A program made the position numbers and the translations under genes. Of a stretch of 64,000 nucleotides of DNA, positions 1 through 64,000 are shown in pieces. This DNA comes from Hymenobacter sp. 15J16-1T3B (GTDB lineage: Bacteria; Bacteroidota; Bacteroidia; Cytophagales; Hymenobacteraceae), in contig NZ_JAJFAV010000005.1 in NCBI RefSeq assembly GCF_020711235.1, forward strand, positions 124,001 through 188,000. Direction: 5' to 3'. Position 1 is the stretch's first letter, and every line of letters begins with the position of its first letter. The notes under the pieces were generated by a model that made no database searches, was not told the DNA's origin, and saw nothing but the letters and a program-made list of their open reading frames with translations.

Positions 1-17
1 ATGTCCCAGAAATGAAC

Positions 18-48
18 AACCCCGCTTCCTCAAAAAGAGTGCGGGGTT
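18..48 (-). terminator. Hairpin terminator-like site after the RmlD-like gene
   Basis: Perfect 8-bp inverted repeat (18-25 with 41-48) and a 15-nt loop. Read on the minus strand it is followed by a moderately T-rich stretch. It lies about 125 bp past the stop of the RmlD-like gene, so it probably ends that transcript. The 49-172 interval holds only GC-rich sequence with no ORF I can support. Confidence 0.5.
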
Positions 49-172
49 GAGTTAGAAAGCCCTATTGACAGGTTTGGGCGGCGGCTGGCGCCGGGCTCGT
101 GCCAAAGTTGCCGCCCGCTGCGGGGCGCCAGCCCGCGCATCCGCGCAGCTCCGGACGTTAACCCGGCGCGGG

Positions 173-1084
173 CTAGGCTTCGACGGCTTCGCCTTTTAGT
201 GCGCAGTGGCTCACCGCGCCCAGGTGCACGTCGTGCATATAGCGGCCCAAGCCGTCTTCGACGCTGGGCAGCACAATGCCGCGGCTGCTGCTCAGGGCGC
301 TGAAGGCCGGGCGCGGCGCGGGCCAGCCAAAGGCCGCGGCCGGCTGCGGCTGCACCAACGCGGTGTCGAGGCCGGCGGCTTCGGCGGCCAGCTGCGCCAG
401 CCGGGCCCAGGTGTAGGCGCCGCGGTTGGCCACGTGCCAGATGCCGTGCTCCTCGTCGATGAGCAGGTCCAGCGCAGTGTTGACGAGGTCGGGCACGTAG
501 GTGGGCGACACTTGCAGGTCGGCGGCGGCTTCGAACGTGCGGCCGCCGCGCAGGGCCTGCAGCGCAAAGTGCACGAAGTTGTACTCGTCCCAGGGGCCAA
601 AAAAGGCGCTGGTCCGCACTACCAAGGCACCAGGCATGGCGGTGAGCACGTCGCGCTCGGCGAGGCTTTTGCTGCGGCCATACACGTTGAGCGGGCCCTT
701 GGTGTCGTCCTCGGTGTAGGGCACCGACTGCTGCCCGTCGAACACTAAATCGGACGAAAAGGTGAGCAGTTGCACGCCGCGGTGGGCGCAGGCTTGGGCC
801 AGCACCTTGGGGCCGGTGGTATTCGCGCGGTAGCACTGCGCGGGGTCTCGCTCGGCTTCATCGACGCGCACGTAGCCGGCGGCGTTGACCACGGCCCAGG
901 GCTGGTGGGCGGCCAAAGCCAGTTCAACGGCTACGGGGTCGGCAATATCCAGCTCGTGCCGGCTTAGGGCCACGTAGTGCAGGTTGCGCACCTCGCACAC
1001 ACGGCGGAAGGCCCGGCCAAGGGTGCCTTGGGCACCAGTGATGAGCAGCGGCCGAGCAACGGGCGTAAGTTGAGGTGCCATCAT
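173..1084 (-). CDS. RmlD-like sugar-nucleotide reductase (dTDP-4-dehydrorhamnose reductase family)
   Basis: A 303-residue extended SDR protein. It has a Rossmann glycine motif near the N-terminus (ITGAQGTLGRAF), an NAAGYVRVDEAE segment typical of RmlD, the catalytic YxxxK (VYGRSKSLAE) and the RTSAFFGP motif. The family reduces 4-keto sugar nucleotides with NAD(P)H, but the substrate here is not evident. The start chosen is the ATG overlapping the stop of the upstream glycoside hydrolase gene (ATGA, 4 nt), which implies translational coupling. The frame stays open further upstream only inside the neighbour's coding sequence. In several other bacteria, as I recall, a GH1 domain and an RmlD domain are fused in one protein, so this may be the split form of that pair. 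Confidence 0.85.
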   Translation of the reverse strand: MMAPQLTPVARPLLITGAQGTLGRAFRRVCEVRNLHYVALSRHELDIADPVAVELALAAHQPWAVVNAAGYVRVDEAERDPAQCYRANTTGPKVLAQACAHRGVQLLTFSSDLVFDGQQSVPYTEDDTKGPLNVYGRSKSLAERDVLTAMPGALVVRTSAFFGPWDEYNFVHFALQALRGGRTFEAAADLQVSPTYVPDLVNTALDLLIDEEHGIWHVANRGAYTWARLAQLAAEAAGLDTALVQPQPAAAFGWPAPRPAFSALSSSRGIVLPSVEDGLGRYMHDVHLGAVSHCALKGEAVEA

Positions 1085-2379
1085 GGCTGGGTCGGTTGGG
1101 TGTGGCGGTAGGCAAATCGGTCGGGGCGCTGCCACCAGCCGGCACCGTGCAGCACGGGATGGTCGTAGGCCCGGCCCTGCGCTAGGTGCTGGGCCATGCG
1201 AAACAAAGCCGTGCGGCGGGGCTGCCCGCCGCGGACGTCGAACACTCCGGTTTCGTAATGGCCGTCGTCGCGGGTCAGCAGCGTGTTCCAGTTGTAAGCG
1301 CCGAAGAGGGCCCAGACGGTAACGGCCCGCACGTCGGCGCCGGCGCGGCGGGCGGCCTGGGCTTGCTGCCAGGCCTGCTGCAACCAGCGCATCTGCTCCT
1401 CGCGGGTGCAAGCCAGCTGCACTTCGGTAACGGCCAGCGGGAGGCGGTACCGCTCCCAGGCTTCCAGCAGCAGATTTTCGAGGCCGGCCAGCTCCAGCGG
1501 CGCCACGCGCACGGCTTCCACGTCGGCGTAGTGCTCCTGGTGGTTGCGCCCGACGCTGTGCGCGGGGTAGTGTTCCAGCCGCTCGTCAAGAAACCGTTCA
1601 CTGGTCACGTAGTAGTTGATGCCGAGCACATCGGGCGGCAGCGGTGCACTCACCAGCTCGGCCAATTCCTCCGCGCGGGCGCCGTGCTCGAGGAGGTATG
1701 GGTAGAGCGCGTGCTCGGGCGTGACGCGGCCGCAGAGCAAATCGAAGCTGAGCCAGCGGCGGTGGTTTTCGAACTCGGCCTGGTAAGCCAAGTGCGGCGT
1801 GCTGTGAATCTTGCCCAGGTCTTCGGTTTGCACCAGCTGGGCCCGCGGATTCACTTCCCGGATGGCCAGCATGGCCGCTTTGGTGGCCTGCACCTGGTGC
1901 AGCAGCATGCGCACAAACGCGTCGTCGTCGTGGCGGTGCGGGTACCAGAGGCCGTAGAGGCCGCTGAAGCGGGCGGTGGTCAGCGGCTCGTTAACGGGCG
2001 TGTACTGCATCACCCACGGGTAACGCTCGGCCACCATGCGGGCGTAGCGCGCCAGGCCCGTCACGAAGCTGGGTTGGTCCATGGCTGTGTAGCGCGGGCC
2101 GCTGCCGTGGTGCACCAGCCCCGCAATGGGGGCAATGCCCAGCTCGCGCAGGCGGTTCATTCGCTCGTCGGTCCACGACCAGTCGGGCGCGTCCAGGCTG
2201 TCGGGCGCCACGTTTTCCCAGAGCACGGGGTAGCGCAGCCGGCGCAGGCCCAGCTCGGCAATTTCCTCAAGGTCGGTCAGCCGCTCGCGGTGCCCGCTCA
2301 GGCGCGTCTGATCCGAAAAGTCATTCTGCACGCGCCGAATGCTGCATTCGACGCCGCCCCACAATTCCAACTTTGCCAT
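1081..2379 (-). CDS. Family 1 glycoside hydrolase-like protein
   Basis: A 432-residue TIM-barrel protein of the GH1 (beta-glucosidase) type. The acid/base motif is present as TPVNEP (Glu131), and a nucleophile candidate sits in VTEVQL (Glu319). There is no signal peptide, so it is probably cytoplasmic. I start it at MAKLELWGG. An ATG-less extension of 11 codons would begin inside the terminator hairpin of the preceding gene, which makes it unlikely. It overlaps the RmlD-like gene by 4 nt and follows glf. Together with the RmlD-like partner it may act on a nucleotide-linked or lipid-linked glycan rather than on dietary sugars; this is inferred from context only. Confidence 0.85.
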   Translation of the reverse strand: MAKLELWGGVECSIRRVQNDFSDQTRLSGHRERLTDLEEIAELGLRRLRYPVLWENVAPDSLDAPDWSWTDERMNRLRELGIAPIAGLVHHGSGPRYTAMDQPSFVTGLARYARMVAERYPWVMQYTPVNEPLTTARFSGLYGLWYPHRHDDDAFVRMLLHQVQATKAAMLAIREVNPRAQLVQTEDLGKIHSTPHLAYQAEFENHRRWLSFDLLCGRVTPEHALYPYLLEHGARAEELAELVSAPLPPDVLGINYYVTSERFLDERLEHYPAHSVGRNHQEHYADVEAVRVAPLELAGLENLLLEAWERYRLPLAVTEVQLACTREEQMRWLQQAWQQAQAARRAGADVRAVTVWALFGAYNWNTLLTRDDGHYETGVFDVRGGQPRRTALFRMAQHLAQGRAYDHPVLHGAGWWQRPDRFAYRHTQPTQP

Positions 2380-2392
2380 GCGCAGTAAATAA

Positions 2393-2434
2393 CCGCGGGG
2401 TGTAGCAAGCACGGCAAACTGCTACACCCCGCGG
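2393..2434 (-). terminator. Strong terminator after glf
   Basis: Perfect 15-bp stem (2393-2407 with 2420-2434) and a 12-nt loop. On the minus strand it is followed by TTATTTACTGC. It lies between glf and the GH1 gene, so it separates or attenuates the two halves of the cassette. Confidence 0.8.
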
Positions 2435-2448
2435 GATTGGTACGAAAC

Positions 2449-3633
2449 TTATGCTTTCTTCTTGTCCGGGTCGCGGGGAAGCAGTTTTTCCATCAGCGTG
2501 GCCGAACCGGTAATGGCCGGCTTCTTGGGCTGGGCTTCCTCCGACTTCTCGGTGAGCTTCTTGTACAAAGTCAGGGCCTGGGCTACCACCTGGTCCATGT
2601 TGTAGTACTTGTAGGTGGCCAGGCGGCCTACGAAGTGCACGTTGGGCGTTTCGTCGGCCAGCTTCTTGTACTTGTTGTAGAGCTCCGCGTTTTCGGGCTT
2701 CGGAATCGGGTAGTACGGGTCGCCCTCGGCGCGCGGGAACTCATACACCAGGCTGGTCTTGGGGTGTTGTTGCCCGGTAAGGGCCTTGAACTCCGTGATG
2801 CGGGTGTAGAGGTGCTCGTTGGGGTAGTTCACCACCGGGGCTTCCAGGTGCTGCTCCTTGTTGAGCGTCTCGTGCTTGAACTCCAACGAGCGGTAAGGCA
2901 GCTTGCCGAATTTGAAGTCGAAGTACTCGTCCACGGGGCCGGTGAAAATCATTTCCTTGAAGGGAATGACGTTCACGATTTCGTGGTAGTCCACGTTGAG
3001 CATGATCTTGATGTTCGGGTGGTCGAGCATCTTCTCGAACATCTTGGTGTAGCCGTGCAGGGGCATGGCTTGGTACGTGTCGGTGAAGTAGCGCCGGTCG
3101 CGGTTGGTGCGGGTGGGCACGCGCGAGGTCACCGACTTATCCAGCTCCGAGGGGTCGAGGCCCCACTGCTTGCGGGTGTAGTTGCGGAAGAACTTCTCGT
3201 ACAGCTCGCGGCCGACTTTGCTCACCACCACGTCCTCCGAGGTCTTGATTACCGGCACTTCCTCGGCCTGCGACTCGAAGAACGCGTCGACCTCGAAGGA
3301 AGTCATGTTGGTGCCGTAGAGCTTGTTGATGGTGTCCAGGTTGATCGGAATCGGCACGTGCTGCCCGTCCACCGAGGCCAGCACCCAGTGCTCGTAGGGG
3401 CGCCAATCGGTGAAGTTGGAGAGGTACTCGAACACATCCTTCGAGTTGGTGTGGAAGATGTGCGGGCCGTACTTGTGCACGAGGATGCCGTCCTCGTTGT
3501 AGTGGTCGTAAGCGTTGCCACCGATGTGGTTGCGCTTGTCGATAATCAGCACTTTTTTGTTTGAGCGCGTGGCGAGGCGTTCAGCGAGGACGCTGCCAGC
3601 GAAGCCGGCTCCGACGATGAGGTAATCAAACAT
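2449..3633 (-). CDS. glf: UDP-galactopyranose mutase
   Basis: A 394-residue flavoenzyme that interconverts UDP-galactopyranose and UDP-galactofuranose. The N-terminal FAD motif VGAGFAGSVLAERLA is followed by KRNHIGGNAYD and the GPHIFHTN signature of the Glf family. The substrate-binding region contains TRVPTRTNRDRRYF, and the C-terminal part ends the FAD domain with VGRLATYKYYNMDQ. Length fits bacterial Glf with a slight lysine-rich tail. It sits 67 bp downstream of a glycosyltransferase gene, suggesting a shared transcript for making a galactofuranose-containing or related surface glycan. Confidence 0.95.
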   Translation of the reverse strand: MFDYLIVGAGFAGSVLAERLATRSNKKVLIIDKRNHIGGNAYDHYNEDGILVHKYGPHIFHTNSKDVFEYLSNFTDWRPYEHWVLASVDGQHVPIPINLDTINKLYGTNMTSFEVDAFFESQAEEVPVIKTSEDVVVSKVGRELYEKFFRNYTRKQWGLDPSELDKSVTSRVPTRTNRDRRYFTDTYQAMPLHGYTKMFEKMLDHPNIKIMLNVDYHEIVNVIPFKEMIFTGPVDEYFDFKFGKLPYRSLEFKHETLNKEQHLEAPVVNYPNEHLYTRITEFKALTGQQHPKTSLVYEFPRAEGDPYYPIPKPENAELYNKYKKLADETPNVHFVGRLATYKYYNMDQVVAQALTLYKKLTEKSEEAQPKKPAITGSATLMEKLLPRDPDKKKA

Positions 3634-3700
3634 AGCTCCGGGGGCAGTTAGGTGATTGGTTGGGATGAGGGGGATTGGTGTGGTAAGCGGCGGAAACAGG

Positions 3701-4921
3701 CTAAGCGCGGGTCTTTTTCAATTCGCTCTGCATCAGGTCGACCATGCCTTGCCAGGTCTGGTCCCAGGAGATGGTAGCGAGGTACTCGTCAACGCGCTTG
3801 AGCCAAGCGGGGTCGGTGCCGTCCTGCAGGGCCTTCTCGATGGCCTGCTCGAACTCGGGGGCTTGGGCGGCGATGTGCACGAGGCCCAGTTCGCCGTAGG
3901 GGCGCACCACGTCGCGGATGGGCGTGCTGACCACGGGGCGGCCGGCGGATAGGTACTCGGGCGTCTTGGTGGGCGAAATGAACTTGGTGCTTTCGTTGTC
4001 GGCGAAGAGCAGGGTGGCCACGTCCCAGCCGCGCAGGTAGTCGGGCAGTTCCTTGTAGTCCTTGCCGCCGAGGTAGTGGATGTTCTTCGCCTGGGGCAGC
4101 GTGGCCGGGTCGATTTTCACCACCGGCCCGATGATGACGAACTGCCAGTCGGGGCGGGCGGTGGCCAGCTGGCCCAGCAGCTCAATGTCGAGGCGCTCAT
4201 CGACCACGCCGAAGAAGCCCACGCGCGGATGCGCAATGCCGGCTTGGTCGGCGGGTTCGGCAGCCGCCCGGCGGGCCTGGCCAAAGTGTGCCTTGTCGAT
4301 GCTGCTCGGGAAGGCGTGGGCGCTGGGATGCTGCTTGGTTTTAGCTTCGTAGAGGCTCTGGCCGCCGGTGAAAACGAGCTGGGCTTTCCGGAACAGCTCC
4401 TGCTCGCGGCTGCGCAGCTCGGGGTGCGCGCCTTTGAAATTGGCCAGTTCGTCCATGCAGTCGTAGATGGTCAGCGCGGGCTGGAATTGCCGCGACTTGG
4501 CCAGGAACATGGGCGAATAGTACCAGGCCACGAAGTCCTGGATATTTTCCTTCCGGAAGTACTCGGTCAGGATGTCCGCCTGGGTTTTGTCGGCGGCCTC
4601 CTCGCTCAACCCCTCGGGCAGGTGCACCACCACGATTTTCAGTTTGCCCTCTTCGCGGTCCTTGATTTCCAGCCACGGCGCCATCGTTTTGTCGCCGTAA
4701 TGCGTGCAGGGCTCTTCCACGTAAAACACGCGGGTGTGCTTGGCAAAGCGGGAGAGCAAATGCTGCGGGCGTTGCCACACAAAGTCCCAGTGCAGGTGCG
4801 CGAAGCACACCAAGTCGGGCAGGGTCGAAGAGTTGGTGGCCTCAGCGGCGGCCTCGGTCGTGGCGTCTGAGGGAGAGTTGGCGTTTGCCGGCGCGTAGGA
4901 GGGGACGTCGAGTAGGGACAT
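3701..4921 (-). CDS. Glycosyltransferase (GT-B type)
   Basis: A 406-residue cytoplasmic glycosyltransferase. The N-terminus shows DLVCFAHLHWDFVWQRPQHL, a motif of glycosyltransferases often found next to glf. The C-terminal nucleotide-sugar domain includes HPRVGFFGVVDERLD and KTPEYLSAGRPVVST, the latter resembling the E-containing donor-binding loop of GT4-type enzymes. No membrane segment is seen. The first gene of the cassette, it probably shares a transcript with glf. The acceptor and sugar are unknown. Confidence 0.85.
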   Translation of the reverse strand: MSLLDVPSYAPANANSPSDATTEAAAEATNSSTLPDLVCFAHLHWDFVWQRPQHLLSRFAKHTRVFYVEEPCTHYGDKTMAPWLEIKDREEGKLKIVVVHLPEGLSEEAADKTQADILTEYFRKENIQDFVAWYYSPMFLAKSRQFQPALTIYDCMDELANFKGAHPELRSREQELFRKAQLVFTGGQSLYEAKTKQHPSAHAFPSSIDKAHFGQARRAAAEPADQAGIAHPRVGFFGVVDERLDIELLGQLATARPDWQFVIIGPVVKIDPATLPQAKNIHYLGGKDYKELPDYLRGWDVATLLFADNESTKFISPTKTPEYLSAGRPVVSTPIRDVVRPYGELGLVHIAAQAPEFEQAIEKALQDGTDPAWLKRVDEYLATISWDQTWQGMVDLMQSELKKTRA

Positions 4922-5091
4922 GCGTTAAAGCGTCAAAAAAATTTGGCGGTAGGTGCGGCAATAAGAAATTGGTCGGCTCGGTCACACGGCCCTTCTCAAC
5001 CAAGCGCGGCAAATAAGCATACGCAGCCCCCCCGAAAAAGGATACCTGCCGACCAGCTCGACCCGGAAAAGGCCGGGTATGGGCCAAAAAA

Positions 5092-5111
5092 AACGGGCCT
5101 AGTGGCCCGTT
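5092..5111 (-). terminator. Terminator containing the stop codon of the GNAT gene
   Basis: Perfect 8-bp stem (5092-5099 with 5104-5111) around a TAGT loop. On the minus strand it runs straight into seven T residues. The TAG stop of the acetyltransferase gene (5099-5101) overlaps the hairpin, so termination signals for translation and transcription coincide. The rest of 4922-5091 is GC-rich upstream sequence of the glycosyltransferase gene with no clear promoter. Confidence 0.85.
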
Positions 5112-5626
5112 GCAACGCACTGCATTTCCACGGCGTCTTCCCACCCCTCGTCGGTGCTGAGCCACTGGTGGCGCACGCCCACGCGCCGAAACCCGGCCCC
5201 GCGAAACAGCCGCAAGCTGGCCCGGTTGCTGGCCGCGACGGTGCAATACACCTGGTGCAGGTGCAGGGTGCGGCGAGCGTACTGCAGCGTCAGGCGCAGG
5301 GCTTCGGCGGCGTAGCCGGCGCGGCGGCGGTTTTGCAGCACCATGATGCCCACGGCCGCGCGCCGGTGGTGGGGCTCGAAGTTGAAGAGGTCCACCGTGC
5401 CCACGGCCGCGTCGTCGGCGCGGGCGCAGATAACCAGGCGCAGCTGCCGCACTTCGTAGAAATCAGCGGCGGCCGCGACGAGGTAGCGCTCCAGCGAGTA
5501 GTGCGAAATCGGCGTGAGCGTGTCGGAAGCCAGGCCCCACACGCTCGGGTCGTTTTCGATTTCGTAAAGAAACGCGAGGTCGTCGGCCTCGAGGGCGCGC
5601 AGGTAAACGGAGTGGCCGCGCAGCAT
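5099..5626 (-). CDS. GNAT family N-acetyltransferase
   Basis: A 175-residue acetyltransferase of the RimJ/RimL/SpeG type. It opens with LRALEADDLAFLYEIEND, has the acetyl-CoA loop region as VLQNRRRAGYAAEALRLTL, and closes with NRASLRLFRGAGFRRVGV. The family transfers acetyl from acetyl-CoA to amines of proteins, polyamines or small molecules; the substrate is not inferable. The gene starts 1 nt after the dapF stop, so the two are almost certainly co-transcribed. Confidence 0.9.
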   Translation of the reverse strand: MLRGHSVYLRALEADDLAFLYEIENDPSVWGLASDTLTPISHYSLERYLVAAAADFYEVRQLRLVICARADDAAVGTVDLFNFEPHHRRAAVGIMVLQNRRRAGYAAEALRLTLQYARRTLHLHQVYCTVAASNRASLRLFRGAGFRRVGVRHQWLSTDEGWEDAVEMQCVATGH

Positions 5627-5627
5627 A

Positions 5628-6416
5628 CTACAGCGAAATATCGCCTTCGAATACGTACGCCGCCGGGCCGTTCAAATACACCTCGGTAAAAGAGCCGTCG
5701 GGGTGCTGCCGGAAGCTTACCGACAGGTCGCCGCCGATGGTGCGCAGGGGCACCGGGCTGGCGGCGCCGCGGCGGGCGGCGGCCAGGGCCACGGCTGTTA
5801 CGCCGGTGCCGCAGGAGTGCGTTTCGTCCTCCACACCGCGCTCGTAAGTACGCACCTGCCAGGGCTGCCCGCTGGCTTGCGGCGCTTCCACGAAGTTGAC
5901 GTTGGTGCCACCGCGGGCGCCAAAAAACTCGCCGTAGCGGATGGCGCGGCCCTCGGCGTAGACGTTGTGCTCGGCCAGGGAGCTGGCGGGCAGAAAGCGG
6001 ACGATGTGCGGGCTGCCGGTGTTGAGAAAAATCCCGTCAGGCATTTCCTGCTGACCGGCCACGTCCATCATGCGCAGGCGCACGGTGCCGTCGGCATCCA
6101 CCGTGGCTTCGTGCGGGCCGTCGGCGGCGAGGAAGCGGGCTTGGTTCTGAATCACGCCGAGCTGCCGGGCAAAGGCCACGGTGCAGCGGCCGCCGTTGCC
6201 GCACATCGAGCCCAGGTAGCCGTCGGCGTTGTAGTACACCATTTCGAAGTCGTAGCCGGGCAGGGTGCGCAGCAGGATGAGGCCGTCGGCGCCGATGCCG
6301 CGGCGCCGCTCGCAGAGGCGGCGCACCAGGGCGTAGTCGTCGGCCGGAAAGGTGCGGGCGCGGTCGTCAATCATGACGAAGTCGTTGCCGGTGCCCTGGT
6401 ATTTGTAGAAACGCAT
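5628..6416 (-). CDS. dapF: Diaminopimelate epimerase
   Basis: A 262-residue enzyme that converts LL- to meso-diaminopimelate in lysine and peptidoglycan precursor synthesis. Both catalytic cysteines are visible: Cys72 in MCGNGGRC and Cys202 in SCGTGVTA. The N-terminal YKYQGTGNDF is diagnostic. The start is the ATG giving MRFYKYQ; an in-frame extension upstream would run into the DinB-like gene and has no family resemblance. It is followed 1 nt later by the GNAT gene and preceded closely by the DinB-like gene. Confidence 0.95.
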   Translation of the reverse strand: MRFYKYQGTGNDFVMIDDRARTFPADDYALVRRLCERRRGIGADGLILLRTLPGYDFEMVYYNADGYLGSMCGNGGRCTVAFARQLGVIQNQARFLAADGPHEATVDADGTVRLRMMDVAGQQEMPDGIFLNTGSPHIVRFLPASSLAEHNVYAEGRAIRYGEFFGARGGTNVNFVEAPQASGQPWQVRTYERGVEDETHSCGTGVTAVALAAARRGAASPVPLRTIGGDLSVSFRQHPDGSFTEVYLNGPAAYVFEGDISL

Positions 6417-6438
6417 GGAAAAGCGGAAGTGAAAGCGG

Positions 6439-6921
6439 TCAGACCAGCTTGCGCAGCAGCGCCACCTGGCCGGCGTGGTAGAGGTAGTGCTGCGCCGTGC
6501 CGTGCAACAATACGTAAATGGAAACACCCGAACCGTCCGGGCGGTTGCGTTCGGCACCGAGCACTTGGCTAAGGTCTTTTTCAGGCAGCGCCTGCGCCGC
6601 CGTCACGAGTTGTTCGTGCGCTTTGGACAGCTCGCCCAGGGCCGTTTGCCAGGCTACTTCGTCGGCCACCAGGGGCACGGCGGGCCAGTCTTCGCCCTCG
6701 ATGGCCACGTTGTAGCGCTGCTCGATGCGGGCGCGCACGGTGTCGGCCCAGGTGCGCAGGTGCAGCACCAGCTCCCAGATGCTGTGGGCCGGCGGGATGG
6801 GCCGGGCCGCGGCTTGGTCGGCCGAGAGGCCAACCAGCGTGGCCAACAGCGAGGGGCCGGACCAGGCGTCGCCGTGGAAGGCGCGTTCGAGCTGGTCGAC
6901 GAGGCGGGGAAGTTCGGCCAT
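6439..6921 (-). CDS. DinB-like (DinB/YfiT superfamily) protein
   Basis: A 160-residue four-helix protein. The DinB-type metal-site pattern is suggested by HSIWELVLHLRTWAD near residue 45 and by LLHGTAQHYLYHAGQVALL at the C-terminus. Members are often divalent-metal proteins linked to stress or thiol transfer, but this one has no assigned reaction. It ends 22 bp before dapF on the same strand, so co-transcription is likely. Confidence 0.85.
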   Translation of the reverse strand: MAELPRLVDQLERAFHGDAWSGPSLLATLVGLSADQAAARPIPPAHSIWELVLHLRTWADTVRARIEQRYNVAIEGEDWPAVPLVADEVAWQTALGELSKAHEQLVTAAQALPEKDLSQVLGAERNRPDGSGVSIYVLLHGTAQHYLYHAGQVALLRKLV

Positions 6922-6934
6922 AACGGCGGCAAGG

Positions 6935-7306
6935 TTAGCGGAGAAACAACAGCGCGTAATTCAGCGCGCAAAACGACAGCACCACGTACACCAGCACCCA
7001 CGGCATGCACCGGGTGGCGCGCGGCTGCCGGTACAACGCATAAAACTCCGCCACCGCGTCGCGGCGCCAGTATACCACGCCGTAATTGATCAGCGGCGCT
7101 ATCACCAAGCCCAAGATGGTTATTGCGGCCACGTCGGCGTCGTAGCCACTGCTCCGCTCCCGCAGCAGCTGCGGCAGGGCGCAGTGCAGCATCAAGACCC
7201 AGCTGACGGCCAACAAGGTCTTGTGGCGGGCTTTGCTATCGTCTTGCCACATCAGGTCCATCACCCGAAAGACGACGGCATTCAATAAAACCAGGGGCTG
7301 GCGCAT
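6935..7306 (-). CDS. Small integral membrane protein, function unknown
   Basis: A 123-residue protein with about three hydrophobic segments: KTLLAVSWVLMLHCALPQLL, ITILGLVIAPLINYGVVYW and WVLVYVVLSFCALNYALLFL. I recognise no family. It lies 13 bp upstream of the DinB-like gene on the same strand, so it probably opens that operon. Codon pattern and strong hydrophobic periodicity support it being real. Confidence 0.65.
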   Translation of the reverse strand: MRQPLVLLNAVVFRVMDLMWQDDSKARHKTLLAVSWVLMLHCALPQLLRERSSGYDADVAAITILGLVIAPLINYGVVYWRRDAVAEFYALYRQPRATRCMPWVLVYVVLSFCALNYALLFLR

Positions 7307-7352
7307 ACGTTACGTGGCCGGGGCCGGCGGCTCCTTGTTCTGCAGCAGGCCG

Positions 7353-7360
7353 TACCTTTG
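7353..7360 (+). promoter_or_regulatory. TAnnTTTG minus-7 box for the methyltransferase gene
   Basis: Perfect TACCTTTG, 35 bp before the ATG at 7396, with TTG 15 nt upstream (7335-7337). This matches the Bacteroidota promoter type, though the spacer is short compared with published consensus. Confidence 0.6.
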
Positions 7361-7395
7361 CCGGCCCGCCCCGCGGGGCTCACCAAAGGTAGCGC

Positions 7396-8289
7396 ATGTA
7401 CTCCTTCCTCACCACCAGTCCCTGGCCCGACTACGAGCTGCTCGACAGCGGCAACTTTCAAAAGCTGGAGCGCTTCGGGCGCTACGTGCTCAGCCGCCCC
7501 GAGCCGCAAGCCGTGTGGGACCCGCACCTGCCCAAGAGCGAGTGGGACCGGGCCCACGCCACCTTCACCCGCGAAAAAGGCGCCAACGCGGCCACCGAAA
7601 AAGGCCAGTGGCGCCTCAAGCCGGGCATGGCCGAGCAGTGGGTTATCAGCTACGAGCGGCCCGACGGGCTGAAGCTGCGCTTCCGCCTGGGGTTGTCGTC
7701 GTTTAAGCACGTGGGGCTGTTTCCGGAGCAGGACCCCAACTGGCAGTTCATCTACGAACAGACGCAGAAGCGCCGCGCCGAAAAGCCGCGGGTGCTCAAC
7801 CTGTTTGCCTACACCGGCGCGGCCACCCTGGCGGCCCGCGCCGCCGGCGCCGACGTGACCCACCTCGACTCGGTGAAGCAGGTCAACTTTTGGGCCCGCG
7901 ACAACATGGAAGCCTCCGGCCTCGACGGGGTACGTTGGCTGGTGGAAGACGCCTTCAAGTACGTGCAGCGCGAGGTGAAGCGCGGCAACAAGTACCAGGG
8001 CCTCATCCTCGACCCGCCCGCCTACGGCCGCGGCCCCACCGGCGAGAAGTGGCAGCTTGAAGACCAACTCAACGAGATGCTCAAGCTCTGCCGCGAGCTG
8101 CTCGACCCGCAGGACCATTTCTACGTCATCAACCTCTACTCCATCGGCTATTCCGCGCTGATTCTGGACAACCTCATCGACACGATTTACGCGCCCTACG
8201 GCCGGCAGCGCGAAATCGGGGAAATCTACCTGCACGACAAGGGCCAGCGCAAGCTGCCGCTGGGCACCTTCTGCCGGTTTGCGAATTAG
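7396..8289 (+). CDS. Class I SAM-dependent methyltransferase (RlmI/RlmK-like)
   Basis: A 297-residue methyltransferase of the COG1092 type. SAM-binding motif I is VLNLFAYTGAATLAAR (about residue 132), motif II lies around THLDSVKQVNFWARDN, and motif IV is LDPPAYGRGPTGEKW (about residue 205). Relatives methylate 23S rRNA, but the N-terminal PUA domain of RlmI is absent, so the substrate may differ. It is transcribed divergently from the DinB-dapF operon and is followed by the Ppx/GppA gene about 150 bp later. Confidence 0.88.
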   Translation: MYSFLTTSPWPDYELLDSGNFQKLERFGRYVLSRPEPQAVWDPHLPKSEWDRAHATFTREKGANAATEKGQWRLKPGMAEQWVISYERPDGLKLRFRLGLSSFKHVGLFPEQDPNWQFIYEQTQKRRAEKPRVLNLFAYTGAATLAARAAGADVTHLDSVKQVNFWARDNMEASGLDGVRWLVEDAFKYVQREVKRGNKYQGLILDPPAYGRGPTGEKWQLEDQLNEMLKLCRELLDPQDHFYVINLYSIGYSALILDNLIDTIYAPYGRQREIGEIYLHDKGQRKLPLGTFCRFAN

Positions 8290-8439
8290 AAATTCGTTTT
8301 TCGTTATTGGTTGTTCGTTTTTCGTCTGCCAATAGCACCCACGCTCCTGCCGGCGCCCCAAGCGCCCCAGCGTGGCACCAAGTCCGGTCTTGTCCTGCTG
8401 TCAGCGCCCGAAAAACCCCTCACCAGTAACGAAAACCGA

Positions 8440-9381
8440 ATGATACGTCACCAGCGCCTGGCCCTGATTGACATGGGCACCAACACGTTTCACCTGCTCA
8501 TCGTGGAGCTGTCCGAGCGGCGCGGCGAGGCACCGCGGGTGCTGCTGCGTACCAAGGTGGGCGTGAAGCTGGGCGAGGGCGGCATCAGCAACGGCGAAAT
8601 TGCGCCGGCCGCTTTCGACCGGGCCCTGCACACCTTGCAGGCGTTTCAGGAGGAAATCGAGCTGCACCAGGTGACGGATGTGCGCGCCACGGCCACCAGC
8701 GCGGTGCGCGTGGCCCGCAACGGGGCCGAGCTGGTCAAGGCCATTTTCGAGCAAACCGGCATCCGCGTCGAAGTCATTGCTGGCGCCCGCGAGGCCGAGC
8801 TGATTTGCAAGGGCATCCGGCAGGCGGTGCCGCTGGGCGACGAGCCGCACCTGCTCATGGACATCGGCGGGGGCTCGGTGGAATTCATTATTGCCAACGA
8901 CCAGCAGATTTTCTGGAAGCAGAGCTTTGAAATCGGGGCTCAGCGCCTGCTCGACCAGTTTTTCCGCCACGACCCGCTCACGCAGGACGACGTGCGCGCC
9001 GAACAGGAGTTTTTACGCCACGCGCTGGTGCCCATGCTCTCGGCCGTGGAGCACTTTCGCCCCAGCACCCTGGTGGGCGCCTCCGGCTCGTTCGATACGC
9101 TCGGCGACTTGGAAGCCGCCCGGCAAGGCCAGGACCTCGCGCAACAGCCCGCCGCCCGCGACGTGTCGCTCGACAGCTTTTACCGTAGCTACGACGAGCT
9201 GCTGAGCACCACCCACGAGCAGCGCCTAGCCCTGCCCGGCATGACGCCCATGCGCGCCGACATGATTGTGGTGGCCTGCGTGCTCATCGACTTCGTGCTC
9301 AACGCCTGCCGCCTCACCCGCATCAAAGCCTCCGCCTACGCGCTGAAAGAGGGCTTGCTGGCCGAAATGCTGGAGCGGTAA
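8440..9381 (+). CDS. Ppx/GppA family phosphatase
   Basis: A 313-residue ASKHA-fold enzyme. ALIDMGTNTFHLLIVEL is the phosphate-1 motif, KLGEGGISNGEI follows, and LLMDIGGGSVEFII is the phosphate-2 motif. The family hydrolyses polyphosphate or guanosine pentaphosphate. The C-terminal HD domain found in long Ppx/GppA proteins is missing, as in the short exopolyphosphatase type. I start at the ATG giving MIRHQRLAL, because the residues upstream are low-quality and proline-rich. Confidence 0.9.
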   Translation: MIRHQRLALIDMGTNTFHLLIVELSERRGEAPRVLLRTKVGVKLGEGGISNGEIAPAAFDRALHTLQAFQEEIELHQVTDVRATATSAVRVARNGAELVKAIFEQTGIRVEVIAGAREAELICKGIRQAVPLGDEPHLLMDIGGGSVEFIIANDQQIFWKQSFEIGAQRLLDQFFRHDPLTQDDVRAEQEFLRHALVPMLSAVEHFRPSTLVGASGSFDTLGDLEAARQGQDLAQQPAARDVSLDSFYRSYDELLSTTHEQRLALPGMTPMRADMIVVACVLIDFVLNACRLTRIKASAYALKEGLLAEMLER

Positions 9382-9390
9382 CGCCGCCAT

Positions 9391-9416
9391 GCCCGGGGCG
9401 GCGGGCGGCCCCGGGC
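9391..9416. terminator. GC-rich hairpin after the Ppx/GppA gene
   Basis: An 8-bp perfect stem (9391-9398 with 9409-9416) 9 bp past the stop codon. No T-tract follows, so intrinsic termination is doubtful. Confidence 0.3.
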
Positions 9417-9566
9417 CGCACCGGGGTGCGGGGACTAGCTCGCGTTTGTGCGCGTGCGGCTCCTCGCAATAGGCTTTAACAGCCATTTTTGCGTCCGCCG
9501 AATTGTGAGCGGTGGGCACCGCTGGTGCCGCCCTCCCACCCTTCTACCTCATTTACTTCTGCCTCC

Positions 9567-10628
9567 TTGACTTTCGAGTACCAGCGTCTGTTTGATTTTG
9601 CCGAGGGCGTGTTTCGCGCCATGGGCTGCCCCGCCGAGGACGCCCGCCAAGCTACCGAAACCCTGCTGTCCGCCGATTTGCGCGGCGTCGACTCGCACGG
9701 TGTGGCCCGCCTGAGCGGCTACGTGCGCCTCTGGGAAGCCCAACGCATCAACGCCGCCCCACGCGTCGCCACGGTGCACGAGACGCCGAGCACGGCCGTG
9801 GTCGACGGCGACGCCGGCCTGGGCTTGGTGGTGGCCCCGCACGCCATGCGTCTGGCCATCGAGAAGGCGCAGGTGGCGGGCACGGGCTGGGTGGCGGTGC
9901 GCAATTCCAACCACTTCGGCATTGCCGGCTACCACGCCATGCTGGCCCTGCCCCACGACATGATTGGCATTGCCCTCACCAATGCCTCGCCGCTGGTGGC
10001 GCCTACCTACTCGCTGGAGCGCCTGCTCGGCACCAACCCGATTTCCGTCGCCATTCCGGCCGGGGAGCAGCCGCCCTTCGTGCTCGACATGGCCACCACC
10101 ACGGCCGCCCAGGGCAAAATGGAAATCCTGGAGCGCAAGGGCCTGCCCGCCCCCGCCGGCTGGATCCAGGACAAAGAGGGCCAACCGAGCAGCAACCCCA
10201 CCGAAACCCGCAACGGCGGCGCGCTGGTGCCGCTGGGCGGCGAAACCGGCTCGCACAAGGGCTACGGCCTGGGCGCCACCGTCGACATTCTTTCCGCGGT
10301 GCTGTCGGGCGCCAACTACGGGCCCTGGGTGCCGCCCTTCGTGGCCTTCCTGCAGCCGCCCGCCGACCCGGTGGGCCAGGGCATTGGGCACTTCTTCGGG
10401 GTGATGCGCGTGGACGCCTTCCGCCCCGCCGCCGAGTTCAAGGCGCACATGGACAAGTGGATTGAGACCTTCCGCCAGGCCAAGGCCGTGCCCGGCCAGC
10501 AGGTGCTCATCCCCGGCGACCCGGAGCGCCGCATGACGGAGGAGCGCCTCACGCACGGCATTCCGCTGCTGCAGAAAGTGGTGGACGACTTGCAGAGCGT
10601 CGGGCAAAAGTTCGGCGTGACGCTCTAA
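9567..10628 (+). CDS. Ldh2/malate-type NAD(P)-dependent dehydrogenase
   Basis: A 353-residue member of the LDH2/MDH2 oxidoreductase family (malate, sulfolactate, ureidoglycolate and related 2-hydroxyacid dehydrogenases). DSHGVARL holds His44 and RNSNHFGIAGYHAM holds His116, a conserved catalytic histidine of the family. GTNPISVAIP and GGETGSHKGYGLG are further family blocks. No ATG fits: the best start is the TTG at 9567, just before the first family-like residues. A second TTG at 9489 would overlap a promoter-like CATTTTTG at 9484-9491. The substrate cannot be told from sequence. Confidence 0.85.
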   Translation: MTFEYQRLFDFAEGVFRAMGCPAEDARQATETLLSADLRGVDSHGVARLSGYVRLWEAQRINAAPRVATVHETPSTAVVDGDAGLGLVVAPHAMRLAIEKAQVAGTGWVAVRNSNHFGIAGYHAMLALPHDMIGIALTNASPLVAPTYSLERLLGTNPISVAIPAGEQPPFVLDMATTTAAQGKMEILERKGLPAPAGWIQDKEGQPSSNPTETRNGGALVPLGGETGSHKGYGLGATVDILSAVLSGANYGPWVPPFVAFLQPPADPVGQGIGHFFGVMRVDAFRPAAEFKAHMDKWIETFRQAKAVPGQQVLIPGDPERRMTEERLTHGIPLLQKVVDDLQSVGQKFGVTL

Positions 10629-10710
10629 GGCCCACTACCGTGCCCCAAGTGCCGTCTGGCTACCGCTGGGCGGCGCTGGTGCGTTGTGGTCTGCCTTCGT
10701 TCATTTCGGG

Positions 10711-11847
10711 TTACGCCTTCCCTTTGGCTTCTTCCGGTTCCTGCCTATCGGGTTCCGCTGTGCCGGCGCGCAGGTGCAGCAGCGCCTCCCCGAGCCAGAA
10801 TACGCCCAGCGCAATGCCCGAGCCCAGCAAGGTATCAAACACCCGGCCCTGCACCGTGGGCAGCGTGGCGCCGGGGTGGCCGAGGGTGGCGTTGAGCAGG
10901 GCCATCGGGGTGATGAACAACAGGGCTAGGGCGTAATTGCGCGCCACTACCACTTCGGTCAGCCCCTGTAGCACCATCAGCGCCGCCACGGCCAGCATGC
11001 CCGCCGGGTGCAGCAGCCACAGGGCTTCGAAAACCAAAATGCCGAGCACCGTGCCCACGACGCGGTGCAGCCCGCGGATGATGGTCAGCCGCCGCGAGGG
11101 GCTGGACTGCAGCACGGCCACCGCGCTGAGCACCACCCAGTAGCTGCGGTAGGCGCCCAAGGGCCGGCTGAGCAGCACCGCCACCAGCACCGCGCCCACC
11201 ATGCGCACCGCCAGCACCGCCGTATCGGGCGGTAATTTGAAGCCGGGAAACAAAGCCTTCAAGCCCTGGCCTGGGCTGCGGCGCCTCACCGTCGGCAGCG
11301 CCAGCGGGGCCACGATGACCAGGTACGACAGCGCGGCCCCCAGCGCGGCCAGCCCCCACAGCCGCAGCCCGGGCAAGCCCACGCCGCCCAGGGCCACGGG
11401 CGCCGTCAGGCGCCCCGCCACCGCGGCCACCAGCACAAACATCATGGGCCCCGGCGGCCCCAGCCGGTAGCCCAGGACCAGCACCCCGGCCAGCCCGCTG
11501 ACGACGAGCAAGCAAGCCCCGGTCAGCCATAGGTTGCCGGCGCACAACACGCCCAGGGCCGCCGCCAGCAGCAGGCCCACGGCCACCAGCGGCAGCAAGC
11601 GGGCCCGGTCGATGCGGGCGAGGCTGGCGCCATAGAGGGCCGTGAAGCTGCCCAGCGCCGCCTGCAGACCCAGTGGCTGCTGGCCTAGCAGCGTGAACAG
11701 CCCCACGGGCAGCCCCAGGGCCAGCGCAGCTTCTAGGCCAGCCTGCCAGCGCCAAGGGGCTTGCTGCAGCTGGACCAGGCTGCGCACCGCGCGCCGGGTG
11801 CGGGGAACATACCGTTGCAGAGAACTTCGCATAAGCACCAAGCGCAT
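10711..11847 (-). CDS. FUSC-family membrane transporter
   Basis: A 378-residue integral membrane protein with about ten hydrophobic segments in two halves separated by a short polar linker near residue 200 (VRRRSPGQGLKALFP). The second half carries RSYWVVLSAVAVLQSSPSRRLTIIRG-like sequence typical of FUSC/aromatic acid exporter family proteins. The family exports fusaric or aromatic acids, or is uncharacterised. An alternative ATG lies 15 nt further in (11832). A 7-bp hairpin (11853-11859 with 11871-11877) sits just before the start. No efflux partners are adjacent. Confidence 0.8.
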   Translation of the reverse strand: MRLVLMRSSLQRYVPRTRRAVRSLVQLQQAPWRWQAGLEAALALGLPVGLFTLLGQQPLGLQAALGSFTALYGASLARIDRARLLPLVAVGLLLAAALGVLCAGNLWLTGACLLVVSGLAGVLVLGYRLGPPGPMMFVLVAAVAGRLTAPVALGGVGLPGLRLWGLAALGAALSYLVIVAPLALPTVRRRSPGQGLKALFPGFKLPPDTAVLAVRMVGAVLVAVLLSRPLGAYRSYWVVLSAVAVLQSSPSRRLTIIRGLHRVVGTVLGILVFEALWLLHPAGMLAVAALMVLQGLTEVVVARNYALALLFITPMALLNATLGHPGATLPTVQGRVFDTLLGSGIALGVFWLGEALLHLRAGTAEPDRQEPEEAKGKA

Positions 11848-11950
11848 GGGAAAGCGCCCGTGTTTGTACGGGGCGCTGGTCTTGGTGGCTTGCTAGGTGT
11901 GTGGCTGCAGCCGTGGGGCGCGGCCCACCGCTGCGCTAGGCCCCAAAAAA

Positions 11951-11985
11951 GCCCGGTGCACCGAGGAAATCCTCGCGCACCGGGC
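11951..11985 (-). terminator. Terminator of the first L,D-transpeptidase-like gene
   Basis: A 9-bp outer stem (11951-11959 with 11977-11985) and a 5-bp inner stem around AAAT. On the minus strand it is followed by six T residues. It lies 48 bp past the stop of the gene at 12033-12881. Confidence 0.8.
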
Positions 11986-12032
11986 CAACGGGTCGGCAGG
12001 CAATTGCCTTCGACCCATTCAAGCGTTGGGCG

Positions 12033-12881
12033 TTACACCGATTGGCCGACACTGCCTACGGCCGCGTACACGCGGGCGGCTTCGTCGGTATCGAGGTACT
12101 GCGACTGGTAGTTCGGGTCGTTGCCGTTCAGGAACAAGCAGGCGCCCTTGCCCAGCGTGTCGATGATCTGGGCGTACTGGTCCATGGGCAGGGCCGGGCA
12201 GCCGAGGCTGCGGCCCAGGCGGCCATTTTGCTTGATAAAATCTTCGCTGACGTAGTCGGCGCCGTGCATCACCACGGCCCGTTCGCGGGCGTTGTCGTTG
12301 AAGCCCAGATCTTGGCCGTCGAGCTTGAGGGAGCGGCCGTGTTTGCCGTAGTACTCGGTATCGGTTACGTAGAAGCCCAAACTGCTCATGTTCGACTCGT
12401 TCTGGTTCGAAAAGGTGGTGGCCACGTTTTCGCCGGAGTTGTGGCCGTGGGCTACCAGCGTGTGATAGAGCACTTCCTTTTTGTCCAGATCGAGCACCCA
12501 CAGCCGCTTTTCGGTGCTGGGCAGGTCGAAATCGGCCACGGCCAGCAGCTGGCGGTTAGGGTCGAGCTTATCTTCAGCGCGCAGGTTCAGAAAGCCGGTG
12601 TAAGCCTTTTCGAACACGTCGAAGCGCAGGCCCTGGGCCCCGAGGTTCAGTTCGTCGTAGAGCTGGCGCGTGCCCTGGGTGAGCAGCGTCACCGGCGAAG
12701 GGGCGGCGGGGCGGCTCAGGGCCACCGGCAGCTGGTGCCCGTGGGCTTGGCTGGTGCGCACCGGGCCGGCCAGCGGCGTGGCCAAGAACAGAGAAGCCAC
12801 AAACGGCAGCGCCCGGCGGGCAAGGCGGCGCGCTTTGGCTTTCAGGCGGAGACGGTGAACGACGCTATTATGCTTTTCCAT
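12033..12881 (-). CDS. Murein L,D-transpeptidase catalytic domain (YkuD_2) protein
   Basis: A 282-residue secreted protein with a long basic N-terminus, then a hydrophobic segment (LPFVASLFLATPLAG). The catalytic signature is VMHGADYVSEDF (His206) and GRSLGCPALP (Cys228), as in the YkuD_2 family implicated in peptidoglycan cross-linking. Substrate is presumably periplasmic murein, but this branch is poorly characterised. The start is the ATG giving MEKHNSVVH; a 26-codon extension is rich in Pro and Arg and unlikely. A paralogue lies at 23512-24348. Divergent from the amylase gene. Confidence 0.85.
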   Translation of the reverse strand: MEKHNSVVHRLRLKAKARRLARRALPFVASLFLATPLAGPVRTSQAHGHQLPVALSRPAAPSPVTLLTQGTRQLYDELNLGAQGLRFDVFEKAYTGFLNLRAEDKLDPNRQLLAVADFDLPSTEKRLWVLDLDKKEVLYHTLVAHGHNSGENVATTFSNQNESNMSSLGFYVTDTEYYGKHGRSLKLDGQDLGFNDNARERAVVMHGADYVSEDFIKQNGRLGRSLGCPALPMDQYAQIIDTLGKGACLFLNGNDPNYQSQYLDTDEAARVYAAVGSVGQSV

Positions 12882-13122
12882 CGGAGGGGTTTCGTTTGGG
12901 CCACAGGGCCTTGCGACCCTTCGGAGTTCTATACGAGGCGGCCCCGATATAGGCTGCAACTGATATTCTTAACGGCCGGCGGCGGCGGATGATTCCGCTG
13001 CGCGGGAAAAACCTTCGCAAACGATTGTGGCAGCTAAAAATATTCCGCAACTTACCAGCCCGGCTTGCGTGCACACATCCCGGTTTTGTCCTTTTTTCTT
13101 ACCGCATTCCCGACCTTTACTC

Positions 13123-15498
13123 ATGTTGAAAATCTGGCGCACCGCGTCCCGTTTGGGGGCGCTGGCCGCAGTCGGTGTGGCCCTGCTGCTGGGCCCCGCC
13201 GCACAGGCACAGTCCAAAGTCGTCCTCCAGGGCTTCTGGTGGGACTACTGGAATTCCAACTACCCCAACGGCTGGGCCAACTACCTCGCCGAGCTGGCCC
13301 CGCGCCTCAAGGCCATGGGCGTCGACGCCGTCTGGATTCCGCCGAGCATCAAGAACGGCAACCAGGGCAACGGCTACTCCCCGTTCGACCAGTACGACCT
13401 CGGCGACAAGTACCAAAAGGGTTTCGTGGGCACGCGCCTGGGCACCAAAGATGAGCTGCTGCGCATGGTGGCCGTGCTCCACGCCAACGGCATCGAAGTG
13501 GTGCAGGACGTGGTGCTCAACCACGTCGACGGGGCCGGCTCCCAGTCGGGCGCGGGCGGGCAGGACCCGGCCGCCTGGGAAGACTACAGCACGAGTAAGT
13601 ACAAAAACTTCCGCTACGTCTCCTACAACTCCCCGGCCTCGGCGGAGGACGCGGCCAATTACCTGGCCCGCTCGGGCCGCTGGCCCAAAAACTGGCAGAA
13701 CTTCAACCCCAACCCCGGCAATAATTCTACTTCCGGCGACTGGAACGCGGTGTATTTCGGGCCGGACGTGAGCTACTATTCGGGCTCCTACGGCACCAGC
13801 TCCAACGCCACCTACAACCCGGCGCAAACCTCGGACTACATGCGCGCCCAGGCCCGCAACTGGCTGATCTGGTACAAGAAGCAGGTGGGCTTCGACGGGG
13901 TGCGTCTCGACGCGGTAAAGCACTTCCCGGACTTCGCCACCGAAGACTTCCTGTATAACCTGCAGAGCAACGCCGGCTGGGCCTCGGGCGGGGCCACCAT
14001 GTTTGCCGTGGGCGAATGGGTGGGGTCGGCCTCGCAGATGGACGGCTGGTGCACCAACGTGCAGAACCGCTCCGGCACCTTCGACTTCTCGCTGCGCAAT
14101 GGTATCTACAACATCGTCAGCGGCGGCGGCAACTTCGACCTGGGTTCCTTGCCCAGCTACCAGCAGGGCACGCGCGTGGTCAACATCAACGGCAGCTACG
14201 TGCACCGCACGGCCCCGTTCGTGAACAACCACGACACCTTCCGGCCCAGTACCGACGCCAACGGCAACTACACCGGCTGGAACTCGGGCTCGGAGCTGGC
14301 CCCGCACATCGACCCGTTCGACCCGCGCCTCTCGGCCGCTTACGCCGCCGCCTTCGCCGTGGACGGCAACCCGCAGGTTTTCTTCGAGGACCTCTTCAAC
14401 ATCGGCAGCACCAGCAAGCGGTACTCGCACCGCCCCACCAGCACCACCGATTTGCCGGTGCGCGACGATCTGAACAACCTGATCTGGTGCCACCAGAACC
14501 TGCACTTTAAGGACGGGGCCTACAAGGTGCGCTACCAGGCGGCCGACCACCTCGTCATCGAGCGCAGCAGCAAGGCCATTATTGGCATCAACGACAACTA
14601 CTCGACCTGGCAGAACAACACCGTGTCGTGCGACTTCGCCCCGGGCACGGTGCTCAAGGACTACTCCGGCGCCAACGGCACGGCCACCGTGACGGTGAGC
14701 AGCGCGCAAACGGTGAGCATCAACACGCCGCCCTGCAACGGCACAGCTACCGGCGGGCGCCGCGGCTACTCGGTGTGGGCGCCGGTGAACATCGGCACCA
14801 ACTACGTGCGCACTGCCCTGAGCACCACCCAGGAATGGGAGCTGGCCGACGACCTGGGCGACCGGGACAGCCGCTCCCTGGGCCAGGGCGGGCAGCTGCC
14901 GGCGGCCTCCACGGCCTGGCGCACGGCCGGCCGCATCTACGTGGGCGCCAACAAGACGGTGAGCTATAACCTGTTCCCCTCGGACGGCACCCGCTCGTTG
15001 GTCGTGGCCCTGTTCAACGCCAGCGGCACGCAGGTGGCCAGCGCTTCGGGCACGGGCACGCTGACCGGCTCCTACACGCCCACGGCCGACGGCTGGATTA
15101 CGCTCAAAGCCCGCCAGAACAGCACCGCCAACCCCGCGCAGAAAGCCTTCGTGAAGGTGACTTACACGGCCCCCACGGTTATCAACACCGCCACGGCCGG
15201 CCGCAGCAGCACCGTCACGGCCGCCACCGACGCCAAGCTGGCCCTGGCCGCCGACCTGCAGCTGTACCCCAACCCCACCGCTGCCGACCGCATCGAGCTG
15301 ACGCTGGTGGCACCCGAGGAACAAACGGTGACCCTGCAACTGCACGACCTCACCGGCCGCCGCGTGCACCAGGAAGCCGTGAAGCTCTACCCCGGCTCGA
15401 CCACCACGCGCCTGCAGCCCGGCAAGCAGTTGCCCGCCGGCGTGTACACGGTGAGCGTACCCGAGCTGCACCTCACGCGCAAGCTGGTGGTGAAGTAA
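13123..15498 (+). CDS. Secreted alpha-amylase (GH13) with T9SS sorting domain
   Basis: A 791-residue enzyme that hydrolyses alpha-1,4-glucans outside the cell. The signal peptide ends near AQA (residue 29). The four GH13 blocks are intact: DVVLNH (129-134), GVRLDAVKH with nucleophile Asp263, VGEW with acid/base Glu298, and NNHD with Asp371. After the barrel and a beta domain comes a region resembling a pre-peptidase/beta-sandwich domain (about 560-690). The last 80 residues, starting LQLYPNPTAADRIELTL and ending in TRKLVVK, form a type IX secretion sorting domain. Start is the ATG before MLKIWRTA. It stands alone with its own terminator; no SusC/SusD partners are near. Confidence 0.95.
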   Translation: MLKIWRTASRLGALAAVGVALLLGPAAQAQSKVVLQGFWWDYWNSNYPNGWANYLAELAPRLKAMGVDAVWIPPSIKNGNQGNGYSPFDQYDLGDKYQKGFVGTRLGTKDELLRMVAVLHANGIEVVQDVVLNHVDGAGSQSGAGGQDPAAWEDYSTSKYKNFRYVSYNSPASAEDAANYLARSGRWPKNWQNFNPNPGNNSTSGDWNAVYFGPDVSYYSGSYGTSSNATYNPAQTSDYMRAQARNWLIWYKKQVGFDGVRLDAVKHFPDFATEDFLYNLQSNAGWASGGATMFAVGEWVGSASQMDGWCTNVQNRSGTFDFSLRNGIYNIVSGGGNFDLGSLPSYQQGTRVVNINGSYVHRTAPFVNNHDTFRPSTDANGNYTGWNSGSELAPHIDPFDPRLSAAYAAAFAVDGNPQVFFEDLFNIGSTSKRYSHRPTSTTDLPVRDDLNNLIWCHQNLHFKDGAYKVRYQAADHLVIERSSKAIIGINDNYSTWQNNTVSCDFAPGTVLKDYSGANGTATVTVSSAQTVSINTPPCNGTATGGRRGYSVWAPVNIGTNYVRTALSTTQEWELADDLGDRDSRSLGQGGQLPAASTAWRTAGRIYVGANKTVSYNLFPSDGTRSLVVALFNASGTQVASASGTGTLTGSYTPTADGWITLKARQNSTANPAQKAFVKVTYTAPTVINTATAGRSSTVTAATDAKLALAADLQLYPNPTAADRIELTLVAPEEQTVTLQLHDLTGRRVHQEAVKLYPGSTTTRLQPGKQLPAGVYTVSVPELHLTRKLVVK

Positions 15499-15516
15499 CG
15501 TTCGTAGTAATGCATT

Positions 15517-15553
15517 AAAAAAGCCGCTTCCGGAATCCGGGAGCGGCTTTTTT
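15517..15553 (+). terminator. Bidirectional terminator after the amylase gene
   Basis: An 11-bp stem with one G-U pair, flanked by A6 and T6 (15517-15533 with 15537-15553), 18 bp past the amylase stop. The symmetric A and T runs mean it can act on both strands. Confidence 0.9.
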
Positions 15554-15576
15554 AATGGCGTCATTCAATCAGTCCA

Positions 15577-15763
15577 TCATCCTGAGGCTTAGCCGAAGGA
15601 CCTTCCTCCAACCCCGCACCGCCGCTGCCGACGAAGTGCAAACGCTTTTCACTGTTGTAGCAAAGAAGCGCAGCTACCGGTACCCTTACGAAGAGGCGTC
15701 GGTGGCTGCGCTTGTTAGTTTGGTGCAGGGTGCGAGGAGGGTCCTTCGCTGCGCTCAGGATGA
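15577..15763. repeat. Long imperfect inverted-repeat element A
   Basis: Outer arms of about 30 nt (15577-15608 with 15734-15763, sharing TCATCCTGAG and GAAGGACC) enclose a second inverted pair (15666-15679 with 15700-15713, 13 of 14 bases). The whole folds as an extended hairpin of about 190 nt without an ORF of its own. It resembles dispersed palindromic or MITE-like repeats common in this phylum. It fills most of the gap between the amylase and TonB receptor genes. Confidence 0.7.
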
Positions 15764-15780
15764 CACGTTTTTTATTTCGC

Positions 15781-18099
15781 TCAAAAGAAAAAGCTTCCCG
15801 TCAGCTTGGCGAAGAAGGGCGTACCGGGCGTGAAGTGCAGCTCCGACACGGGGGCCGCCTCGCCGCGCAGCTGGCTTTCGGTGTCGAATTGGGCCTCGTT
15901 CCAGTCGGCGTTCAGCAGGTTTTCGATGGTCAGCCCCAGCTGGTAGCGGCGGTGGGTGTAGTTGGCCACGGCATCCACGAGCGTGTAGCCGCGGGCGCGC
16001 ACCGAGTTGCCCTCGTTGGCCGGGCGGCTGTCGACGTGGCGGTAGCGCAAGCTGGCGCTGAAGCCGCCGGGGCGCTTCCACGTCAGCCCGCCGATGCTGG
16101 TGAGCGTGGGTGCCAGCGGAATGTAGTTCTGGCCCGCGGGGTCGTCCACCGAGCGGCCGCGGTTCAGGTTCAGGTCCACGTCGGCGAAAACAGAAGGCGT
16201 GAGTTGGTAGCGCACGGCCAGATCCACCCCCACGCGGCGGGTGCGGCCGGCGCTTTCCACCACGGCCTCGTCGCCCACGTAAATCAGCTCGTCCTGCAGG
16301 TGCAGGGCCCACACGGCTAGGTTCACCACCAACTCAGGCGCGGGCTTGAAATTCGAGCCGACTTCGTAGCCGATGGCCCGGGGCAAGGCGCCGGCCTTGT
16401 CGAGCACCACCGAGCGGGCGTCGTTCGAGTGGAAGCCCACGCCGGAGCGGGCAAACAGCTGCACGGCCGGGCTGAGCTGGTAATACAGGTTCAGCTTGGG
16501 GCTGACGCGGGCCTTGGCGGCCCGGCCCGAGAGCGAATCAAACCGGTCTTCGCGGAAGCGGAAGCGGAAGTAATCGAGGCGGGCAGCGGCGTTCAGCGTA
16601 AGGCGGTCCGACAGCGGCAGCGTGGCGTCGAGCCAGGAGAAATAGCTCTGCTCCTGCACCCGGCCGCTCACCAGCGTATCGGTCACGGCGCGCCGTACGC
16701 TGTGGCGCAGGGCCAGGTCCACGTCGTCGAAGCGGGTGCCCACGCCCAGGTTGGTGCGCAGGGTGCGGCCGCCGACGGCGAATCCCCGCTCGTAGGTGCC
16801 GCGGTAGCCGGCCAGGTTACGCGCTTCGTTTTGCCGGATTTGGTCCCCGTCCGCGGGGTTGTCGCGGTAGAAGGTGAAGTTGGAGTAGAGGTTGAAGCCG
16901 TAGCGCGAGTAGTACGCCTGCTGGGTGAGCACCGCGTCGTGCGGCAAATCCACCGTGAGCTGCACGTTGGCGTTGGTGCGGGCCGTGTTGCCGCCCTCCG
17001 TGGGGTCGATGGAGCCGAAACGGGTAATCAGCCCCTCGCGGATGGCGCGCTCCGGCACCTGGCCCGAAGCGTCCCAACGCGAGGTAAAGTGCCAGCCGCT
17101 CACCGACAAGGTGGTGCGCTCCGAGAGCTGGCCGGTGTACTTGAGCAGGCCGTTGAAGCGGTTGAAGTGCTGCTTTTGCTCGAAGTAGGAGTTGGTGAAG
17201 TTGTACTCCGAGGCGAGGTAGGCGCTTTCGCGGCCGCGCTGGCTGAAGAGGTGACCGTTTTTGCCCAGCAAGTCGAGCAGCAGCACCGCGCGGCGCGTGT
17301 CGAAGCGGCCGACTTCTAGCTTGACCTGGCTTTGCTCCAGGCTGGTTTTGGTGGTGAATTCGCCGGCGCCGGCCGTGGCAAAATCGCCGAAGCGGGCCGA
17401 GTACGGGCCTTTGTACACGCGCAGCTGCTCCACTACTTCGGGGATGACGAAGTGAAAGTCGGCGTAGCCCTGCCCGTGGGCGTGCGAAACCATGTTCACT
17501 GGCATGCCGTCGATGCTCACGTTGAAGTCGGTGCCGTGGTCACAGTCGAAGCCGCGCAGGTAGATCTGCTCGGCCTTGCCCCCGCCCGCGTGCTGGGCAA
17601 TGAAGAGGCCCGGCACCAGCCGCAGCAGGTCCTGGGCGGAGTTGACGGGCCGCAGCTGCCGGTCGATGCCGCTGATGGCGGCCACGCTCTGGTTCAGGTC
17701 GCGGGGCTGGGCCACGGTGACTTCGGCCAGCTGCAGCGCCGTGGGCACCAGGGCCAGGGTCAGCGGCTCGGGCGCGGCACCGGTGGCGGGTACGGTCAGG
17801 GCCGCCGTCTGACCGCGGTAGCCCAGCGCCGACACGCGCACCTGATACGAGCCGGCCGGCAAGCCGCCGAGGCGGAAGCGGCCGAGGGCGTCGGTAGTGG
17901 CGCCGTCGGTGGGGCGGCCGTCAAGGCGTACCGTCACGCCGGGCAGCGGGCGGTGCGAGGCCGAATCGAGCACCGAGCCGCGCAACGCGGTTACCGTCTG
18001 GGCATTGGCCGGGGCAACCAGCGTCAGCGACATCAACAGAAAGGGCAACAGCAGGCTTAGCTGCCGGGCCAGGTGGCCGGAGCGTAGCAGTGAGGGCAT
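15781..18099 (-). CDS. TonB-dependent receptor
   Basis: A 772-residue outer-membrane receptor. The signal peptide ends at ANA (residue 33). A carboxypeptidase-regulatory-like beta domain follows (about 38-115, LRGSVLDSASHRPLPGVTV), then the plug (about 130-235, including YLRGFDCDHGTDFNVSIDG), then the 22-strand barrel ending in aromatic residues (LTGSFFF). The plug carries an unusual His-containing stretch, MVSHAHGQGYADFHF, which could favour a metal or metal-chelate ligand; that is inference. No SusD gene is adjacent. It is the last gene of the run from DUF4331 through HupE and has its own structured leader. Confidence 0.92.
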   Translation of the reverse strand: MPSLLRSGHLARQLSLLLPFLLMSLTLVAPANAQTVTALRGSVLDSASHRPLPGVTVRLDGRPTDGATTDALGRFRLGGLPAGSYQVRVSALGYRGQTAALTVPATGAAPEPLTLALVPTALQLAEVTVAQPRDLNQSVAAISGIDRQLRPVNSAQDLLRLVPGLFIAQHAGGGKAEQIYLRGFDCDHGTDFNVSIDGMPVNMVSHAHGQGYADFHFVIPEVVEQLRVYKGPYSARFGDFATAGAGEFTTKTSLEQSQVKLEVGRFDTRRAVLLLDLLGKNGHLFSQRGRESAYLASEYNFTNSYFEQKQHFNRFNGLLKYTGQLSERTTLSVSGWHFTSRWDASGQVPERAIREGLITRFGSIDPTEGGNTARTNANVQLTVDLPHDAVLTQQAYYSRYGFNLYSNFTFYRDNPADGDQIRQNEARNLAGYRGTYERGFAVGGRTLRTNLGVGTRFDDVDLALRHSVRRAVTDTLVSGRVQEQSYFSWLDATLPLSDRLTLNAAARLDYFRFRFREDRFDSLSGRAAKARVSPKLNLYYQLSPAVQLFARSGVGFHSNDARSVVLDKAGALPRAIGYEVGSNFKPAPELVVNLAVWALHLQDELIYVGDEAVVESAGRTRRVGVDLAVRYQLTPSVFADVDLNLNRGRSVDDPAGQNYIPLAPTLTSIGGLTWKRPGGFSASLRYRHVDSRPANEGNSVRARGYTLVDAVANYTHRRYQLGLTIENLLNADWNEAQFDTESQLRGEAAPVSELHFTPGTPFFAKLTGSFFF

Positions 18100-18170
18100 A
18101 GCGGCAATTGAGGGTGACGCCGGGCCGGCCCGCGGTTACGCGGCGGCCAGCCGGTTGTCGGATGACGAGA

Positions 18171-18270
18171 ATAAGACCTACGCCGAACCCTCCGCGGCAA
18201 GCAGGCGGACGGGGCGGGCCGGAAACGGACTGCTGCCGGCACCTGGGCCGGTGAGCAGTTTGGGTCTTAT
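18171..18270 (-). promoter_or_regulatory. Structured leader upstream of the TonB receptor gene
   Basis: An 8-bp perfect closing repeat (ATAAGACC at 18171-18178 with GGTCTTAT at 18263-18270) encloses about 85 nt. Inside, ACTGCT (18229-18234) pairs with AGCAGT (18254-18259), topped by a further 6-bp GC stem (18235-18240 with 18247-18252). The outer repeat overlaps the stop codon of the preceding small gene. I could not match it to a known riboswitch class; it may be a leader RNA or an operator. Confidence 0.45.
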
Positions 18271-18662
18271 CCTAATCGGGGCGGCGCCTCGGGCTCAGCC
18301 AACAAACCCAAGGCCAGCGCGGGCGTCCACCTGGGGAAGGTAGGCCGGGGCTGGTGCGGGGCGGGGCGCGGCGGCAGCAGTGCTGTTTCCGCCAGCAAGT
18401 GCACGTCCGTGCCGTTCACTTGAGCCGCAATGTGGTGCCAGATATCTTCGCCGGCCTGCCGGGGCGTCCAGCGGTGCTGGTCGCCGTTGCAGCGGTCGAA
18501 GCAGTCGAGGCGCAGCGCGTTGTCGCGCTGGCAGGTGGTGCGGTGCACGTAGGCCCGCTTGGGCCGGTACCGCTCCCAGTCGTCGGTGCGCCGGCCCACG
18601 CAGCCGCAAGCCACTACCAGCAGGTAGTTGCACAGCAGCAGCACGATGAAGGCTTGGCGCAT
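18267..18662 (-). CDS. Small Cys-rich exported (probably lipo-) protein, function unknown
   Basis: A 131-residue protein. The N-terminus is a signal sequence with a possible lipobox VVAC (Cys19), followed by CGCVGRR. The body has a compact block TTCQRDNALRLDCFDRCNGD with three cysteines, then WHHIAAQ. The C-terminal third is Pro-rich. I recall similar short proteins beside TonB receptors in this phylum but know no function. The start is the ATG giving MRQAFIVLLL; a 21-codon extension precedes it but has no signal character. It lies between HupE/UreJ and the TonB receptor on the same strand. Confidence 0.65.
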   Translation of the reverse strand: MRQAFIVLLLCNYLLVVACGCVGRRTDDWERYRPKRAYVHRTTCQRDNALRLDCFDRCNGDQHRWTPRQAGEDIWHHIAAQVNGTDVHLLAETALLPPRPAPHQPRPTFPRWTPALALGLLAEPEAPPRLG

Positions 18663-18813
18663 CGGGGTGTGAGTGATTAGCTGGTTGAATTGCTCACCGG
18701 CGGCTCGTGTTGGCGCCTTAGGCAATTCGGGTGGACGATGCAGCAGGTGGCAACCAGGCTTCCGAAATCAATCGGACGAGGATCCGTAATTACCGGACCG
18801 GGCCCGCGGGGTG

Positions 18814-19506
18814 TCAGACGAAGAACACGCGCTCCAGCGTCCACCAGCCCGCCACCAGGGCAATGACGATGGACGCGGGCATCATTACCCGCTGCCGGTA
18901 CCAGGGCCGCGGGGCCGACCACCAGCCGATGATCAGCCAGCAGAGCAGAATAATGCTGACCTGGCCCAGCTCCACGCCCACGTTGAAGCTCACCAGAGCT
19001 TCGTAGAACAGGTGCCGGGGCAGGCCGATGTCGCGCAGGATGCCGGCAAATCCCAGTCCGTGCAGCAGGCCGAAGCCAAACACCACCGCCAGCCGCCAGG
19101 GCCGCAGCCGGTCGGTAATCAGGTTTTCCAGCGCCACGAAAAGGATGGACAGCGCAATCAGCGGCTCCACCACGCTCGGGGCCACCGAAATCAGCCCGGC
19201 CGCGGCCAGGCCCAGCGTGATGCTGTGGGCCACCGTGAAGGCCGTGGCCTGCAGCAGCACCGGCTTCAGGCGCGGCTCCAGCACAAACAGGCTTACGATG
19301 AACAGGATGTGGTCGAGGCCCCAGGCCATGTCGGCCGAGAGCGGAATGATGTGCTGAAAGCCCAGCTGCAGGTAGTCCCATACGGCCTGCGGCCGCGAGA
19401 GGGAGCTGATGTCGACGTTGCTAAACGGGTGCGCCCCGGCCAGCAGCGGCAACAGCAGCAGCCCGAGCAAGAAAACGCCGGCACGAAGCGGGAAAGTCGG
19501 TTTCAT
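18814..19506 (-). CDS. HupE/UreJ family membrane protein
   Basis: A 230-residue inner-membrane protein with a signal peptide (ending at AGA-H, about residue 25) and six or seven membrane spans. Family marks are AWGLDHILFIVSLFVLEP, TAFTVAHSITLGLA, FGFGLLHGLGFAGIL and SFNVGVELGQ, with His residues inside membrane segments. HupE and UreJ relatives are thought to carry nickel or cobalt. No hydrogenase or urease gene is in the window, so another substrate is possible. It starts 19 bp after the TPR gene stop, so the two are an operon. Confidence 0.9.
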   Translation of the reverse strand: MKPTFPLRAGVFLLGLLLLPLLAGAHPFSNVDISSLSRPQAVWDYLQLGFQHIIPLSADMAWGLDHILFIVSLFVLEPRLKPVLLQATAFTVAHSITLGLAAAGLISVAPSVVEPLIALSILFVALENLITDRLRPWRLAVVFGFGLLHGLGFAGILRDIGLPRHLFYEALVSFNVGVELGQVSIILLCWLIIGWWSAPRPWYRQRVMMPASIVIALVAGWWTLERVFFV

Positions 19507-19525
19507 CGCAGCGGATCAGAGCAGG

Positions 19526-20863
19526 TTAGCGGCGGGCCACCAGCACGGCGGGCGCGGGGTCGGTCGGGTCGGGCTTGAAGTTCGGGTTCTGCTCCCGGGC
19601 CTGCCGCAGCCACGACTCGCCCTGGGCCACTTCGCCGTTGCGCAGGGCAATGCAGCCGGCGCGGTACAGCAGCTGGGGGTTGCGCGAGTGGGTGCGCAGG
19701 GCCTGCGTGAGGTACTTGCGGGCTTCGGCGTAGTCGCCGCGCTTGAAATGCACCCAGGCCATGGTTTCGCACACGTCGATGTTGGCCGGGCGCCGCTCGT
19801 ACTCGGTTTTGGCGTGCTGCAGGGCTTGGTCTAGGTCGCCGGCTTTCAGGTAGGCGTAGGCCAGCTCCCGGTCGGTGTAGTGGCCCTGGCCGTCTTCCTG
19901 GTCGTTGGTGTTGGCGTGGGCCTGCAGCTGCTTGATGACCTTTTGGGCCGAGGCGTTGGCCTGCGTCGGTTGGTTGTTGAGGCGGTAGAGGTCGGTCAGT
20001 TCGTCGTCGAAGGCGAAGTCGCGCACTTGGGCGCGGGCTTGCTTGAGCAGGCGAATGGCGGTATTGTAGTCGCCCTGGGCCTGGGCCACGCGGGCCAGTC
20101 CGGCCTGGGCGTAGGCGTAGCCGGGGCGCACTTGCAGGGATTGTTTGTAGGCGTCGGTGGCGCGGGCCAGGTCGCCGGAGTTTTCGTAGAGGCGGCCCAG
20201 CATCACGCGGCACCACTCCGTCTGCTCCAGCCCGGCCACGCCGGCGCGCACGGCCAGGTCCATGGCTTGCTTGGCGCCGTCCACGTCGCCGTGGATTTCG
20301 CGCAGGTACGACACGCGGGAGTAAGCCCGCAGGTCGGGGCGCAGTTCGTTCATCCGGTCGGCGGCCTTGATGGCCTGCGGGTAATGGCCCAGCTCGACAT
20401 GGGCGTCGCAGAGCAGGCCCTGCACGAAGCCGTTGTAGGGGTTCAGCTCGGCGGCGCGCTCGGCCAGCATCAGGCCCTGCCCGAAGTGGTGCTGCGAGAG
20501 GCTGATGACGGCTTTGGTACACAGCGCCTCAAAATCGTCGGGGCGCTTGAGCAGCACTTCGTCCACGAGCTTGAGGGCGGCCGCGTCGTAGTAGGTATGG
20601 TCGCCGGTGACGCGGCTTTCCTGCACGTAGGCCTGAGCCAGCTGCAGGCGCGCTTCGTAGTCGTCGGGGTTGCGGCGCAGCTTTCCCTGCAGGCCCGCTA
20701 CGGCCTGCTTGGTATTCAGCCACTCGCCGCCCACGGCTAGGGCGCCGCGGCGCTCCTTGAGCTGCGGCACGGGGGCCTCCTTGCGGGCCAGCAGCACCGC
20801 CGCTACCGACACGGCAAAACCCACCAGCAACAAGGCGTACAGTATGCGTCGAGGTAGGGACAT
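19526..20863 (-). CDS. Membrane-anchored TPR protein
   Basis: A 445-residue protein with one N-terminal membrane segment (MSLPRRILYALLLVGFAVSVAAVLL in part) and then about nine tetratricopeptide-like helical pairs. Examples are PDDYEARLQLAQAYVQES, LMLAERAAELNPYNGF and ATDAYKQSLQVRPGYAYAQ. TPR arrays mediate protein contacts; the topology suggests a periplasmic scaffold. It sits between the DUF4331 gene (143 bp upstream) and HupE/UreJ (19 bp downstream), so it is likely part of the same pathway. Confidence 0.85.
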   Translation of the reverse strand: MSLPRRILYALLLVGFAVSVAAVLLARKEAPVPQLKERRGALAVGGEWLNTKQAVAGLQGKLRRNPDDYEARLQLAQAYVQESRVTGDHTYYDAAALKLVDEVLLKRPDDFEALCTKAVISLSQHHFGQGLMLAERAAELNPYNGFVQGLLCDAHVELGHYPQAIKAADRMNELRPDLRAYSRVSYLREIHGDVDGAKQAMDLAVRAGVAGLEQTEWCRVMLGRLYENSGDLARATDAYKQSLQVRPGYAYAQAGLARVAQAQGDYNTAIRLLKQARAQVRDFAFDDELTDLYRLNNQPTQANASAQKVIKQLQAHANTNDQEDGQGHYTDRELAYAYLKAGDLDQALQHAKTEYERRPANIDVCETMAWVHFKRGDYAEARKYLTQALRTHSRNPQLLYRAGCIALRNGEVAQGESWLRQAREQNPNFKPDPTDPAPAVLVARR

Positions 20864-21006
20864 AGAAATGAAAATGCGGGAAATGGAGAAGGACAGCACC
20901 ATACGGCTGGTGCCCCCGGCCACGCCATCAGCTGACGCCAATGACGCGGCCGGAGGCCGCCGCGGGTGGGGCAGCGCTGGGCCGCCCCACCACTGAGCAT
21001 CGTGGG

Positions 21007-23121
21007 CTATTCGCCGCGGTGCAGAATGTGCACCGACTGCAGCGTGGTGTTGCCGGTGCGGATGGTGGCAATGTATTCGCCGGCGGCCAGCTTACCGGCC
21101 TCCCAGCGGAACTCGTGCACGCCGGGCGCTTCTACCTTGTTGCGCACGGGCGTGGCCACCACGCGGCCCATCAGGTCCATGATGGTGATGGTCACGGGCA
21201 TTTTCACGGCCGTTTCGTAGCGGATGGTAGCGCTGGCACCGAAGGGGTTCGGGTACACCTGCGCCGACATCAACTGGGGCTGCATGTTCAGGCTGCCGCT
21301 ACGCTGGGCCAGGGCCGTCTGCTGAGCCTTGGTACCGCTCCAGGGCGTCTGCACGTACGGGAAGGCGGCTTTCAGCGTGGTGTCGTTGGCGGTGATGCCG
21401 GCGTTGAAGCCCACCACGCCCAGCAGGCGCGGCGTCAGCGGGCTGGTCGAGGTAGCAGTGTAGTCGTCGTACCACAGACCGATGGCGGCCAGCACGGCGC
21501 CACCCACGGCTTGCAGCTCAATGCGGGTCACGTCGTCTTCCAAGCGGCGGCCGTTCGGGAAGCCGTCCATGTTCGGAATGTTCTGCAGCGTGGCGTTGGC
21601 GTTGAAACGAGCGTCCGTCAGACCCAGTACGGCGGCCTGCAGCAGGCCTTCCGAGCTGAAGTCGGCCGAGTTGCGCGGCGTTACGGGCACGGCCATGTTC
21701 AGGCGCAGCATGTCGCCGCCGGGGTTAGCGGCGGTGGCGTTGGCCAGCAGGAAGTTGTTGATGAAGGGCTTACCGGCCGTCAGCGGGTTGCGGGCGGTTT
21801 TGCCGGTGGCCAGCTGGTACGGAATGGCGTTCGGCACGCCGGTGTGGAAGATGGGCAGAATGTCGACCGAACGGGGCTTTCCGGCGCGCAGCAGGTACGG
21901 GCCGTAGGCGGTGGCGGCCAGGGCCGTGCCGTTCAGGGCCGCGTTGCCGGCCAGGCCGGACAGACCGGCGGCACCGTTGCGGAAGTCGAAGCCGGCGGCG
22001 GGCAGGCCGGGGCTACCGGCCAGCGAAGCCGATTGAATGCGCAGCGCGCCCAGGCCGGGCACGGCAGTGCCGTAGTAAGTCTGGCCGTTGGCAGTGCCTT
22101 CCGCCATGTACAGGCCCAGCTCCGGGTTGGAGAGGTAGTCGTCGGTGACGGTGGCTTCGTTGTAGGGCGTCTTGGCGTTCCAGGCGTCCTTGGCCCCGAT
22201 GGGGTTGATGACTTCGTTGGTCAGCGGCATGCCCAGGCGCGATACCTGCACCCAGCTACCCGAGTGGGTTTGGGTACCGTCGGCGTTCAGGGTGCGCAGG
22301 GCCGGGCGGCTGGCCGAAGCCCACACGCCAATGACGAAGTCCGGGTCGAGGATGTTGACGGCTTGCGCGGCCGTCTTGCCGTCCTTCTGCAGCACCGAAA
22401 TCGGGATTTGCAGGGCAATGGCGTGGGTATTCTTGCGGGCCAATCCGTCGCGGGCCTGACCGGGGGCGCGGATACCGCCCAGATCGAAGATGCCGCCCAG
22501 ATCAGCAAAGAACGGGTCATCTACCGGGCCGCAGAAGACTTTCGTGCCGTTGCCCAGCGTCTGAATGGCGTTGGTCATCAGCGTATTGTACTGCGTACCC
22601 AGGCCAGCCGGCGTGCTGGTGATGGAGCGCGGGCCCACGTTGGGCGGCGGCACCACGCCATTGGTAATCACGGAGGTAAACGCCGCGCCACCAATGCTCT
22701 GCTCCAGCGTGTAGGTGGTCTTCAAGTTCTGCTGTCCAAGCCGGATGTTGAAAAACGTCGTCGGGTCTTGGTTGACGCGCGTAAACGTGAAGCGGTAGGT
22801 GATGTCGTCGCCCGTGGTGGTCGACTTGTTCTTGATGTGGATTTCGTACCGCACGTTTTCGCCGAACGTGTTGTAGTTCGGCCCGCCCTGGGGCAGCTCC
22901 AGCGGAATGTAGTTGGCAATGATGGTAATCTTGGTGTCGTCGTCCGGCGAGCGGAAGGCGTAGAGGTCGGTGTTGTCGGCCAGCGGGTCGTCGGCAATCA
23001 ACGGGGCTTCGCGGTGGCTTGAGGCTTCCAGCGGGGCTTGCTGCCCGCTGTAGGCCACGACGCCAAGCGCCGCGGCTGCCGACAAGCCCAGGAAGAATAA
23101 CGGGCGGAAACCGTTCTTCAT
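21007..23121 (-). CDS. Secreted DUF4331 protein with T9SS sorting domain
   Basis: A 704-residue exported protein. After a signal segment (about residues 1-24) comes the DUF4331 signature EASSHREAPLIADDPLADNT, followed by a long domain rich in Asn, Gly and Thr. The C-terminal 80 residues (AQVYPNPFGASATIRYE to VHILHRGE) are a type IX secretion sorting domain, so the protein is probably surface-attached or released. The function of DUF4331 is unknown to me. The start is the ATG giving MKNGFRPLFF; the 61-codon extension upstream is not protein-like. It leads the run TPR, HupE/UreJ, small Cys protein, TonB receptor. Confidence 0.9.
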   Translation of the reverse strand: MKNGFRPLFFLGLSAAAALGVVAYSGQQAPLEASSHREAPLIADDPLADNTDLYAFRSPDDDTKITIIANYIPLELPQGGPNYNTFGENVRYEIHIKNKSTTTGDDITYRFTFTRVNQDPTTFFNIRLGQQNLKTTYTLEQSIGGAAFTSVITNGVVPPPNVGPRSITSTPAGLGTQYNTLMTNAIQTLGNGTKVFCGPVDDPFFADLGGIFDLGGIRAPGQARDGLARKNTHAIALQIPISVLQKDGKTAAQAVNILDPDFVIGVWASASRPALRTLNADGTQTHSGSWVQVSRLGMPLTNEVINPIGAKDAWNAKTPYNEATVTDDYLSNPELGLYMAEGTANGQTYYGTAVPGLGALRIQSASLAGSPGLPAAGFDFRNGAAGLSGLAGNAALNGTALAATAYGPYLLRAGKPRSVDILPIFHTGVPNAIPYQLATGKTARNPLTAGKPFINNFLLANATAANPGGDMLRLNMAVPVTPRNSADFSSEGLLQAAVLGLTDARFNANATLQNIPNMDGFPNGRRLEDDVTRIELQAVGGAVLAAIGLWYDDYTATSTSPLTPRLLGVVGFNAGITANDTTLKAAFPYVQTPWSGTKAQQTALAQRSGSLNMQPQLMSAQVYPNPFGASATIRYETAVKMPVTITIMDLMGRVVATPVRNKVEAPGVHEFRWEAGKLAAGEYIATIRTGNTTLQSVHILHRGE

Positions 23122-23511
23122 AGGATTGGGGTGTTTGGTTGGGGTATATGAATCATGCACCGGGCAACGTCGCCCGACGACACATTCCAGGATAAAATGA
23201 GCGCGCTGCCCGCCGGCAACCGGCAGGTTCGACTCGACGCTAGGGTGCCCCGGCAGTGGGGCGGTAAGGGAGGGGCGCGGCTGGGGCTTCGTAGGCGAAG
23301 CCACCAGGCAATAGAAGAATAAGACGAACGACAGCCGGTGCGGCAGCCAGCGTGCCTTAGTATTCGATTACGGCGTCAGATACGTAACGAATCCGCGGAA
23401 AGATTGGAGGATTTGAAAATATTTCTTACCCTAGTCTGCGTCAAACCACAGGCAGGGGTAAGTATTTGTCCCTTCCTACTTGACTGTAAGCAGCTTCCTA
23501 GCTTGCAGGCA
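23122..23511. other. Intergenic region upstream of the DUF4331 gene
   Basis: 390 bp without a supportable gene. It holds a 7-bp hairpin with a TAGG loop (23285-23291 with 23296-23302) and a 7-bp inverted repeat CTTACCC/GGGTAAG (23425-23431 with 23456-23462). The right part, 23400-23500, is AT-richer than its surroundings. It must contain the DUF4331 promoter, but I see no perfect TAnnTTTG box. Confidence 0.5.
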
Positions 23512-24348
23512 TCAGGGCTGCGCAGGCAACCACGCGGAGGCATAGGCCGCATCGGGCCCGTAAATGAACAAACAGCTGCCTTCTTCCAGGCTGTTGATGA
23601 TGGCCCGGTACTGGGCGGGCGGCAAGGCCGGGCAGCCGCGGCTGTTGCCCAGCTGCCCGTGTTGGGCCAGGTAGTCGGCGCTGGCATAATCGGCGGCGTG
23701 CAGCACCACGTAGCGGCTGCTGGCGTGGCCATTTTGGCCCCGGTCGAGGCCGTGCAGGCGGCGCGAGAGGCCGTGCTTGCCGCGGTAGGTATCGCCGGTG
23801 CGGTAGAAGCCCAGCGCCGTGCAGGCCGACTTCAGCCGGTCGGAAAAGCGCTGGGCGCGCAGGCCGCCCGAGCCGCGGCCGTGCGTGACGTGGCTGTGGT
23901 GCAGCAGGCGGCTTTCCTGCACGTCGATAACCCAGAGGCGCGGCTCCGACGAGGGCAGCTCCATATCGGCCACGGCCAGCACGCGCGGGCCACGCAGCTG
24001 CCGGGCGCGGCGCAGACGCTGGTAGCCGGCGTAGGCCCGCTCCAGCACCGCCGGGCGCAGGGTGGCGGCTTCCGGCCCGAGGGCCGCGTGCAGGCGCCGC
24101 ACCTGCGCCCGCACCGAATCGGCGAGACCGGGCAGCGGGGCCAGCGGCTGCGGTTGCAGTGAATCGGGCAAGCCCGGCAATAGCTTCGCCGGGGCGGGCT
24201 GCGTAGTAGCTACGGGCGACTGGGCGCTGATGCGCGTGCGCGGGGGCGCGGCCACCTGGCCGGGGTCCGATGATTGGCAGGCCGGCAGCACGCCCAGGGC
24301 GCCGAACAGGCATAACCCCAGGCCCAGGATGGTTGTTGTGCTGCGCAT
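23512..24348 (-). CDS. L,D-transpeptidase-like (YkuD_2) lipoprotein
   Basis: A 278-residue paralogue of the protein at 12033-12881. A lipobox LPAC places the acylated Cys at residue 24. The catalytic region shows VVLHAADYASADYL and GNSRGCPALPPAQY, with the same spacing between the His and Cys blocks as in the paralogue. The middle also aligns (MELPSSEPRLWVIDVQ against FDLPSTEKRLWVLDLD). A Pro-rich linker follows the lipobox. Likely a periplasmic murein-modifying enzyme tethered to a membrane. The start is the ATG at 24348; a TTG 9 nt upstream is less likely. It is divergent from the Hsp70 gene. Confidence 0.85.
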   Translation of the reverse strand: MRSTTTILGLGLCLFGALGVLPACQSSDPGQVAAPPRTRISAQSPVATTQPAPAKLLPGLPDSLQPQPLAPLPGLADSVRAQVRRLHAALGPEAATLRPAVLERAYAGYQRLRRARQLRGPRVLAVADMELPSSEPRLWVIDVQESRLLHHSHVTHGRGSGGLRAQRFSDRLKSACTALGFYRTGDTYRGKHGLSRRLHGLDRGQNGHASSRYVVLHAADYASADYLAQHGQLGNSRGCPALPPAQYRAIINSLEEGSCLFIYGPDAAYASAWLPAQP

Positions 24349-24392
24349 ACGCGGCAAAGATAAGCCACCCGACCGGGCGGCGGTTTCCGTTG

Positions 24393-24400
24393 TACTTTTG
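24393..24400 (+). promoter_or_regulatory. TAnnTTTG minus-7 box for the Hsp70 gene
   Basis: Perfect TACTTTTG ending 47 bp before the ATG at 24448, in the 99-bp divergent gap. No convincing TTG partner is seen at the expected distance. Confidence 0.5.
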
Positions 24401-24447
24401 CGCCCCGGCGCGGCAGTCCCCCACGGGCTGCGTTCTGAGCACTTAAT

Positions 24448-26310
24448 ATGGCCAAAGTTTCCATCAACCTGTCAACCGGCGCCCTCCAGCAGGAGGAAAT
24501 CATCGTCGGCATCGACCTGGGTACCACCAATAGCCTCGTCGCCTACATCCACCCCGAGTCGCGGCAGCCCATTGCCATCAACGACCAGGGCCGCGGCACC
24601 ATCGTGCCCTCGGTGGTGCATTTCCCGGCGGACGGCGCCGCGCCGCTCGTCGGCACCGACGCCAAGGACTACCTCGAAACCGACCCCGAGCGCACCATCT
24701 ACTCGGTGAAGCGCCTGCTCGGCAAGTCGTACCGCGACTTGGGCAACCACGCCGGCGAGCTGGGCTACAAGGTTATCGACGACGACTCCGAGGGACTGGT
24801 GAAAATCCGCGTGGAGGACCGGTTCTACTCCCCCATCGAGCTGTCGAGCGAGATTCTCAAGGAGCTGCGCGCCCGCGCCGAGCACGCGCTTAAGACGCCC
24901 GTCAACAAGGCCGTCATCACCGTGCCGGCCTACTTCAACGACTCGCAGCGGCAAGCTACCCGCGACGCCGGCCGCCTGGCCGGGCTGGAAGTGCTGCGCA
25001 TCGTCAACGAACCCACGGCGGCTGCGCTGGCCTATGGCATCGGGCTGAATCCCGAGGAGGAGAAAACCGTGGCCGTGTACGACCTCGGCGGCGGCACCTT
25101 CGACATCAGCATCCTGAGCCTGCACCAGGGCATCTTCGAGGTGCTCAGCACCAACGGCGACACCTACCTGGGCGGCGACGACTTCGACCGCGCCATCGTC
25201 AACCACTGGGTGCACCGCCACGAGCTGCAGCAGGCCGTGGCCGATAGCCCGCAGCTCAAGCAACGCCTGCGCCTGCTCGCCGAGCAAGCCAAGCGTTACC
25301 TCTCCGACAACGACCTGTTCGGCGCCCAGCTCGACCAAGCCAATAACCTCACCCTAAACCGCACAGAGTTCGACGAGCTGATCCGGCCGCTGGTCGAGCG
25401 CACGATTGACTCGTGCCGCCGGGCCCTGCACGACGCCAAGCTCACGGCCGACAAGCTCGACGCGGTGCTGCTGGTGGGCGGCTCCACCCGCGTGCCGCTG
25501 GTGTACGATTCGGTGTCAGCCTTCTTCGGGCAGCCGGCCAACGCCTCGCTCAATCCCGACGAAGTAGTAGCCCTGGGCGCCGCCATTCAGGCCGACATCC
25601 TGGCCGGCAACCGCCGCGACATCCTGCTGCTCGACGTGACGCCGCTCACGCTCGGCATCGAAACCATGGGCGGGCTCATGGACCCGATCATCCCGCGCAA
25701 CTCCAAGATACCGACCAAGGCCGGCCGCCAGTACACCACCTCCGTCGACGGGCAGGTGAACATGAAGATTTCGGTGTTTCAGGGCGAGCGGGACTTGGTG
25801 AAGGAAAACCGCAAGCTGGCCGAATTCGATTTGCGCGGCATCCCGGCCATGCCCGCCGGCCTGCCCAAAATTGACGTCAACTTCATCCTCAACGCCGACG
25901 GCATCTTGAAAGTCGAGGCCATCGAGCTGCGCTCGGGCACCCAGCAGAGCGTGGAAATCAAGCCGCAGTACGGCCTCACCGACGAGCAAGTGGAGCAGAT
26001 GCTGATGGACTCGCTCACCCACGCCAAGGATGACGTGGCCGCCCGCATGGTCATCGAAGCCCGCACCGCCGCCGAGCAGATGCTCTACCAGGTGGACCGC
26101 TTCGTGCAGAACAACGGGCAGCACCTGACGGAAGAGGAAATCACCCAGACCCGCCAGAAAGCCGAAGCGCTGCGCGGCACGCTCATCTCCGGCGACAAGG
26201 ACCTTATCTACCGCGCCGTCGACGACCTGGAAGAGCTGACGCGCCCCTTCGCCGAGCGCGTGATGCAAATCAGCATCAAGCAGGCCATGTCGGGCAAGAA
26301 GATTATCTAA
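24448..26310 (+). CDS. Hsp70 chaperone, HscA-like
   Basis: A 620-residue Hsp70. The ATPase domain shows [27 protein letters not shown] and [12 protein letters not shown]. The linker is [17 protein letters not shown], and the substrate-binding domain follows to residue 620. Compared with DnaK, the N-terminus has the [14 protein letters not shown] extension and the tail lacks the acidic EEVD-like end; both fit HscA/iron-sulfur-type Hsp70s of this phylum. No hscB, iscU or isc genes are adjacent, so the iron-sulfur role is inferred from sequence type alone. Confidence 0.88.
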
Positions 26311-26330
26311 CTCCCTGCCAGCTGCACGAA

Positions 26331-26361
26331 AAGGCCCCGCAACGATAAGTTGCGGGGCCTT
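26331..26361 (+). terminator. Terminator of the Hsp70 gene
   Basis: Perfect 13-bp stem (26331-26343 with 26349-26361), loop GATAA, followed by TTGTTTTT. It lies 20 bp past the stop codon. Confidence 0.92.
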
Positions 26362-26373
26362 TTGTTTTTAACC

Positions 26374-26484
26374 GGCCGTCATGTCGAGCTTGTCGAGACA
26401 TCTCGCGGGCTGATGGCCGATAGTAAACTCACAAGAGGATTTACTATCCGGCGAGATGCCTCGGCTGCGCTCGACATGACGGCC
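26374..26484. repeat. Palindromic repeat element B
   Basis: A 111-bp element with 15-bp perfect terminal inverted repeats (26374-26388 with 26470-26484, core GCCGTCATGTCGAG). It also has two nested pairs: a GCGAGATG-type pair (about 26395-26406 with 26451-26462) and GATAGTAAA with TTTACTATC (26419-26427 with 26440-26448). It folds as one long hairpin. The core recurs in element C at 36269-36302. Confidence 0.75.
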
Positions 26485-26498
26485 TGGAGTGTTCAAGC

Positions 26499-27359
26499 TT
26501 AGCCCAGCTGATCCAGCGCGGCCAGGTCTTCGGCTGTCAACTGAATATCGGCGGCTTTCACGTTCTCCTCCAGGTGTTTCACCTTGGAGGTGCCGGGGAT
26601 GAGCAGGATGTTGGGCGAACGGTGCAGCAGCCACGCCAGGGCCACCTGCTGCGGGCTGGCGCCGAGGCGCTGGCCGATGCCGGTGAGCTTGTTGAGCGCA
26701 TCCTGGTTACCGCCGGCCAGCGGATACCACGGGATGAAGGCAATGTTGTTCTGCTCGCAGTAATCCAGTTCGGCTTCCCACTTGCGGTTGTCCACGCTGT
26801 ACATGTTCTGCACCGATACTACCGGGAAAAACTCCTGGGCCTTTTTGATCTGCTCCACCGTCACCTCCGAGAGGCCGATGTGGCGAATCAGGCCCTTCTG
26901 CTGGTTGCGCTGCAGCCACGCAAAGCTTTCCTCGGCGGGCACGTTCGGGTCGATGCGGTGCAGCTGGTAGAGGTCGATGCGCTCCTGCTTGAGGCGCTTG
27001 AGGCTGCCGTGCAGGGCTTCTTCCAGGTGCTTGGGGCTGGCGTCAATAGGCCACTGGTTGGGGCCGGTGCGCAGCAGCGCGCCCTTGGTGCCGATAATAA
27101 GGTCCTGCGGGTACGGGTACAAGGCTTCGGCAATCAGCTCCTCCGACACGTTCGGGCCGTAGCTGTCGGCCGTGTCGATGAAGTTGATGCCCAGCTCCAC
27201 GGCGCGCTTGAGCACGCGGATAGCTTCGTCGTGGTCTTTGGGCGGGCCCCAGATGCCCTCCCCGGTGATGCGCATGGCGCCGAAGCCCATGCGGTTGATG
27301 GTCAGGTCGCCCCCGAGGGCGAAGGTTTTGGAAGTGGTGTTGGTGGTTGGTTCGGCCAT
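26499..27359 (-). CDS. Aldo/keto reductase
   Basis: A 286-residue NADPH-dependent reductase with a TIM barrel. The catalytic tetrad regions are visible: FIDTADSYGPNVSEELIAEA (Asp and Tyr), IIGTKGAL (Lys) and LYQLHRIDP (His). The C-terminal cofactor segment is NILLIPGTSKVKHLEEN. It resembles oxidoreductases of the YajO/YghZ or plant-like AKR13 type. The physiological substrate is unknown. No operon partner is evident. Confidence 0.92.
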   Translation of the reverse strand: MAEPTTNTTSKTFALGGDLTINRMGFGAMRITGEGIWGPPKDHDEAIRVLKRAVELGINFIDTADSYGPNVSEELIAEALYPYPQDLIIGTKGALLRTGPNQWPIDASPKHLEEALHGSLKRLKQERIDLYQLHRIDPNVPAEESFAWLQRNQQKGLIRHIGLSEVTVEQIKKAQEFFPVVSVQNMYSVDNRKWEAELDYCEQNNIAFIPWYPLAGGNQDALNKLTGIGQRLGASPQQVALAWLLHRSPNILLIPGTSKVKHLEENVKAADIQLTAEDLAALDQLG

Positions 27360-27451
27360 GGGAATAAGGTTGCGTACGCGGCGCCGGAATCGGCGGCCGT
27401 GGTGTATAACCGCGCCGGCCCGAAAAAGCTTAAGCCCGACTGTAATCTTGC

Positions 27452-28063
27452 CTACTCGGTCGCGGCGGGCCCCGGCTTGCGCACCTTCGGCGGGGTCAGC
27501 GCGGCTTCCTGCACGATGAGGGCAATGCGCCGGGCCCGGGTTTCGGGGCGCTTCATGGCCAGCAGCCCCTGCAGGTACATCTTGCGGCGCGAAGGGCTCA
27601 GGGCGGCAAAGTGACGCGCGGCCGTTTCGTGGGCCGCCAGCGCCGCCGCCAGGTCGGCGGGCACTTCCAGGTTTTCCGCCGAATCAATGGCCGACCAGGA
27701 GCCGTTTTGCCGGGCCACTTCCACGGCGCGCAGGCCCGCGGGCATCATCTTGCCCGCCGCTTGCAGCCGCTCCAGGCTGGCCTTGTTGATTTTCGACCAC
27801 ACGCTGCGGGGTTTGCGGGGCGTAAACACCTGCTTGTAGCGCTGCGCGTCGATGGTCAGGGACTTGGAATCAATCCAGCCAAAGCATAACGCTTCCTCCA
27901 CGGCCTCGGCCCAGGTAATGCTCGGCTGCCCGCTGCCTTTCTTGAAGTACACCAACCAGACGCCGGCGGCGGTGTCGTGGTGGTCCAGCAGCCACTGCCG
28001 CCACTCCTCGCGGGTGGCAGCGGCAACTAAGGGCAGATCGGCAAGGACAGTTTTAGGCGGCAT
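27452..28063 (-). CDS. YdeI/OmpD-associated family protein
   Basis: A 203-residue cytoplasmic protein. The family pattern is REEWRQWLLDHHDTAAGVWL, SITWAEAVEEALCFGWIDSK and FTPRKPRSVWSKINKASLER, followed by a C-terminal helical segment with SPSRRKMYLQGLLAMKRPETRARRI in part. Members are annotated as bacteriocin-protection or OmpD-associated proteins without a known reaction. It is divergent from anmK with a 65-bp gap. Confidence 0.9.
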   Translation of the reverse strand: MPPKTVLADLPLVAAATREEWRQWLLDHHDTAAGVWLVYFKKGSGQPSITWAEAVEEALCFGWIDSKSLTIDAQRYKQVFTPRKPRSVWSKINKASLERLQAAGKMMPAGLRAVEVARQNGSWSAIDSAENLEVPADLAAALAAHETAARHFAALSPSRRKMYLQGLLAMKRPETRARRIALIVQEAALTPPKVRKPGPAATE

Positions 28064-28128
28064 GGCGGTGGGCAGTTGGTAGCGGCGGAAGATACGGCGG
28101 GCCGCCCCGAGGCGCTACCTTCACCGGC

Positions 28129-29334
28129 ATGAACCCGCACCTCGCCCGCCTCTGCCGCGTCGCCGCCCAGCCCAGCCGCCGCATCCTCGGCCTGATGTCC
28201 GGCACTTCCCTCGACGGCCTCGATCTGGCCCTGTGCCGCTTCGAGGGCCACGGCCCGGCCACCCGCCTCACGTTGGAACAGTTCGTCACCCTGCCCTACG
28301 CGGAAGACGTACGCCACCGCATTCGGCGGGTTTTCGCGCAGGACATGGTGTCGCTGGAAGAACTGACCTTGCTCAACGCCTGGATCGGTACGCTGCACGG
28401 CCAACTCGTGCTCGACGCGCTGCGCAGCTGGGGCGTCGAACCGGCGGCAGTCGACGCGCTGGCCAGCCACGGGCAGACGGTGTACCACGCCCCGCGGCAC
28501 CAGCACCAGCGCCCCGAGTACCCGCTCGACGCCACCCTGCAGATCGGCGACGGGGACCACCTGGCCGTGCGCACCGGCATTATTACGCTCAGCGACTTTC
28601 GGCAGAAGCACGTGGCCGCGGGCGGCGAAGGTGCCCCGCTGGCCGCTTACGGCGACGTGCTGCTGTTTTCGAGCCCGGCCGAAGACCGGCTGCTGCTCAA
28701 CCTCGGCGGCATTGCCAACTTTACCTATTTGCCCGCCTCCGGCGACACCACCCAGGTGTTCAGCACCGACGTAGGCCCCGGCAACACCCTGCTCGATGCC
28801 TTCGTGCGCGAGCTGTATCCCGGCCACGGCTTCGACCCCGACGGGCAATTTGCCGCCGCCGGCACCGTCAATACGCCCCTGCTGACTGCCCTGCTCGACC
28901 ACCCGTTTTTCGCCGCGCCGCTACCCAAAACCACCGGCCCCGAGCTGTTCGGCCCCGCCTACGTGCGCGCCGCGCAAGAGCGCAGCGCCACCACTGCCCT
29001 GTCGCCCGCCGACTTGCTAGCCTCGCTCACGGCCTTCAGCGCCGCGGGCATTCAGAAGGCCGTGGAGCAGGCACTAGGCAGCGCCCCCCAAGCCGCCGTG
29101 TACGTCAGCGGCGGCGGCATGCACAACCCCACGCTGCTGGCCTCGATTCGCCGGGCCCTCCCCCACTGCCGCTTTGCCGATACGCAAACTCTGGGCGTGG
29201 CGCCCGACGCTAAGGAAGCCGTGCTGTTTGCCGTGCTGGCCAACGAGGCCCTGGCCGGCTCCGCCCTCTCCATCGGCCAAGGGCGGCAGCGCGTACCCGC
29301 CGTGACGATGGGCAAAATCTCCCTGCCCGCCTAG
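28129..29334 (+). CDS. anmK: Anhydro-N-acetylmuramic acid kinase
   Basis: A 401-residue ASKHA kinase that phosphorylates and opens 1,6-anhydro-MurNAc during peptidoglycan recycling. Family marks are ILGLMSGTSLDGLDLAL, ASHGQTVYHAP, LNLGGIANFTYLP, FSTDVGPGNTLLDAFV and YVSGGGMHNPTLL. A TACCTTCA sequence 7 bp before the ATG resembles a minus-7 box but is two bases off. The stop overlaps the stop of the convergent gene by the four bases CTAG. Confidence 0.95.
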   Translation: MNPHLARLCRVAAQPSRRILGLMSGTSLDGLDLALCRFEGHGPATRLTLEQFVTLPYAEDVRHRIRRVFAQDMVSLEELTLLNAWIGTLHGQLVLDALRSWGVEPAAVDALASHGQTVYHAPRHQHQRPEYPLDATLQIGDGDHLAVRTGIITLSDFRQKHVAAGGEGAPLAAYGDVLLFSSPAEDRLLLNLGGIANFTYLPASGDTTQVFSTDVGPGNTLLDAFVRELYPGHGFDPDGQFAAAGTVNTPLLTALLDHPFFAAPLPKTTGPELFGPAYVRAAQERSATTALSPADLLASLTAFSAAGIQKAVEQALGSAPQAAVYVSGGGMHNPTLLASIRRALPHCRFADTQTLGVAPDAKEAVLFAVLANEALAGSALSIGQGRQRVPAVTMGKISLPA

Positions 29335-29783
29335 CGCGCCGAATCGGCCGCCAACCGGATCAGGCTAAACCCTTGCACCAGCCGGGCTTGCTGGCTGCCA
29401 AAGGTCACGTCCAGCTGCACCTGCGGCTTGGCGGCGGTGGAGTCGCTGCGAAACATAAACGCGCAGAATGGCTGGGTATCCACGTCGCCGATGCGAAATC
29501 CAAACTTATAGAGGTCGATAGTGGGGCCGCGGCGTTGGCCCTCGGCGTAGAGTGGCTGCGCGGCCGCCGCAAATTGCTTGGTCGACCATTGCACCTTGGC
29601 TTCGGGCGCGAGCAGGCGGTACGCGGCACCCAAGTGCCCTGCCAGCACGGCCAGCAGAAAACGCCGCGCTACCTGCACTTGCGACGGTGCTTCCGCCGGC
29701 TTGGCCACCTGCGGCGCCAGCAGCATTGCTCCCCACAGGCTGGCCGCTAGCCAGGTCCGGTACTTGCGTGCGTGTTGCTCCAT
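29331..29783 (-). CDS. Exported hypothetical protein
   Basis: A 150-residue protein with a signal peptide (KYRTWLAASLWGAMLLAPQV). The body, VARRFLLAVLAGHLGAAYRL to QGFSLIRLA, alternates helix and strand and has a pattern like small NTF2-like or DUF3887-type folds, which I offer only as a guess. It converges on anmK and overlaps it by CTAG, the two TAG stops being on opposite strands. No operon partner is seen. Confidence 0.65.
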   Translation of the reverse strand: MEQHARKYRTWLAASLWGAMLLAPQVAKPAEAPSQVQVARRFLLAVLAGHLGAAYRLLAPEAKVQWSTKQFAAAAQPLYAEGQRRGPTIDLYKFGFRIGDVDTQPFCAFMFRSDSTAAKPQVQLDVTFGSQQARLVQGFSLIRLAADSAR

Positions 29784-29909
29784 GCGTGCCTAACGCGTCA
29801 GCGCAAATCATAAGTTGCGCCCGGCCCAAAATCAATCGGCGGCACCGGCCGCGGGCTCGAAAACCCACTGCCGATGCCGCCGATGCAAGCGGCCGAACAC
29901 TGCCTCGCG

Positions 29910-32900
29910 TTAGTCGATGATGACTTGGCGCGTAGCGTTCAGTTTCTCGCCGCTGATGCGCAGCGTGTACACCCCCCGAGCCAGACCCGCGGTTTGGATG
30001 CTCACCGGAGCGGCGTTGCCGCGCAGCGTTACCTGCTGCTGGCTGACCAGCTGCCCCAGGCTGTTGTACAGCGCCAGGTGCGCGGCCGCCGCCGACCCGT
30101 TGCCCTCAAACGACACCAGGAAGGGCTGGCCCGTCGCGGTGGGGTTCGGGTGCAGGCTGATGGCGAAGCCAGCCGTCTGCTCGCGGGCAGCCGTGTTGAC
30201 GGTCACCGTCACCGCTTGGCTTACCACGTTGTTGGTTTCACTGCCCTCGGTAATCTGGCCCTGCGAGTCGGCTACGTAGAGCACGTAGTAGTTGCCGGCA
30301 GCGGTAGCGGCCGGGATGGTGCAGGTAGCCACGCGCGTCAGGCCGCTGCCCGCCGGCATCGACGCGATGCTGATGCTGTTCAGCAGCACGTCGTTGCTGC
30401 TGAACTGGTTGTCGGTGGAGAGGTAGAAGCCCAGCGTGTGCGCGCCGGCGCTTACCAAGCCGGTGTTTTCGTGGAAGCAGGTAGCCGTCACGTTGTTGCC
30501 GGCCATAACGGTGGTCGGCGTCAGCGTGGGCGAGCTGACCACCAGATCAGCCGCAGCACCGGTGACGGTAATGGCCACCGCCGTAGCTATGTTGTTGCTT
30601 TCGCTGCTCTCGGCCACCACGTTGTTGATGTCGGCGGCGCAAATCAGGTAGTAGTTGCCGGCCGTCGTGGTGGTCGGAATCGTCACCACGTTGGTGCGCG
30701 TTACGCTGGTGCTGGCGTTGAGCGAAGCGCCCGTTACGTTGCCGAGCAAACGGTCGGCGGCGTCCAGGGTGTTGTCGGCCGAGAGGTAGTAAGCCACCGG
30801 CGTCGACGAAGCGGCGCCGACGCCCACGTTGTTCACGCTCAGGCTTACAGAGGTCGAGTTACCGGCCATGACGGTCGTGGGCGTAGCCACTACCTGGGTT
30901 AGGGTCAGGTCGGGCAGTGCCGTCGTCACGCAGGATACGGTGGCGTCGAAGCCCGCGTACGTGCCGCTGCCGTCGGAGTGGAAGCGCACCGTCAGCGCGC
31001 CGCTGGTGTTGGTGCTCGAAGCCGTCACGACGCCGGGGCTGTAGACGTACGTGCCGAGCAGCGGAGCGCTGGTGCTCGTCCCGTCGTAGATCGAAACGTA
31101 GTCGCAGCAGGTTTCCAGCACGAACGTGTTAAACGTCAGGCGCACTTTGCTGCCGGTCGTGCCGGGGTTGATGGTCAGCGTACCTTCCGAGTTGTCGGCG
31201 TAGTTGCCGTTGCCGCCGTTGTCGTAGATGGTGGTGCTGCAGCTGGTGATGCTGGCCGAGCCCGAAGCCGGTACCAGCGTTCCGTTGACGGGCGCCACGT
31301 TGGTGACGTAGATCGAGTAGTACGAAACGTTGTTGGTCTCGTCGCTTTCCGTCACTTGGCCCTGGTTATCCGCCACGAACAACAGGTAGTAGTAGCCGGT
31401 GGTGGTGGCGGCCGGGATGGTCACCGTAGCCGTGCGGTAGCTGGAGCTGCCCGAGGCCAGGGCACCGCCGGTGCTCGAAGCCAGCAGCACGTCGCTGGTG
31501 CTGAAGCTCATGTCGGTGGAGAGGTACACGCCGGCGTTGCTCGAGGCGGCGCTGGCCAGGCCCTGGTTGTACACGTAAGCCGATACCGTCGTGCTGGCAC
31601 CCGAGTTCAGGTAGTACGACGACGGGTAGAAGCTGCTCACCGTCAGGTCGGGGCTGGGCGGGGTTACCGTCAGCGCCACGGCAGCCACGTTGTTGGTTTC
31701 GTTGGTTTCCGATACCTGCGCCGCGTAGTCCGCCACGAACAGGATGTAGTAGTTGCCGGCGGCCGTGCCGCTCGGAATGTATACCGAGCCCGTACGCGAG
31801 GAGCTGAAGCCGCCCGAAAGCGTGCTGCCGTACGTGTAGTTCAGGTAGGTATCCGAAGTGCTCAGCGTGTTGTCCGTCGAGAGGTAGTAGCCCACGTAGG
31901 AGGAAGCCGCCGTCGTCGTGCCCGCGTTGTAAATGCTGCAGCTCGTGTACACCGTGCCGCCAGCCGTCGTCGACGTGGGCGACAGGGTGGCTTGCTGGAT
32001 TTGCAGGTCCACGCTGGGCGCCGTAATCGTAAGGGCCGCCGAAGCCACGTTGTTGGTCTCGTTGGTTTCACCCACCTGCGCCGAGTAGTCGGCCACGAAC
32101 AGGATGTAGTAGCTACCGCTCGCCGTCGAAGCCGGAATCGACAACGTCATGGCGCGCGTCGAGCTGAAGCCGCCCGAGAGAGTGCTGCCGTACGCGTAGT
32201 TCAGGTACGTGTCCGAAGCGTCGAGCGTGGTATTGGTCGAGAGGTAGTAGCCCACGTAGGAGTAGGAAGCCGCCGTGGTGCCCGCGTTGTAGATGCTGCA
32301 GCTGGCGTACACGCTGCCGCCCGCCGAAGTGGTATTGGGCGACAGGGTGGCTTGCTGAATTTGCAGGTCCACGTTGGGCTGCGTCACCGACAGCGCCACC
32401 GAGGCGACGTTGTTGGTTTCGTTGGTTTCCGTCACCTGCCCCTGGTCGTCGGCCACAAACAGCACGTAGTAGCTACCGGTGGTGGTGGTCGAGGGAATCG
32501 TCAGCGTCGGGTACAGCGAGTAGTACTGGCCGGCCGTCAGGCTGCTCATCGAGGTGCTCGACAGCAGCACGTCCGAAGCATCAAACGTGGTGTTGGTCGA
32601 GAGGTAGTAGCCCACGCGGCTGGCGGTGGCGTTCATGTTGCCCAGGTTGTAGAGGTAAGCCGAAGCGTAAATGCTCGACCCCGCCAGCGTGGAGCTGCTG
32701 CCCAGCTGGGCCTGCTGAATTGCCAGGTCGACGCCGGGCGGCGACACCGTAATGGCTACCGAGGCGACGTTGTTGGTTTCGTTGGTTTCCGTCACCAAGT
32801 CCTGGTAGTCGGCCACAAACAGCACGTAGTAGCTGCCCGTCGGCGTCGTCGCCGGAATGTTGGTGTAGCCGTAGCGGCTGGCCCCAAACGAGGAGGGCGA

Positions 32901-33920
32901 CAAGGAACCGCCGTAGGTCGAAGTCAGCAGCACGTCCGTCGCGTCGAGCGTGGTGTTGCTGGAGAGGTAGTACCCCACGCTGCTCGACGCTGCCGTGGCG
33001 TTGCCGGTGTTGCTAATGTAGCACGACAACGAAAGCGTACCGCCCTGCGCCACCGCCGTCGGCGTCGCACTCGGCGTCTGAATAATCAGGTCGTAGCTCG
33101 GGGCGCTGACCGTAAACGACACGCTGGCAATGTTGTTATTCTCGTTGCTTTCACTGACGAGGTTGTCGTAGTCGCCCACAAACAGCAGGTAGTACGAGCC
33201 GGGCGTTACCGTCGTCGGAATCTGCACCGAGCTGCTACGCGTTGAAGAGCCACCCACCGCCAGCGAGTAGCCCGACGAGTACCCCAGCAATTGGTCTGAA
33301 GTGCTCAGCGTGTTGTCCGTCGAGAGGTAGTAGCCCACGTTGCTGCTCGTGGCGGTGGTGCCCGAGAGGTTGTAAATGCTGCAGCTCAGCGAGAGGTAGC
33401 TGCCCGCCACCGCCGACAGCGGGTAAGCCGAAGCGCCCTGCACGGCGAGGTCGGGCTGCGGCACGCTGGTTACGCAGGCAATGCTGGCCGAAAAGCCGGC
33501 GTAGCTGTAGTAGTTGCTGCCGGTCAGGCGCAGCGTGATGGCGCCGCTGCTCGACGTGCCGTACACCGTGCCGATGCTGGTGCTGCCGTAGTAGGTGCCG
33601 ATGACCGGTGCCGACGTGCTGGTGCCATCGTAGATGGTCAGGTAGTCGTAGTAGTCAATGGACACCGACGTGAAGTTCAGCTGCACCTTGTTGCCGGTGG
33701 TGGCCGGCATAATGGTCAGCGTACCGGTGTTGCCCACGTACGGCCCGCTGGCGCCCCCGTTGTCGTAGAGGGTGCCCGCGCAGGTGGTGATGGTATTGCT
33801 GCCGGTCACCGGCATTGTGTACGTCTGAGCGGCGGCCTGTTGCAGGCCCAACCAGCTCATTACCAGCAAGAAAAGTAGCTGGATTTTCCTACCGTACCCC
33901 GAAAAGTAAGGTTTCTTCAT
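29910..33920 (-). CDS. Giant CARDB-repeat surface protein with CUB-like and T9SS domains
   Basis: A 1336-residue secreted protein. After a signal peptide ending at AAA-Q (about residue 32) come a CUB-like domain (about 35-150), six CARDB Ig-like repeats, a second CUB-like domain (about 860-985, TIYDNGGNGNYADNSEGTLT), two more CARDB repeats, and a type IX secretion sorting domain (SLHPNPTATGQPFLVSFEG). Each CARDB repeat has VGYYLSTNTTLDASD, a SYYVLFVAD strand and a closing ETNETNNVAS. Tyr, Ser and Thr are very abundant. It is likely a cell-surface adhesin or matrix protein, with asparagine and acidic residues that could bind calcium. The start is the ATG giving MKKPYF. Confidence 0.88.
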   Translation of the reverse strand: MKKPYFSGYGRKIQLLFLLVMSWLGLQQAAAQTYTMPVTGSNTITTCAGTLYDNGGASGPYVGNTGTLTIMPATTGNKVQLNFTSVSIDYYDYLTIYDGTSTSAPVIGTYYGSTSIGTVYGTSSSGAITLRLTGSNYYSYAGFSASIACVTSVPQPDLAVQGASAYPLSAVAGSYLSLSCSIYNLSGTTATSSNVGYYLSTDNTLSTSDQLLGYSSGYSLAVGGSSTRSSSVQIPTTVTPGSYYLLFVGDYDNLVSESNENNNIASVSFTVSAPSYDLIIQTPSATPTAVAQGGTLSLSCYISNTGNATAASSSVGYYLSSNTTLDATDVLLTSTYGGSLSPSSFGASRYGYTNIPATTPTGSYYVLFVADYQDLVTETNETNNVASVAITVSPPGVDLAIQQAQLGSSSTLAGSSIYASAYLYNLGNMNATASRVGYYLSTNTTFDASDVLLSSTSMSSLTAGQYYSLYPTLTIPSTTTTGSYYVLFVADDQGQVTETNETNNVASVALSVTQPNVDLQIQQATLSPNTTSAGGSVYASCSIYNAGTTAASYSYVGYYLSTNTTLDASDTYLNYAYGSTLSGGFSSTRAMTLSIPASTASGSYYILFVADYSAQVGETNETNNVASAALTITAPSVDLQIQQATLSPTSTTAGGTVYTSCSIYNAGTTTAASSYVGYYLSTDNTLSTSDTYLNYTYGSTLSGGFSSSRTGSVYIPSGTAAGNYYILFVADYAAQVSETNETNNVAAVALTVTPPSPDLTVSSFYPSSYYLNSGASTTVSAYVYNQGLASAASSNAGVYLSTDMSFSTSDVLLASSTGGALASGSSSYRTATVTIPAATTTGYYYLLFVADNQGQVTESDETNNVSYYSIYVTNVAPVNGTLVPASGSASITSCSTTIYDNGGNGNYADNSEGTLTINPGTTGSKVRLTFNTFVLETCCDYVSIYDGTSTSAPLLGTYVYSPGVVTASSTNTSGALTVRFHSDGSGTYAGFDATVSCVTTALPDLTLTQVVATPTTVMAGNSTSVSLSVNNVGVGAASSTPVAYYLSADNTLDAADRLLGNVTGASLNASTSVTRTNVVTIPTTTTAGNYYLICAADINNVVAESSESNNIATAVAITVTGAAADLVVSSPTLTPTTVMAGNNVTATCFHENTGLVSAGAHTLGFYLSTDNQFSSNDVLLNSISIASMPAGSGLTRVATCTIPAATAAGNYYVLYVADSQGQITEGSETNNVVSQAVTVTVNTAAREQTAGFAISLHPNPTATGQPFLVSFEGNGSAAAAHLALYNSLGQLVSQQQVTLRGNAAPVSIQTAGLARGVYTLRISGEKLNATRQVIID
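31660..32800. repeat. In-gene tandem repeats encoding CARDB domains
   Basis: Near-identical units of about 360 bp recur with the codon block for ETNETNNVAS at about 31690, 32050, 32410 and 32770. Repeats 4 and 5 are the most alike, sharing long runs of identical bases around 31720-31980 and 32080-32340. This points to recent internal duplication and makes the copy number prone to change. Confidence 0.75.
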
Positions 33921-34013
33921 ATCCAAGAACTATTGGTTTATTAGAATGAACTCCGAAAGTTAGTGCTAAAAAGACACTCGTAGTTTTACTGCGCCCACAA
34001 ATATTACAATAAA

Positions 34014-34036
34014 AAGCACCGCGAAAGGCGGTGCTT
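34014..34036 (-). terminator. Terminator downstream of the DivIC/FtsB gene
   Basis: Perfect 9-bp stem (34014-34022 with 34028-34036) and loop GAAAG. On the minus strand it leads into TTTTTATTG. It lies about 77 bp past the gene's stop. Confidence 0.85.
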
Positions 34037-34112
34037 ACAGACTAGCTTATTTTCTGGTAAGTCTTTGCTGCTCGGGCGCAAACCAGCTGACAGTCAGCCG
34101 CCGCGCGGCGCG

Positions 34113-34427
34113 CTACTTTTGCTCTTCCGGCATCAGCAGGAACACATCCTCGCCCGGCCGCTTCATCACGTATTTCTCGCGGGCAAACTTTTCCAACATT
34201 TCCGGGCTGCTCAGCAGCTCGGCCCGGTCCTGCTTTACTTCCTCGATTTTACCCGTGTAATACTGCTTTTGTTCCTGCAGTTCGCGGTACTTGCTGTACA
34301 TCTCGTACTGCTTCAACAAGTCGTTGGAGTCGAACAACAACATCCAGACTAGGAAAGCCAGCCCGGTCAGCAAGTAAAAATTGCGCAGGAAGCTGGGAAT
34401 GCGGTTAAACCACGACGACCAATTCAT
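34113..34427 (-). CDS. Septum formation initiator (DivIC/FtsB family) protein
   Basis: A 104-residue bitopic protein: a short cytoplasmic start, one membrane span (FYLLTGLAFLVWMLLF, about 18-33), then a coiled coil (NDLLKQYEMYSKYRELQEQK and onward), ending with EKFAREKYVMKRPGEDVFLL, the typical DivIC/FtsB C-terminal segment. It acts in the divisome with FtsL-type partners. In this phylum the gene commonly lies near eno, as here. Confidence 0.9.
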   Translation of the reverse strand: MNWSSWFNRIPSFLRNFYLLTGLAFLVWMLLFDSNDLLKQYEMYSKYRELQEQKQYYTGKIEEVKQDRAELLSSPEMLEKFAREKYVMKRPGEDVFLLMPEEQK

Positions 34428-34788
34428 AAGCTAAAGATAAAGCAAACGCGGCAGCATTAGGGTTGGAGCGCTTGAATTACGGCCTACCGGCGCAATCGAT
34501 GGCTATGGGCCGTTGGGGCAGCCATCATTGCCGCAGTAAACAGATACCCTACCCGCTGCCTCCGTCGACACGCGTTGGCTCCACTTGCGCCACCAGATGC
34601 CGTAGCGGGGCAGGCTTGCCCCCTACGGCGCGCTGCCCCGCTCGTCAGCACGGTCCGCGCTTTTTGGGTTGAGGCCCAATCGTGTCATCCCAGAGTTATT
34701 GCTGCGCGCGACTCCGCTTTAAAAGCAAGGGAGCCTGATTTCCGTTGAAACCAGGCTCCCTTGGTTGCTGACCTAGCGGCCAATCAAA
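34428..34788. other. Intergenic region between divIC-like gene and eno
   Basis: 361 bp without a supportable gene. It contains two overlapping inverted repeats that cannot form together: 34599-34612 with 34617-34629 (13 bp, one bulge) and 34605-34613 with 34633-34641 (9 bp). The eno terminator occupies 34726-34763. Alternate folding is suggestive of a regulatory RNA or a decayed repeat. Confidence 0.5.
34726..34763 (-). terminator. Terminator of eno
   Basis: Perfect 12-bp stem (34726-34737 with 34752-34763), 14-nt loop. On the minus strand it is followed by CTTTTAAAG. It lies 26 bp past the eno stop. Confidence 0.8.
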
Positions 34789-36108
<1,320 letters not shown>

Positions 36109-36268
36109 TCAGTCAGCTGAGCCCGTCCCACACGGGCCCGACGGCAAAGAAACACAAGTGCCGGGGATTGACCTAAGCGGCTTCCTAAATCAACCGTTTG
36201 CGCAACCGCAGAACGTTATACTGAGCGTAGCTACCCATCTCTATTGCCTCGTCAGCATGTCGCACCAG

Positions 36269-36302
36269 GCCGTCATGCTTCGACTACGCTTGGCATGACG
36301 GC
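36269..36302. repeat. Palindromic repeat element C
   Basis: A 10-bp perfect inverted repeat (36269-36278 with 36293-36302), GCCGTCATGC with GCATGACGGC. It shares the GCCGTCATG core with element B and looks like a short or decayed copy. Confidence 0.6.
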
Positions 36303-36370
36303 TAGAGTTTGATAACAACCTCTTCCTTATTCGGAGAGGGCTGAAGTGTGAGGCGCACTGCAGACGCAAA

Positions 36371-36402
36371 AAAGGGACGGCCCCGTGAGGAACCGTCCCT
36401 TT
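36371..36402 (-). terminator. Terminator of the alpha operon after rplQ
   Basis: Perfect 10-bp stem (36371-36380 with 36393-36402). On the minus strand it leads into six T residues. It lies 28 bp past the rplQ stop and ends the ribosomal cluster. Confidence 0.9.
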
Positions 36403-36430
36403 CAACTCTAAGCGCGGTCAGCGCGGCGAG

Positions 36431-37003
36431 TTACGAAGCCGACTCTTCGGTCTTGCCTTCGCGGGTCTCGCCTTCTTTCAGCGTCTCAGTAGCCGTATCA
36501 GCCGGAGCCGACGTTTCTACCTGCGTGGTCGAAGCAGCGGGGGCAGCCGTGGTGGCAGCACCTTCCTTCTTAGCACCACCGCGGCGCGAACGACGGGTCG
36601 TAGCCTTGGCTTCGCCGGCCGACTTAGCTTCCAGCAGCGTGGTGTTGTAGTCCACCAGTTCGATTACGCACATGTCAGCGTTGTCACCAGCACGGCCGGC
36701 GCTCAGCTTGATGATGCGGGTGTAACCGCCCGGACGGCCGGCAATTTTGCCAGCTACTTCGCCGTACAGCTCCTTGATGGCTTCTTTGTTCTGCAGCTCA
36801 GCAAATACGATGCGGCGCGAGTGCGTCGTGTCGTCTTTCGAGCGGGTCAGAATCGGCTCTACGTACTTACGCAGTTCCTTAGCCTTAGCCGTCGTCGTCG
36901 TGATGCGCTTGTGCAGGATCAGCGAGATGGCCAAGTTCGACAGCATGGCGCTGCGGTGGGCGGTGGTCCGGCCCAGGTGGTTGTCTTTTTTACCGTGACG
37001 CAT
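36431..37003 (-). CDS. rplQ: Ribosomal protein L17 with long C-terminal tail
   Basis: A 190-residue large-subunit protein. The conserved L17 core ([20 protein letters not shown] to about residue 125, ending IELVDYNTT) is followed by about 65 residues of Ala, Thr, Glu and Lys, with an RRSRRGG patch. Usual L17 is about 120 residues, so the tail is an addition. It lies 155 bp downstream of rpoA, with a terminator-like hairpin in between. Confidence 0.97.
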
Positions 37004-37111
37004 TGGTCAAGAAAAGTTAGTGGTGTGCTTGCGGACGACGACCACGGCGGGCCGAAACCTCATTAGAACCGTCGCCCCGGAGGGCACACCGAGAAGTGTG
37101 AAAAAGGAAAA

Positions 37112-37150
37112 AAGAATGAACGAGCCGAAGGTTTCAGCCCATTCATTCTT
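37112..37150 (-). terminator. Attenuator-like hairpin between rpoA and rplQ
   Basis: Outer stem 37112-37120 with 37142-37150 (9 bp) and an inner 6-bp stem (37124-37129 with 37133-37138, one G-U). On the minus strand it is followed directly by TTTTCC. A TATCTTTG box sits just before it (37151-37158). It could make rplQ expression partly independent of rpoA. Confidence 0.7.
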
Positions 37151-37158
37151 CAAAGATA

Positions 37159-38148
37159 CTAGTCTTCTTCGAGACGGAACTTCGCCACGTCCATGCCGAA
37201 GTGCAAGCCTTTTTCCTCGACGAGGTTTTCCAGCTCGGTCAGCGACTTCTTACCGAAGTTGCGGAACTTCATCATGTCGGCCAGGTCCAGCTGCACCAGG
37301 TCGCCGAGGGTCTTAATGTCGGCGGCCTTGAGGCAGTTGTAAGCGCGTACCGACAGGTCCATGTCCTGCAGCGGGGTCTTGAGGACCTTGCGCATGTGCA
37401 GCGTCTCTTCGTCCACGCTGGTCTCCTCTTCGGCTTTGGCCGTTTCGAAGGTCATCGTGTTATCCGAGAACAACATGAAGTGTTGGATCAGGATGTTGGC
37501 GGCGCCTTTCAGCGCGTCCTCGGGGTGAATCGAGCCGTCCGTGTGGATTTCCAGCAACAACCGCTCGTAGTCGGTCTTCTGCTCCACACGGGTGTTTTCG
37601 ATGCTGTACTTCACGTTCTTAATGGGCGTGAAGATGGCGTCGATGGCAATCTGACCGAATACTTGGTCAGCCGGCTTGTTTTCTTCGGCGGGCACGTAGC
37701 CACGGCCCTTCTGAACCGTGAATTCGAACTCCAGCGAGGTGCTCGGGTCGATGTTGCAAATCACCAGGTCCGGGTTCAGCACCTGGAAGCCGTTGGTGAA
37801 CTTGTTGATGTCGCCGGCCGTGAAGGACTCCTGGCCGCTGATGCGAACCGTGATTTTGTCTTCAATGACGTCGTTGATCTTCTTGAACCGAACTTGCTTC
37901 AGGTTCAGGATGATTTCTGACATGTCCTCGATAACGCCTTCGATGGTCTGGAACTCGTGCAGCACGTTGCTCGTGCGGACCGAGGTAATCGCGTACCCCT
38001 CGAGCGACGAGAGCAGGATGCGCCGCAGCGCGTTGCCGATCGTCACGCCGTAACCCTTCTCCAGCGGTTTAAACTCAAACGTTCCGTAGAAGTCGTCGGA
38101 TTTCTCCATCACGACCTTCTCCGGCATTTGAAAAGCGAGAATTGACAT
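37159..38148 (-). CDS. rpoA: RNA polymerase alpha subunit
   Basis: A 329-residue protein. The N-terminal dimerisation domain includes [20 protein letters not shown], and the C-terminal DNA-contacting domain includes [20 protein letters not shown] and [18 protein letters not shown], joined by an acidic linker around residue 235. The start is the ATG giving [12 protein letters not shown]. It is fourth in the rpsM-rpsK-rpsD-rpoA-rplQ unit, preceded by a very strong hairpin. Confidence 0.98.
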
Positions 38149-38195
38149 AGATGCGGATGTAAGGGATGTTGAAGGAAGGAGGCAAGCCAATGCAG

Positions 38196-38239
38196 GAGCC
38201 GGCCGCTGCCAATGGAGGACTCCAGGCAGCGGCCGGCTC
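38196..38239 (-). promoter_or_regulatory. Strong hairpin between rpsD and rpoA
   Basis: Perfect 15-bp GC-rich stem (38196-38210 with 38225-38239), extended by a TGGA/TCCA pair in the loop. No T-tract follows on either strand, so it is not a standard terminator. It could be a processing site, a stabiliser or a protein-binding site. Confidence 0.6.
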
Positions 38240-38251
38240 TGCAGCTCAGGC

Positions 38252-38857
38252 TTACTTCGAATACAGTTCGACGATCAGCTGCTCCTCGATTTTCTCGGGG
38301 ATCTGGTCGCGCTGGGGCGTCGAGATAACCTTACCGGTCAGCTCTTTCGCGTCCCACTCGAGCCAGCCGAACTGACGGGCGTTGCGCACCGACAGGCTGT
38401 TCGTGATTACTTCCAGCGACTTCGACTTTTCACGCACGGCTACAATGGTGCCGGGCTTCACGTGGTACGACGGGATGTTAACCACCTCGCCGTTCACGGT
38501 GATATGCTGGTGCGACACAAGCTGGCGGGCAGCGCGACGCGTCGGGGCGATGCCCAGACGGTATACTACGTTGTCCAGACGCGTCTCCAGGAAAGCCAGC
38601 AGGTTTTCGCCGGTGATACCGGGTACGCGAGCGGCTTTGTCGAAGAGGTTAGCGAACTGCTTTTCCAGTACCCCATAGAGGTACTTCACTTTTTGCTTCT
38701 CCATCAGCTGCACGGCGTATTCCGACTGCTTCTTGCGGCGGCCACGGCCGTGCTGGCCCGGAGGATATGCTTTCTTGGTGAGTGCCTTGCTCGGGCCGAA
38801 AATGGCTTCCCCGAAGCGACGGGCAATCTTGGTTTTGGGGCCGGTATAACGTGCCAT
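38252..38857 (-). CDS. rpsD: Ribosomal protein S4
   Basis: A 201-residue 16S rRNA-binding protein that nucleates small-subunit assembly. It begins [21 protein letters not shown] and holds the S4 RNA-binding domain ([36 protein letters not shown]). No N-terminal zinc cysteine cluster is present. In E. coli S4 represses its own operon; the hairpin downstream is of interest in that light. Confidence 0.98.
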
Positions 38858-38949
38858 TCTAGAGAGGTGATTTTTCTGGGAAGAAAAGAAAACTGCCTGG
38901 CCACATTAGCTCCCTCACGGGGCGGTAGCGGCCACGCGTCTGCCGTTAC

Positions 38950-39342
38950 TCAGACGCGGCGACGTTTGGGGGGGCGGCAGCCGTTGTGCGGCAGCGGCGT
39001 CACGTCGCGGATGGTCTGCACCTCAATACCCATGTTCTGGAACGCACGGATAGCCGACTCGCGGCCAGCGCCCGGACCTTTCACGAACACTTCGCACTTG
39101 CGCATGCCCAAGTCGTAGGCTACTTTGCCGCAGTCTTGAGCAGCAGTTTGGGCGGCGTAGGGCGTGTTCTTTTTGGAACCACGGAAGCCCATTTTGCCGG
39201 CCGAAGCCCACGAAATCACCTGGCCATTGTTGTTGGTGACCGAGATGATGATGTTGTTGAACGAAGCCTTGATGTGCACCTGACCGGTGGCTTCCACCTG
39301 GACGACGCGCTTCTTGGCTTTGTCTTTTCTCTTTTGTGCCAT
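38950..39342 (-). CDS. rpsK: Ribosomal protein S11
   Basis: A 130-residue small-subunit protein. After a lysine-rich start ([15 protein letters not shown]) come [34 protein letters not shown] and the C-terminal [18 protein letters not shown]. The stop codon lies at the foot of an 8-bp hairpin (38935-38942 with 38951-38958). Confidence 0.98.
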
Positions 39343-39423
39343 TTGGTTTTCGCAGAAAACGAGCGAGAGGTGTTGGCGGCAGTTGGAAAGTCATGAAGGC
39401 CCGCCGCCGATTCCCGCTATGAA

Positions 39424-39801
39424 TTATTTCGTAGCCTTCTTTTTGCCGGCAACGGTTTTCCGTTTGCCTTTGCGGGTACGCGAGTTGTTCTTGGTGCGCT
39501 GACCCCGAACCGGCAGCCCCTTGCGGTGACGGAGGCCACGGTAGCAACCGATGTCCATCAGACGCTTGATGTTGAGCTGAACCTCCGAGCGCAGTACACC
39601 CTCAGTCTTGTACTCCGAAGCAATGATGCTACGGATTTCACCCGACTCGGCTTCCGTCCACTCGCTAACCTTCTTGTTCAGGTCAACGCCTGCTTTGGTC
39701 AGGATAGCGGCGGCCGACGAACGACCGATGCCGAAGATGTAGGTGAGGGCGATTTCGCCGCGCTTTTTGTCCGGGATGTCTACCCCTGCAATACGTGCCA
39801 T
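39424..39801 (-). CDS. rpsM: Ribosomal protein S13
   Basis: A 125-residue small-subunit head protein: [20 protein letters not shown], then [11 protein letters not shown], then [20 protein letters not shown] and a basic tail. First gene of the alpha operon, directly after rpmJ. Confidence 0.98.
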
Positions 39802-39822
39802 GTTCTTCCTATTGCTTGTTGA

Positions 39823-39939
39823 TTAGCCCTGACGCTGCTTGTAGCGGGGGTTCTTCTTGTTGATCACGTAAAGCTTCCCTTTACGGCGGATCACTTTGCA
39901 GTCGACGCTGCGTTTTTTGACCGAGGCTTTGACTTTCAT
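39823..39939 (-). CDS. rpmJ: Ribosomal protein L36, zinc-free form
   Basis: A 38-residue protein read directly from the sequence ([20 protein letters not shown], then [18 protein letters not shown]). Only one Cys remains, so the CxxC...C...H zinc site of the C+ form is missing. It sits between infA (9 bp) and rpsM (21 bp), the usual place. Confidence 0.95.
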
Positions 39940-39948
39940 GGCCGGGGG

Positions 39949-40167
39949 TTATTTGTAACGGTAAACGATTCGGCCCTTCGACAAATCGTAGGGCGACATT
40001 TCGAGCTTCACCTTATCGCCGGGCAGAATCTTGATGTAGTGCATGCGCATCTTTCCGGAGATGTGCGCAATCAGCTGGTGCCCGTTTTCCAGTTCCACCC
40101 GGAACATGGCATTAGACAAGGCTTCCAGGATGGTTCCGTCCTGCTCAATCGATGACTGTTTGGCCAT
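39949..40167 (-). CDS. infA: Translation initiation factor IF-1
   Basis: A 72-residue OB-fold protein that occupies the ribosomal A site during initiation. It begins [20 protein letters not shown] and ends [13 protein letters not shown], with [16 protein letters not shown] in the middle. Its first 23 nt overlap the end of map, so the two are probably translationally coupled. Confidence 0.98.
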
Positions 40168-40951
40168 AAGGCTGCGAGGTCTGCTGTAACGCTTTTTCTA
40201 TGTGGGCGAAAGAGGTTAGTATCTCCGCTTTATTCTGACGAACCACTACGGTGTGCTCGAAATGCGCCGAGGGCTGTCGGTCTTTGGTCCGGATGGTCCA
40301 GCCGTCCTGTTCCTGCACCACTGCTTTCGTACCCAGGTTCACCATCGGTTCGATGGCCATAACCAAGCCGCTTTGCAGTTTCAGGCCTGAGCCACGCTTG
40401 CCGTAGTTTGGTACCTCGGGCTTTTCGTGCAGACTCTTACCGATGCCGTGCCCAACAAGTTCCCGAACCACCGAATACCCACGTTTTTCCACGTAGCTCT
40501 GGATGGCGTAGCCGACGTCACCCATGCGGTTGCCAGCTACGGCCTGCTCGATGCCTTCGTACAAGGACTGCTTGGTGGCTTCGAGCAAGGCCAACACTTC
40601 CGGTTTCACCTCCCCTACCGGGTAGGTATAGGCGCTGTCGCTATGGTAGCCGTTGAGCTTCACGCCCGCGTCTACCGAAACGATGTCGCCGCTTTTCAAT
40701 ACATGATTACCGGGAAACCCGTGCACTACCACCGCATTGGGCGAAATGCACAGGCTGTATTTGAACCCGTTGTAGCCCTTGAAAGAAGGAACGCCGCCGT
40801 GGTCCCGAATGAATTCCTCGGCGCGCTTGTCCAGCTCAGCCGTGGTAATTCCTTCTCGGATCATGCCGGCTACTTCCCCATGGGCACGAGCCAGCACATC
40901 AGCACTGGCTCGGATCAATTCGATTTCTTCTTCGGTCTTGTACAGGATCAT
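40145..40951 (-). CDS. map: Type I methionine aminopeptidase
   Basis: A 268-residue metalloenzyme that removes the initiator Met. Metal ligands lie in [19 protein letters not shown] (two Asp), [17 protein letters not shown] (His), [10 protein letters not shown] (Glu) and HFEHTVVV (Glu). It starts 3 bp after secY and overlaps infA by 23 nt. Confidence 0.97.
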
Positions 40952-40954
40952 GGC

Positions 40955-42268
40955 TTAGGAGGCCAGCGCAATGTTTTGCGTCCGACCTTTCAGCTTGCCC
41001 GTTTTCATCATACCGTCGTAGTGGCGCATGAGCAGATAGCTTTCAATCTGGTTCATGGTATCGAGTACCACACCCACCATGATGATGAGCGACGTGCCGC
41101 CGTAGAAGGCCGAAAACGGACGAGTGACCCCAAACAACAACGCAATGGCCGGAAAGATTGCAATCAAGGCCAAAGCAATTGCGCCGGGCAGGGTGATGTG
41201 GGTCAGCACTTCATCGATGTACTCCGACGTAGCGTCACCCGGTTTCACGCCCGGTACAAAACCACCGCTGCGCTTCAGGTCATCAGCAATCTGCTTCGGG
41301 TTCACGCTGATGGCGGTGTAGAAGTACGTGAACAGGATGATCAGTACCGCAAACACCAGGTTGTATTGCCACGAGGTGTAGTCCGAAAACTTCTGGCCGA
41401 TGAAGTTAGCCGTGTCGCTATCCTTCCAAGCCGAGGCGGCAATGGCCGGTACGAACATCAGCGACTGGGCGAAAATGATCGGCATAACGCCGGCCGCATT
41501 CACCTTCAGCGGAATGAACTGACGCTGCGCGTTCAGCTGGCTTACGCCGCCGACTTGCTTGGCGTACTGCACCGGAATCTGGCGTACAGCCTGCGTCAGG
41601 ATGATTACGCCCATTACCACGAAGAACAGCACAGCCAGCTCGATCAGGAAGATGAGCGAACCGCGCATCCCTTTCGCCGCGGCTTCCCCGATGATAGCGC
41701 CGGGAAAGCGCGAAACGATACCGATCATAATGATCATGGAGATACCGTTGCCGATGCCCTTGTCAGTGATTTTCTCGCCCAGCCACATGCAGAAAAGCGT
41801 GCCGGCCGTGAGGATAACCATCGTCGAGACGGTGAAGAACACCCCTGGCGAAACCAGGGCGTCTTGGTTAATCGTGGCAATAAAGCCGACCGACTGCGCC
41901 ATCACGATGGGGATGGTTAGCAAACGGGTGTACTGGTTGATCTTCTTACGACCCGACTCCCCTTCTTTCTGCAGCTTCTGGAAATACGGCACTGCGATGG
42001 TCAGCAGCTGCAGCACGATAGAGGCCGAGATGTAGGGCATGATGCCCAACGCGAAGATGGAAGCGTGGCTAAACGCGCCGCCGAGCAAGGTGTCGAGGAT
42101 GCCGAAAATCCCGCCCGACTTGGTGTCGAGACGGGACGGATCGACGCCCGGCAGCACAACGTAAGAACCCAGCCGGTAAATGGCGATGAAAAAAAGCGTA
42201 TTGAGAATCCGCGTACGCAGATCCTCAATCGCAAAAATGTTCTTAATCGTCGTGATAAACTTGTTCAT
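40955..42268 (-). CDS. secY: Protein translocase subunit SecY
   Basis: A 437-residue integral membrane channel with ten spans. Recognisable blocks are FFIAIYRLGSYVVLPGVDPS, ALGIMPYISASIVLQLLT, GVINAAGVMPIIFAQS-like sequence (KVNAAGVMPIIFAQSLMF) and GTSLIIMVGVVLDTMNQIES. It forms the Sec pore with SecE and SecG, which are not in this window. Confidence 0.98.
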   Translation of the reverse strand: MNKFITTIKNIFAIEDLRTRILNTLFFIAIYRLGSYVVLPGVDPSRLDTKSGGIFGILDTLLGGAFSHASIFALGIMPYISASIVLQLLTIAVPYFQKLQKEGESGRKKINQYTRLLTIPIVMAQSVGFIATINQDALVSPGVFFTVSTMVILTAGTLFCMWLGEKITDKGIGNGISMIIMIGIVSRFPGAIIGEAAAKGMRGSLIFLIELAVLFFVVMGVIILTQAVRQIPVQYAKQVGGVSQLNAQRQFIPLKVNAAGVMPIIFAQSLMFVPAIAASAWKDSDTANFIGQKFSDYTSWQYNLVFAVLIILFTYFYTAISVNPKQIADDLKRSGGFVPGVKPGDATSEYIDEVLTHITLPGAIALALIAIFPAIALLFGVTRPFSAFYGGTSLIIMVGVVLDTMNQIESYLLMRHYDGMMKTGKLKGRTQNIALAS

Positions 42269-42285
42269 CGCCGGCGTGCTTGAAC

Positions 42286-42732
42286 TTACAGGGTCACTGC
42301 TTTGCCACCAGCCTTCTCAATGGCTTCGATAGCCGATTGCGAGAAAGCGTGGGCGTGTACTTCCACTGCGGCGGTCAGTTCGCCACGGCCGAGCACTTTG
42401 ATCTTGGCGTTTTTCGACACCAGACCGTGCTGAATGAAGTAGGCCACATCCATCGTACCCGTTGCCGATTTCTCGTTCAGGGCTTGCAGTACGTCCAGGT
42501 TGATACCCTTGTACTCCACACGATTGATGTTTTTGAAGCCGAACTTCGGCACCCGGCGCTGCAGGGGCATCTGGCCACCTTCAAAGCCGATTTTCTTGGA
42601 GTAACCCGAACGCGACTTCTGGCCTTTGTGGCCACGCGTCGACGTACCGCCGCGGGTCGAGCCTTCACCACGACCCAGACGCTTGTTGTTGCGTACCGAG
42701 CCTTCAGCGGGCTTAAGATTGCTGAGATTCAT
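42286..42732 (-). CDS. rplO: Ribosomal protein L15
   Basis: A 148-residue protein: MNLSNLKPAEGSVRNNKRLG, the glycine/arginine loop GEGSTRGGTSTRGHKGQKSR, and a C-terminal globular part. It lies 13 bp after rpmD and 17 bp before secY. Confidence 0.98.
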   Translation of the reverse strand: MNLSNLKPAEGSVRNNKRLGRGEGSTRGGTSTRGHKGQKSRSGYSKKIGFEGGQMPLQRRVPKFGFKNINRVEYKGINLDVLQALNEKSATGTMDVAYFIQHGLVSKNAKIKVLGRGELTAAVEVHAHAFSQSAIEAIEKAGGKAVTL

Positions 42733-42745
42733 GATGAGCTGAGGT

Positions 42746-42925
42746 CTACAGTTCGGTTACTTCTACCAGGTGGCCAACTTTGGCTACCATGCCGGCAATG
42801 GCCGCGGTGTTTTCCACTTCGCGGACAGCGCCGATTTTGTTGAGGCCCAGGGCCTGCATCGTGCGCTTCTGACGCTCGGGGCGGTCAATAACGCTACGCA
42901 CTTGCTTGATTTGGATCCGTGCCAT
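42746..42925 (-). CDS. rpmD: Ribosomal protein L30
   Basis: A 59-residue protein read directly from the sequence. It begins MARIQIKQVRSVIDRPERQK and continues RTMQALGLNKIGAVREVENT, both typical of bacterial L30. It lies 6 bp after rpsE and 13 bp before rplO. Confidence 0.96.
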   Translation of the reverse strand: MARIQIKQVRSVIDRPERQKRTMQALGLNKIGAVREVENTAAIAGMVAKVGHLVEVTEL

Positions 42926-42931
42926 CGTCGC

Positions 42932-43450
42932 TTAGCCGTTAAATACTTTGGCGAGGGAGATGCCGCGCTGCTGTGCAATCTGCATCGGGTCGCGCATCTT
43001 GTTCAGGGCGTCGAAGGTAGCCTTCACCACGTTGTGGGGGTTCGAGGAGCCTTTCGACTTGGCCAGTACGTCCTTGATGCCGGCGCTTTCGAACACGGCA
43101 CGCATGGCACCACCAGCAATTACGCCGGTACCGGCAGCAGCCGGCTGCACCAGCACGAAGCCACCCGAGTATTTGCCTTCCATCACGTGGGGAACGGTGT
43201 GCTTGTACAGCGGCACCTTCACCAGGTTCTTCTTGGCATCGTCAATGGCTTTGGCAATGGCGTCGGTTACTTCGTTGGCTTTGCCCAAGCCGTAGCCTAC
43301 GGTACCAGCGCCGTCACCTACTACTACGATGGCCGAGAAGCTGAAGCGACGACCACCTTTTACCACCTTCGCTACGCGGTTGATGGCAACTACTTTTTCC
43401 TTCAGGTCCGACTCCGTGGTCTTCGCCGTGGGTTTATTTTGCTCGCGCAT
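42932..43450 (-). CDS. rpsE: Ribosomal protein S5
   Basis: A 172-residue decoding-fidelity protein. The double-stranded RNA-binding half has [39 protein letters not shown], and the C-terminal half has [19 protein letters not shown]. Spacing to neighbours is 6 bp on each side. Confidence 0.98.
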
Positions 43451-43456
43451 AGCTGC

Positions 43457-43804
43457 TTAGAAATTCAGGCCGCCTTCGCGGGCACCTTCTGCCAATGATT
43501 TAACACGACCGTGGTACAGGTAGCCCGAGCGGTCGAATACAACCGTCGTGATACCAGCGGCGGTAGCACGCGTAGCCAGCTCTTTGCCTACGGCGGCAGC
43601 GGTAGCTACCGGCGAGTCGCCAACGGTTACGTTCTTCGACGAAGCGGCTACCAGCGTACGGCCAGCGGTGTCGTCGATGATCTGGGCGTAGATGCCCTTG
43701 TTGCTGCGGAACACCGACAGGCGGGGGCGCTCAGCGGTACCCGACACTTTCGTGCGGATGTGGCGCTTGATCCGGAGTCTTCTCTCAGTTTTATTAAAAG
43801 CCAT
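43457..43804 (-). CDS. rplR: Ribosomal protein L18
   Basis: A 115-residue 5S rRNA-binding protein: [38 protein letters not shown] and the end [20 protein letters not shown]. It lies 9 bp after rplF. Confidence 0.98.
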
Positions 43805-43813
43805 GATGCTCGG

Positions 43814-44368
43814 TTATTTCGAGGCAGTCTTACCAGCCTTACGACGAATCTGCTCACCAACGAAGCGCACACCTTTGCCTTTGTAGGGCTCAACCTTGCG
43901 CAGCGAACGAATCTTAGCGGCCACTTGGCCGATGAGTTCCTTGTCGATGCTGGTCAGGGTGATGATCGGGTTCTTGCCTTTTTCGGTAACGGCCGTAGCG
44001 GTTACTTCTTTCGGCAGCGCCAGGAAGATGTTGTGCGAGTAGCCCAGGGCCAGCTCCAGCGTCGAGCCGGTAGCGGTAGCCTTGAAACCTACGCCCACCA
44101 GTTCCAGCTGGTGCGTGTAGCCGGTGCTTACGCCGGTTACCATGTTGTTGAGCAGCGAACGGTAGAGGCCGTGCATGGCCTTGTGGCGCTTTTGCTCGGT
44201 AGGACGTTCTACGACTACGGTGTTGTCTTCGGAGCGTACCGTGATGTCGCGGTCGACAGCGGTTTTCAGTTCCCCTTTGGGGCCCTTAACCGTGATGGTG
44301 TTGTCGTTATCAACCGATACCTGCACGCCCGAGGGCAGGCTGATCGGGAGTTTACCAATGCGGGACAT
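43814..44368 (-). CDS. rplF: Ribosomal protein L6
   Basis: A 184-residue two-domain protein: MSRIGKLPISLPSGVQVSVD, TVKGPKGELK, and the C-terminal IRSLRKVEPYKGKGVRFVGE. It lies 29 bp after rpsH. Confidence 0.98.
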   Translation of the reverse strand: MSRIGKLPISLPSGVQVSVDNDNTITVKGPKGELKTAVDRDITVRSEDNTVVVERPTEQKRHKAMHGLYRSLLNNMVTGVSTGYTHQLELVGVGFKATATGSTLELALGYSHNIFLALPKEVTATAVTEKGKNPIITLTSIDKELIGQVAAKIRSLRKVEPYKGKGVRFVGEQIRRKAGKTASK

Positions 44369-44397
44369 ATTGTCGGGAGTTTACTGCTGCGTTGAGC

Positions 44398-44796
44398 TTA
44401 GTACACGTAGCACAGCACCTCGCCGCCTACGTTCTGGGTGCGAGCTTCCTTCTCCGTCATCACCCCTTTCGAGGTCGACAGGATGGCAATGCCCAGACCG
44501 CTCAGCACGCGCGGCAGGTTTTCAACGTGGGCGTACGTACGCAAGCCCGGGGTGCTGATCCGCTGCAGCTTCTGGATGGCGGGCTTCTTGGTCACGGGGT
44601 GGTACTTCAGCGCGATTTTGATCGTGCCTTGTACTGCCGAGTCATCAAAACGGTAGCTCTGAATGTACCCTTTTTCGTAGAGCACTTTCGTGATTTCCTT
44701 TTTGATTTTGTTAGCCGGAATTTCTACTACCCGGTGGTTGGCCTTGATGGCGTTGCGCACCCGGGTCAGGTAGTCGGCAATCGGATCTGTGTTCAT
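44398..44796 (-). CDS. rpsH: Ribosomal protein S8
   Basis: A 132-residue 16S rRNA-binding protein: MNTDPIADYLTRVRNAIKAN at the start and LSTSKGVMTEKEARTQNVGG at the end. It is the first gene of a new transcription unit here, because rpsN upstream ends in a terminator and a foreign gene intervenes. Two minus-7 boxes and a structured leader precede it. S8 is the autoregulator of the spc operon in E. coli. Confidence 0.98.
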   Translation of the reverse strand: MNTDPIADYLTRVRNAIKANHRVVEIPANKIKKEITKVLYEKGYIQSYRFDDSAVQGTIKIALKYHPVTKKPAIQKLQRISTPGLRTYAHVENLPRVLSGLGIAILSTSKGVMTEKEARTQNVGGEVLCYVY

Positions 44797-44835
44797 TTGG
44801 ATGATTTGAAGGGCACCCCGTGGTTAAGGGAACCG

Positions 44836-44843
44836 CAAAGGTA
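44836..44843 (-). promoter_or_regulatory. Proximal TAnnTTTG box before rpsH
   Basis: Perfect TACCTTTG (as CAAAGGTA on the plus strand), followed by CGG, 39 bp before the rpsH ATG. No TTG partner at the usual distance; its upstream half is occupied by an inverted repeat. Confidence 0.45.
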
Positions 44844-44849
44844 GGAAAA

Positions 44850-44977
44850 TTTCGCAGCCATAGTTTTCCTATGACGGCGAAATCCTCGGTTAAGACTACT
44901 TGACATCCACAGCGTTTCCGCCGCAGCCAATGGTTTCTTGTGGCAACCTGCCAAATGGTGTGTGGGGCGTCCCCCAC
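44850..44977 (-). promoter_or_regulatory. Structured leader of rpsH
   Basis: Three hairpins lie between the distal promoter and rpsH: 44850-44863 with 44869-44882 (14 bp, two mismatches), 44941-44945 with 44949-44953 (5 bp) and 44962-44967 with 44972-44977 (6 bp, four-base loop). A transcript from 45001 would carry all of them. They could form an autogenous control site for a ribosomal protein. Confidence 0.45.
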
Positions 44978-45000
44978 TGCCCTAGAGCATTTATGGGGTG

Positions 45001-45028
45001 CAAAGATACGTAAATGCTTAACACAAAA
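45001..45028 (-). promoter_or_regulatory. Distal promoter of the rpsH unit
   Basis: On the minus strand TTTTG (45024-45028), a 15-nt spacer, then perfect TATCTTTG (45001-45008) followed by CA. The spacer begins TGTTAAG, similar to the promoter before rplC. It lies about 205 bp before the rpsH ATG. Confidence 0.75.
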
Positions 45029-45074
45029 GCAATAGGCAACTTCGCTTAGTTACCATAATGTTCCGCGGCTAACT

Positions 45075-45632
45075 CTAGCGTAGCGGAATAGCTTGTCTAT
45101 CCAAATCCCATAAATCAGCTTCCGAATGTTCCTCTAGATAATGCTCGAAGTAGCTCCAGCCTTCTTCGCGAATTACTTCGGCTTCTGATTTAACGACAGG
45201 CAGCAGCCAAACGAAAATGGTACTGGGTGTGCTGCCTCCAAACTCATGTAGCTCATCGGGCCAGAAAACTGGAACGGACGCGTATACTCCCGTCACCTCT
45301 ACCCCATCTATCAGTGGCTTACCTTCTACAACTTCTCCTCGCAACAACCCTGTGCCACTATCAGCAACGCTTTCTGCAAACGTCATGAGAAACGAAGTCA
45401 CATCATCAGGCGGATAAGTGTTGTAAGTGCTGAAGATTAACTCTTGCCTAAGCTGCTTTCCGTCACCTATATCAAGCACGAACTTATCCAATCCCAGCGT
45501 GCAGTAAGTGGACAGGTCCTCAGCTGGAGTTTGCTCGAACAACACCACTTGAATCCCATACTTTTTATTATGCTCTGCCCAGCCACGTGTCATTGGCCCG
45601 AGGTAAGCTTCCATGTGTTCGTATAGCTTCAT
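45075..45632 (-). CDS. Suppressor-of-fused (SUFU) domain protein
   Basis: A 185-residue soluble protein. The SUFU pattern is visible in VEVTGVYASVPVFWPDELHE, FVWLLPVVKSEAEVIREEGW and FEHYLEEHSEADLWDLDRQA. In bacteria such domains have been described as immunity proteins of polymorphic toxin systems, but no toxin is adjacent. GC content is clearly lower than in neighbours by eye. The start is the ATG giving MKLYEHMEAY; an upstream extension of 16 codons would reach towards the rpsN terminator. The stop codon lies in a hairpin (45061-45088). It interrupts the rpsN-rpsH junction. Confidence 0.85.
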   Translation of the reverse strand: MKLYEHMEAYLGPMTRGWAEHNKKYGIQVVLFEQTPAEDLSTYCTLGLDKFVLDIGDGKQLRQELIFSTYNTYPPDDVTSFLMTFAESVADSGTGLLRGEVVEGKPLIDGVEVTGVYASVPVFWPDELHEFGGSTPSTIFVWLLPVVKSEAEVIREEGWSYFEHYLEEHSEADLWDLDRQAIPLR

Positions 45633-45664
45633 AAGGCCACTTGAGTAACCTAAGACTACAAAAG

Positions 45665-45712
45665 AAAACTGCTCAGCCAAAACTCCCGAGAGAGTTTCAG
45701 CTGAGCAGTTTT
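45665..45712 (-). terminator. Terminator after rpsN
   Basis: Perfect 13-bp stem (45665-45677 with 45700-45712) and an inner 6-bp stem AAACTC/GAGTTT. On the minus strand it runs into CTTTTG after TTTT. It lies 26 bp past the rpsN stop and before the SUFU gene. Confidence 0.88.
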
Positions 45713-45738
45713 GCTTAGCGTTGCTGGGCGGTAGCGGA

Positions 45739-46008
45739 CTACCAGCTAGCTTTCGTTACGCCGGGGATTTTACCGGCCGAAGCCATTTCCCGGAACGTTA
45801 CGCGGCTGATGCCAAACTTGCGCATGTAGCCACGCGGACGGCCGGTCAGTTTGCAGCGGTTGTGCAGACGTACGGGCGAAGCGTTGCGGGGCAGCTTGTC
45901 CAGACCTTCGAAGTCGCCAGCCTCTTTCAGAGCCTTGCGCTTCTCAGCGTAACGGGCAACCATCGCCACACGCTTCCGCTCTCTTGCTTTGATTGATTCC
46001 TTAGCCAT
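45739..46008 (-). CDS. rpsN: Ribosomal protein S14, zinc-free form
   Basis: An 89-residue protein: [20 protein letters not shown] and the end [20 protein letters not shown]. The length and single Cys mark the C- form without the zinc ribbon. It is the last gene of its transcription unit, since a strong terminator follows at once. Confidence 0.98.
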
Positions 46009-46010
46009 GA

Positions 46011-46565
46011 TTAGCTGTTTTTCTTAGCGTTGGCAAACGGCATCCCGAAGGCGCGCAGCAGCTCGTAGCTCTGCTCGTCGTTTTCAGCCGTCGTCACGAA
46101 GGTGATATCCATCCCGCCAATCTCCTTGATCTTGTCAATGGAAATTTCCGGGAAGATGATTTGCTCCTTGATGCCGAGCGTGTAGTTGCCACGGCCGTCG
46201 AAGCCCTTGTCGCTGATGCCTTTGAAGTCGCGTACGCGGGGCAGCGCCACGGTCAGCAGGCGGTCAAGGAATTCGTACATCTGGTTGCCACGCAGCGTCA
46301 CGCGGGCGCCAATCGGCATGCCCTCGCGCAGCTTGAAGTTCGAAACCGAACGCTTGGCAATGGTCGGAACAGCTTTCTGACCGGTGATGGTCGTCAGCTC
46401 ATCCACGCCGTTGTCAACGAGCTTCTTGTCGGCTACGGCCTTACCAATACCGCGGTTGATGCAGATCTTGGTAATGCGCGGCACCTGCATGGTGCTCTTG
46501 AACTGGAACTTCTCCTGCAGCTGCTGGCGAATCTCCTTGTCGTAAATTTCTTTCAGTCGAGCCAT
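46011..46565 (-). CDS. rplE: Ribosomal protein L5
   Basis: A 184-residue 5S rRNA-binding protein: [40 protein letters not shown] and [20 protein letters not shown]. It lies 2 bp before rpsN and 14 bp after rplX. Confidence 0.98.
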
Positions 46566-46579
46566 TGTCGGATACTTGA

Positions 46580-46846
46580 TTAGGCGTTAGCCGAGCTAAC
46601 AAGCTTGACATTGCTGGCGTGGATCGGGGCCTCGATCTTCGAAATGCCGCCCTGGGGGCTCTTGGCGCTCGGCTTCGAGTGCTTCGTTACCAGGTTCAGG
46701 CCTTCGATGATGACGCGCTGCGTCTGGCGGTTCACCGATTTGATGACGCCAGTCTTGCCGCGCTCGTCACCGGCGATTACCTGGACGGTATCACCGGTTT
46801 TCACGTGCAGCTTCGCGGGCTTTGCTTCTTTGGTTTTCAGTGCCAT
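46580..46846 (-). CDS. rplX: Ribosomal protein L24
   Basis: An 88-residue KOW-domain protein: [34 protein letters not shown] and [15 protein letters not shown]. It is shorter than the usual 100 or so residues, ending soon after the core. Confidence 0.97.
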
Positions 46847-46851
46847 TGCGG

Positions 46852-47220
46852 TTAGAGAACTTCAGGAGCCAGCGAAACGATCTTCATGAACTGCTTCTCG
46901 CGCAGTTCGCGGGCCACCGGGCCGAAGATACGCGTGCCGCGAGGCTCGTCGTTGTTGTTGAGCAGCACGGCGGCGTTGTCGTCGAAGCGGATGTACGAGC
47001 CGTCTTTGCGGCGTACTTCCTTTTTCGTGCGAACCACCACGGCTTTCGAAACGGCACCCTTCTTGGCGTTGCCCGAGGGGATGGCCGATTTGATTGCCAC
47101 GACGATCTTGTCGCCTACCGTAGCGTACTTCTTGCCCGTGCCACCGAGGACGCGGATGCAGAGTACTTCTTTGGCGCCGCTGTTGTCGGCTACCGTCAGA
47201 CGGGATTCTTGCTGGATCAT
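46852..47220 (-). CDS. rplN: Ribosomal protein L14
   Basis: A 122-residue protein of standard length: [20 protein letters not shown], then [15 protein letters not shown], and the end [20 protein letters not shown]. It is 5 bp from rplX and 1 bp from rpsQ. Confidence 0.98.
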
Positions 47221-47221
47221 C

Positions 47222-47512
47222 TTACTTGGCGCGTTCTACGATTTCTACCAAACGCCACCGCTTGCGCTTGCTCAGCGGGCGGGTCTCCATGATGCGCACC
47301 GTGTCGCCCTCGCCGCACTCGTTGTTCTCATCGTGAGCAACGAACTTGGTGGACTTGGTTACGAACTTGCCGTAAATCGGGTGCTTCATTTTGCTCTCGA
47401 CCACGACAGTGATGGTTTTATCCATCTTGCTGCTCGTTACGCGGCCGATACGCTCTTTGCGCAGGTTACGCTCTACCGTAGCGGTGCCCTGCTGTTCTGC
47501 GTTGTTTTCCAT
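47222..47512 (-). CDS. rpsQ: Ribosomal protein S17
   Basis: A 96-residue OB-fold protein with [39 protein letters not shown] and [20 protein letters not shown]. It follows rpmC after 14 bp. Confidence 0.98.
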
Positions 47513-47526
47513 TACTAGCGCGGGGA

Positions 47527-47727
47527 CTACGATTGTTGCTCCTGCTCGCGACGCTTCAGCTCGGTGAGCAGGCGGGCGATGTTACGACGGCCGTGCTTGA
47601 TGCGGGCCGGGTTTTCGAGCGGGGAAATAGCGTGAGCGAAACGCAAGGTTTGCGCGCCCGACTGTTCCTTGTTGATTTGCTCTTTCAGATCCTCGATCGA
47701 AAGGGCACGGATTTCAGCGTTTTTCAT
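47527..47727 (-). CDS. rpmC: Ribosomal protein L29
   Basis: A 66-residue helical hairpin protein located at the exit tunnel: [20 protein letters not shown] and [20 protein letters not shown]. It lies 5 bp after rplP. Confidence 0.97.
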
Positions 47728-47732
47728 ATTGC

Positions 47733-48155
47733 TTATGCCTCAACGAAGTCACGACGAACGACAAACTTGGTGCGCACCGGCAACTTCTGAGCCGCCAAAC
47801 GCAGCGACTCTTGTGCGAGTTCCAGCGAAACCCCGTCCGATTCGAACAGGATGGTGCCGGGCTTCACGATGGCTACCCAGTACTCGGGCGAGCCTTTGCC
47901 CTTACCCATACGTACTTCAGCAGGCTTCTTGGTGATGGGCTTGTCCGGGAAGATGCGGATCCACACCTGACCTTCACGCTTCATAGCGCGGGTCATGGCG
48001 ATACGGGCTGCTTCGATTTGACGCGCGGTGATCCAAGCGGCCTCCAGCGACTTAATGCCAAACGAACCGAAGTCCAGCGAGCTGCCGCGATAGGCCAGGC
48101 CGTGTACGCGGCCCTTCTGCATCTTCCGATACTTGGTTCTTTTCGGTTGTAACAT
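47733..48155 (-). CDS. rplP: Ribosomal protein L16
   Basis: A 140-residue protein contacting the A-site t[43 protein letters not shown] and [18 protein letters not shown]. It lies 37 bp after rpsC. Confidence 0.98.
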
Positions 48156-48192
48156 GATCTAGTTCTCGAAAAAGAAGTGGAAGGAAGAAGGA

Positions 48193-48447
48193 CTAGCGAC
48201 GGGGGCCACGGCTTGCGCCGCCGCCTTGACCACCACGGTTACCGCCGCCGCCTTGGCCGCCACGGTTGCCGCCCTGGCCACCGCCAAAGCCGCCACGGTT
48301 GTCACCGCCGCCACGCGGGCCACGGTCGTTGCCACCACGGCCACCACGGTCGCCGCCACGGCCACCACGGTCACCACGCTCGCCACGCTCACCGCGGGGA
48401 CCACGGTCGTTGCGGTCGTTGCCACCCTGGCCTTGTTGCTGGCTCAG
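48193..48447. repeat. Low-complexity GGN-codon repeat in the 3' end of rpsC
   Basis: About 250 bp of imperfect short repeats (plus strand: CCACCACGG and CCGCCACGG units) encoding the S3 tail. Slippage-prone composition, so length may vary between strains. Confidence 0.7.
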
Positions 48448-49098
48448 CAGTTGGTTGGGCGACAGGTCGGGCTTGCCGAATACTTCACCGCGCATGATCC
48501 ATACCTTGATGCCGATTTTGCCATACACCGTCTGGGCTTCAGACAGAGCGTAGTCGATATCAGCGCGGAGGGTGTGCAGCGGGGTGCGGCCTTCCTTGTA
48601 TTGTTCCGAACGGGCAATTTCAGCACCGCCGAGGCGGCCGCCGCACTGCACCTTGATGCCTTCAGCGCCCACGCGGAGTGCGCCCTGAATGGCTTGCTTC
48701 ATCGCGCGACGGAAGGAGATACGAGCCTGCAGCTGCTGGGCGATGCTTTCGCCTACCAGCTTGGCGTCGAGTTCCGGACGCTTGATTTCGAAGATGTTGA
48801 TCTGAACGTCCTTGCTCGTGAGCTTTTTCAGTTCGTCCTTGATCTTATCAACTTCCTGACCACCCTTACCGATAACCACGCCCGGACGAGCGGTGTTGAT
48901 GGTGATGGTGATGCGCTTGAGGGTACGCTCGATAATGATTTTCGAGATACCACCCTTCGGGATGCGCGCCAGGATGTACTTGCGGATTTTCTCGTCCTCT
49001 ACCAGTTTGTCGGCAAAGTCTTTGCCGCCGTACCAGTTAGAGTCCCAGCCTTTAACGATACCCAGACGGAGGCCAACCGGATTAACTTTCTGTCCCAT
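48193..49098 (-). CDS. rpsC: Ribosomal protein S3 with RGG-rich tail
   Basis: A 301-residue small-subunit protein. The KH domain core is normal ([70 protein letters not shown]). Residues 218-301 form a tail of Gly, Arg, Asn, Asp and Gln built from RGG, DRG and GGN units. Usual S3 is 210-240 residues. Such a tail is expected to be disordered and RNA-binding; its role in the ribosome is unknown. Confidence 0.98.
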
Positions 49099-49103
49099 GG
49101 TAC

Positions 49104-49604
49104 TTATTCGGTGGCGTCAGCCGCGGTTTGGGTGTCAGCTTTCTTGGTAGAACGACGGGCCGGCTTCTTGGCAGGAGCCTCTTCAGCAGCCGGAGCGGCG
49201 GCGGGAGCGGTTTCCAGTTTAGCGGCGGCGTCTTTCAGACCCTGGCGGCTGCCGATGGCTTCCACCTTCGAGTCGATAATAATCGTGACGTGGTTGCTGC
49301 GCTTGCGGATGCGGTGGCCACGGCCCTGGGGGGCGGGGCGCAGGCGCTTTAGCTGGCGGCCTTCGTCAACGAAGATTTCTTTGATGTACAGGTTGGCGTC
49401 TTCGATACGCTCGTCCTCGTTCTTCTGCTGCCAGTTGGCCAGGGCCGACAGGAGCAGTTTCTCGATTTTCTCAGCGCCCGAGTTGGCCTCGAACTTCAAC
49501 AAGCCCAAGGCACGGGTAACGCTTTTGCCGCGTACTAGGCCGGCCACGAGGCGCATCTTGCGCGGCGAGGTCGGTACGTTACGGAGTTTGGCTACTGCTT
49601 CCAT
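49104..49604 (-). CDS. rplV: Ribosomal protein L22 with Ala/Lys tail
   Basis: A 166-residue tunnel-lining protein. The core runs from [20 protein letters not shown] through [19 protein letters not shown]. The last 45 residues ([20 protein letters not shown] and on) are a low-complexity extension beyond the usual 110-130 residues. It is 5 bp before rpsC. Confidence 0.98.
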
Positions 49605-49607
49605 GTC

Positions 49608-49886
49608 TTAGCGCTTGCCTTTATCTTTCTTGGCTACGTGGCCGCGGAAGTTGCGCGTCGGCGCAAATTCCCCAAGCTTGTGACCAACCATGTTTTCGGT
49701 CACGTACACCGGGATGAACTTATTGCCGTTGTGCACGGCGAAGGTGTGCCCTACGAAGTCCGGCGAAATCATCGAGCGGCGCGACCAGGTCTTTACCACC
49801 GATTTCTTGTTGGACTCCTCCATCACCTGCACCTTCCGCTCCAGGCGGAAGTCGATGTACGGGCCTTTTTTAAGCGAACGTGCCAT
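49608..49886 (-). CDS. rpsS: Ribosomal protein S19
   Basis: A 92-residue protein: [40 protein letters not shown] and [20 protein letters not shown]. Its ATG overlaps the rplB stop by one base (TAATG). Confidence 0.98.
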
Positions 49887-50713
49887 TACTTCTTGCCTTT
49901 ACGCGAAACGATGAGTTGCTCAGAGTACTTGTTCTTGTTGCGGGTCTTGTAACCCTTCGCGAGCAGGCCTTTGCGGCTGCGCGGGTGACCACCGCTCGAG
50001 CGGCCTTCACCACCACCCATCGGGTGGTCAACGGGGTTCATTGCCACACCACGAACGCGCGGACGGTAGCCCAACCAACGGTGACGACCGGCTTTGCCGA
50101 GACGCACGTTCATGTGCTCACCGTTCGAAACGGTGCCAACCGTAGCCATGCAGGTTACCAGGACCATGCGCATCTCGCCGGAGGGCAGTTTCAGCGTCGC
50201 GTACTTTTCTTCGCGAGCCACCAGCTGGGCGTAGGTACCGGCCGAGCGGGCCAGCACTGCGCCGGCACCCGGCATCAGCTCGATGTTGTGAACAATTGTA
50301 CCGAGCGGCATTTCGCGCAGCGGCAGGGCGTTGCCCAGTTCCGGTGCGGCGCCGGGGCCTGCTACCACGGTAGCGCCTACCTGCAGGCCATTCGGGGCGA
50401 TGATGTAGGCCTTCTCGCCGTCAGCGTAGCTGATCAGGGCGATGCGGGCCGTACGGTTCGGATCGTATTCGATGGACTTCACGGTAGCCGGCACCGAGTG
50501 CTTGCTGCGCTTGAAGTCGATGATACGATACTGTTGCTTGTGACCACCACCGATGTAACGGTTGGTCATTTTCCCGGAATCATTCCGGCCACCGGATTTT
50601 TTCTTGGGTGCCAACAGCGACTTCTCCGGCGTCGACGTGGTAATCTCGTCGAAACCCGGGGCGATACGGAAGCGCTGACCCGGTGATGTTGGTCTTAGTT
50701 TTTTGAGTGCCAT
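49886..50713 (-). CDS. rplB: Ribosomal protein L2
   Basis: A 275-residue core large-subunit protein near the peptidyl-transferase centre: [40 protein letters not shown] and [20 protein letters not shown]. It overlaps rpsS by one base and follows rplW after 51 bp. Confidence 0.98.
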
Positions 50714-50764
50714 TTTATAGCGAAAATGCTCTAGCGAGGGGCCTCGGTCAGAAATTCAGCCGGC

Positions 50765-51052
50765 TTAGATGCCGCTGTAGAAGTCGATTACTTCGCCTTC
50801 CTTCACGGTTACGATGGCCTTCTTGCTCGAAGCACGACGGCCGGTAACTGCACCGGTCTTGGTGAAGCGCGACTTGAGTTTGCCCTGGCTGCGGATGGTG
50901 CTGATGCCCACCACGGTCACGCCGTAGAGCTTCTCAATTTCTTTTTTGATTTCAACCTTGTTAGCGGTGCGCTCCACTTCAAAGGCGTACTGGCCTTTCT
51001 CGTTCAGCGACGTTGCCTTCTCGGTCACGATGGGCTTCTTGATGATGCTCAT
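50765..51052 (-). CDS. rplW: Ribosomal protein L23
   Basis: A 95-residue exit-tunnel protein that also docks trigger factor and SRP: MSIIKKPIVTEKATSLNEKG and EVERTANKVEIKKEIEKLYG. Its ATG overlaps the rplD stop by one base (TAATG). Confidence 0.97.
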   Translation of the reverse strand: MSIIKKPIVTEKATSLNEKGQYAFEVERTANKVEIKKEIEKLYGVTVVGISTIRSQGKLKSRFTKTGAVTGRRASSKKAIVTVKEGEVIDFYSGI

Positions 51053-51690
51053 TACTCAGCGGCCGTGTAAAGTTGGGTGAGCGTCTCCAGGCCAGCCTCC
51101 GACAGCAGCAGCGTGTCGGTGTTCAGCAGGTCGTGGGTGTTGAGAGCCGTGGGAACAGCCACCTTCACCTTTTGGATGTTGCGGGCCGACAGTACCACAT
51201 TCTTGTCAACCGAACCGGTTACCAGCAGGGTCTTCTTGCCGGTGTTCAGGTTCAGGCCGCTCAGGATGTTCAGGAAATCCTTCGTCTTAGGGCCTTCCAG
51301 GGAGAAGTTCTCCACCAGGGCCAGACGGTTTTCGCGAGCAAGTACCGACAGGGCCGACAGGCGGGCCAGCTGCTTGGTCTTCTTGTTCACTTTGAAGCCG
51401 TAGTCACGGGGCTTGGGACCGAACACGCGGCCACCACCGATAAACACCGGCGACTTCATCGAACCAGCGCGGGCACCGCCGGTGCCTTTCTGCTTCTTCA
51501 GTTTCTTGGTCGTGCGGGCGATTTCAGCGCGCTCCTTCGACTTGTGCGTGCCCTGGCGCTGGTTGGCCAGGTACAGCTTCACGTCGAGGTACATGGCGTG
51601 CTCGTTCGGCTCCAGCCCGAAGATTGCGTCGGACAGCGTCACCTTACGGCCGGTGTCCTCGCCTTTGATCGTCAATACAGAGAGTTCCAT
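51052..51690 (-). CDS. rplD: Ribosomal protein L4
   Basis: A 212-residue protein with an extended tunnel loop: QRQGTHKSKERAEIARTTKK, LKKQKGTGGARAGSMKSPVF and GGGRVFGPKPRDYGFKVNKK. In E. coli L4 represses the S10 operon through its leader. It starts 5 bp after rplC. Confidence 0.98.
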   Translation of the reverse strand: MELSVLTIKGEDTGRKVTLSDAIFGLEPNEHAMYLDVKLYLANQRQGTHKSKERAEIARTTKKLKKQKGTGGARAGSMKSPVFIGGGRVFGPKPRDYGFKVNKKTKQLARLSALSVLARENRLALVENFSLEGPKTKDFLNILSGLNLNTGKKTLLVTGSVDKNVVLSARNIQKVKVAVPTALNTHDLLNTDTLLLSEAGLETLTQLYTAAE

Positions 51691-51695
51691 CGCGC

Positions 51696-52316
51696 CTATT
51701 TCTCCAGAATCACGTAACCGTTTTTAGCACCGGGTACCGAGCCGCTCACCAGGATGAGGTTCTGCTCGTTCATCACGCGCAGCACTTTCAGGTTCTGGAT
51801 CTTCACTCGGTCACCGCCCATGCGGCCAGCCATGCGCATGCCCTTGAACACGCGGGAGGGCCAGGAGCAAGCACCGATCGAACCGGGGTGACGGCCGCGG
51901 TTGTGCTGACCGTGGGTTTGGCCACCTACACCAGCAAAGTTGTGACGCTTTACAACGCCCTGGAAACCTTTGCCTTTGGAGGTACCAACCACGTCTACGA
52001 AGTCACCTTCGGCGAAGTAGTCAGCGCTGATTTCAGCACCCAGCGAGTAGGATGCTACGTCGTCGGTGCGGAACTCGACGAGTTTTTTGCGGGGGGTAAC
52101 TCCCGCCTTAGCGAAGTGGCCAGCCAACGGTTTGTTGGTGTTCTTGGCCTTCTTGTCGCCGTAACCGAGCTGAACGGCCGTGTAGCCGTCAACTTCGAGC
52201 GTCTTCACCTGCGTCACTACGCACGGGCCGGCTTGGATGAGCGTGCAGGGCACGTTCCGACCATCGGCAGTGAAGAGGCTTGTCATACCGATTTTTTTAC
52301 CGATAATGCCAGGCAT
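51696..52316 (-). CDS. rplC: Ribosomal protein L3
   Basis: A 206-residue protein: [40 protein letters not shown] and [20 protein letters not shown]. Normally it follows rpsJ directly. Here it begins a separate unit with its own promoter, because an O-antigen-ligase-like gene and a terminator lie in between. Confidence 0.98.
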
Positions 52317-52379
52317 TCGAATGGGGTTTTAGAAAAGACACAGTGAAAACGCCCGAATGACGTTTTCGGAAAGGGAGTG

Positions 52380-52406
52380 CAAAGCTAGGGAATTGTTAAG
52401 ACAAAA
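52380..52406 (-). promoter_or_regulatory. Promoter of the rplC unit
   Basis: On the minus strand TTTTG (52402-52406), a 14-nt spacer beginning TCTTAAC, then perfect TAGCTTTG (52380-52387) followed by CA. The box ends 63 bp before the rplC ATG. The rest of the 264-bp gap (52317-52580) is AT-rich, with a short inverted repeat CTGAAA-TATT-TCAG near 52420-52435. Confidence 0.78.
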
Positions 52407-52580
52407 GCATAACGCCATCTGAAAATATTTCAGATATGCCTATCCTTCCTTGCGGCTATCAATCAACCAGTTTGCTCCCCTCTTAAGCGGTCGACGTCCC
52501 CTCTCCCCTACCTATTTTGCGAAACTGGTCGGCAATTTGCTAAGCGCGGCGAAATCCTATTCGGCTACTTTATTCTTACG

Positions 52581-53900
52581 TTAGGCCGGACGCCACTGCC
52601 GCCCTTTGCGTACGCCGCGCTCGTGTCGGCACCCTGCCACGCTGCTCAACGGTAACAGCAAAAAGAACAGGGTAAACGTAAGCCCGGTTTGCCCTTCCAT
52701 CGTGGGCTCGACCATAAAGGAGAGCGTGACGATGATGTACTGCGCCACGAGCATAGGTGCGTGCCGACGGCGGGCCCACCACAGCGGGTAATAGAACGCC
52801 GCTAGGAAAAAAGCCAGTCCCAAGGTGCCGAAAGCCACCAGGTAGAACAAGAACTGATTATGCGGCTGAATCTGGTGTTCCTCGTCGATCTGCGGGTAAA
52901 ACTCCCGGTACCGCGCCGACATTTCATCCCGCAGATCAGCTTTCCCTACACCAAATAGCGGGTGGTCTTTCCATACCTGGAACGCCGTCTGGTACGAGTA
53001 CACCCGGCCCACCAAGGAGTAGTTATTAGCCGAGTGCGTCTGCTCTACCCGGCTGGCGTCGTCCTTGGTGTTGTGGTACTTGTTGTAAAATGTTGGCAGG
53101 GTGAAGTAGCTGACCACTGGCAATACCACCATCATGGCTGCCACGGTGCCCGCTTTGCGCCATTCCCGTTTCTTGAGCAAGTAGCCAATTGCAACTACAG
53201 CTAGCACGTACAGGGCGACCAAACCGCTACGTACGGCCAGCAGGTGCAAAAAGCCCGCAAGGAATATCGTAGCGCTCAGGACGGCTACCCGGCGCCAACC
53301 GGTCAGAACCTTGCGGTTAAGCATTACAGCGCCGACCGCAATCGACAGCACGATGAGCAAACTAAACCGGATATGGTCCGGTACCGTGGGCATTATCTTG
53401 GAATGGGTGTACAACTCGTTGATGTACTCCGCATTCAGCAAGTAATAGATGGTGCTGCCGATAGCAGAAAACGTAGTCACCCCCAACAACAGCTTATAGA
53501 GTCGCTTTAAGTCGCTGATCGGAAGCGGAGGCAGGATCCAGAAAGCCAGCGGCAGCAGCAGAAAAGGCAATTGCAGTATCACGTCGCGCCAGAACTCCTT
53601 GACATTGGCCGTGCTGGTATTGAAGCCTGCAACCAAGTGCATCAGGAAGATTAGGGCGAAGCCCAAGTATACCGGCCACTTATTGCGTTGGGCCACCTCG
53701 CGAAACTGCACTAAGTACGCTAGCGCGCTTAACAGCAGGCAGCCCTGGCCAATGCTCGACAGCACGCGGAAGAACGGGAAGGTAAACAACCCGGTAATCA
53801 CCATGCCGCAGCTGATGGTGGCGGCCGTCTGGATGCGGCCGACCGTTAGCCAGGAAGAAGTACTTGAAGCGGCAGAAATACTCACAGACGTTGAACGCAT
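52581..53900 (-). CDS. O-antigen ligase-like (Wzy_C) membrane protein
   Basis: A 439-residue integral membrane protein with about ten spans. The Wzy_C-type region has HPLFGVGKADLRDEMSARYR, a large polar loop around ASRVEQTHSANNYSLVGRVY, and HNQFLFYLVAFGTLGLAFFL. The family joins O-antigen or related glycans to lipid A, or polymerises them. The start is the ATG giving MRSTSVSISA; a later ATG (MVITGLFTF) is possible. It lies between rpsJ and rplC, an unexpected position, with a terminator before it. GC content looks lower than the ribosomal genes. Confidence 0.82.
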   Translation of the reverse strand: MRSTSVSISAASSTSSWLTVGRIQTAATISCGMVITGLFTFPFFRVLSSIGQGCLLLSALAYLVQFREVAQRNKWPVYLGFALIFLMHLVAGFNTSTANVKEFWRDVILQLPFLLLPLAFWILPPLPISDLKRLYKLLLGVTTFSAIGSTIYYLLNAEYINELYTHSKIMPTVPDHIRFSLLIVLSIAVGAVMLNRKVLTGWRRVAVLSATIFLAGFLHLLAVRSGLVALYVLAVVAIGYLLKKREWRKAGTVAAMMVVLPVVSYFTLPTFYNKYHNTKDDASRVEQTHSANNYSLVGRVYSYQTAFQVWKDHPLFGVGKADLRDEMSARYREFYPQIDEEHQIQPHNQFLFYLVAFGTLGLAFFLAAFYYPLWWARRRHAPMLVAQYIIVTLSFMVEPTMEGQTGLTFTLFFLLLPLSSVAGCRHERGVRKGRQWRPA

Positions 53901-54017
53901 ACCCACAGCTGCACGCGTGGGCGAAACGCAAGTTACCGATTTCGTGCCAGCCTTTCCAGCGGCACGGCGTTGCCCACCTTTTACGCAGAGCTGGGCATTA
54001 AGGAAATGGTTGCAAAC

Positions 54018-54053
54018 AAAAAGCCCCACCGGCCGAGGCCAGCGGGGCTTTTT
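54018..54053 (-). terminator. Terminator after rpsJ
   Basis: A 10-bp stem (54018-54027 with 54044-54053) with A5 and T5 at its feet and a GC-rich loop that can pair further. On the minus strand TTTTTGTTTG follows. It lies 18 bp past the rpsJ stop and can act on both strands. Confidence 0.9.
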
Positions 54054-54071
54054 ATTGCTAAGCGGTTAGGC

Positions 54072-54398
54072 TCAGACTTTGATTTCTACGTCCACGCCGC
54101 TCGGCAGTTCGAGCTTCATCAGGGCGTCTACCGTCTTCGACGAGGTCGAGAAGATGTCCACCAGGCGCTTGTAGGTGCAGAGCTGGAATTGCTCACGCGA
54201 CTTCTTGTTCACGTGGGGCGAACGGAGTACGGTGAACTTTTCTTTTTCGGTCGGCAGCGGAATCGGGCCGCTCACGATGGCACCCGTTGCTTTCACTGCC
54301 TTTACGATCTTCTCCGACGACTTGTCGACGAGGTTATGATCGTAAGACTTCAGTTTGATACGAATTTTCTGGTTCATGAGGTCAGCTTGTGAAAGCAA
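54072..54398 (-). CDS. rpsJ: Ribosomal protein S10
   Basis: A 108-residue protein, also a partner of NusB in antitermination: [40 protein letters not shown] and [16 protein letters not shown]. It follows fusA after 3 bp and ends its transcription unit, being cut off from rplC. Confidence 0.98.
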
Positions 54399-54401
54399 TG
54401 A

Positions 54402-56537
54402 TTATTTACCGCCCTTTACTTTGGCGATGATGCCTTCGGCGAGGTTCTGCGGCACCTGCTCGTAGTGCGAGAAGGTCAGCGAAGCCGAAGCGCGGCCCGA
54501 GGAGATGGTGCGCAGGTCGGTTACGTAGCCGAACAGCTCAGACAGCGGAACGTCAGCCTTGATAACCTGGGCACCAGCCTTCGTGTCCATGCCTTTCATG
54601 ATGCCACGACGACGGTTCAGGTCACCCGTTACCGGGCCCGTGTACTCGTCCGGCGACACCACTTCCACGGCCATGATGGGCTCGAGCAGCTTCGGAGCGC
54701 AGCGCGGAGCCGCTTCCTTGTAGCCGAGGCGAGCTGCCATTTCGAACGACAGGGCGTCCGAGTCAACGTCGTGGTACGAACCGTGGTAGATACGCACGCG
54801 CATCGAGTCCATCGGGAAGCCGGCGAGTACGCCGTTCTTCATAGCTTCTTCGAAGCCCTTTTGGATCGGAGCGATGAATTCCTTCGGGATAACGCCACCG
54901 GTGATGCCGTTGACGAACTCCAGACCGGGTTTCTCCGGATCGGTTTCTTTCGGACCGATTTCGAATTCGATGTGAGCGAATTTACCACGACCACCCGTCT
55001 GCTTCTTGTAGACTTCGCGGTGCTCGATTTTCTTGGTAATCATCTCCTTGTAGGCTACCTGCGGAGCACCCTGGTTGATTTCAACCTTGAACTCGCGACG
55101 CATCCGGTCGATGATGATTTCCAGGTGAAGCTCACCCATGCCGCGCAGTACCGTCTGGCCAGTTTCCTGGTCGGTGAATACCGTGAGGGTGGGGTCTTCC
55201 TCCACGAGCTTGGCAATAGCCATACCCATCTTGTCGACGTCAGCCTGAGTCTTGGGCTCGATGGCGTAGCCGATTACGGGCTCGGGGAACGACATGGACT
55301 CGAGAACCAGACGGTCTTTCTCTTCCGTCAGGGTGTCACCGGTCTTGATGTCTTTGAAACCCACGCCGGCGGCAATGTCACCAGCCTGGATTTTGTCGAT
55401 GGGGTTCTGCTTGTTGGAGTGCATCTGCATCAGACGCGAGATGCGCTCTTTCTTGCCAGTACGGTTGTTGAACACGTACGAACCGGCGTCGAGCTGACCC
55501 GAGTAGCAGCGGAAGAAGCACAGACGGCCCACGAAGGGGTCGGTGGCAATCTTGAACGCCAGGGCGGTGAAAGGCTCGGAGTTGTCCGGGTGACGCTCTA
55601 CTTCCTCGCCGGTGTCGGGGTTGGTACCGATGATGGCGGGCATGTCGAGCGGCGAGGGCAGGTAGGCCATCACGGCGTCAAGCATAGCCTGAACACCTTT
55701 GTTTTTGAACGCCGAGCCGCACATTACCGGCGAGAACTTCATGTCGATAACCGCTTTGCGGATCACGTCCATCATCTCCTCGCGGGTGATGCTGTCCGGA
55801 TCTTCAAAGAATTTCTCCATGAGCGTGTCGTCGTATTCGGCAACGCTTTCCACGAGCTTCTCACGCCACTCGGCTACGGTGTCCACGAGGTCTTCGGGAA
55901 CCGGTACTTCCTTGTAGGTTTTGCCCTGGGTGGCGTCGTCCCATACGATGGCCTTGCCGGTCAGCAGGTCCACTACGCCTTTGAAGGTGTCTTCAGCGCC
56001 GATCGGAATCTGCAGGGGCACGGGGTTAGCACCGAGCTTGTCTTTAATTTCGGTTACAGCTTTGAAGAAGTCAGCACCGGCGCGGTCCATCTTGTTGACG
56101 AAGCAGATGCGCGGCACTTTGTATTTATCAGCCTGACGCCATACGGTTTCCGACTGCGGCTCTACGCCCGATACGGCGCAGAACAGAGCAACGGCACCGT
56201 CGAGCACGCGCAGCGAACGTTCTACTTCAACGGTGAAGTCAACGTGGCCGGGGGTGTCAATCAGGTTGATTTTGTACTGCTTGGTGTCAGGCGTCGATTC
56301 GCCCTGCACCGTGGGGTAGTTCCAGAACGTGGTGGTAGCGGCCGAAGTGATGGTGATACCACGCTCCTGCTCCTGCTCCATCCAGTCCATCGTGGCCGCA
56401 CCTTCGTGCACTTCCCCGATTTTGTGGGTTTTACCCGTGTAGTAAAGAATGCGCTCCGACGTCGTGGTCTTACCGGCGTCGATGTGCGCCATAATCCCAA
56501 TGTTGCGGAGGTACTTCAGGTTTTCGTTGACGGCCAT
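54402..56537 (-). CDS. fusA: Translation elongation factor G
   Basis: A 711-residue GTPase that drives ribosomal translocation. The G domain shows [18 protein letters not shown] (P-loop), [13 protein letters not shown] (switch I), [12 protein letters not shown] and NKMDRAG. Domains II to V follow, including [19 protein letters not shown] and [20 protein letters not shown]. It is in the order rpsL-rpsG-fusA-rpsJ, where tuf is absent, as is usual in this phylum. Confidence 0.98.
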
Positions 56538-56558
56538 GTCAGTATGGGGTCTTAGGAA

Positions 56559-56620
56559 CTTGGGGACTTAGTGGATTAGAACTGCAGCTGAACAGCAATT
56601 CTCGTCCAAAAGTCCCCAAG
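56559..56620 (-). promoter_or_regulatory. Inverted repeat between rpsG and fusA
   Basis: A 10-bp perfect repeat CTTGGGGACT with AGTCCCCAAG (56559-56568 with 56611-56620) separated by 42 nt. No T-tract. It may be a structured spacer within the str operon message. Confidence 0.4.
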
Positions 56621-56636
56621 CACCCAAATTCCTTAA

Positions 56637-57104
56637 TTAGAAGCGGAAGTGCGAGAAGGCCTTGTTGGCTTCAGCCATCCGGTGGGTGTCGTCCTTCTTC
56701 TTGACGGCGGCACCTTCACCCTTGGCGGCAGCGATAATCTCGCCGGCCAGCTTGTCTTTCATCGTCTTCTCACCGCGACGACGCGAGTACTGAATCAGCC
56801 ACTTCGAGCCAACGGCGATACGACGGTCGGGGCGAACTTCGGTGGGCACCTGGAAGGTAGCACCGCCTACGCGACGGCTCTTTACTTCCACGGTCGGCAT
56901 CACGTTGTTCAGGGCTTTGCGCCACTGCTCGAGGCCGTTTTCCTTGGTGCGAGCTTCTACCTGCTCCAGGGCATCGTAGAAGATGCCGTACGCCAGGCTC
57001 TTCTTGCCGTCGTACATCAGGTAGTTAACGAAACGGGTTACCAGCGTCTCGCCGAACTTGGGGTCCGGCAGGAGGATACGCTTCTTCGGTTTTGCTTTTC
57101 TCAT
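56637..57104 (-). CDS. rpsG: Ribosomal protein S7
   Basis: A 155-residue small-subunit head protein: [40 protein letters not shown] and [20 protein letters not shown]. In E. coli S7 regulates the str operon. It is 109 bp downstream of rpsL. Confidence 0.98.
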
Positions 57105-57213
57105 GGTATATGAGGAGTCGTGGGGACTGGGGTAGTTCGTCGACCTAGCTTCACGCGCTCAGGGCGCATTACTCAGACCCGTGGTCAACGTTCAGGCCCC
57201 AACTACCTGATTA

Positions 57214-57642
57214 CTATTTCTTCTTGCCTGCGGGTTTGCCACCTTTGCCGGCTGCTGCGGCAGCTTGGCCGGGCTTCGGACGCTTGGCACCGTACTTCGA
57301 ACGACGCTGCAGACGGCCGTTTACGCCGGCGGTGTCCAGAGCACCACGGATGATGTGGTAACGCACGCCGGGAAGGTCTTTCACGCGGCCACCGCGGATC
57401 AGCACGATGCTGTGCTCCTGCAGGTTGTGGCCTTCGCCCGGGATGTAGGCGTTAACTTCTTTGCCGTTGGTCAGACGCACGCGAGCTACTTTACGCATGG
57501 CCGAGTTCGGCTTCTTGGGCGTGGTGGTGTACACGCGGGTGCACACACCACGGCGCTGCGGGCACGAATCGAGGGCGGGCGACTTGGATTTCGTCGTCAG
57601 CTTCTCGCGGCCTTTGCGCACTAATTGGTTGATGGTTGGCAT
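57214..57642 (-). CDS. rpsL: Ribosomal protein S12
   Basis: A 142-residue decoding-centre protein: [39 protein letters not shown] and [20 protein letters not shown]. The lysines linked to streptomycin response in the PKKPNS and RVKDLP segments are the ordinary residues. The last 18 or so residues ([16 protein letters not shown]) extend the usual 124-residue form. First gene of the str unit with its own promoter. Confidence 0.98.
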
Positions 57643-57691
57643 CTATTGAGCGTTTTGTCCGGGAGGGTCTTCTCCCAAAAAATTAGGCTTG

Positions 57692-57723
57692 CAAAGGTAG
57701 AGAGTCTGATTTACAATAGCAAA
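57692..57723 (-). promoter_or_regulatory. Promoter of the str operon (rpsL)
   Basis: Perfect TACCTTTG on the minus strand (57692-57699) followed by CA, 49 bp before the rpsL ATG. Two upstream candidates exist: TTG with a 14-nt spacer (57714-57716) and TTTG with a 20-nt spacer (57720-57723), the latter fitting the published Bacteroidota spacing. Confidence 0.75.
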
Positions 57724-57811
57724 CGGGGATTGTAACTTAACACGGAAGGGGCCGGGTGCTCAGTATCAAGGGCTTTGCGGACCATGTAGTTGAACACGCC
57801 CAAGAATGACA

Positions 57812-57841
57812 AAAAGCCCGCACGAGCTCGTGCGGGCTTTT
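57812..57841 (-). terminator. Palindromic terminator after the 57869 gene
   Basis: A perfect 15-bp palindrome (57812-57826 with 57827-57841), AAAAGCCCGCACGAG and its complement. A further A precedes it, giving a T-run on the minus strand. It separates the small gene from the rpsL promoter. Confidence 0.9.
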
Positions 57842-57868
57842 CCATATCTGTCCGAGTCGAAAAGCGAG

Positions 57869-58162
57869 CTAATCGGCGGCCTGCAGCGTCACCGGCCCGA
57901 GGTCGGCGCAACGGCTGAGCACGTAGCCCAGCACCTCCAAGCTGGTACGGCTGCGGCTGTAGTCGCAATAGTAAAGGCCGTATTCGGCGCGCTGCAATAC
58001 GGCATCGGGCAAGCTGGCGAGGCTGCTAGGGCTGCGGTACTCGTGCAGGCCTAGTTCGTCGCAGTGGTCGAAGCTGGGCGCTTTGGCAAGGATACTATTG
58101 GCCTGTTCAATGGTCAAGGTGCAGATGATACGGTACTCAAAGCCGGTTTCTACCAAACACAT
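57869..58162 (-). CDS. Small hypothetical protein
   Basis: A 97-residue soluble protein, start MCLVETGFEYRIICTLTIEQ, then LHEYRSPSSLASLPDAVLQR and YGLYYCDYSRSRTSLEVLGY. Balanced composition, a good terminator just after it and no overlap with other genes support it. I recognise no family. It lies downstream of a methyltransferase gene with a 52-bp gap. Confidence 0.65.
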   Translation of the reverse strand: MCLVETGFEYRIICTLTIEQANSILAKAPSFDHCDELGLHEYRSPSSLASLPDAVLQRAEYGLYYCDYSRSRTSLEVLGYVLSRCADLGPVTLQAAD

Positions 58163-58214
58163 TGACTATCCTGTAATACAGTTTACCAATTAAAAAACTT
58201 TGTAGGCAGGTTTA

Positions 58215-58955
58215 CTACTTGCTGATTTTGCCAGCCCGTAGGAATATTGGAAAGCACACTTCCCGCTTCTCTTCCCCCCACAGCTCACGTAACGGTTGCT
58301 CAATCAGCCGCAACGGCTCCTCTCCCACTTCCTGCTGGTAGCGCTGCACGCTGCTCCAGGTTTGCAAATAACGCAGAAACCGTTCAGCATCCCAGTGTTG
58401 CCGCTCCTCGAAGCGGCGGTGTTCTACCTGGGCGAAAAGAAACGGAATACGGGCAAACTCATCGTCGATGTGCCGGCGGTTCTCGTCCCAGTAAGGCCCG
58501 ACCACATTCGTATAGAAGTGCTGGATCAGTGGATCAATCTGCTCATTGACTTTGACCAAGCCATACCCCCACTCGGCTATGGTAGCACCTTGTCTGGCTA
58601 CCCGCGTGGCTTCTTGGTGAAAAGCAGCGGCATCAAACCAATGCAGGGCCTGTGCCACGGCCACGAAGTCGAACGTGCTATTAGCAAACGGCGTTTGTTC
58701 GGCCCCACTGACCGTATAGCGGATATTCGGCCGCGGCGCAGCCTGCTCCAATTGCTTCTGGCTGATGTCAGTGGCTTCCACCCTTCCGAAATAGGGTGCT
58801 AGATCAGCTGCTACTTGTCCATTACCGGTGCCGCAGTCCCAGGCGGCTTCGCGGCCGGGTGTCACTGACAGCAAAAACTCATACAAAGCCGCGGGGTAGG
58901 TGATGCGAAACTGCGCGTACTGCGCGGCGTGGTTGGAAAAACGGTCGAGTGCCAT
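58215..58955 (-). CDS. Class I SAM-dependent methyltransferase
   Basis: A 246-residue methyltransferase of the Methyltransf_11 type. SAM motif I is AAWDCGTGNGQVAADLA (about residue 37), the acidic loop is GRVEATDISQKQLEQA, and motif IV is FDFVAVAQALHWFD, the ALHWF form common in small-molecule methyltransferases. The N-terminus MALDRFSNHAAQYAQFRITY fits that group. Substrate unknown. Confidence 0.88.
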   Translation of the reverse strand: MALDRFSNHAAQYAQFRITYPAALYEFLLSVTPGREAAWDCGTGNGQVAADLAPYFGRVEATDISQKQLEQAAPRPNIRYTVSGAEQTPFANSTFDFVAVAQALHWFDAAAFHQEATRVARQGATIAEWGYGLVKVNEQIDPLIQHFYTNVVGPYWDENRRHIDDEFARIPFLFAQVEHRRFEERQHWDAERFLRYLQTWSSVQRYQQEVGEEPLRLIEQPLRELWGEEKREVCFPIFLRAGKISK

Positions 58956-59019
58956 TGGCTGAAAATAACAAGAGCTGCGTACAGCGCCGCAGCTCTCATA
59001 GAATGTACTCGAAAGCGAC

Positions 59020-59349
59020 TTACGCCTCCCCCATCGTCCCGCTGAAGTTCATCGGGAAGCTGGTCATTTCGGTTTGCGTCTTTACCGGGCCGAAGCTGCG
59101 CTCGTAGCGGTCCAGGTTATCCTGCAGCGCCGACAGCAGCCGCTTGGCGTGCTCGGGAGTAATGACCACGCGAGCCTTCACCTTGGCCTTGGGCAGACCG
59201 GGCATCAGGCGGATAAAGTCAATAACAAATTCGCTGCTGGAGTGCGCAATCATCGCCAGGTTAGCGTATTCGCCCTCGGCTATTTCCTCCGACAGCTCAA
59301 TGTTGATTTGTTGTTCCTCGGGTGCGGGAGCAGATGGTTGTTGGGCCAT
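59020..59349 (-). CDS. DUF3467 domain protein
   Basis: A 109-residue cytoplasmic protein. EEQQINIELSEEIAEGEYAN, SSSEFVIDFIRLMPGLPKAK and VVITPEHAKRLLSALQDNLD are the family blocks. The function is unknown; members are often near rpoC in this phylum, as here. The start is the ATG giving MAQQPSAPAP. Confidence 0.88.
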   Translation of the reverse strand: MAQQPSAPAPEEQQINIELSEEIAEGEYANLAMIAHSSSEFVIDFIRLMPGLPKAKVKARVVITPEHAKRLLSALQDNLDRYERSFGPVKTQTEMTSFPMNFSGTMGEA

Positions 59350-59360
59350 GTAGCAAGTAT

Positions 59361-59570
59361 TCAATCGTGAGAAGTCAGTTCCTGCCAGTCACGCCAGCAG
59401 GAAACAAGGCCGGCGTAAGATGCCGGCCCGAAGATGGCCAGTATTACCAGGCTGAAAGGCCAAGTTGGGCCGCCCCGGAGTAGCCACAGCAAACCCCAGC
59501 CTGCGCAGACCATGACGGCCAAGGTCATCAGCAAGCGCACGGCAAGTTCGGCAACCGCTAGAACTTTCAT
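59361..59570 (-). CDS. Small two-span membrane protein
   Basis: A 69-residue protein with two hydrophobic segments (ELAVRLLMTLAVMVCAGWGL and FSLVILAIFGPASYAGLVS). It lies between rpoC and the DUF3467 gene on the same strand, 11 bp before the latter. No family recognised. Confidence 0.6.
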   Translation of the reverse strand: MKVLAVAELAVRLLMTLAVMVCAGWGLLWLLRGGPTWPFSLVILAIFGPASYAGLVSCWRDWQELTSHD

Positions 59571-59589
59571 ACCCCAAGCTACAAAAGAA

Positions 59590-59619
59590 AAGCCCGCCGG
59601 AATTGCTTCCGGCGGGCTT
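59590..59619 (-). terminator. Terminator of rpoC
   Basis: Perfect 11-bp stem (59590-59600 with 59609-59619) and 8-nt loop. On the minus strand it is followed by TTCTTTTG. It lies 19 bp past the rpoC stop. Confidence 0.85.
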
Positions 59620-59637
59620 CCTTAATCAATCAACCGA

Positions 59638-62600
59638 TTACTCGGCCGATACTTCGCGCTTGCTGCGGCTGGCACGGGCCGGACGGGCGTCCGTGGCGGC
59701 CGGAGCGGCGGGTGCCGGTTCCGGATCCTCCGTCGAGCCGACCTGAATGCGCGTGTACTCGCGCAGACCGGTACCGGCCGGGATGAGGTGACCCACGATA
59801 ACGTTTTCCTTCAGGCCGAGCAGTTCGTCGGCTTTGCCACGGATGGCAGCCTCCGACAGCACCTTCGTCGTCTCCTGGAACGAGGCAGCCGAGATAAACG
59901 ACTGCGTGCCCAGCGAGGCCTGCGTGATGCCCTGCAGCGTCGGACGGGATACGGCCGGCGAAGCGTCGCGCACTTCCACCAGCTTCAGGTCGCGGCGGCG
60001 CAGCGAGGAATTCTCGTCGCGCAGCTTGCGGGCCGTCACGATCTGACCGCGCTTGAGCACCGTCGAATCGCCTTCGTCCGTTACCACCTTCATGTCGATG
60101 ATTGAGTCGTTCTCTTCCATGAACGTCACCTTGTCGACCGACTGGTGCTCCAGGAACGAGGTGTCGCCCGGATCCATGATAATCACCTTCTGCATCATCT
60201 GGCGGACGACCACCTCGATGTGCTTGTCGTTGATTTTCACACCCTGCAAGCGGTACACTTCCTGAATCTCGTTCACGAGGTACTCCTGCACGGCACCGGG
60301 GCCCTGAATGTTCAGGATGTCGGTCGGCGTGATGGCACCATCCGAGAGCGGCGCACCGGCGCGGATGAAGTCGTTGTCCTGCACCAGGATGTGCTTGGAC
60401 AGCGGCACCATGTACTTCTTCTTCACGCCGTCTTTCGACTCGACGAAGATTTCACGGTTACCACGCTTCACGGTGCCGTAGGTTACCACACCGTCGATTT
60501 CCGATACCACCGCCGGGTTCGACGGGTTACGGGCTTCAAACAGTTCGGTAACGCGGGGCAGACCACCGGTGATGTCGCGGGTTTTGCCCACGGCACGCGG
60601 AATCTTAGCCAGGATGTGACCGGCCTTGATTTTCTCGCCGTTCTCCACGTTGATGTGCGAGCCTACGGGGATGTTGTAAGCCTTCTGGCTTTCATCACCG
60701 CCCGAGCGGCCGGCTTTCACCACGATGGCCGGAGCCAGGGTTTTGTCCTTGGATTCGATAACCACCTTCTCACGGTAGCCGGTCTGTTCGTCCGACTCCT
60801 CGCGGTAGGTGACACCTTCCTTGATACCCTCGTACACGATGGTACCGTCGAATTCGGCCAGAATAACGGCGTTGTAGGGGTCCCAGTTGTTGAGCTCCTG
60901 GCCCTTCTCTACCTCCTGACCTTCTTCCACGAGCAGGAACGAGCCGTACGGTACGTGGTTCGAGATAAACACCTTGCCGGTGCCTTTCTCCACGATACGT
61001 ACTTCGCCCGAACGACCCATCACCACTTTCACCGGCTCGCCTTCCGCATTCACCGAATCCACGGTGCGCACGTCTTCGAACTCGATGACACCGGCAAACT
61101 TGGCGCGGATGCTGGCTTCAACGGCGATGTTCGAGGCCGTACCACCCACGTGGAAGGTACGCAGCGTAAGCTGGGTGCCGGGTTCACCGATCGACTGAGC
61201 AGCAATAACGCCCACCGCTTCACCTTTCTGGACCATGCGGCCCGACGACAGGTTACGGCCGTAGCACTTGCCGCAGATACCACGCTTCGATTCGCAGGTC
61301 AGTACCGAGCGGATTTCCACCGATTCGATGCTGGTGTTGTCGATGCGACGCGTGATTTCCTCGGTGATTTCCTCACCGGCGGGGAGGATAACCTCGTCCG
61401 TCAGCGGGTCCACGATGTCGTGCACGGCTACGCGGCCCAGGATACGCTCAGCCAGCGGCTCCACGATGTCCTCGTTGTCCTTCAGAGCGAAGGTCTCGAT
61501 GCCACGCAGCGTACCGCAGTCCACATCGTTCACGATGACGTCCTGCGACACGTCCACCAGACGGCGGGTCAGGTAGCCGGCGTCAGCCGTTTTCAGTGCG
61601 GTGTCGGCCAGACCCTTACGGGCACCGTGGGTCGAAATGAAGTACTCGATAACGTCCAGGCCTTCTTTGAAGTTGGACAGGATCGGGTTTTCGATAATCT
61701 CGCCTACCGAACCCTGCAGCGACTTCTGGGGCTTGGCCATCAGACCACGCATACCGCCGAGCTGACGGATCTGTTCGCGCGAACCACGGGCACCGGAGTG
61801 CATCATCATGTAGATGGAGTTGAAGCCTTGCTTCTCCTTCTCCAAACGGGACATGAGAGTCTCGGTAATCTGGTTGTTGATGCGCGTCCAGATGTCGATA
61901 ACCTGGTTGTAACGCTCGTTGTCGGTAATCAGACCCATCTGGTAGTTCTGGGTTACCGCCTTCACGTCGTTTTGCGCCTGCAGAATCAGCTCATCCTTCT
62001 CTTTCGGGATGTTGATGTCGCCCAGACCCATCGACAGACCACCTTTGTAAGCCGACTGGAAGCCCAGCGTCTTGATGTCGTCGAGGAACTGCGCCGTGCG
62101 GGCCATGCCCGTACGCTTGAACACCAGCGAAATGATCTGCTGCAGCTTCTTCTTGGTCAACAGCTCGTCCACGAAGCCGACTTCTTCCGGCACGTGCAGG
62201 TTGAAGAGCACGCGGCCAGCCACGGTCTCAATCACCTTCGTTACCAAGTTGTCTTCCTCGTCGCGGACTTTCGTGCGCACCTTGATATAGGCGTGCTTCG
62301 ACAGTTGACCTTCGTTGAGGGCAATAACTACCTCTTCCGCTGAGTAGAACACACGGCCTTCGCCCTGTACTACTTCCTCTTCGGTGGTGCGCTTGCCCTT
62401 GGTCACGTAGTACAAGCCCAGAACCATGTCCTGCGACGGTACCGCAATCGGAGCGCCGTTGGCCGGGTTCAGGATGTTGTGCGAGGCCAGCATGAGCATC
62501 GAGGCTTCCAGCACGGCGGCCGGCCCGAGGGGCACGTGCACAGCCATCTGGTCACCGTCAAAGTCAGCGTTGAAGGCGGTACACACCAGCGGGTGCAGCT

Positions 62601-63984
62601 GGATAGCTTTGCCCTCGATGAGGCGGGGCTGGAACGCCTGGATACCAAGACGGTGCAGCGTAGGAGCACGGTTCAGCAGTACGGGGTGGCCCTTGAGCAC
62701 GTTCTCGAGGATGTCCCATACCACAGCGTCCTTACGGTCCACGATTTTCTTGGCCGACTTCACTGTCTTCACGATGCCGCGCTCGATGAGCTTGCGGATA
62801 ATGAACGGCTTGAACAGCTCGGCCGCCATGTTCTTGGGCAGACCGCACTCGTGCAGCTTCAGCTCCGGACCTACCACGATAACCGAACGGCCCGAGTAGT
62901 CGACGCGCTTACCGAGCAGGTTCTGACGGAAGCGGCCCTGCTTGCCTTTCAGCATATCGGACAGCGACTTCAGCGCGCGGTTGCCTTCGGCGCGCACGGC
63001 ATTCACCTTACGCGAGTTGTCGAACAGCGAGTCGACGGCTTCCTGCAGCATGCGCTTCTCGTTGCGCAGAATCACCTCCGGAGCCTTGATTTCGATCAGG
63101 CGCTTGAGGCGGTTGTTGCGGATGATAACGCGACGGTACAGGTCGTTCAAGTCGGAGGTAGCAAAACGGCCACCGTCCAGGGGCACGAGGGGGCGCAGTT
63201 CCGGCGGAATCACCGGCACCATGCGAATCACCATCCACTCGGGACGGTTCTCGATGCGGCCGTTGGCTTCGCGGAAAGCTTCCACCACGCGCAGACGCTT
63301 CAAGGCCTCAGCCTTACGCTGCTGCGAAGTCTCGTGGGCGGCGGAGTCGCGCAGGGAGTAGCTCAGCTCGTCCAGGTTCAGGCGCTCCAGCAGCATTTGC
63401 AGCGCTTCGGCACCCATCTTGGCGATGAACTTCTGCGGGTCCTCGTTGGGCAGCATCTGGTTCTCGCGGGGGAGCTTGTCGATGATGTCCAGGTATTCGT
63501 CTTCCGTCAGGAAGTCGTACTGCTGCACGCCATCAGCCTCCAGCAAGCCCGGCTGCACTACCACGTAACGCTCGTAGTAGATGATCTGGTCGAGCTTCTT
63601 GGTGGGCAGGCCCAGCAGGTAACCAATCTTGTTGGGCAGCGACTTGAAGTACCAGATGTGCGCAACGGGTACCACCAGTTCGATGTGGCCCATCCGCTCG
63701 CGGCGCACCTTCTTCTCGGTCACCTCCACGCCGCAACGGTCGCAGATGATGCCCTTGTAGCGAATGCGTTTGTATTTGCCGCAGTGGCACTCCCAGTCTT
63801 TTACCGGTCCGAAGATCCGCTCGCAGAACAAGCCGCCCATTTCGGGCTTGTACGTGCGGTAGTTGATCGTCTCGGGCTTCACCACTTCCCCGTTCGAGCG
63901 CTCCAGAATGGCTTCCGGAGAGGCGAGCGAGATGGTGACTTTCGAGAAGTCTTGAACCAGCTTTTTCGTTTTTGCAAACGCCAT
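59638..63984 (-). CDS. rpoC: RNA polymerase beta-prime subunit
   Basis: A 1448-residue catalytic subunit, complete in the window. The N-terminal zinc site is [20 protein letters not shown]. The catalytic loop [16 protein letters not shown] binds the active-site Mg. A second zinc site lies around [20 protein letters not shown], and [20 protein letters not shown] is the bridge/trigger neighbourhood. The C-terminus ends in an Ala/Pro/Arg-rich tail ([20 protein letters not shown]). rpoB would lie just beyond the right edge; 63985-64000 is spacer. Confidence 0.98.
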
Positions 63985-64000
63985 GTTGCTTGTGTTTAAG

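Follow-up and report, generated by a model that had tools for sequence, protein, structure and literature searches.

The junction between rpsN and rpsH in the spc ribosomal operon of Hymenobacter sp. 15J16-1T3B, which holds a gene for a Suppressor-of-fused (SUFU) domain protein, is in our judgment likely to be an insulated slot for accessory genes. Here, the operon would have been split before the slot was filled, the contents would be exchanged via the ribosomal genes, and the SUFU gene would encode an orphan immunity protein that is expressed by readthrough. On the comparative sequence evidence, the slot is old and insulated, and not a scar of the arrival of the SUFU gene. All positions refer to the window, the whole stretch of 64,000 nt that was analyzed.

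Anatomy of the rpsN-rpsH junction

The S10-spc-alpha cluster is a textbook example of conserved gene order. An earlier note on this DNA had described rpsN and rpsH as adjacent in nearly all bacteria, with the SUFU gene placed between them. This placement was borne out, as Pfam identified all three genes, each on the minus strand: rpsN (S14; 45739..46008; PF00253, E 3.9e-29), which is the left border gene of the slot, the SUFU-domain gene that currently occupies it (45075..45632; PF05076, E 4.9e-17), and rpsH (S8; 44398..44796; PF00410, E 1.3e-50), the first gene of the restarted unit. Tight adjacency as a rule was overstated, since it does not hold in the family of Hymenobacter, where the distance between the two genes ranged from 83 nt to 38 kb among 116 genomes.

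These genomes come from a search of 204 family genomes, in which rpsH was found in 202 and rpsN in 200. Both genes were among the matches listed (150 places each) in 122 genomes, 6 of which were dropped with the genes on different contigs. The 116 classified genomes comprise 8 of the window genus, 98 of another genus (g4), 3 of g2, 2 of g3, and 5 of g6, with none of g5; the two-genus comparison covers the 106 junctions of the window genus and g4, with the other 10 as outgroups. Within the window genus, the gap was 219 nt in one genome (G001) and 804-945 nt in the other seven, and it exceeded 600 nt in 27 of the 98 g4 genomes (both genes on one contig). When 28 junctions of the S10-spc-alpha cluster were surveyed in 20 genomes (the 8 genus genomes and 12 chosen from g4, none with more than 1 kb at rpsN-rpsH), only rpsJ-rplC and rpsN-rpsH exceeded 253 nt, with maxima of 2,549 and 942 nt. 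In the window, the rpsJ-rplC junction of the S10 operon holds an O-antigen-ligase-like gene (Wzy_C, E 3e-25; 52581-54029, minus strand), and all 8 genus genomes as well as several g4 genomes have a similarly sized gap (1.7 kb) there.

Read along the minus strand, the order of elements is rpsN, terminator, SUFU gene, P1, leader, P2, and rpsH. The left border of the slot is formed by the rpsN terminator, a hairpin with a U-rich tail (45665..45712, minus strand). With G-U pairs allowed, 20 pairs were counted in the stem (45712-45665), and for the region 45738-45655 the predicted folding energy is -37 kcal/mol (z -5.4), a stability equaled by none of 200 shuffles. The hairpin itself thus agrees with the perfect 13-bp terminator of the earlier note, but the 13 bp are only the perfect outer part of this longer stem. 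On the right, the slot is bordered by a promoter-like site, P1 (45001..45028, minus strand), where the proposed promoter before rpsH, TTTTG-N15-TATCTTTG, was found by sequence match exactly as written, at 45028-45001. It is of the Bacteroidota type, for which the consensus is TTG/TAnnTTTG. A sigma-70 scan returned 3 promoter-like sites where 1.4 were expected, and neither P1 nor P2 was among them, as would be the case if the phylum uses other boxes.

Two elements closer to rpsH had been overlooked. One is the promoter-like P2 box, TACCTTTG (44836..44843, minus strand), 47 nt 5' of the rpsH start. Of the 106 junctions, 105 have a TAnnTTTG box 36-52 nt upstream of rpsH, as do all 10 outgroups, which marks P2 as the old promoter. 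The other is a conserved, structured leader RNA, GGCAGGTTGCC..AAGAAACCATTGGC..GTCAAGTAGTCTTAA (about 44889..44955, minus strand), recognized by core conservation and covariation. Its core, AGAAACCAT, occurred in all 106 junctions from the two genera and in none of the 10 outgroups. The predicted structure contains 15 pairs, with 98.1% of cells paired and 7 pairs with double changes, and none of 500 shuffles scored as high, although the test favors a structure that was derived from the same alignment (50 sequences picked for diversity from 98 distinct ones). Slid versions of the structure scored far lower. The leader occurs once in the strain's own genome (at most 3 mismatches), and Rfam held no family over cut-off for it, the one sub-threshold match being a snoRNA (E 0.33). 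Our guess is that the leader may be a ribosomal-protein binding or autoregulatory site.

The SUFU gene likely starts at the ATG at 45632 (185 aa), as the alternative TTG at 45680 (201 aa) falls within the terminator stem. Its protein scored 62.8 bits against PF05076 (curated cut-off 25), covering profile positions 4-172 of 172. No solved structure was related to it by sequence (best E 0.33), and NCBIfam gave it no name at E 0.01. The table of Zhang 2012 (PMC3482391) gives GxS, E, E, and DxxR as conserved residues of SUFU; read by eye, our protein has GLD where GxS is expected, while DLDR is present. The gene had been called low in GC, and its GC of 0.480 and GC3 of 0.481 were indeed the lowest among the 42 ORFs in the window with 150 codons or more, a reference set that includes some spurious antisense frames (medians 0.635 and 0.798).

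Insulation and filling of the slot

P1 was called where a TAnnTTTG box lay in the P1 position, with the boxes of G030 and G099, which sit beside rpsN in gaps of <300 nt, excluded by hand. It was present in 51 of the 106 junctions, and in seven of the eight genus genomes the TATCTTTG box lay 210-212 nt before rpsH. A U-tailed hairpin after rpsN, defined by at least 6 T in 8 nt, was found in all 51 junctions with P1 versus 14 of the 55 without it, where this plain T-count searched shorter stretches; three of these 14 (G078, G079, and G103) look like true terminators. The T-count was used since the promoter/terminator caller missed the U-tract, which was paired into the stem, in 10 of the 51 P1-bearing junctions. 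Median hairpin energies were -29.5 kcal/mol in P1-bearing and -16.2 kcal/mol in P1-less junctions.

Filling of the slot followed the same division. Gaps of more than 600 nt were found in 34 of the 51 junctions with P1 versus 0 of the 55 without, a contrast that does not amount to 106 independent trials, as the genomes are related and P1 occurs mostly in one clade. The other 17 P1-bearing gaps, all from g4, were empty: they measured 309-412 nt and lacked, ahead of P1, any ORF of 40 codons. On a tree of 116 tips built from 1.5 kb of ribosomal sequence, 3 changes of the P1 state and 11 of the filled state were required, compared with 37.7 and 29.9 for shuffled labels. The exceptions were G061, a separate case with P1 outside the main clade, and G001, which lost P1 inside it. 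By parsimony, these data place the splitting of the operon before the filling of the slot, given the 17 P1-bearing slots without an ORF and the absence of large gaps from P1-less junctions.

We propose that two elements were acquired in an ancestor, a U-tailed terminator after rpsN and P1 in front of the older block of leader, P2, and rpsH, which would have turned the operon into two transcription units. As DNA between terminator and P1 would then no longer interrupt ribosomal expression, single small genes, along with longer stretches in some lineages, could be gained, swapped, and lost. That ribosomal expression was retained despite the added gene, as the earlier note had held, is plausible by way of the terminator and promoter.

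Occupants of the slot and their proposed exchange

Ten of the 34 filled slots (G007, G004, G023, G046, G051, G063, G065, G124, G088, and G059) have no listed first gene. The 24 first genes of the slots fell into 16 groups (E 1e-3), which together with the 11 changes of the filled state amounts to high turnover at a fixed site. Pfam named SUFU twice, Imm51 twice, and LRR, HEAT, and DnaJ once each. Only 5 of the 24 (SUFU 2, Imm51 2, and LRR 1) match families that are known immunity types or are grouped with them, and most of the 24 are uncharacterized, which does not suffice to name this an “immunity slot”. In a search at E 0.01, NCBIfam named none of 10 uncharacterized occupants. Beyond the first genes, the third ORF in G133 is HicB-like, and G051 carries a gene that resembles a truncated Imm51. 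Seven first genes formed a small lipoprotein-like family (lipobox by eye), which was found in 7 of the 204 family genomes, in 6 of them in the slot (L096, L103, L094, L107, L110, and L092); the truncated copy in G090 was not recovered. Larger inserts contained a signal peptidase gene and, by eye only, runs of RND efflux and polysaccharide genes. Four genomes (L105, L106, L107, and L110-L111) carry in the slot an opposite-strand RND efflux run with a two-component system, by eye; the inserts reach 38 kb in G104.

Within the window genus, the window strain's own genome (G000) and G002 contained the SUFU gene, while G003, G005, and G006 held three unrelated genes, G004 a decayed relative of the G005 gene, G007 a remnant without a long ORF, and G001, with its gap of 219 nt, nothing. 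In G007 (L077, 670-770), the terminator hairpin has grown into a near-perfect palindrome of 42 pairs, and the slot has only this remnant. G002 and G003 are sisters in every tree built (support of 100 in both the concatenated and the rpoB tree), yet only G002 holds SUFU; judged by these sequences, the occupants of the genus do not follow the tree.

The SUFU gene is not common to close relatives, in line with the earlier suggestion of an added gene: it was found in 2 of 8 genus genomes, the strain's own included, and thus in 1 of 7 congeners. This second genome is apparently that of Hymenobacter edaphi, where the gene, at 86% identity, occupies the same place. The copies in G000 and G002 share 88.3% DNA identity (divergence 0.117), while ten neighboring genes are 94.8-99.0% identical. 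SUFU matches were present in 8 of 204 family genomes, four of which, the strain's own included, were at least 53% identical, and in 3 of 395 drawn phylum genomes. The two relatives at this level besides G000 and G002 both lie outside the ribosomal operon. A second SUFU gene is located elsewhere in the strain's own genome. Searches for a mobile-element origin of SUFU found no relative in the phage collection and 4 records in the plasmid collection, all at most 37% identical, and this origin was rejected.

The best single sign that slot contents are transferred comes from G056 and G131, which are not close on the tree. Their terminator and occupant are 94-99% identical in 100-nt windows, whereas identity is 84% in the DNA immediately before rpsN and 78% in the next gene that both have; rpsN does not discriminate, as all pairs examined show it conserved. 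This block suggests recombination through the ribosomal genes. Turnover trees, built from ribosomal loci and rpoB, showed a weak conflict among the flanks: G000 and G006 are sisters in the left flank but lack support at rpoB (51), and in one block of the right flank G006 clusters with G002 and G003 (76). For the SUFU gene itself, an older presence with replacement in sisters is as likely as transfer, since its divergence of 0.117 lies below the 0.16-0.18 (82-84% identity) of the neighboring rpsJ-rplC insert.

Both the origin of the slot and its refilling could be read differently. In the order of events given by the earlier note, the SUFU gene would have brought along a terminator and a promoter of its own and so divided the operon; both elements do flank the gene exactly, and the arrangement is common to two genomes. 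We consider this highly improbable, as the same terminator and P1 surround unrelated occupants in 5 further genus genomes and also border the 17 g4 slots without a 40-codon ORF, and P1 changed state 3 times against 11 for filling. A site-specific cassette system, with the terminator hairpin as an attC-like recombination site and an integrase acting in trans, would fit the single-gene, mostly promoterless cargo. It would also fit part of the homology borders: when filled slots were compared at ≥92% (352 ordered pairs), the left border fell no more than 15 nt from where the terminator ends in 72 pairs and never at +16 to +60, while 4 ordered borders, from the two pairs with a common occupant, lay beyond 60 nt. 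However, the other 276 pairs lose homology before the end of the hairpin, the hairpin sequence varies between lineages, no integrase was recognized by eye in the single-gene slots, and selection against insertions in rpsN, the terminator, or P1 would yield identical borders, which makes such a system quite improbable. Most likely, exchange would take place by homologous recombination in the flanking conserved ribosomal genes, with no dedicated recombinase.

Slots of this kind have partial counterparts. HGT hotspots without mobile elements, which recombination in the adjoining core genes maintains, as described in the excerpted text of Oliveira 2017 (PMC5635113), share the fixed site, the fast turnover, the core-gene flanks, and, here in the single-gene slots, the lack of a recognized mobile element. 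In contrast to these, the present site lies inside the spc operon, has as its borders a terminator and a promoter that accompany filling, and mostly holds one small gene directly behind rpsN. Published rearrangements of ribosomal clusters likewise involve genes inserted in a conserved ribosomal gene cluster, but those in the excerpts at hand are mainly between operons or gene deletions, with no repeated refilling of one intra-operon junction. No paper describing the rpsN-rpsH slot was found in the open-licence literature searched.

Putative role and expression of the SUFU gene

The closest SUFU relative in the plasmid collection, from P. phymatum (37% identical), begins 2 nt downstream of the gene for a hemagglutinin-repeat (CdiA-like) protein, the last 400 residues of which end in a GH-E nuclease (PF14410, E 2.4e-18). 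Together with the PF05076 match and the lowest GC and GC3, this agrees with the earlier description of a putative immunity-type, compositionally odd, added gene. In the excerpt of Zhang 2012 (PMC3482391), Imm-SuFu of polymorphic toxin systems is listed with Tox-GHE, among other partners. Our SUFU gene is alike in its score over the Pfam cut-off and its plasmid relative directly behind a GH-E toxin; it differs in its ribosomal operon site, with rpsN and rpsH as neighbors in place of an adjacent cognate toxin. The GH-E toxin family PF14410 was absent from all 8 genus genomes, in a search that was positive in 2 of 14 control genomes, but as GH-E is one of several SUFU partners, this absence does not prove orphan status. 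Immunity genes retained without a toxin in Bacteroidota are also found in the acquired interbacterial defense (rAID) clusters (excerpted text of PMC12247911), which, unlike the single gene between rpsN and rpsH with no recombinase noticed, form arrays of immunity genes with a recombinase. The SUFU product is probably an orphan immunity protein, which would bind and neutralize a nuclease toxin from a competitor bacterium. Immunity is our best guess for this occupant, but not for the slot overall.

No TAnnTTTG box was found between rpsN and the SUFU start, which favors either a promoter that departs from the consensus or readthrough. In 15 of 24 slots, SUFU included, the stretch from rpsN to the first gene had no such box, making readthrough the simplest route; in the others it fell in the terminator U-tail (6), inside the hairpin (2), or downstream (1). 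Occupant start codons lay 7-72 nt past the terminator in the loci measured. The SUFU gene would thus lack a recognizable promoter and would probably be modestly expressed by readthrough of the rpsN terminator. In six g4 genomes (L089, L092, L097, L098, L090, and L100), the terminator tail spells TAnnTTTG, and a single element could there serve as both terminator and weak promoter.

Two readings assign the SUFU gene no immunity function. It and its slot-mates could be neutral passengers in a permissive spacer, as the decayed occupant of G004, the remnant in G007, the truncated genes in G050, G051, and G090, and the large unrelated inserts of up to 38 kb would suggest. We find this rather unlikely, since dN/dS between the two SUFU copies is about 0.12 (dN 0.056, dS 0.458), which argues for a working protein, the Imm51 gene is intact in two species, and of the 7 family genomes in which the lipoprotein family was found, 6 carry it in the slot. 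The location downstream of rpsN, where readthrough would couple expression to growth rate, could also mean that the occupant serves the ribosome or stays for co-regulation with ribosomal genes. This we hold to be barely credible and have rejected: the occupants are mutually unrelated (16 groups) with no common family, a strong terminator lies ahead of them, and the SUFU relatives in G028 and G021 are sited elsewhere in the genome. An orphan immunity protein in an insulated slot remains our preferred reading.

A bolder and more doubtful possibility is that genes exchanged between species dock at the split spc operon: the insulated position right after rpsN would receive cassettes, the ribosomal genes would provide homology arms, and calibrated leakage of the terminator would express the occupants, among them orphan immunity proteins and the lipoprotein family, which is nearly confined to the slot. 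If true, the ribosomal operon would be a shared delivery site for competition genes. As a terminator-promoter pair predicts the repeatedly refilled junction within spc, the places where foreign DNA can settle would follow a directly testable rule: insulation, then insertion. The slot also yields a conserved leader RNA before rpsH with no counterpart over cut-off in Rfam, and a list of small uncharacterized genes as candidates for immunity or defense.
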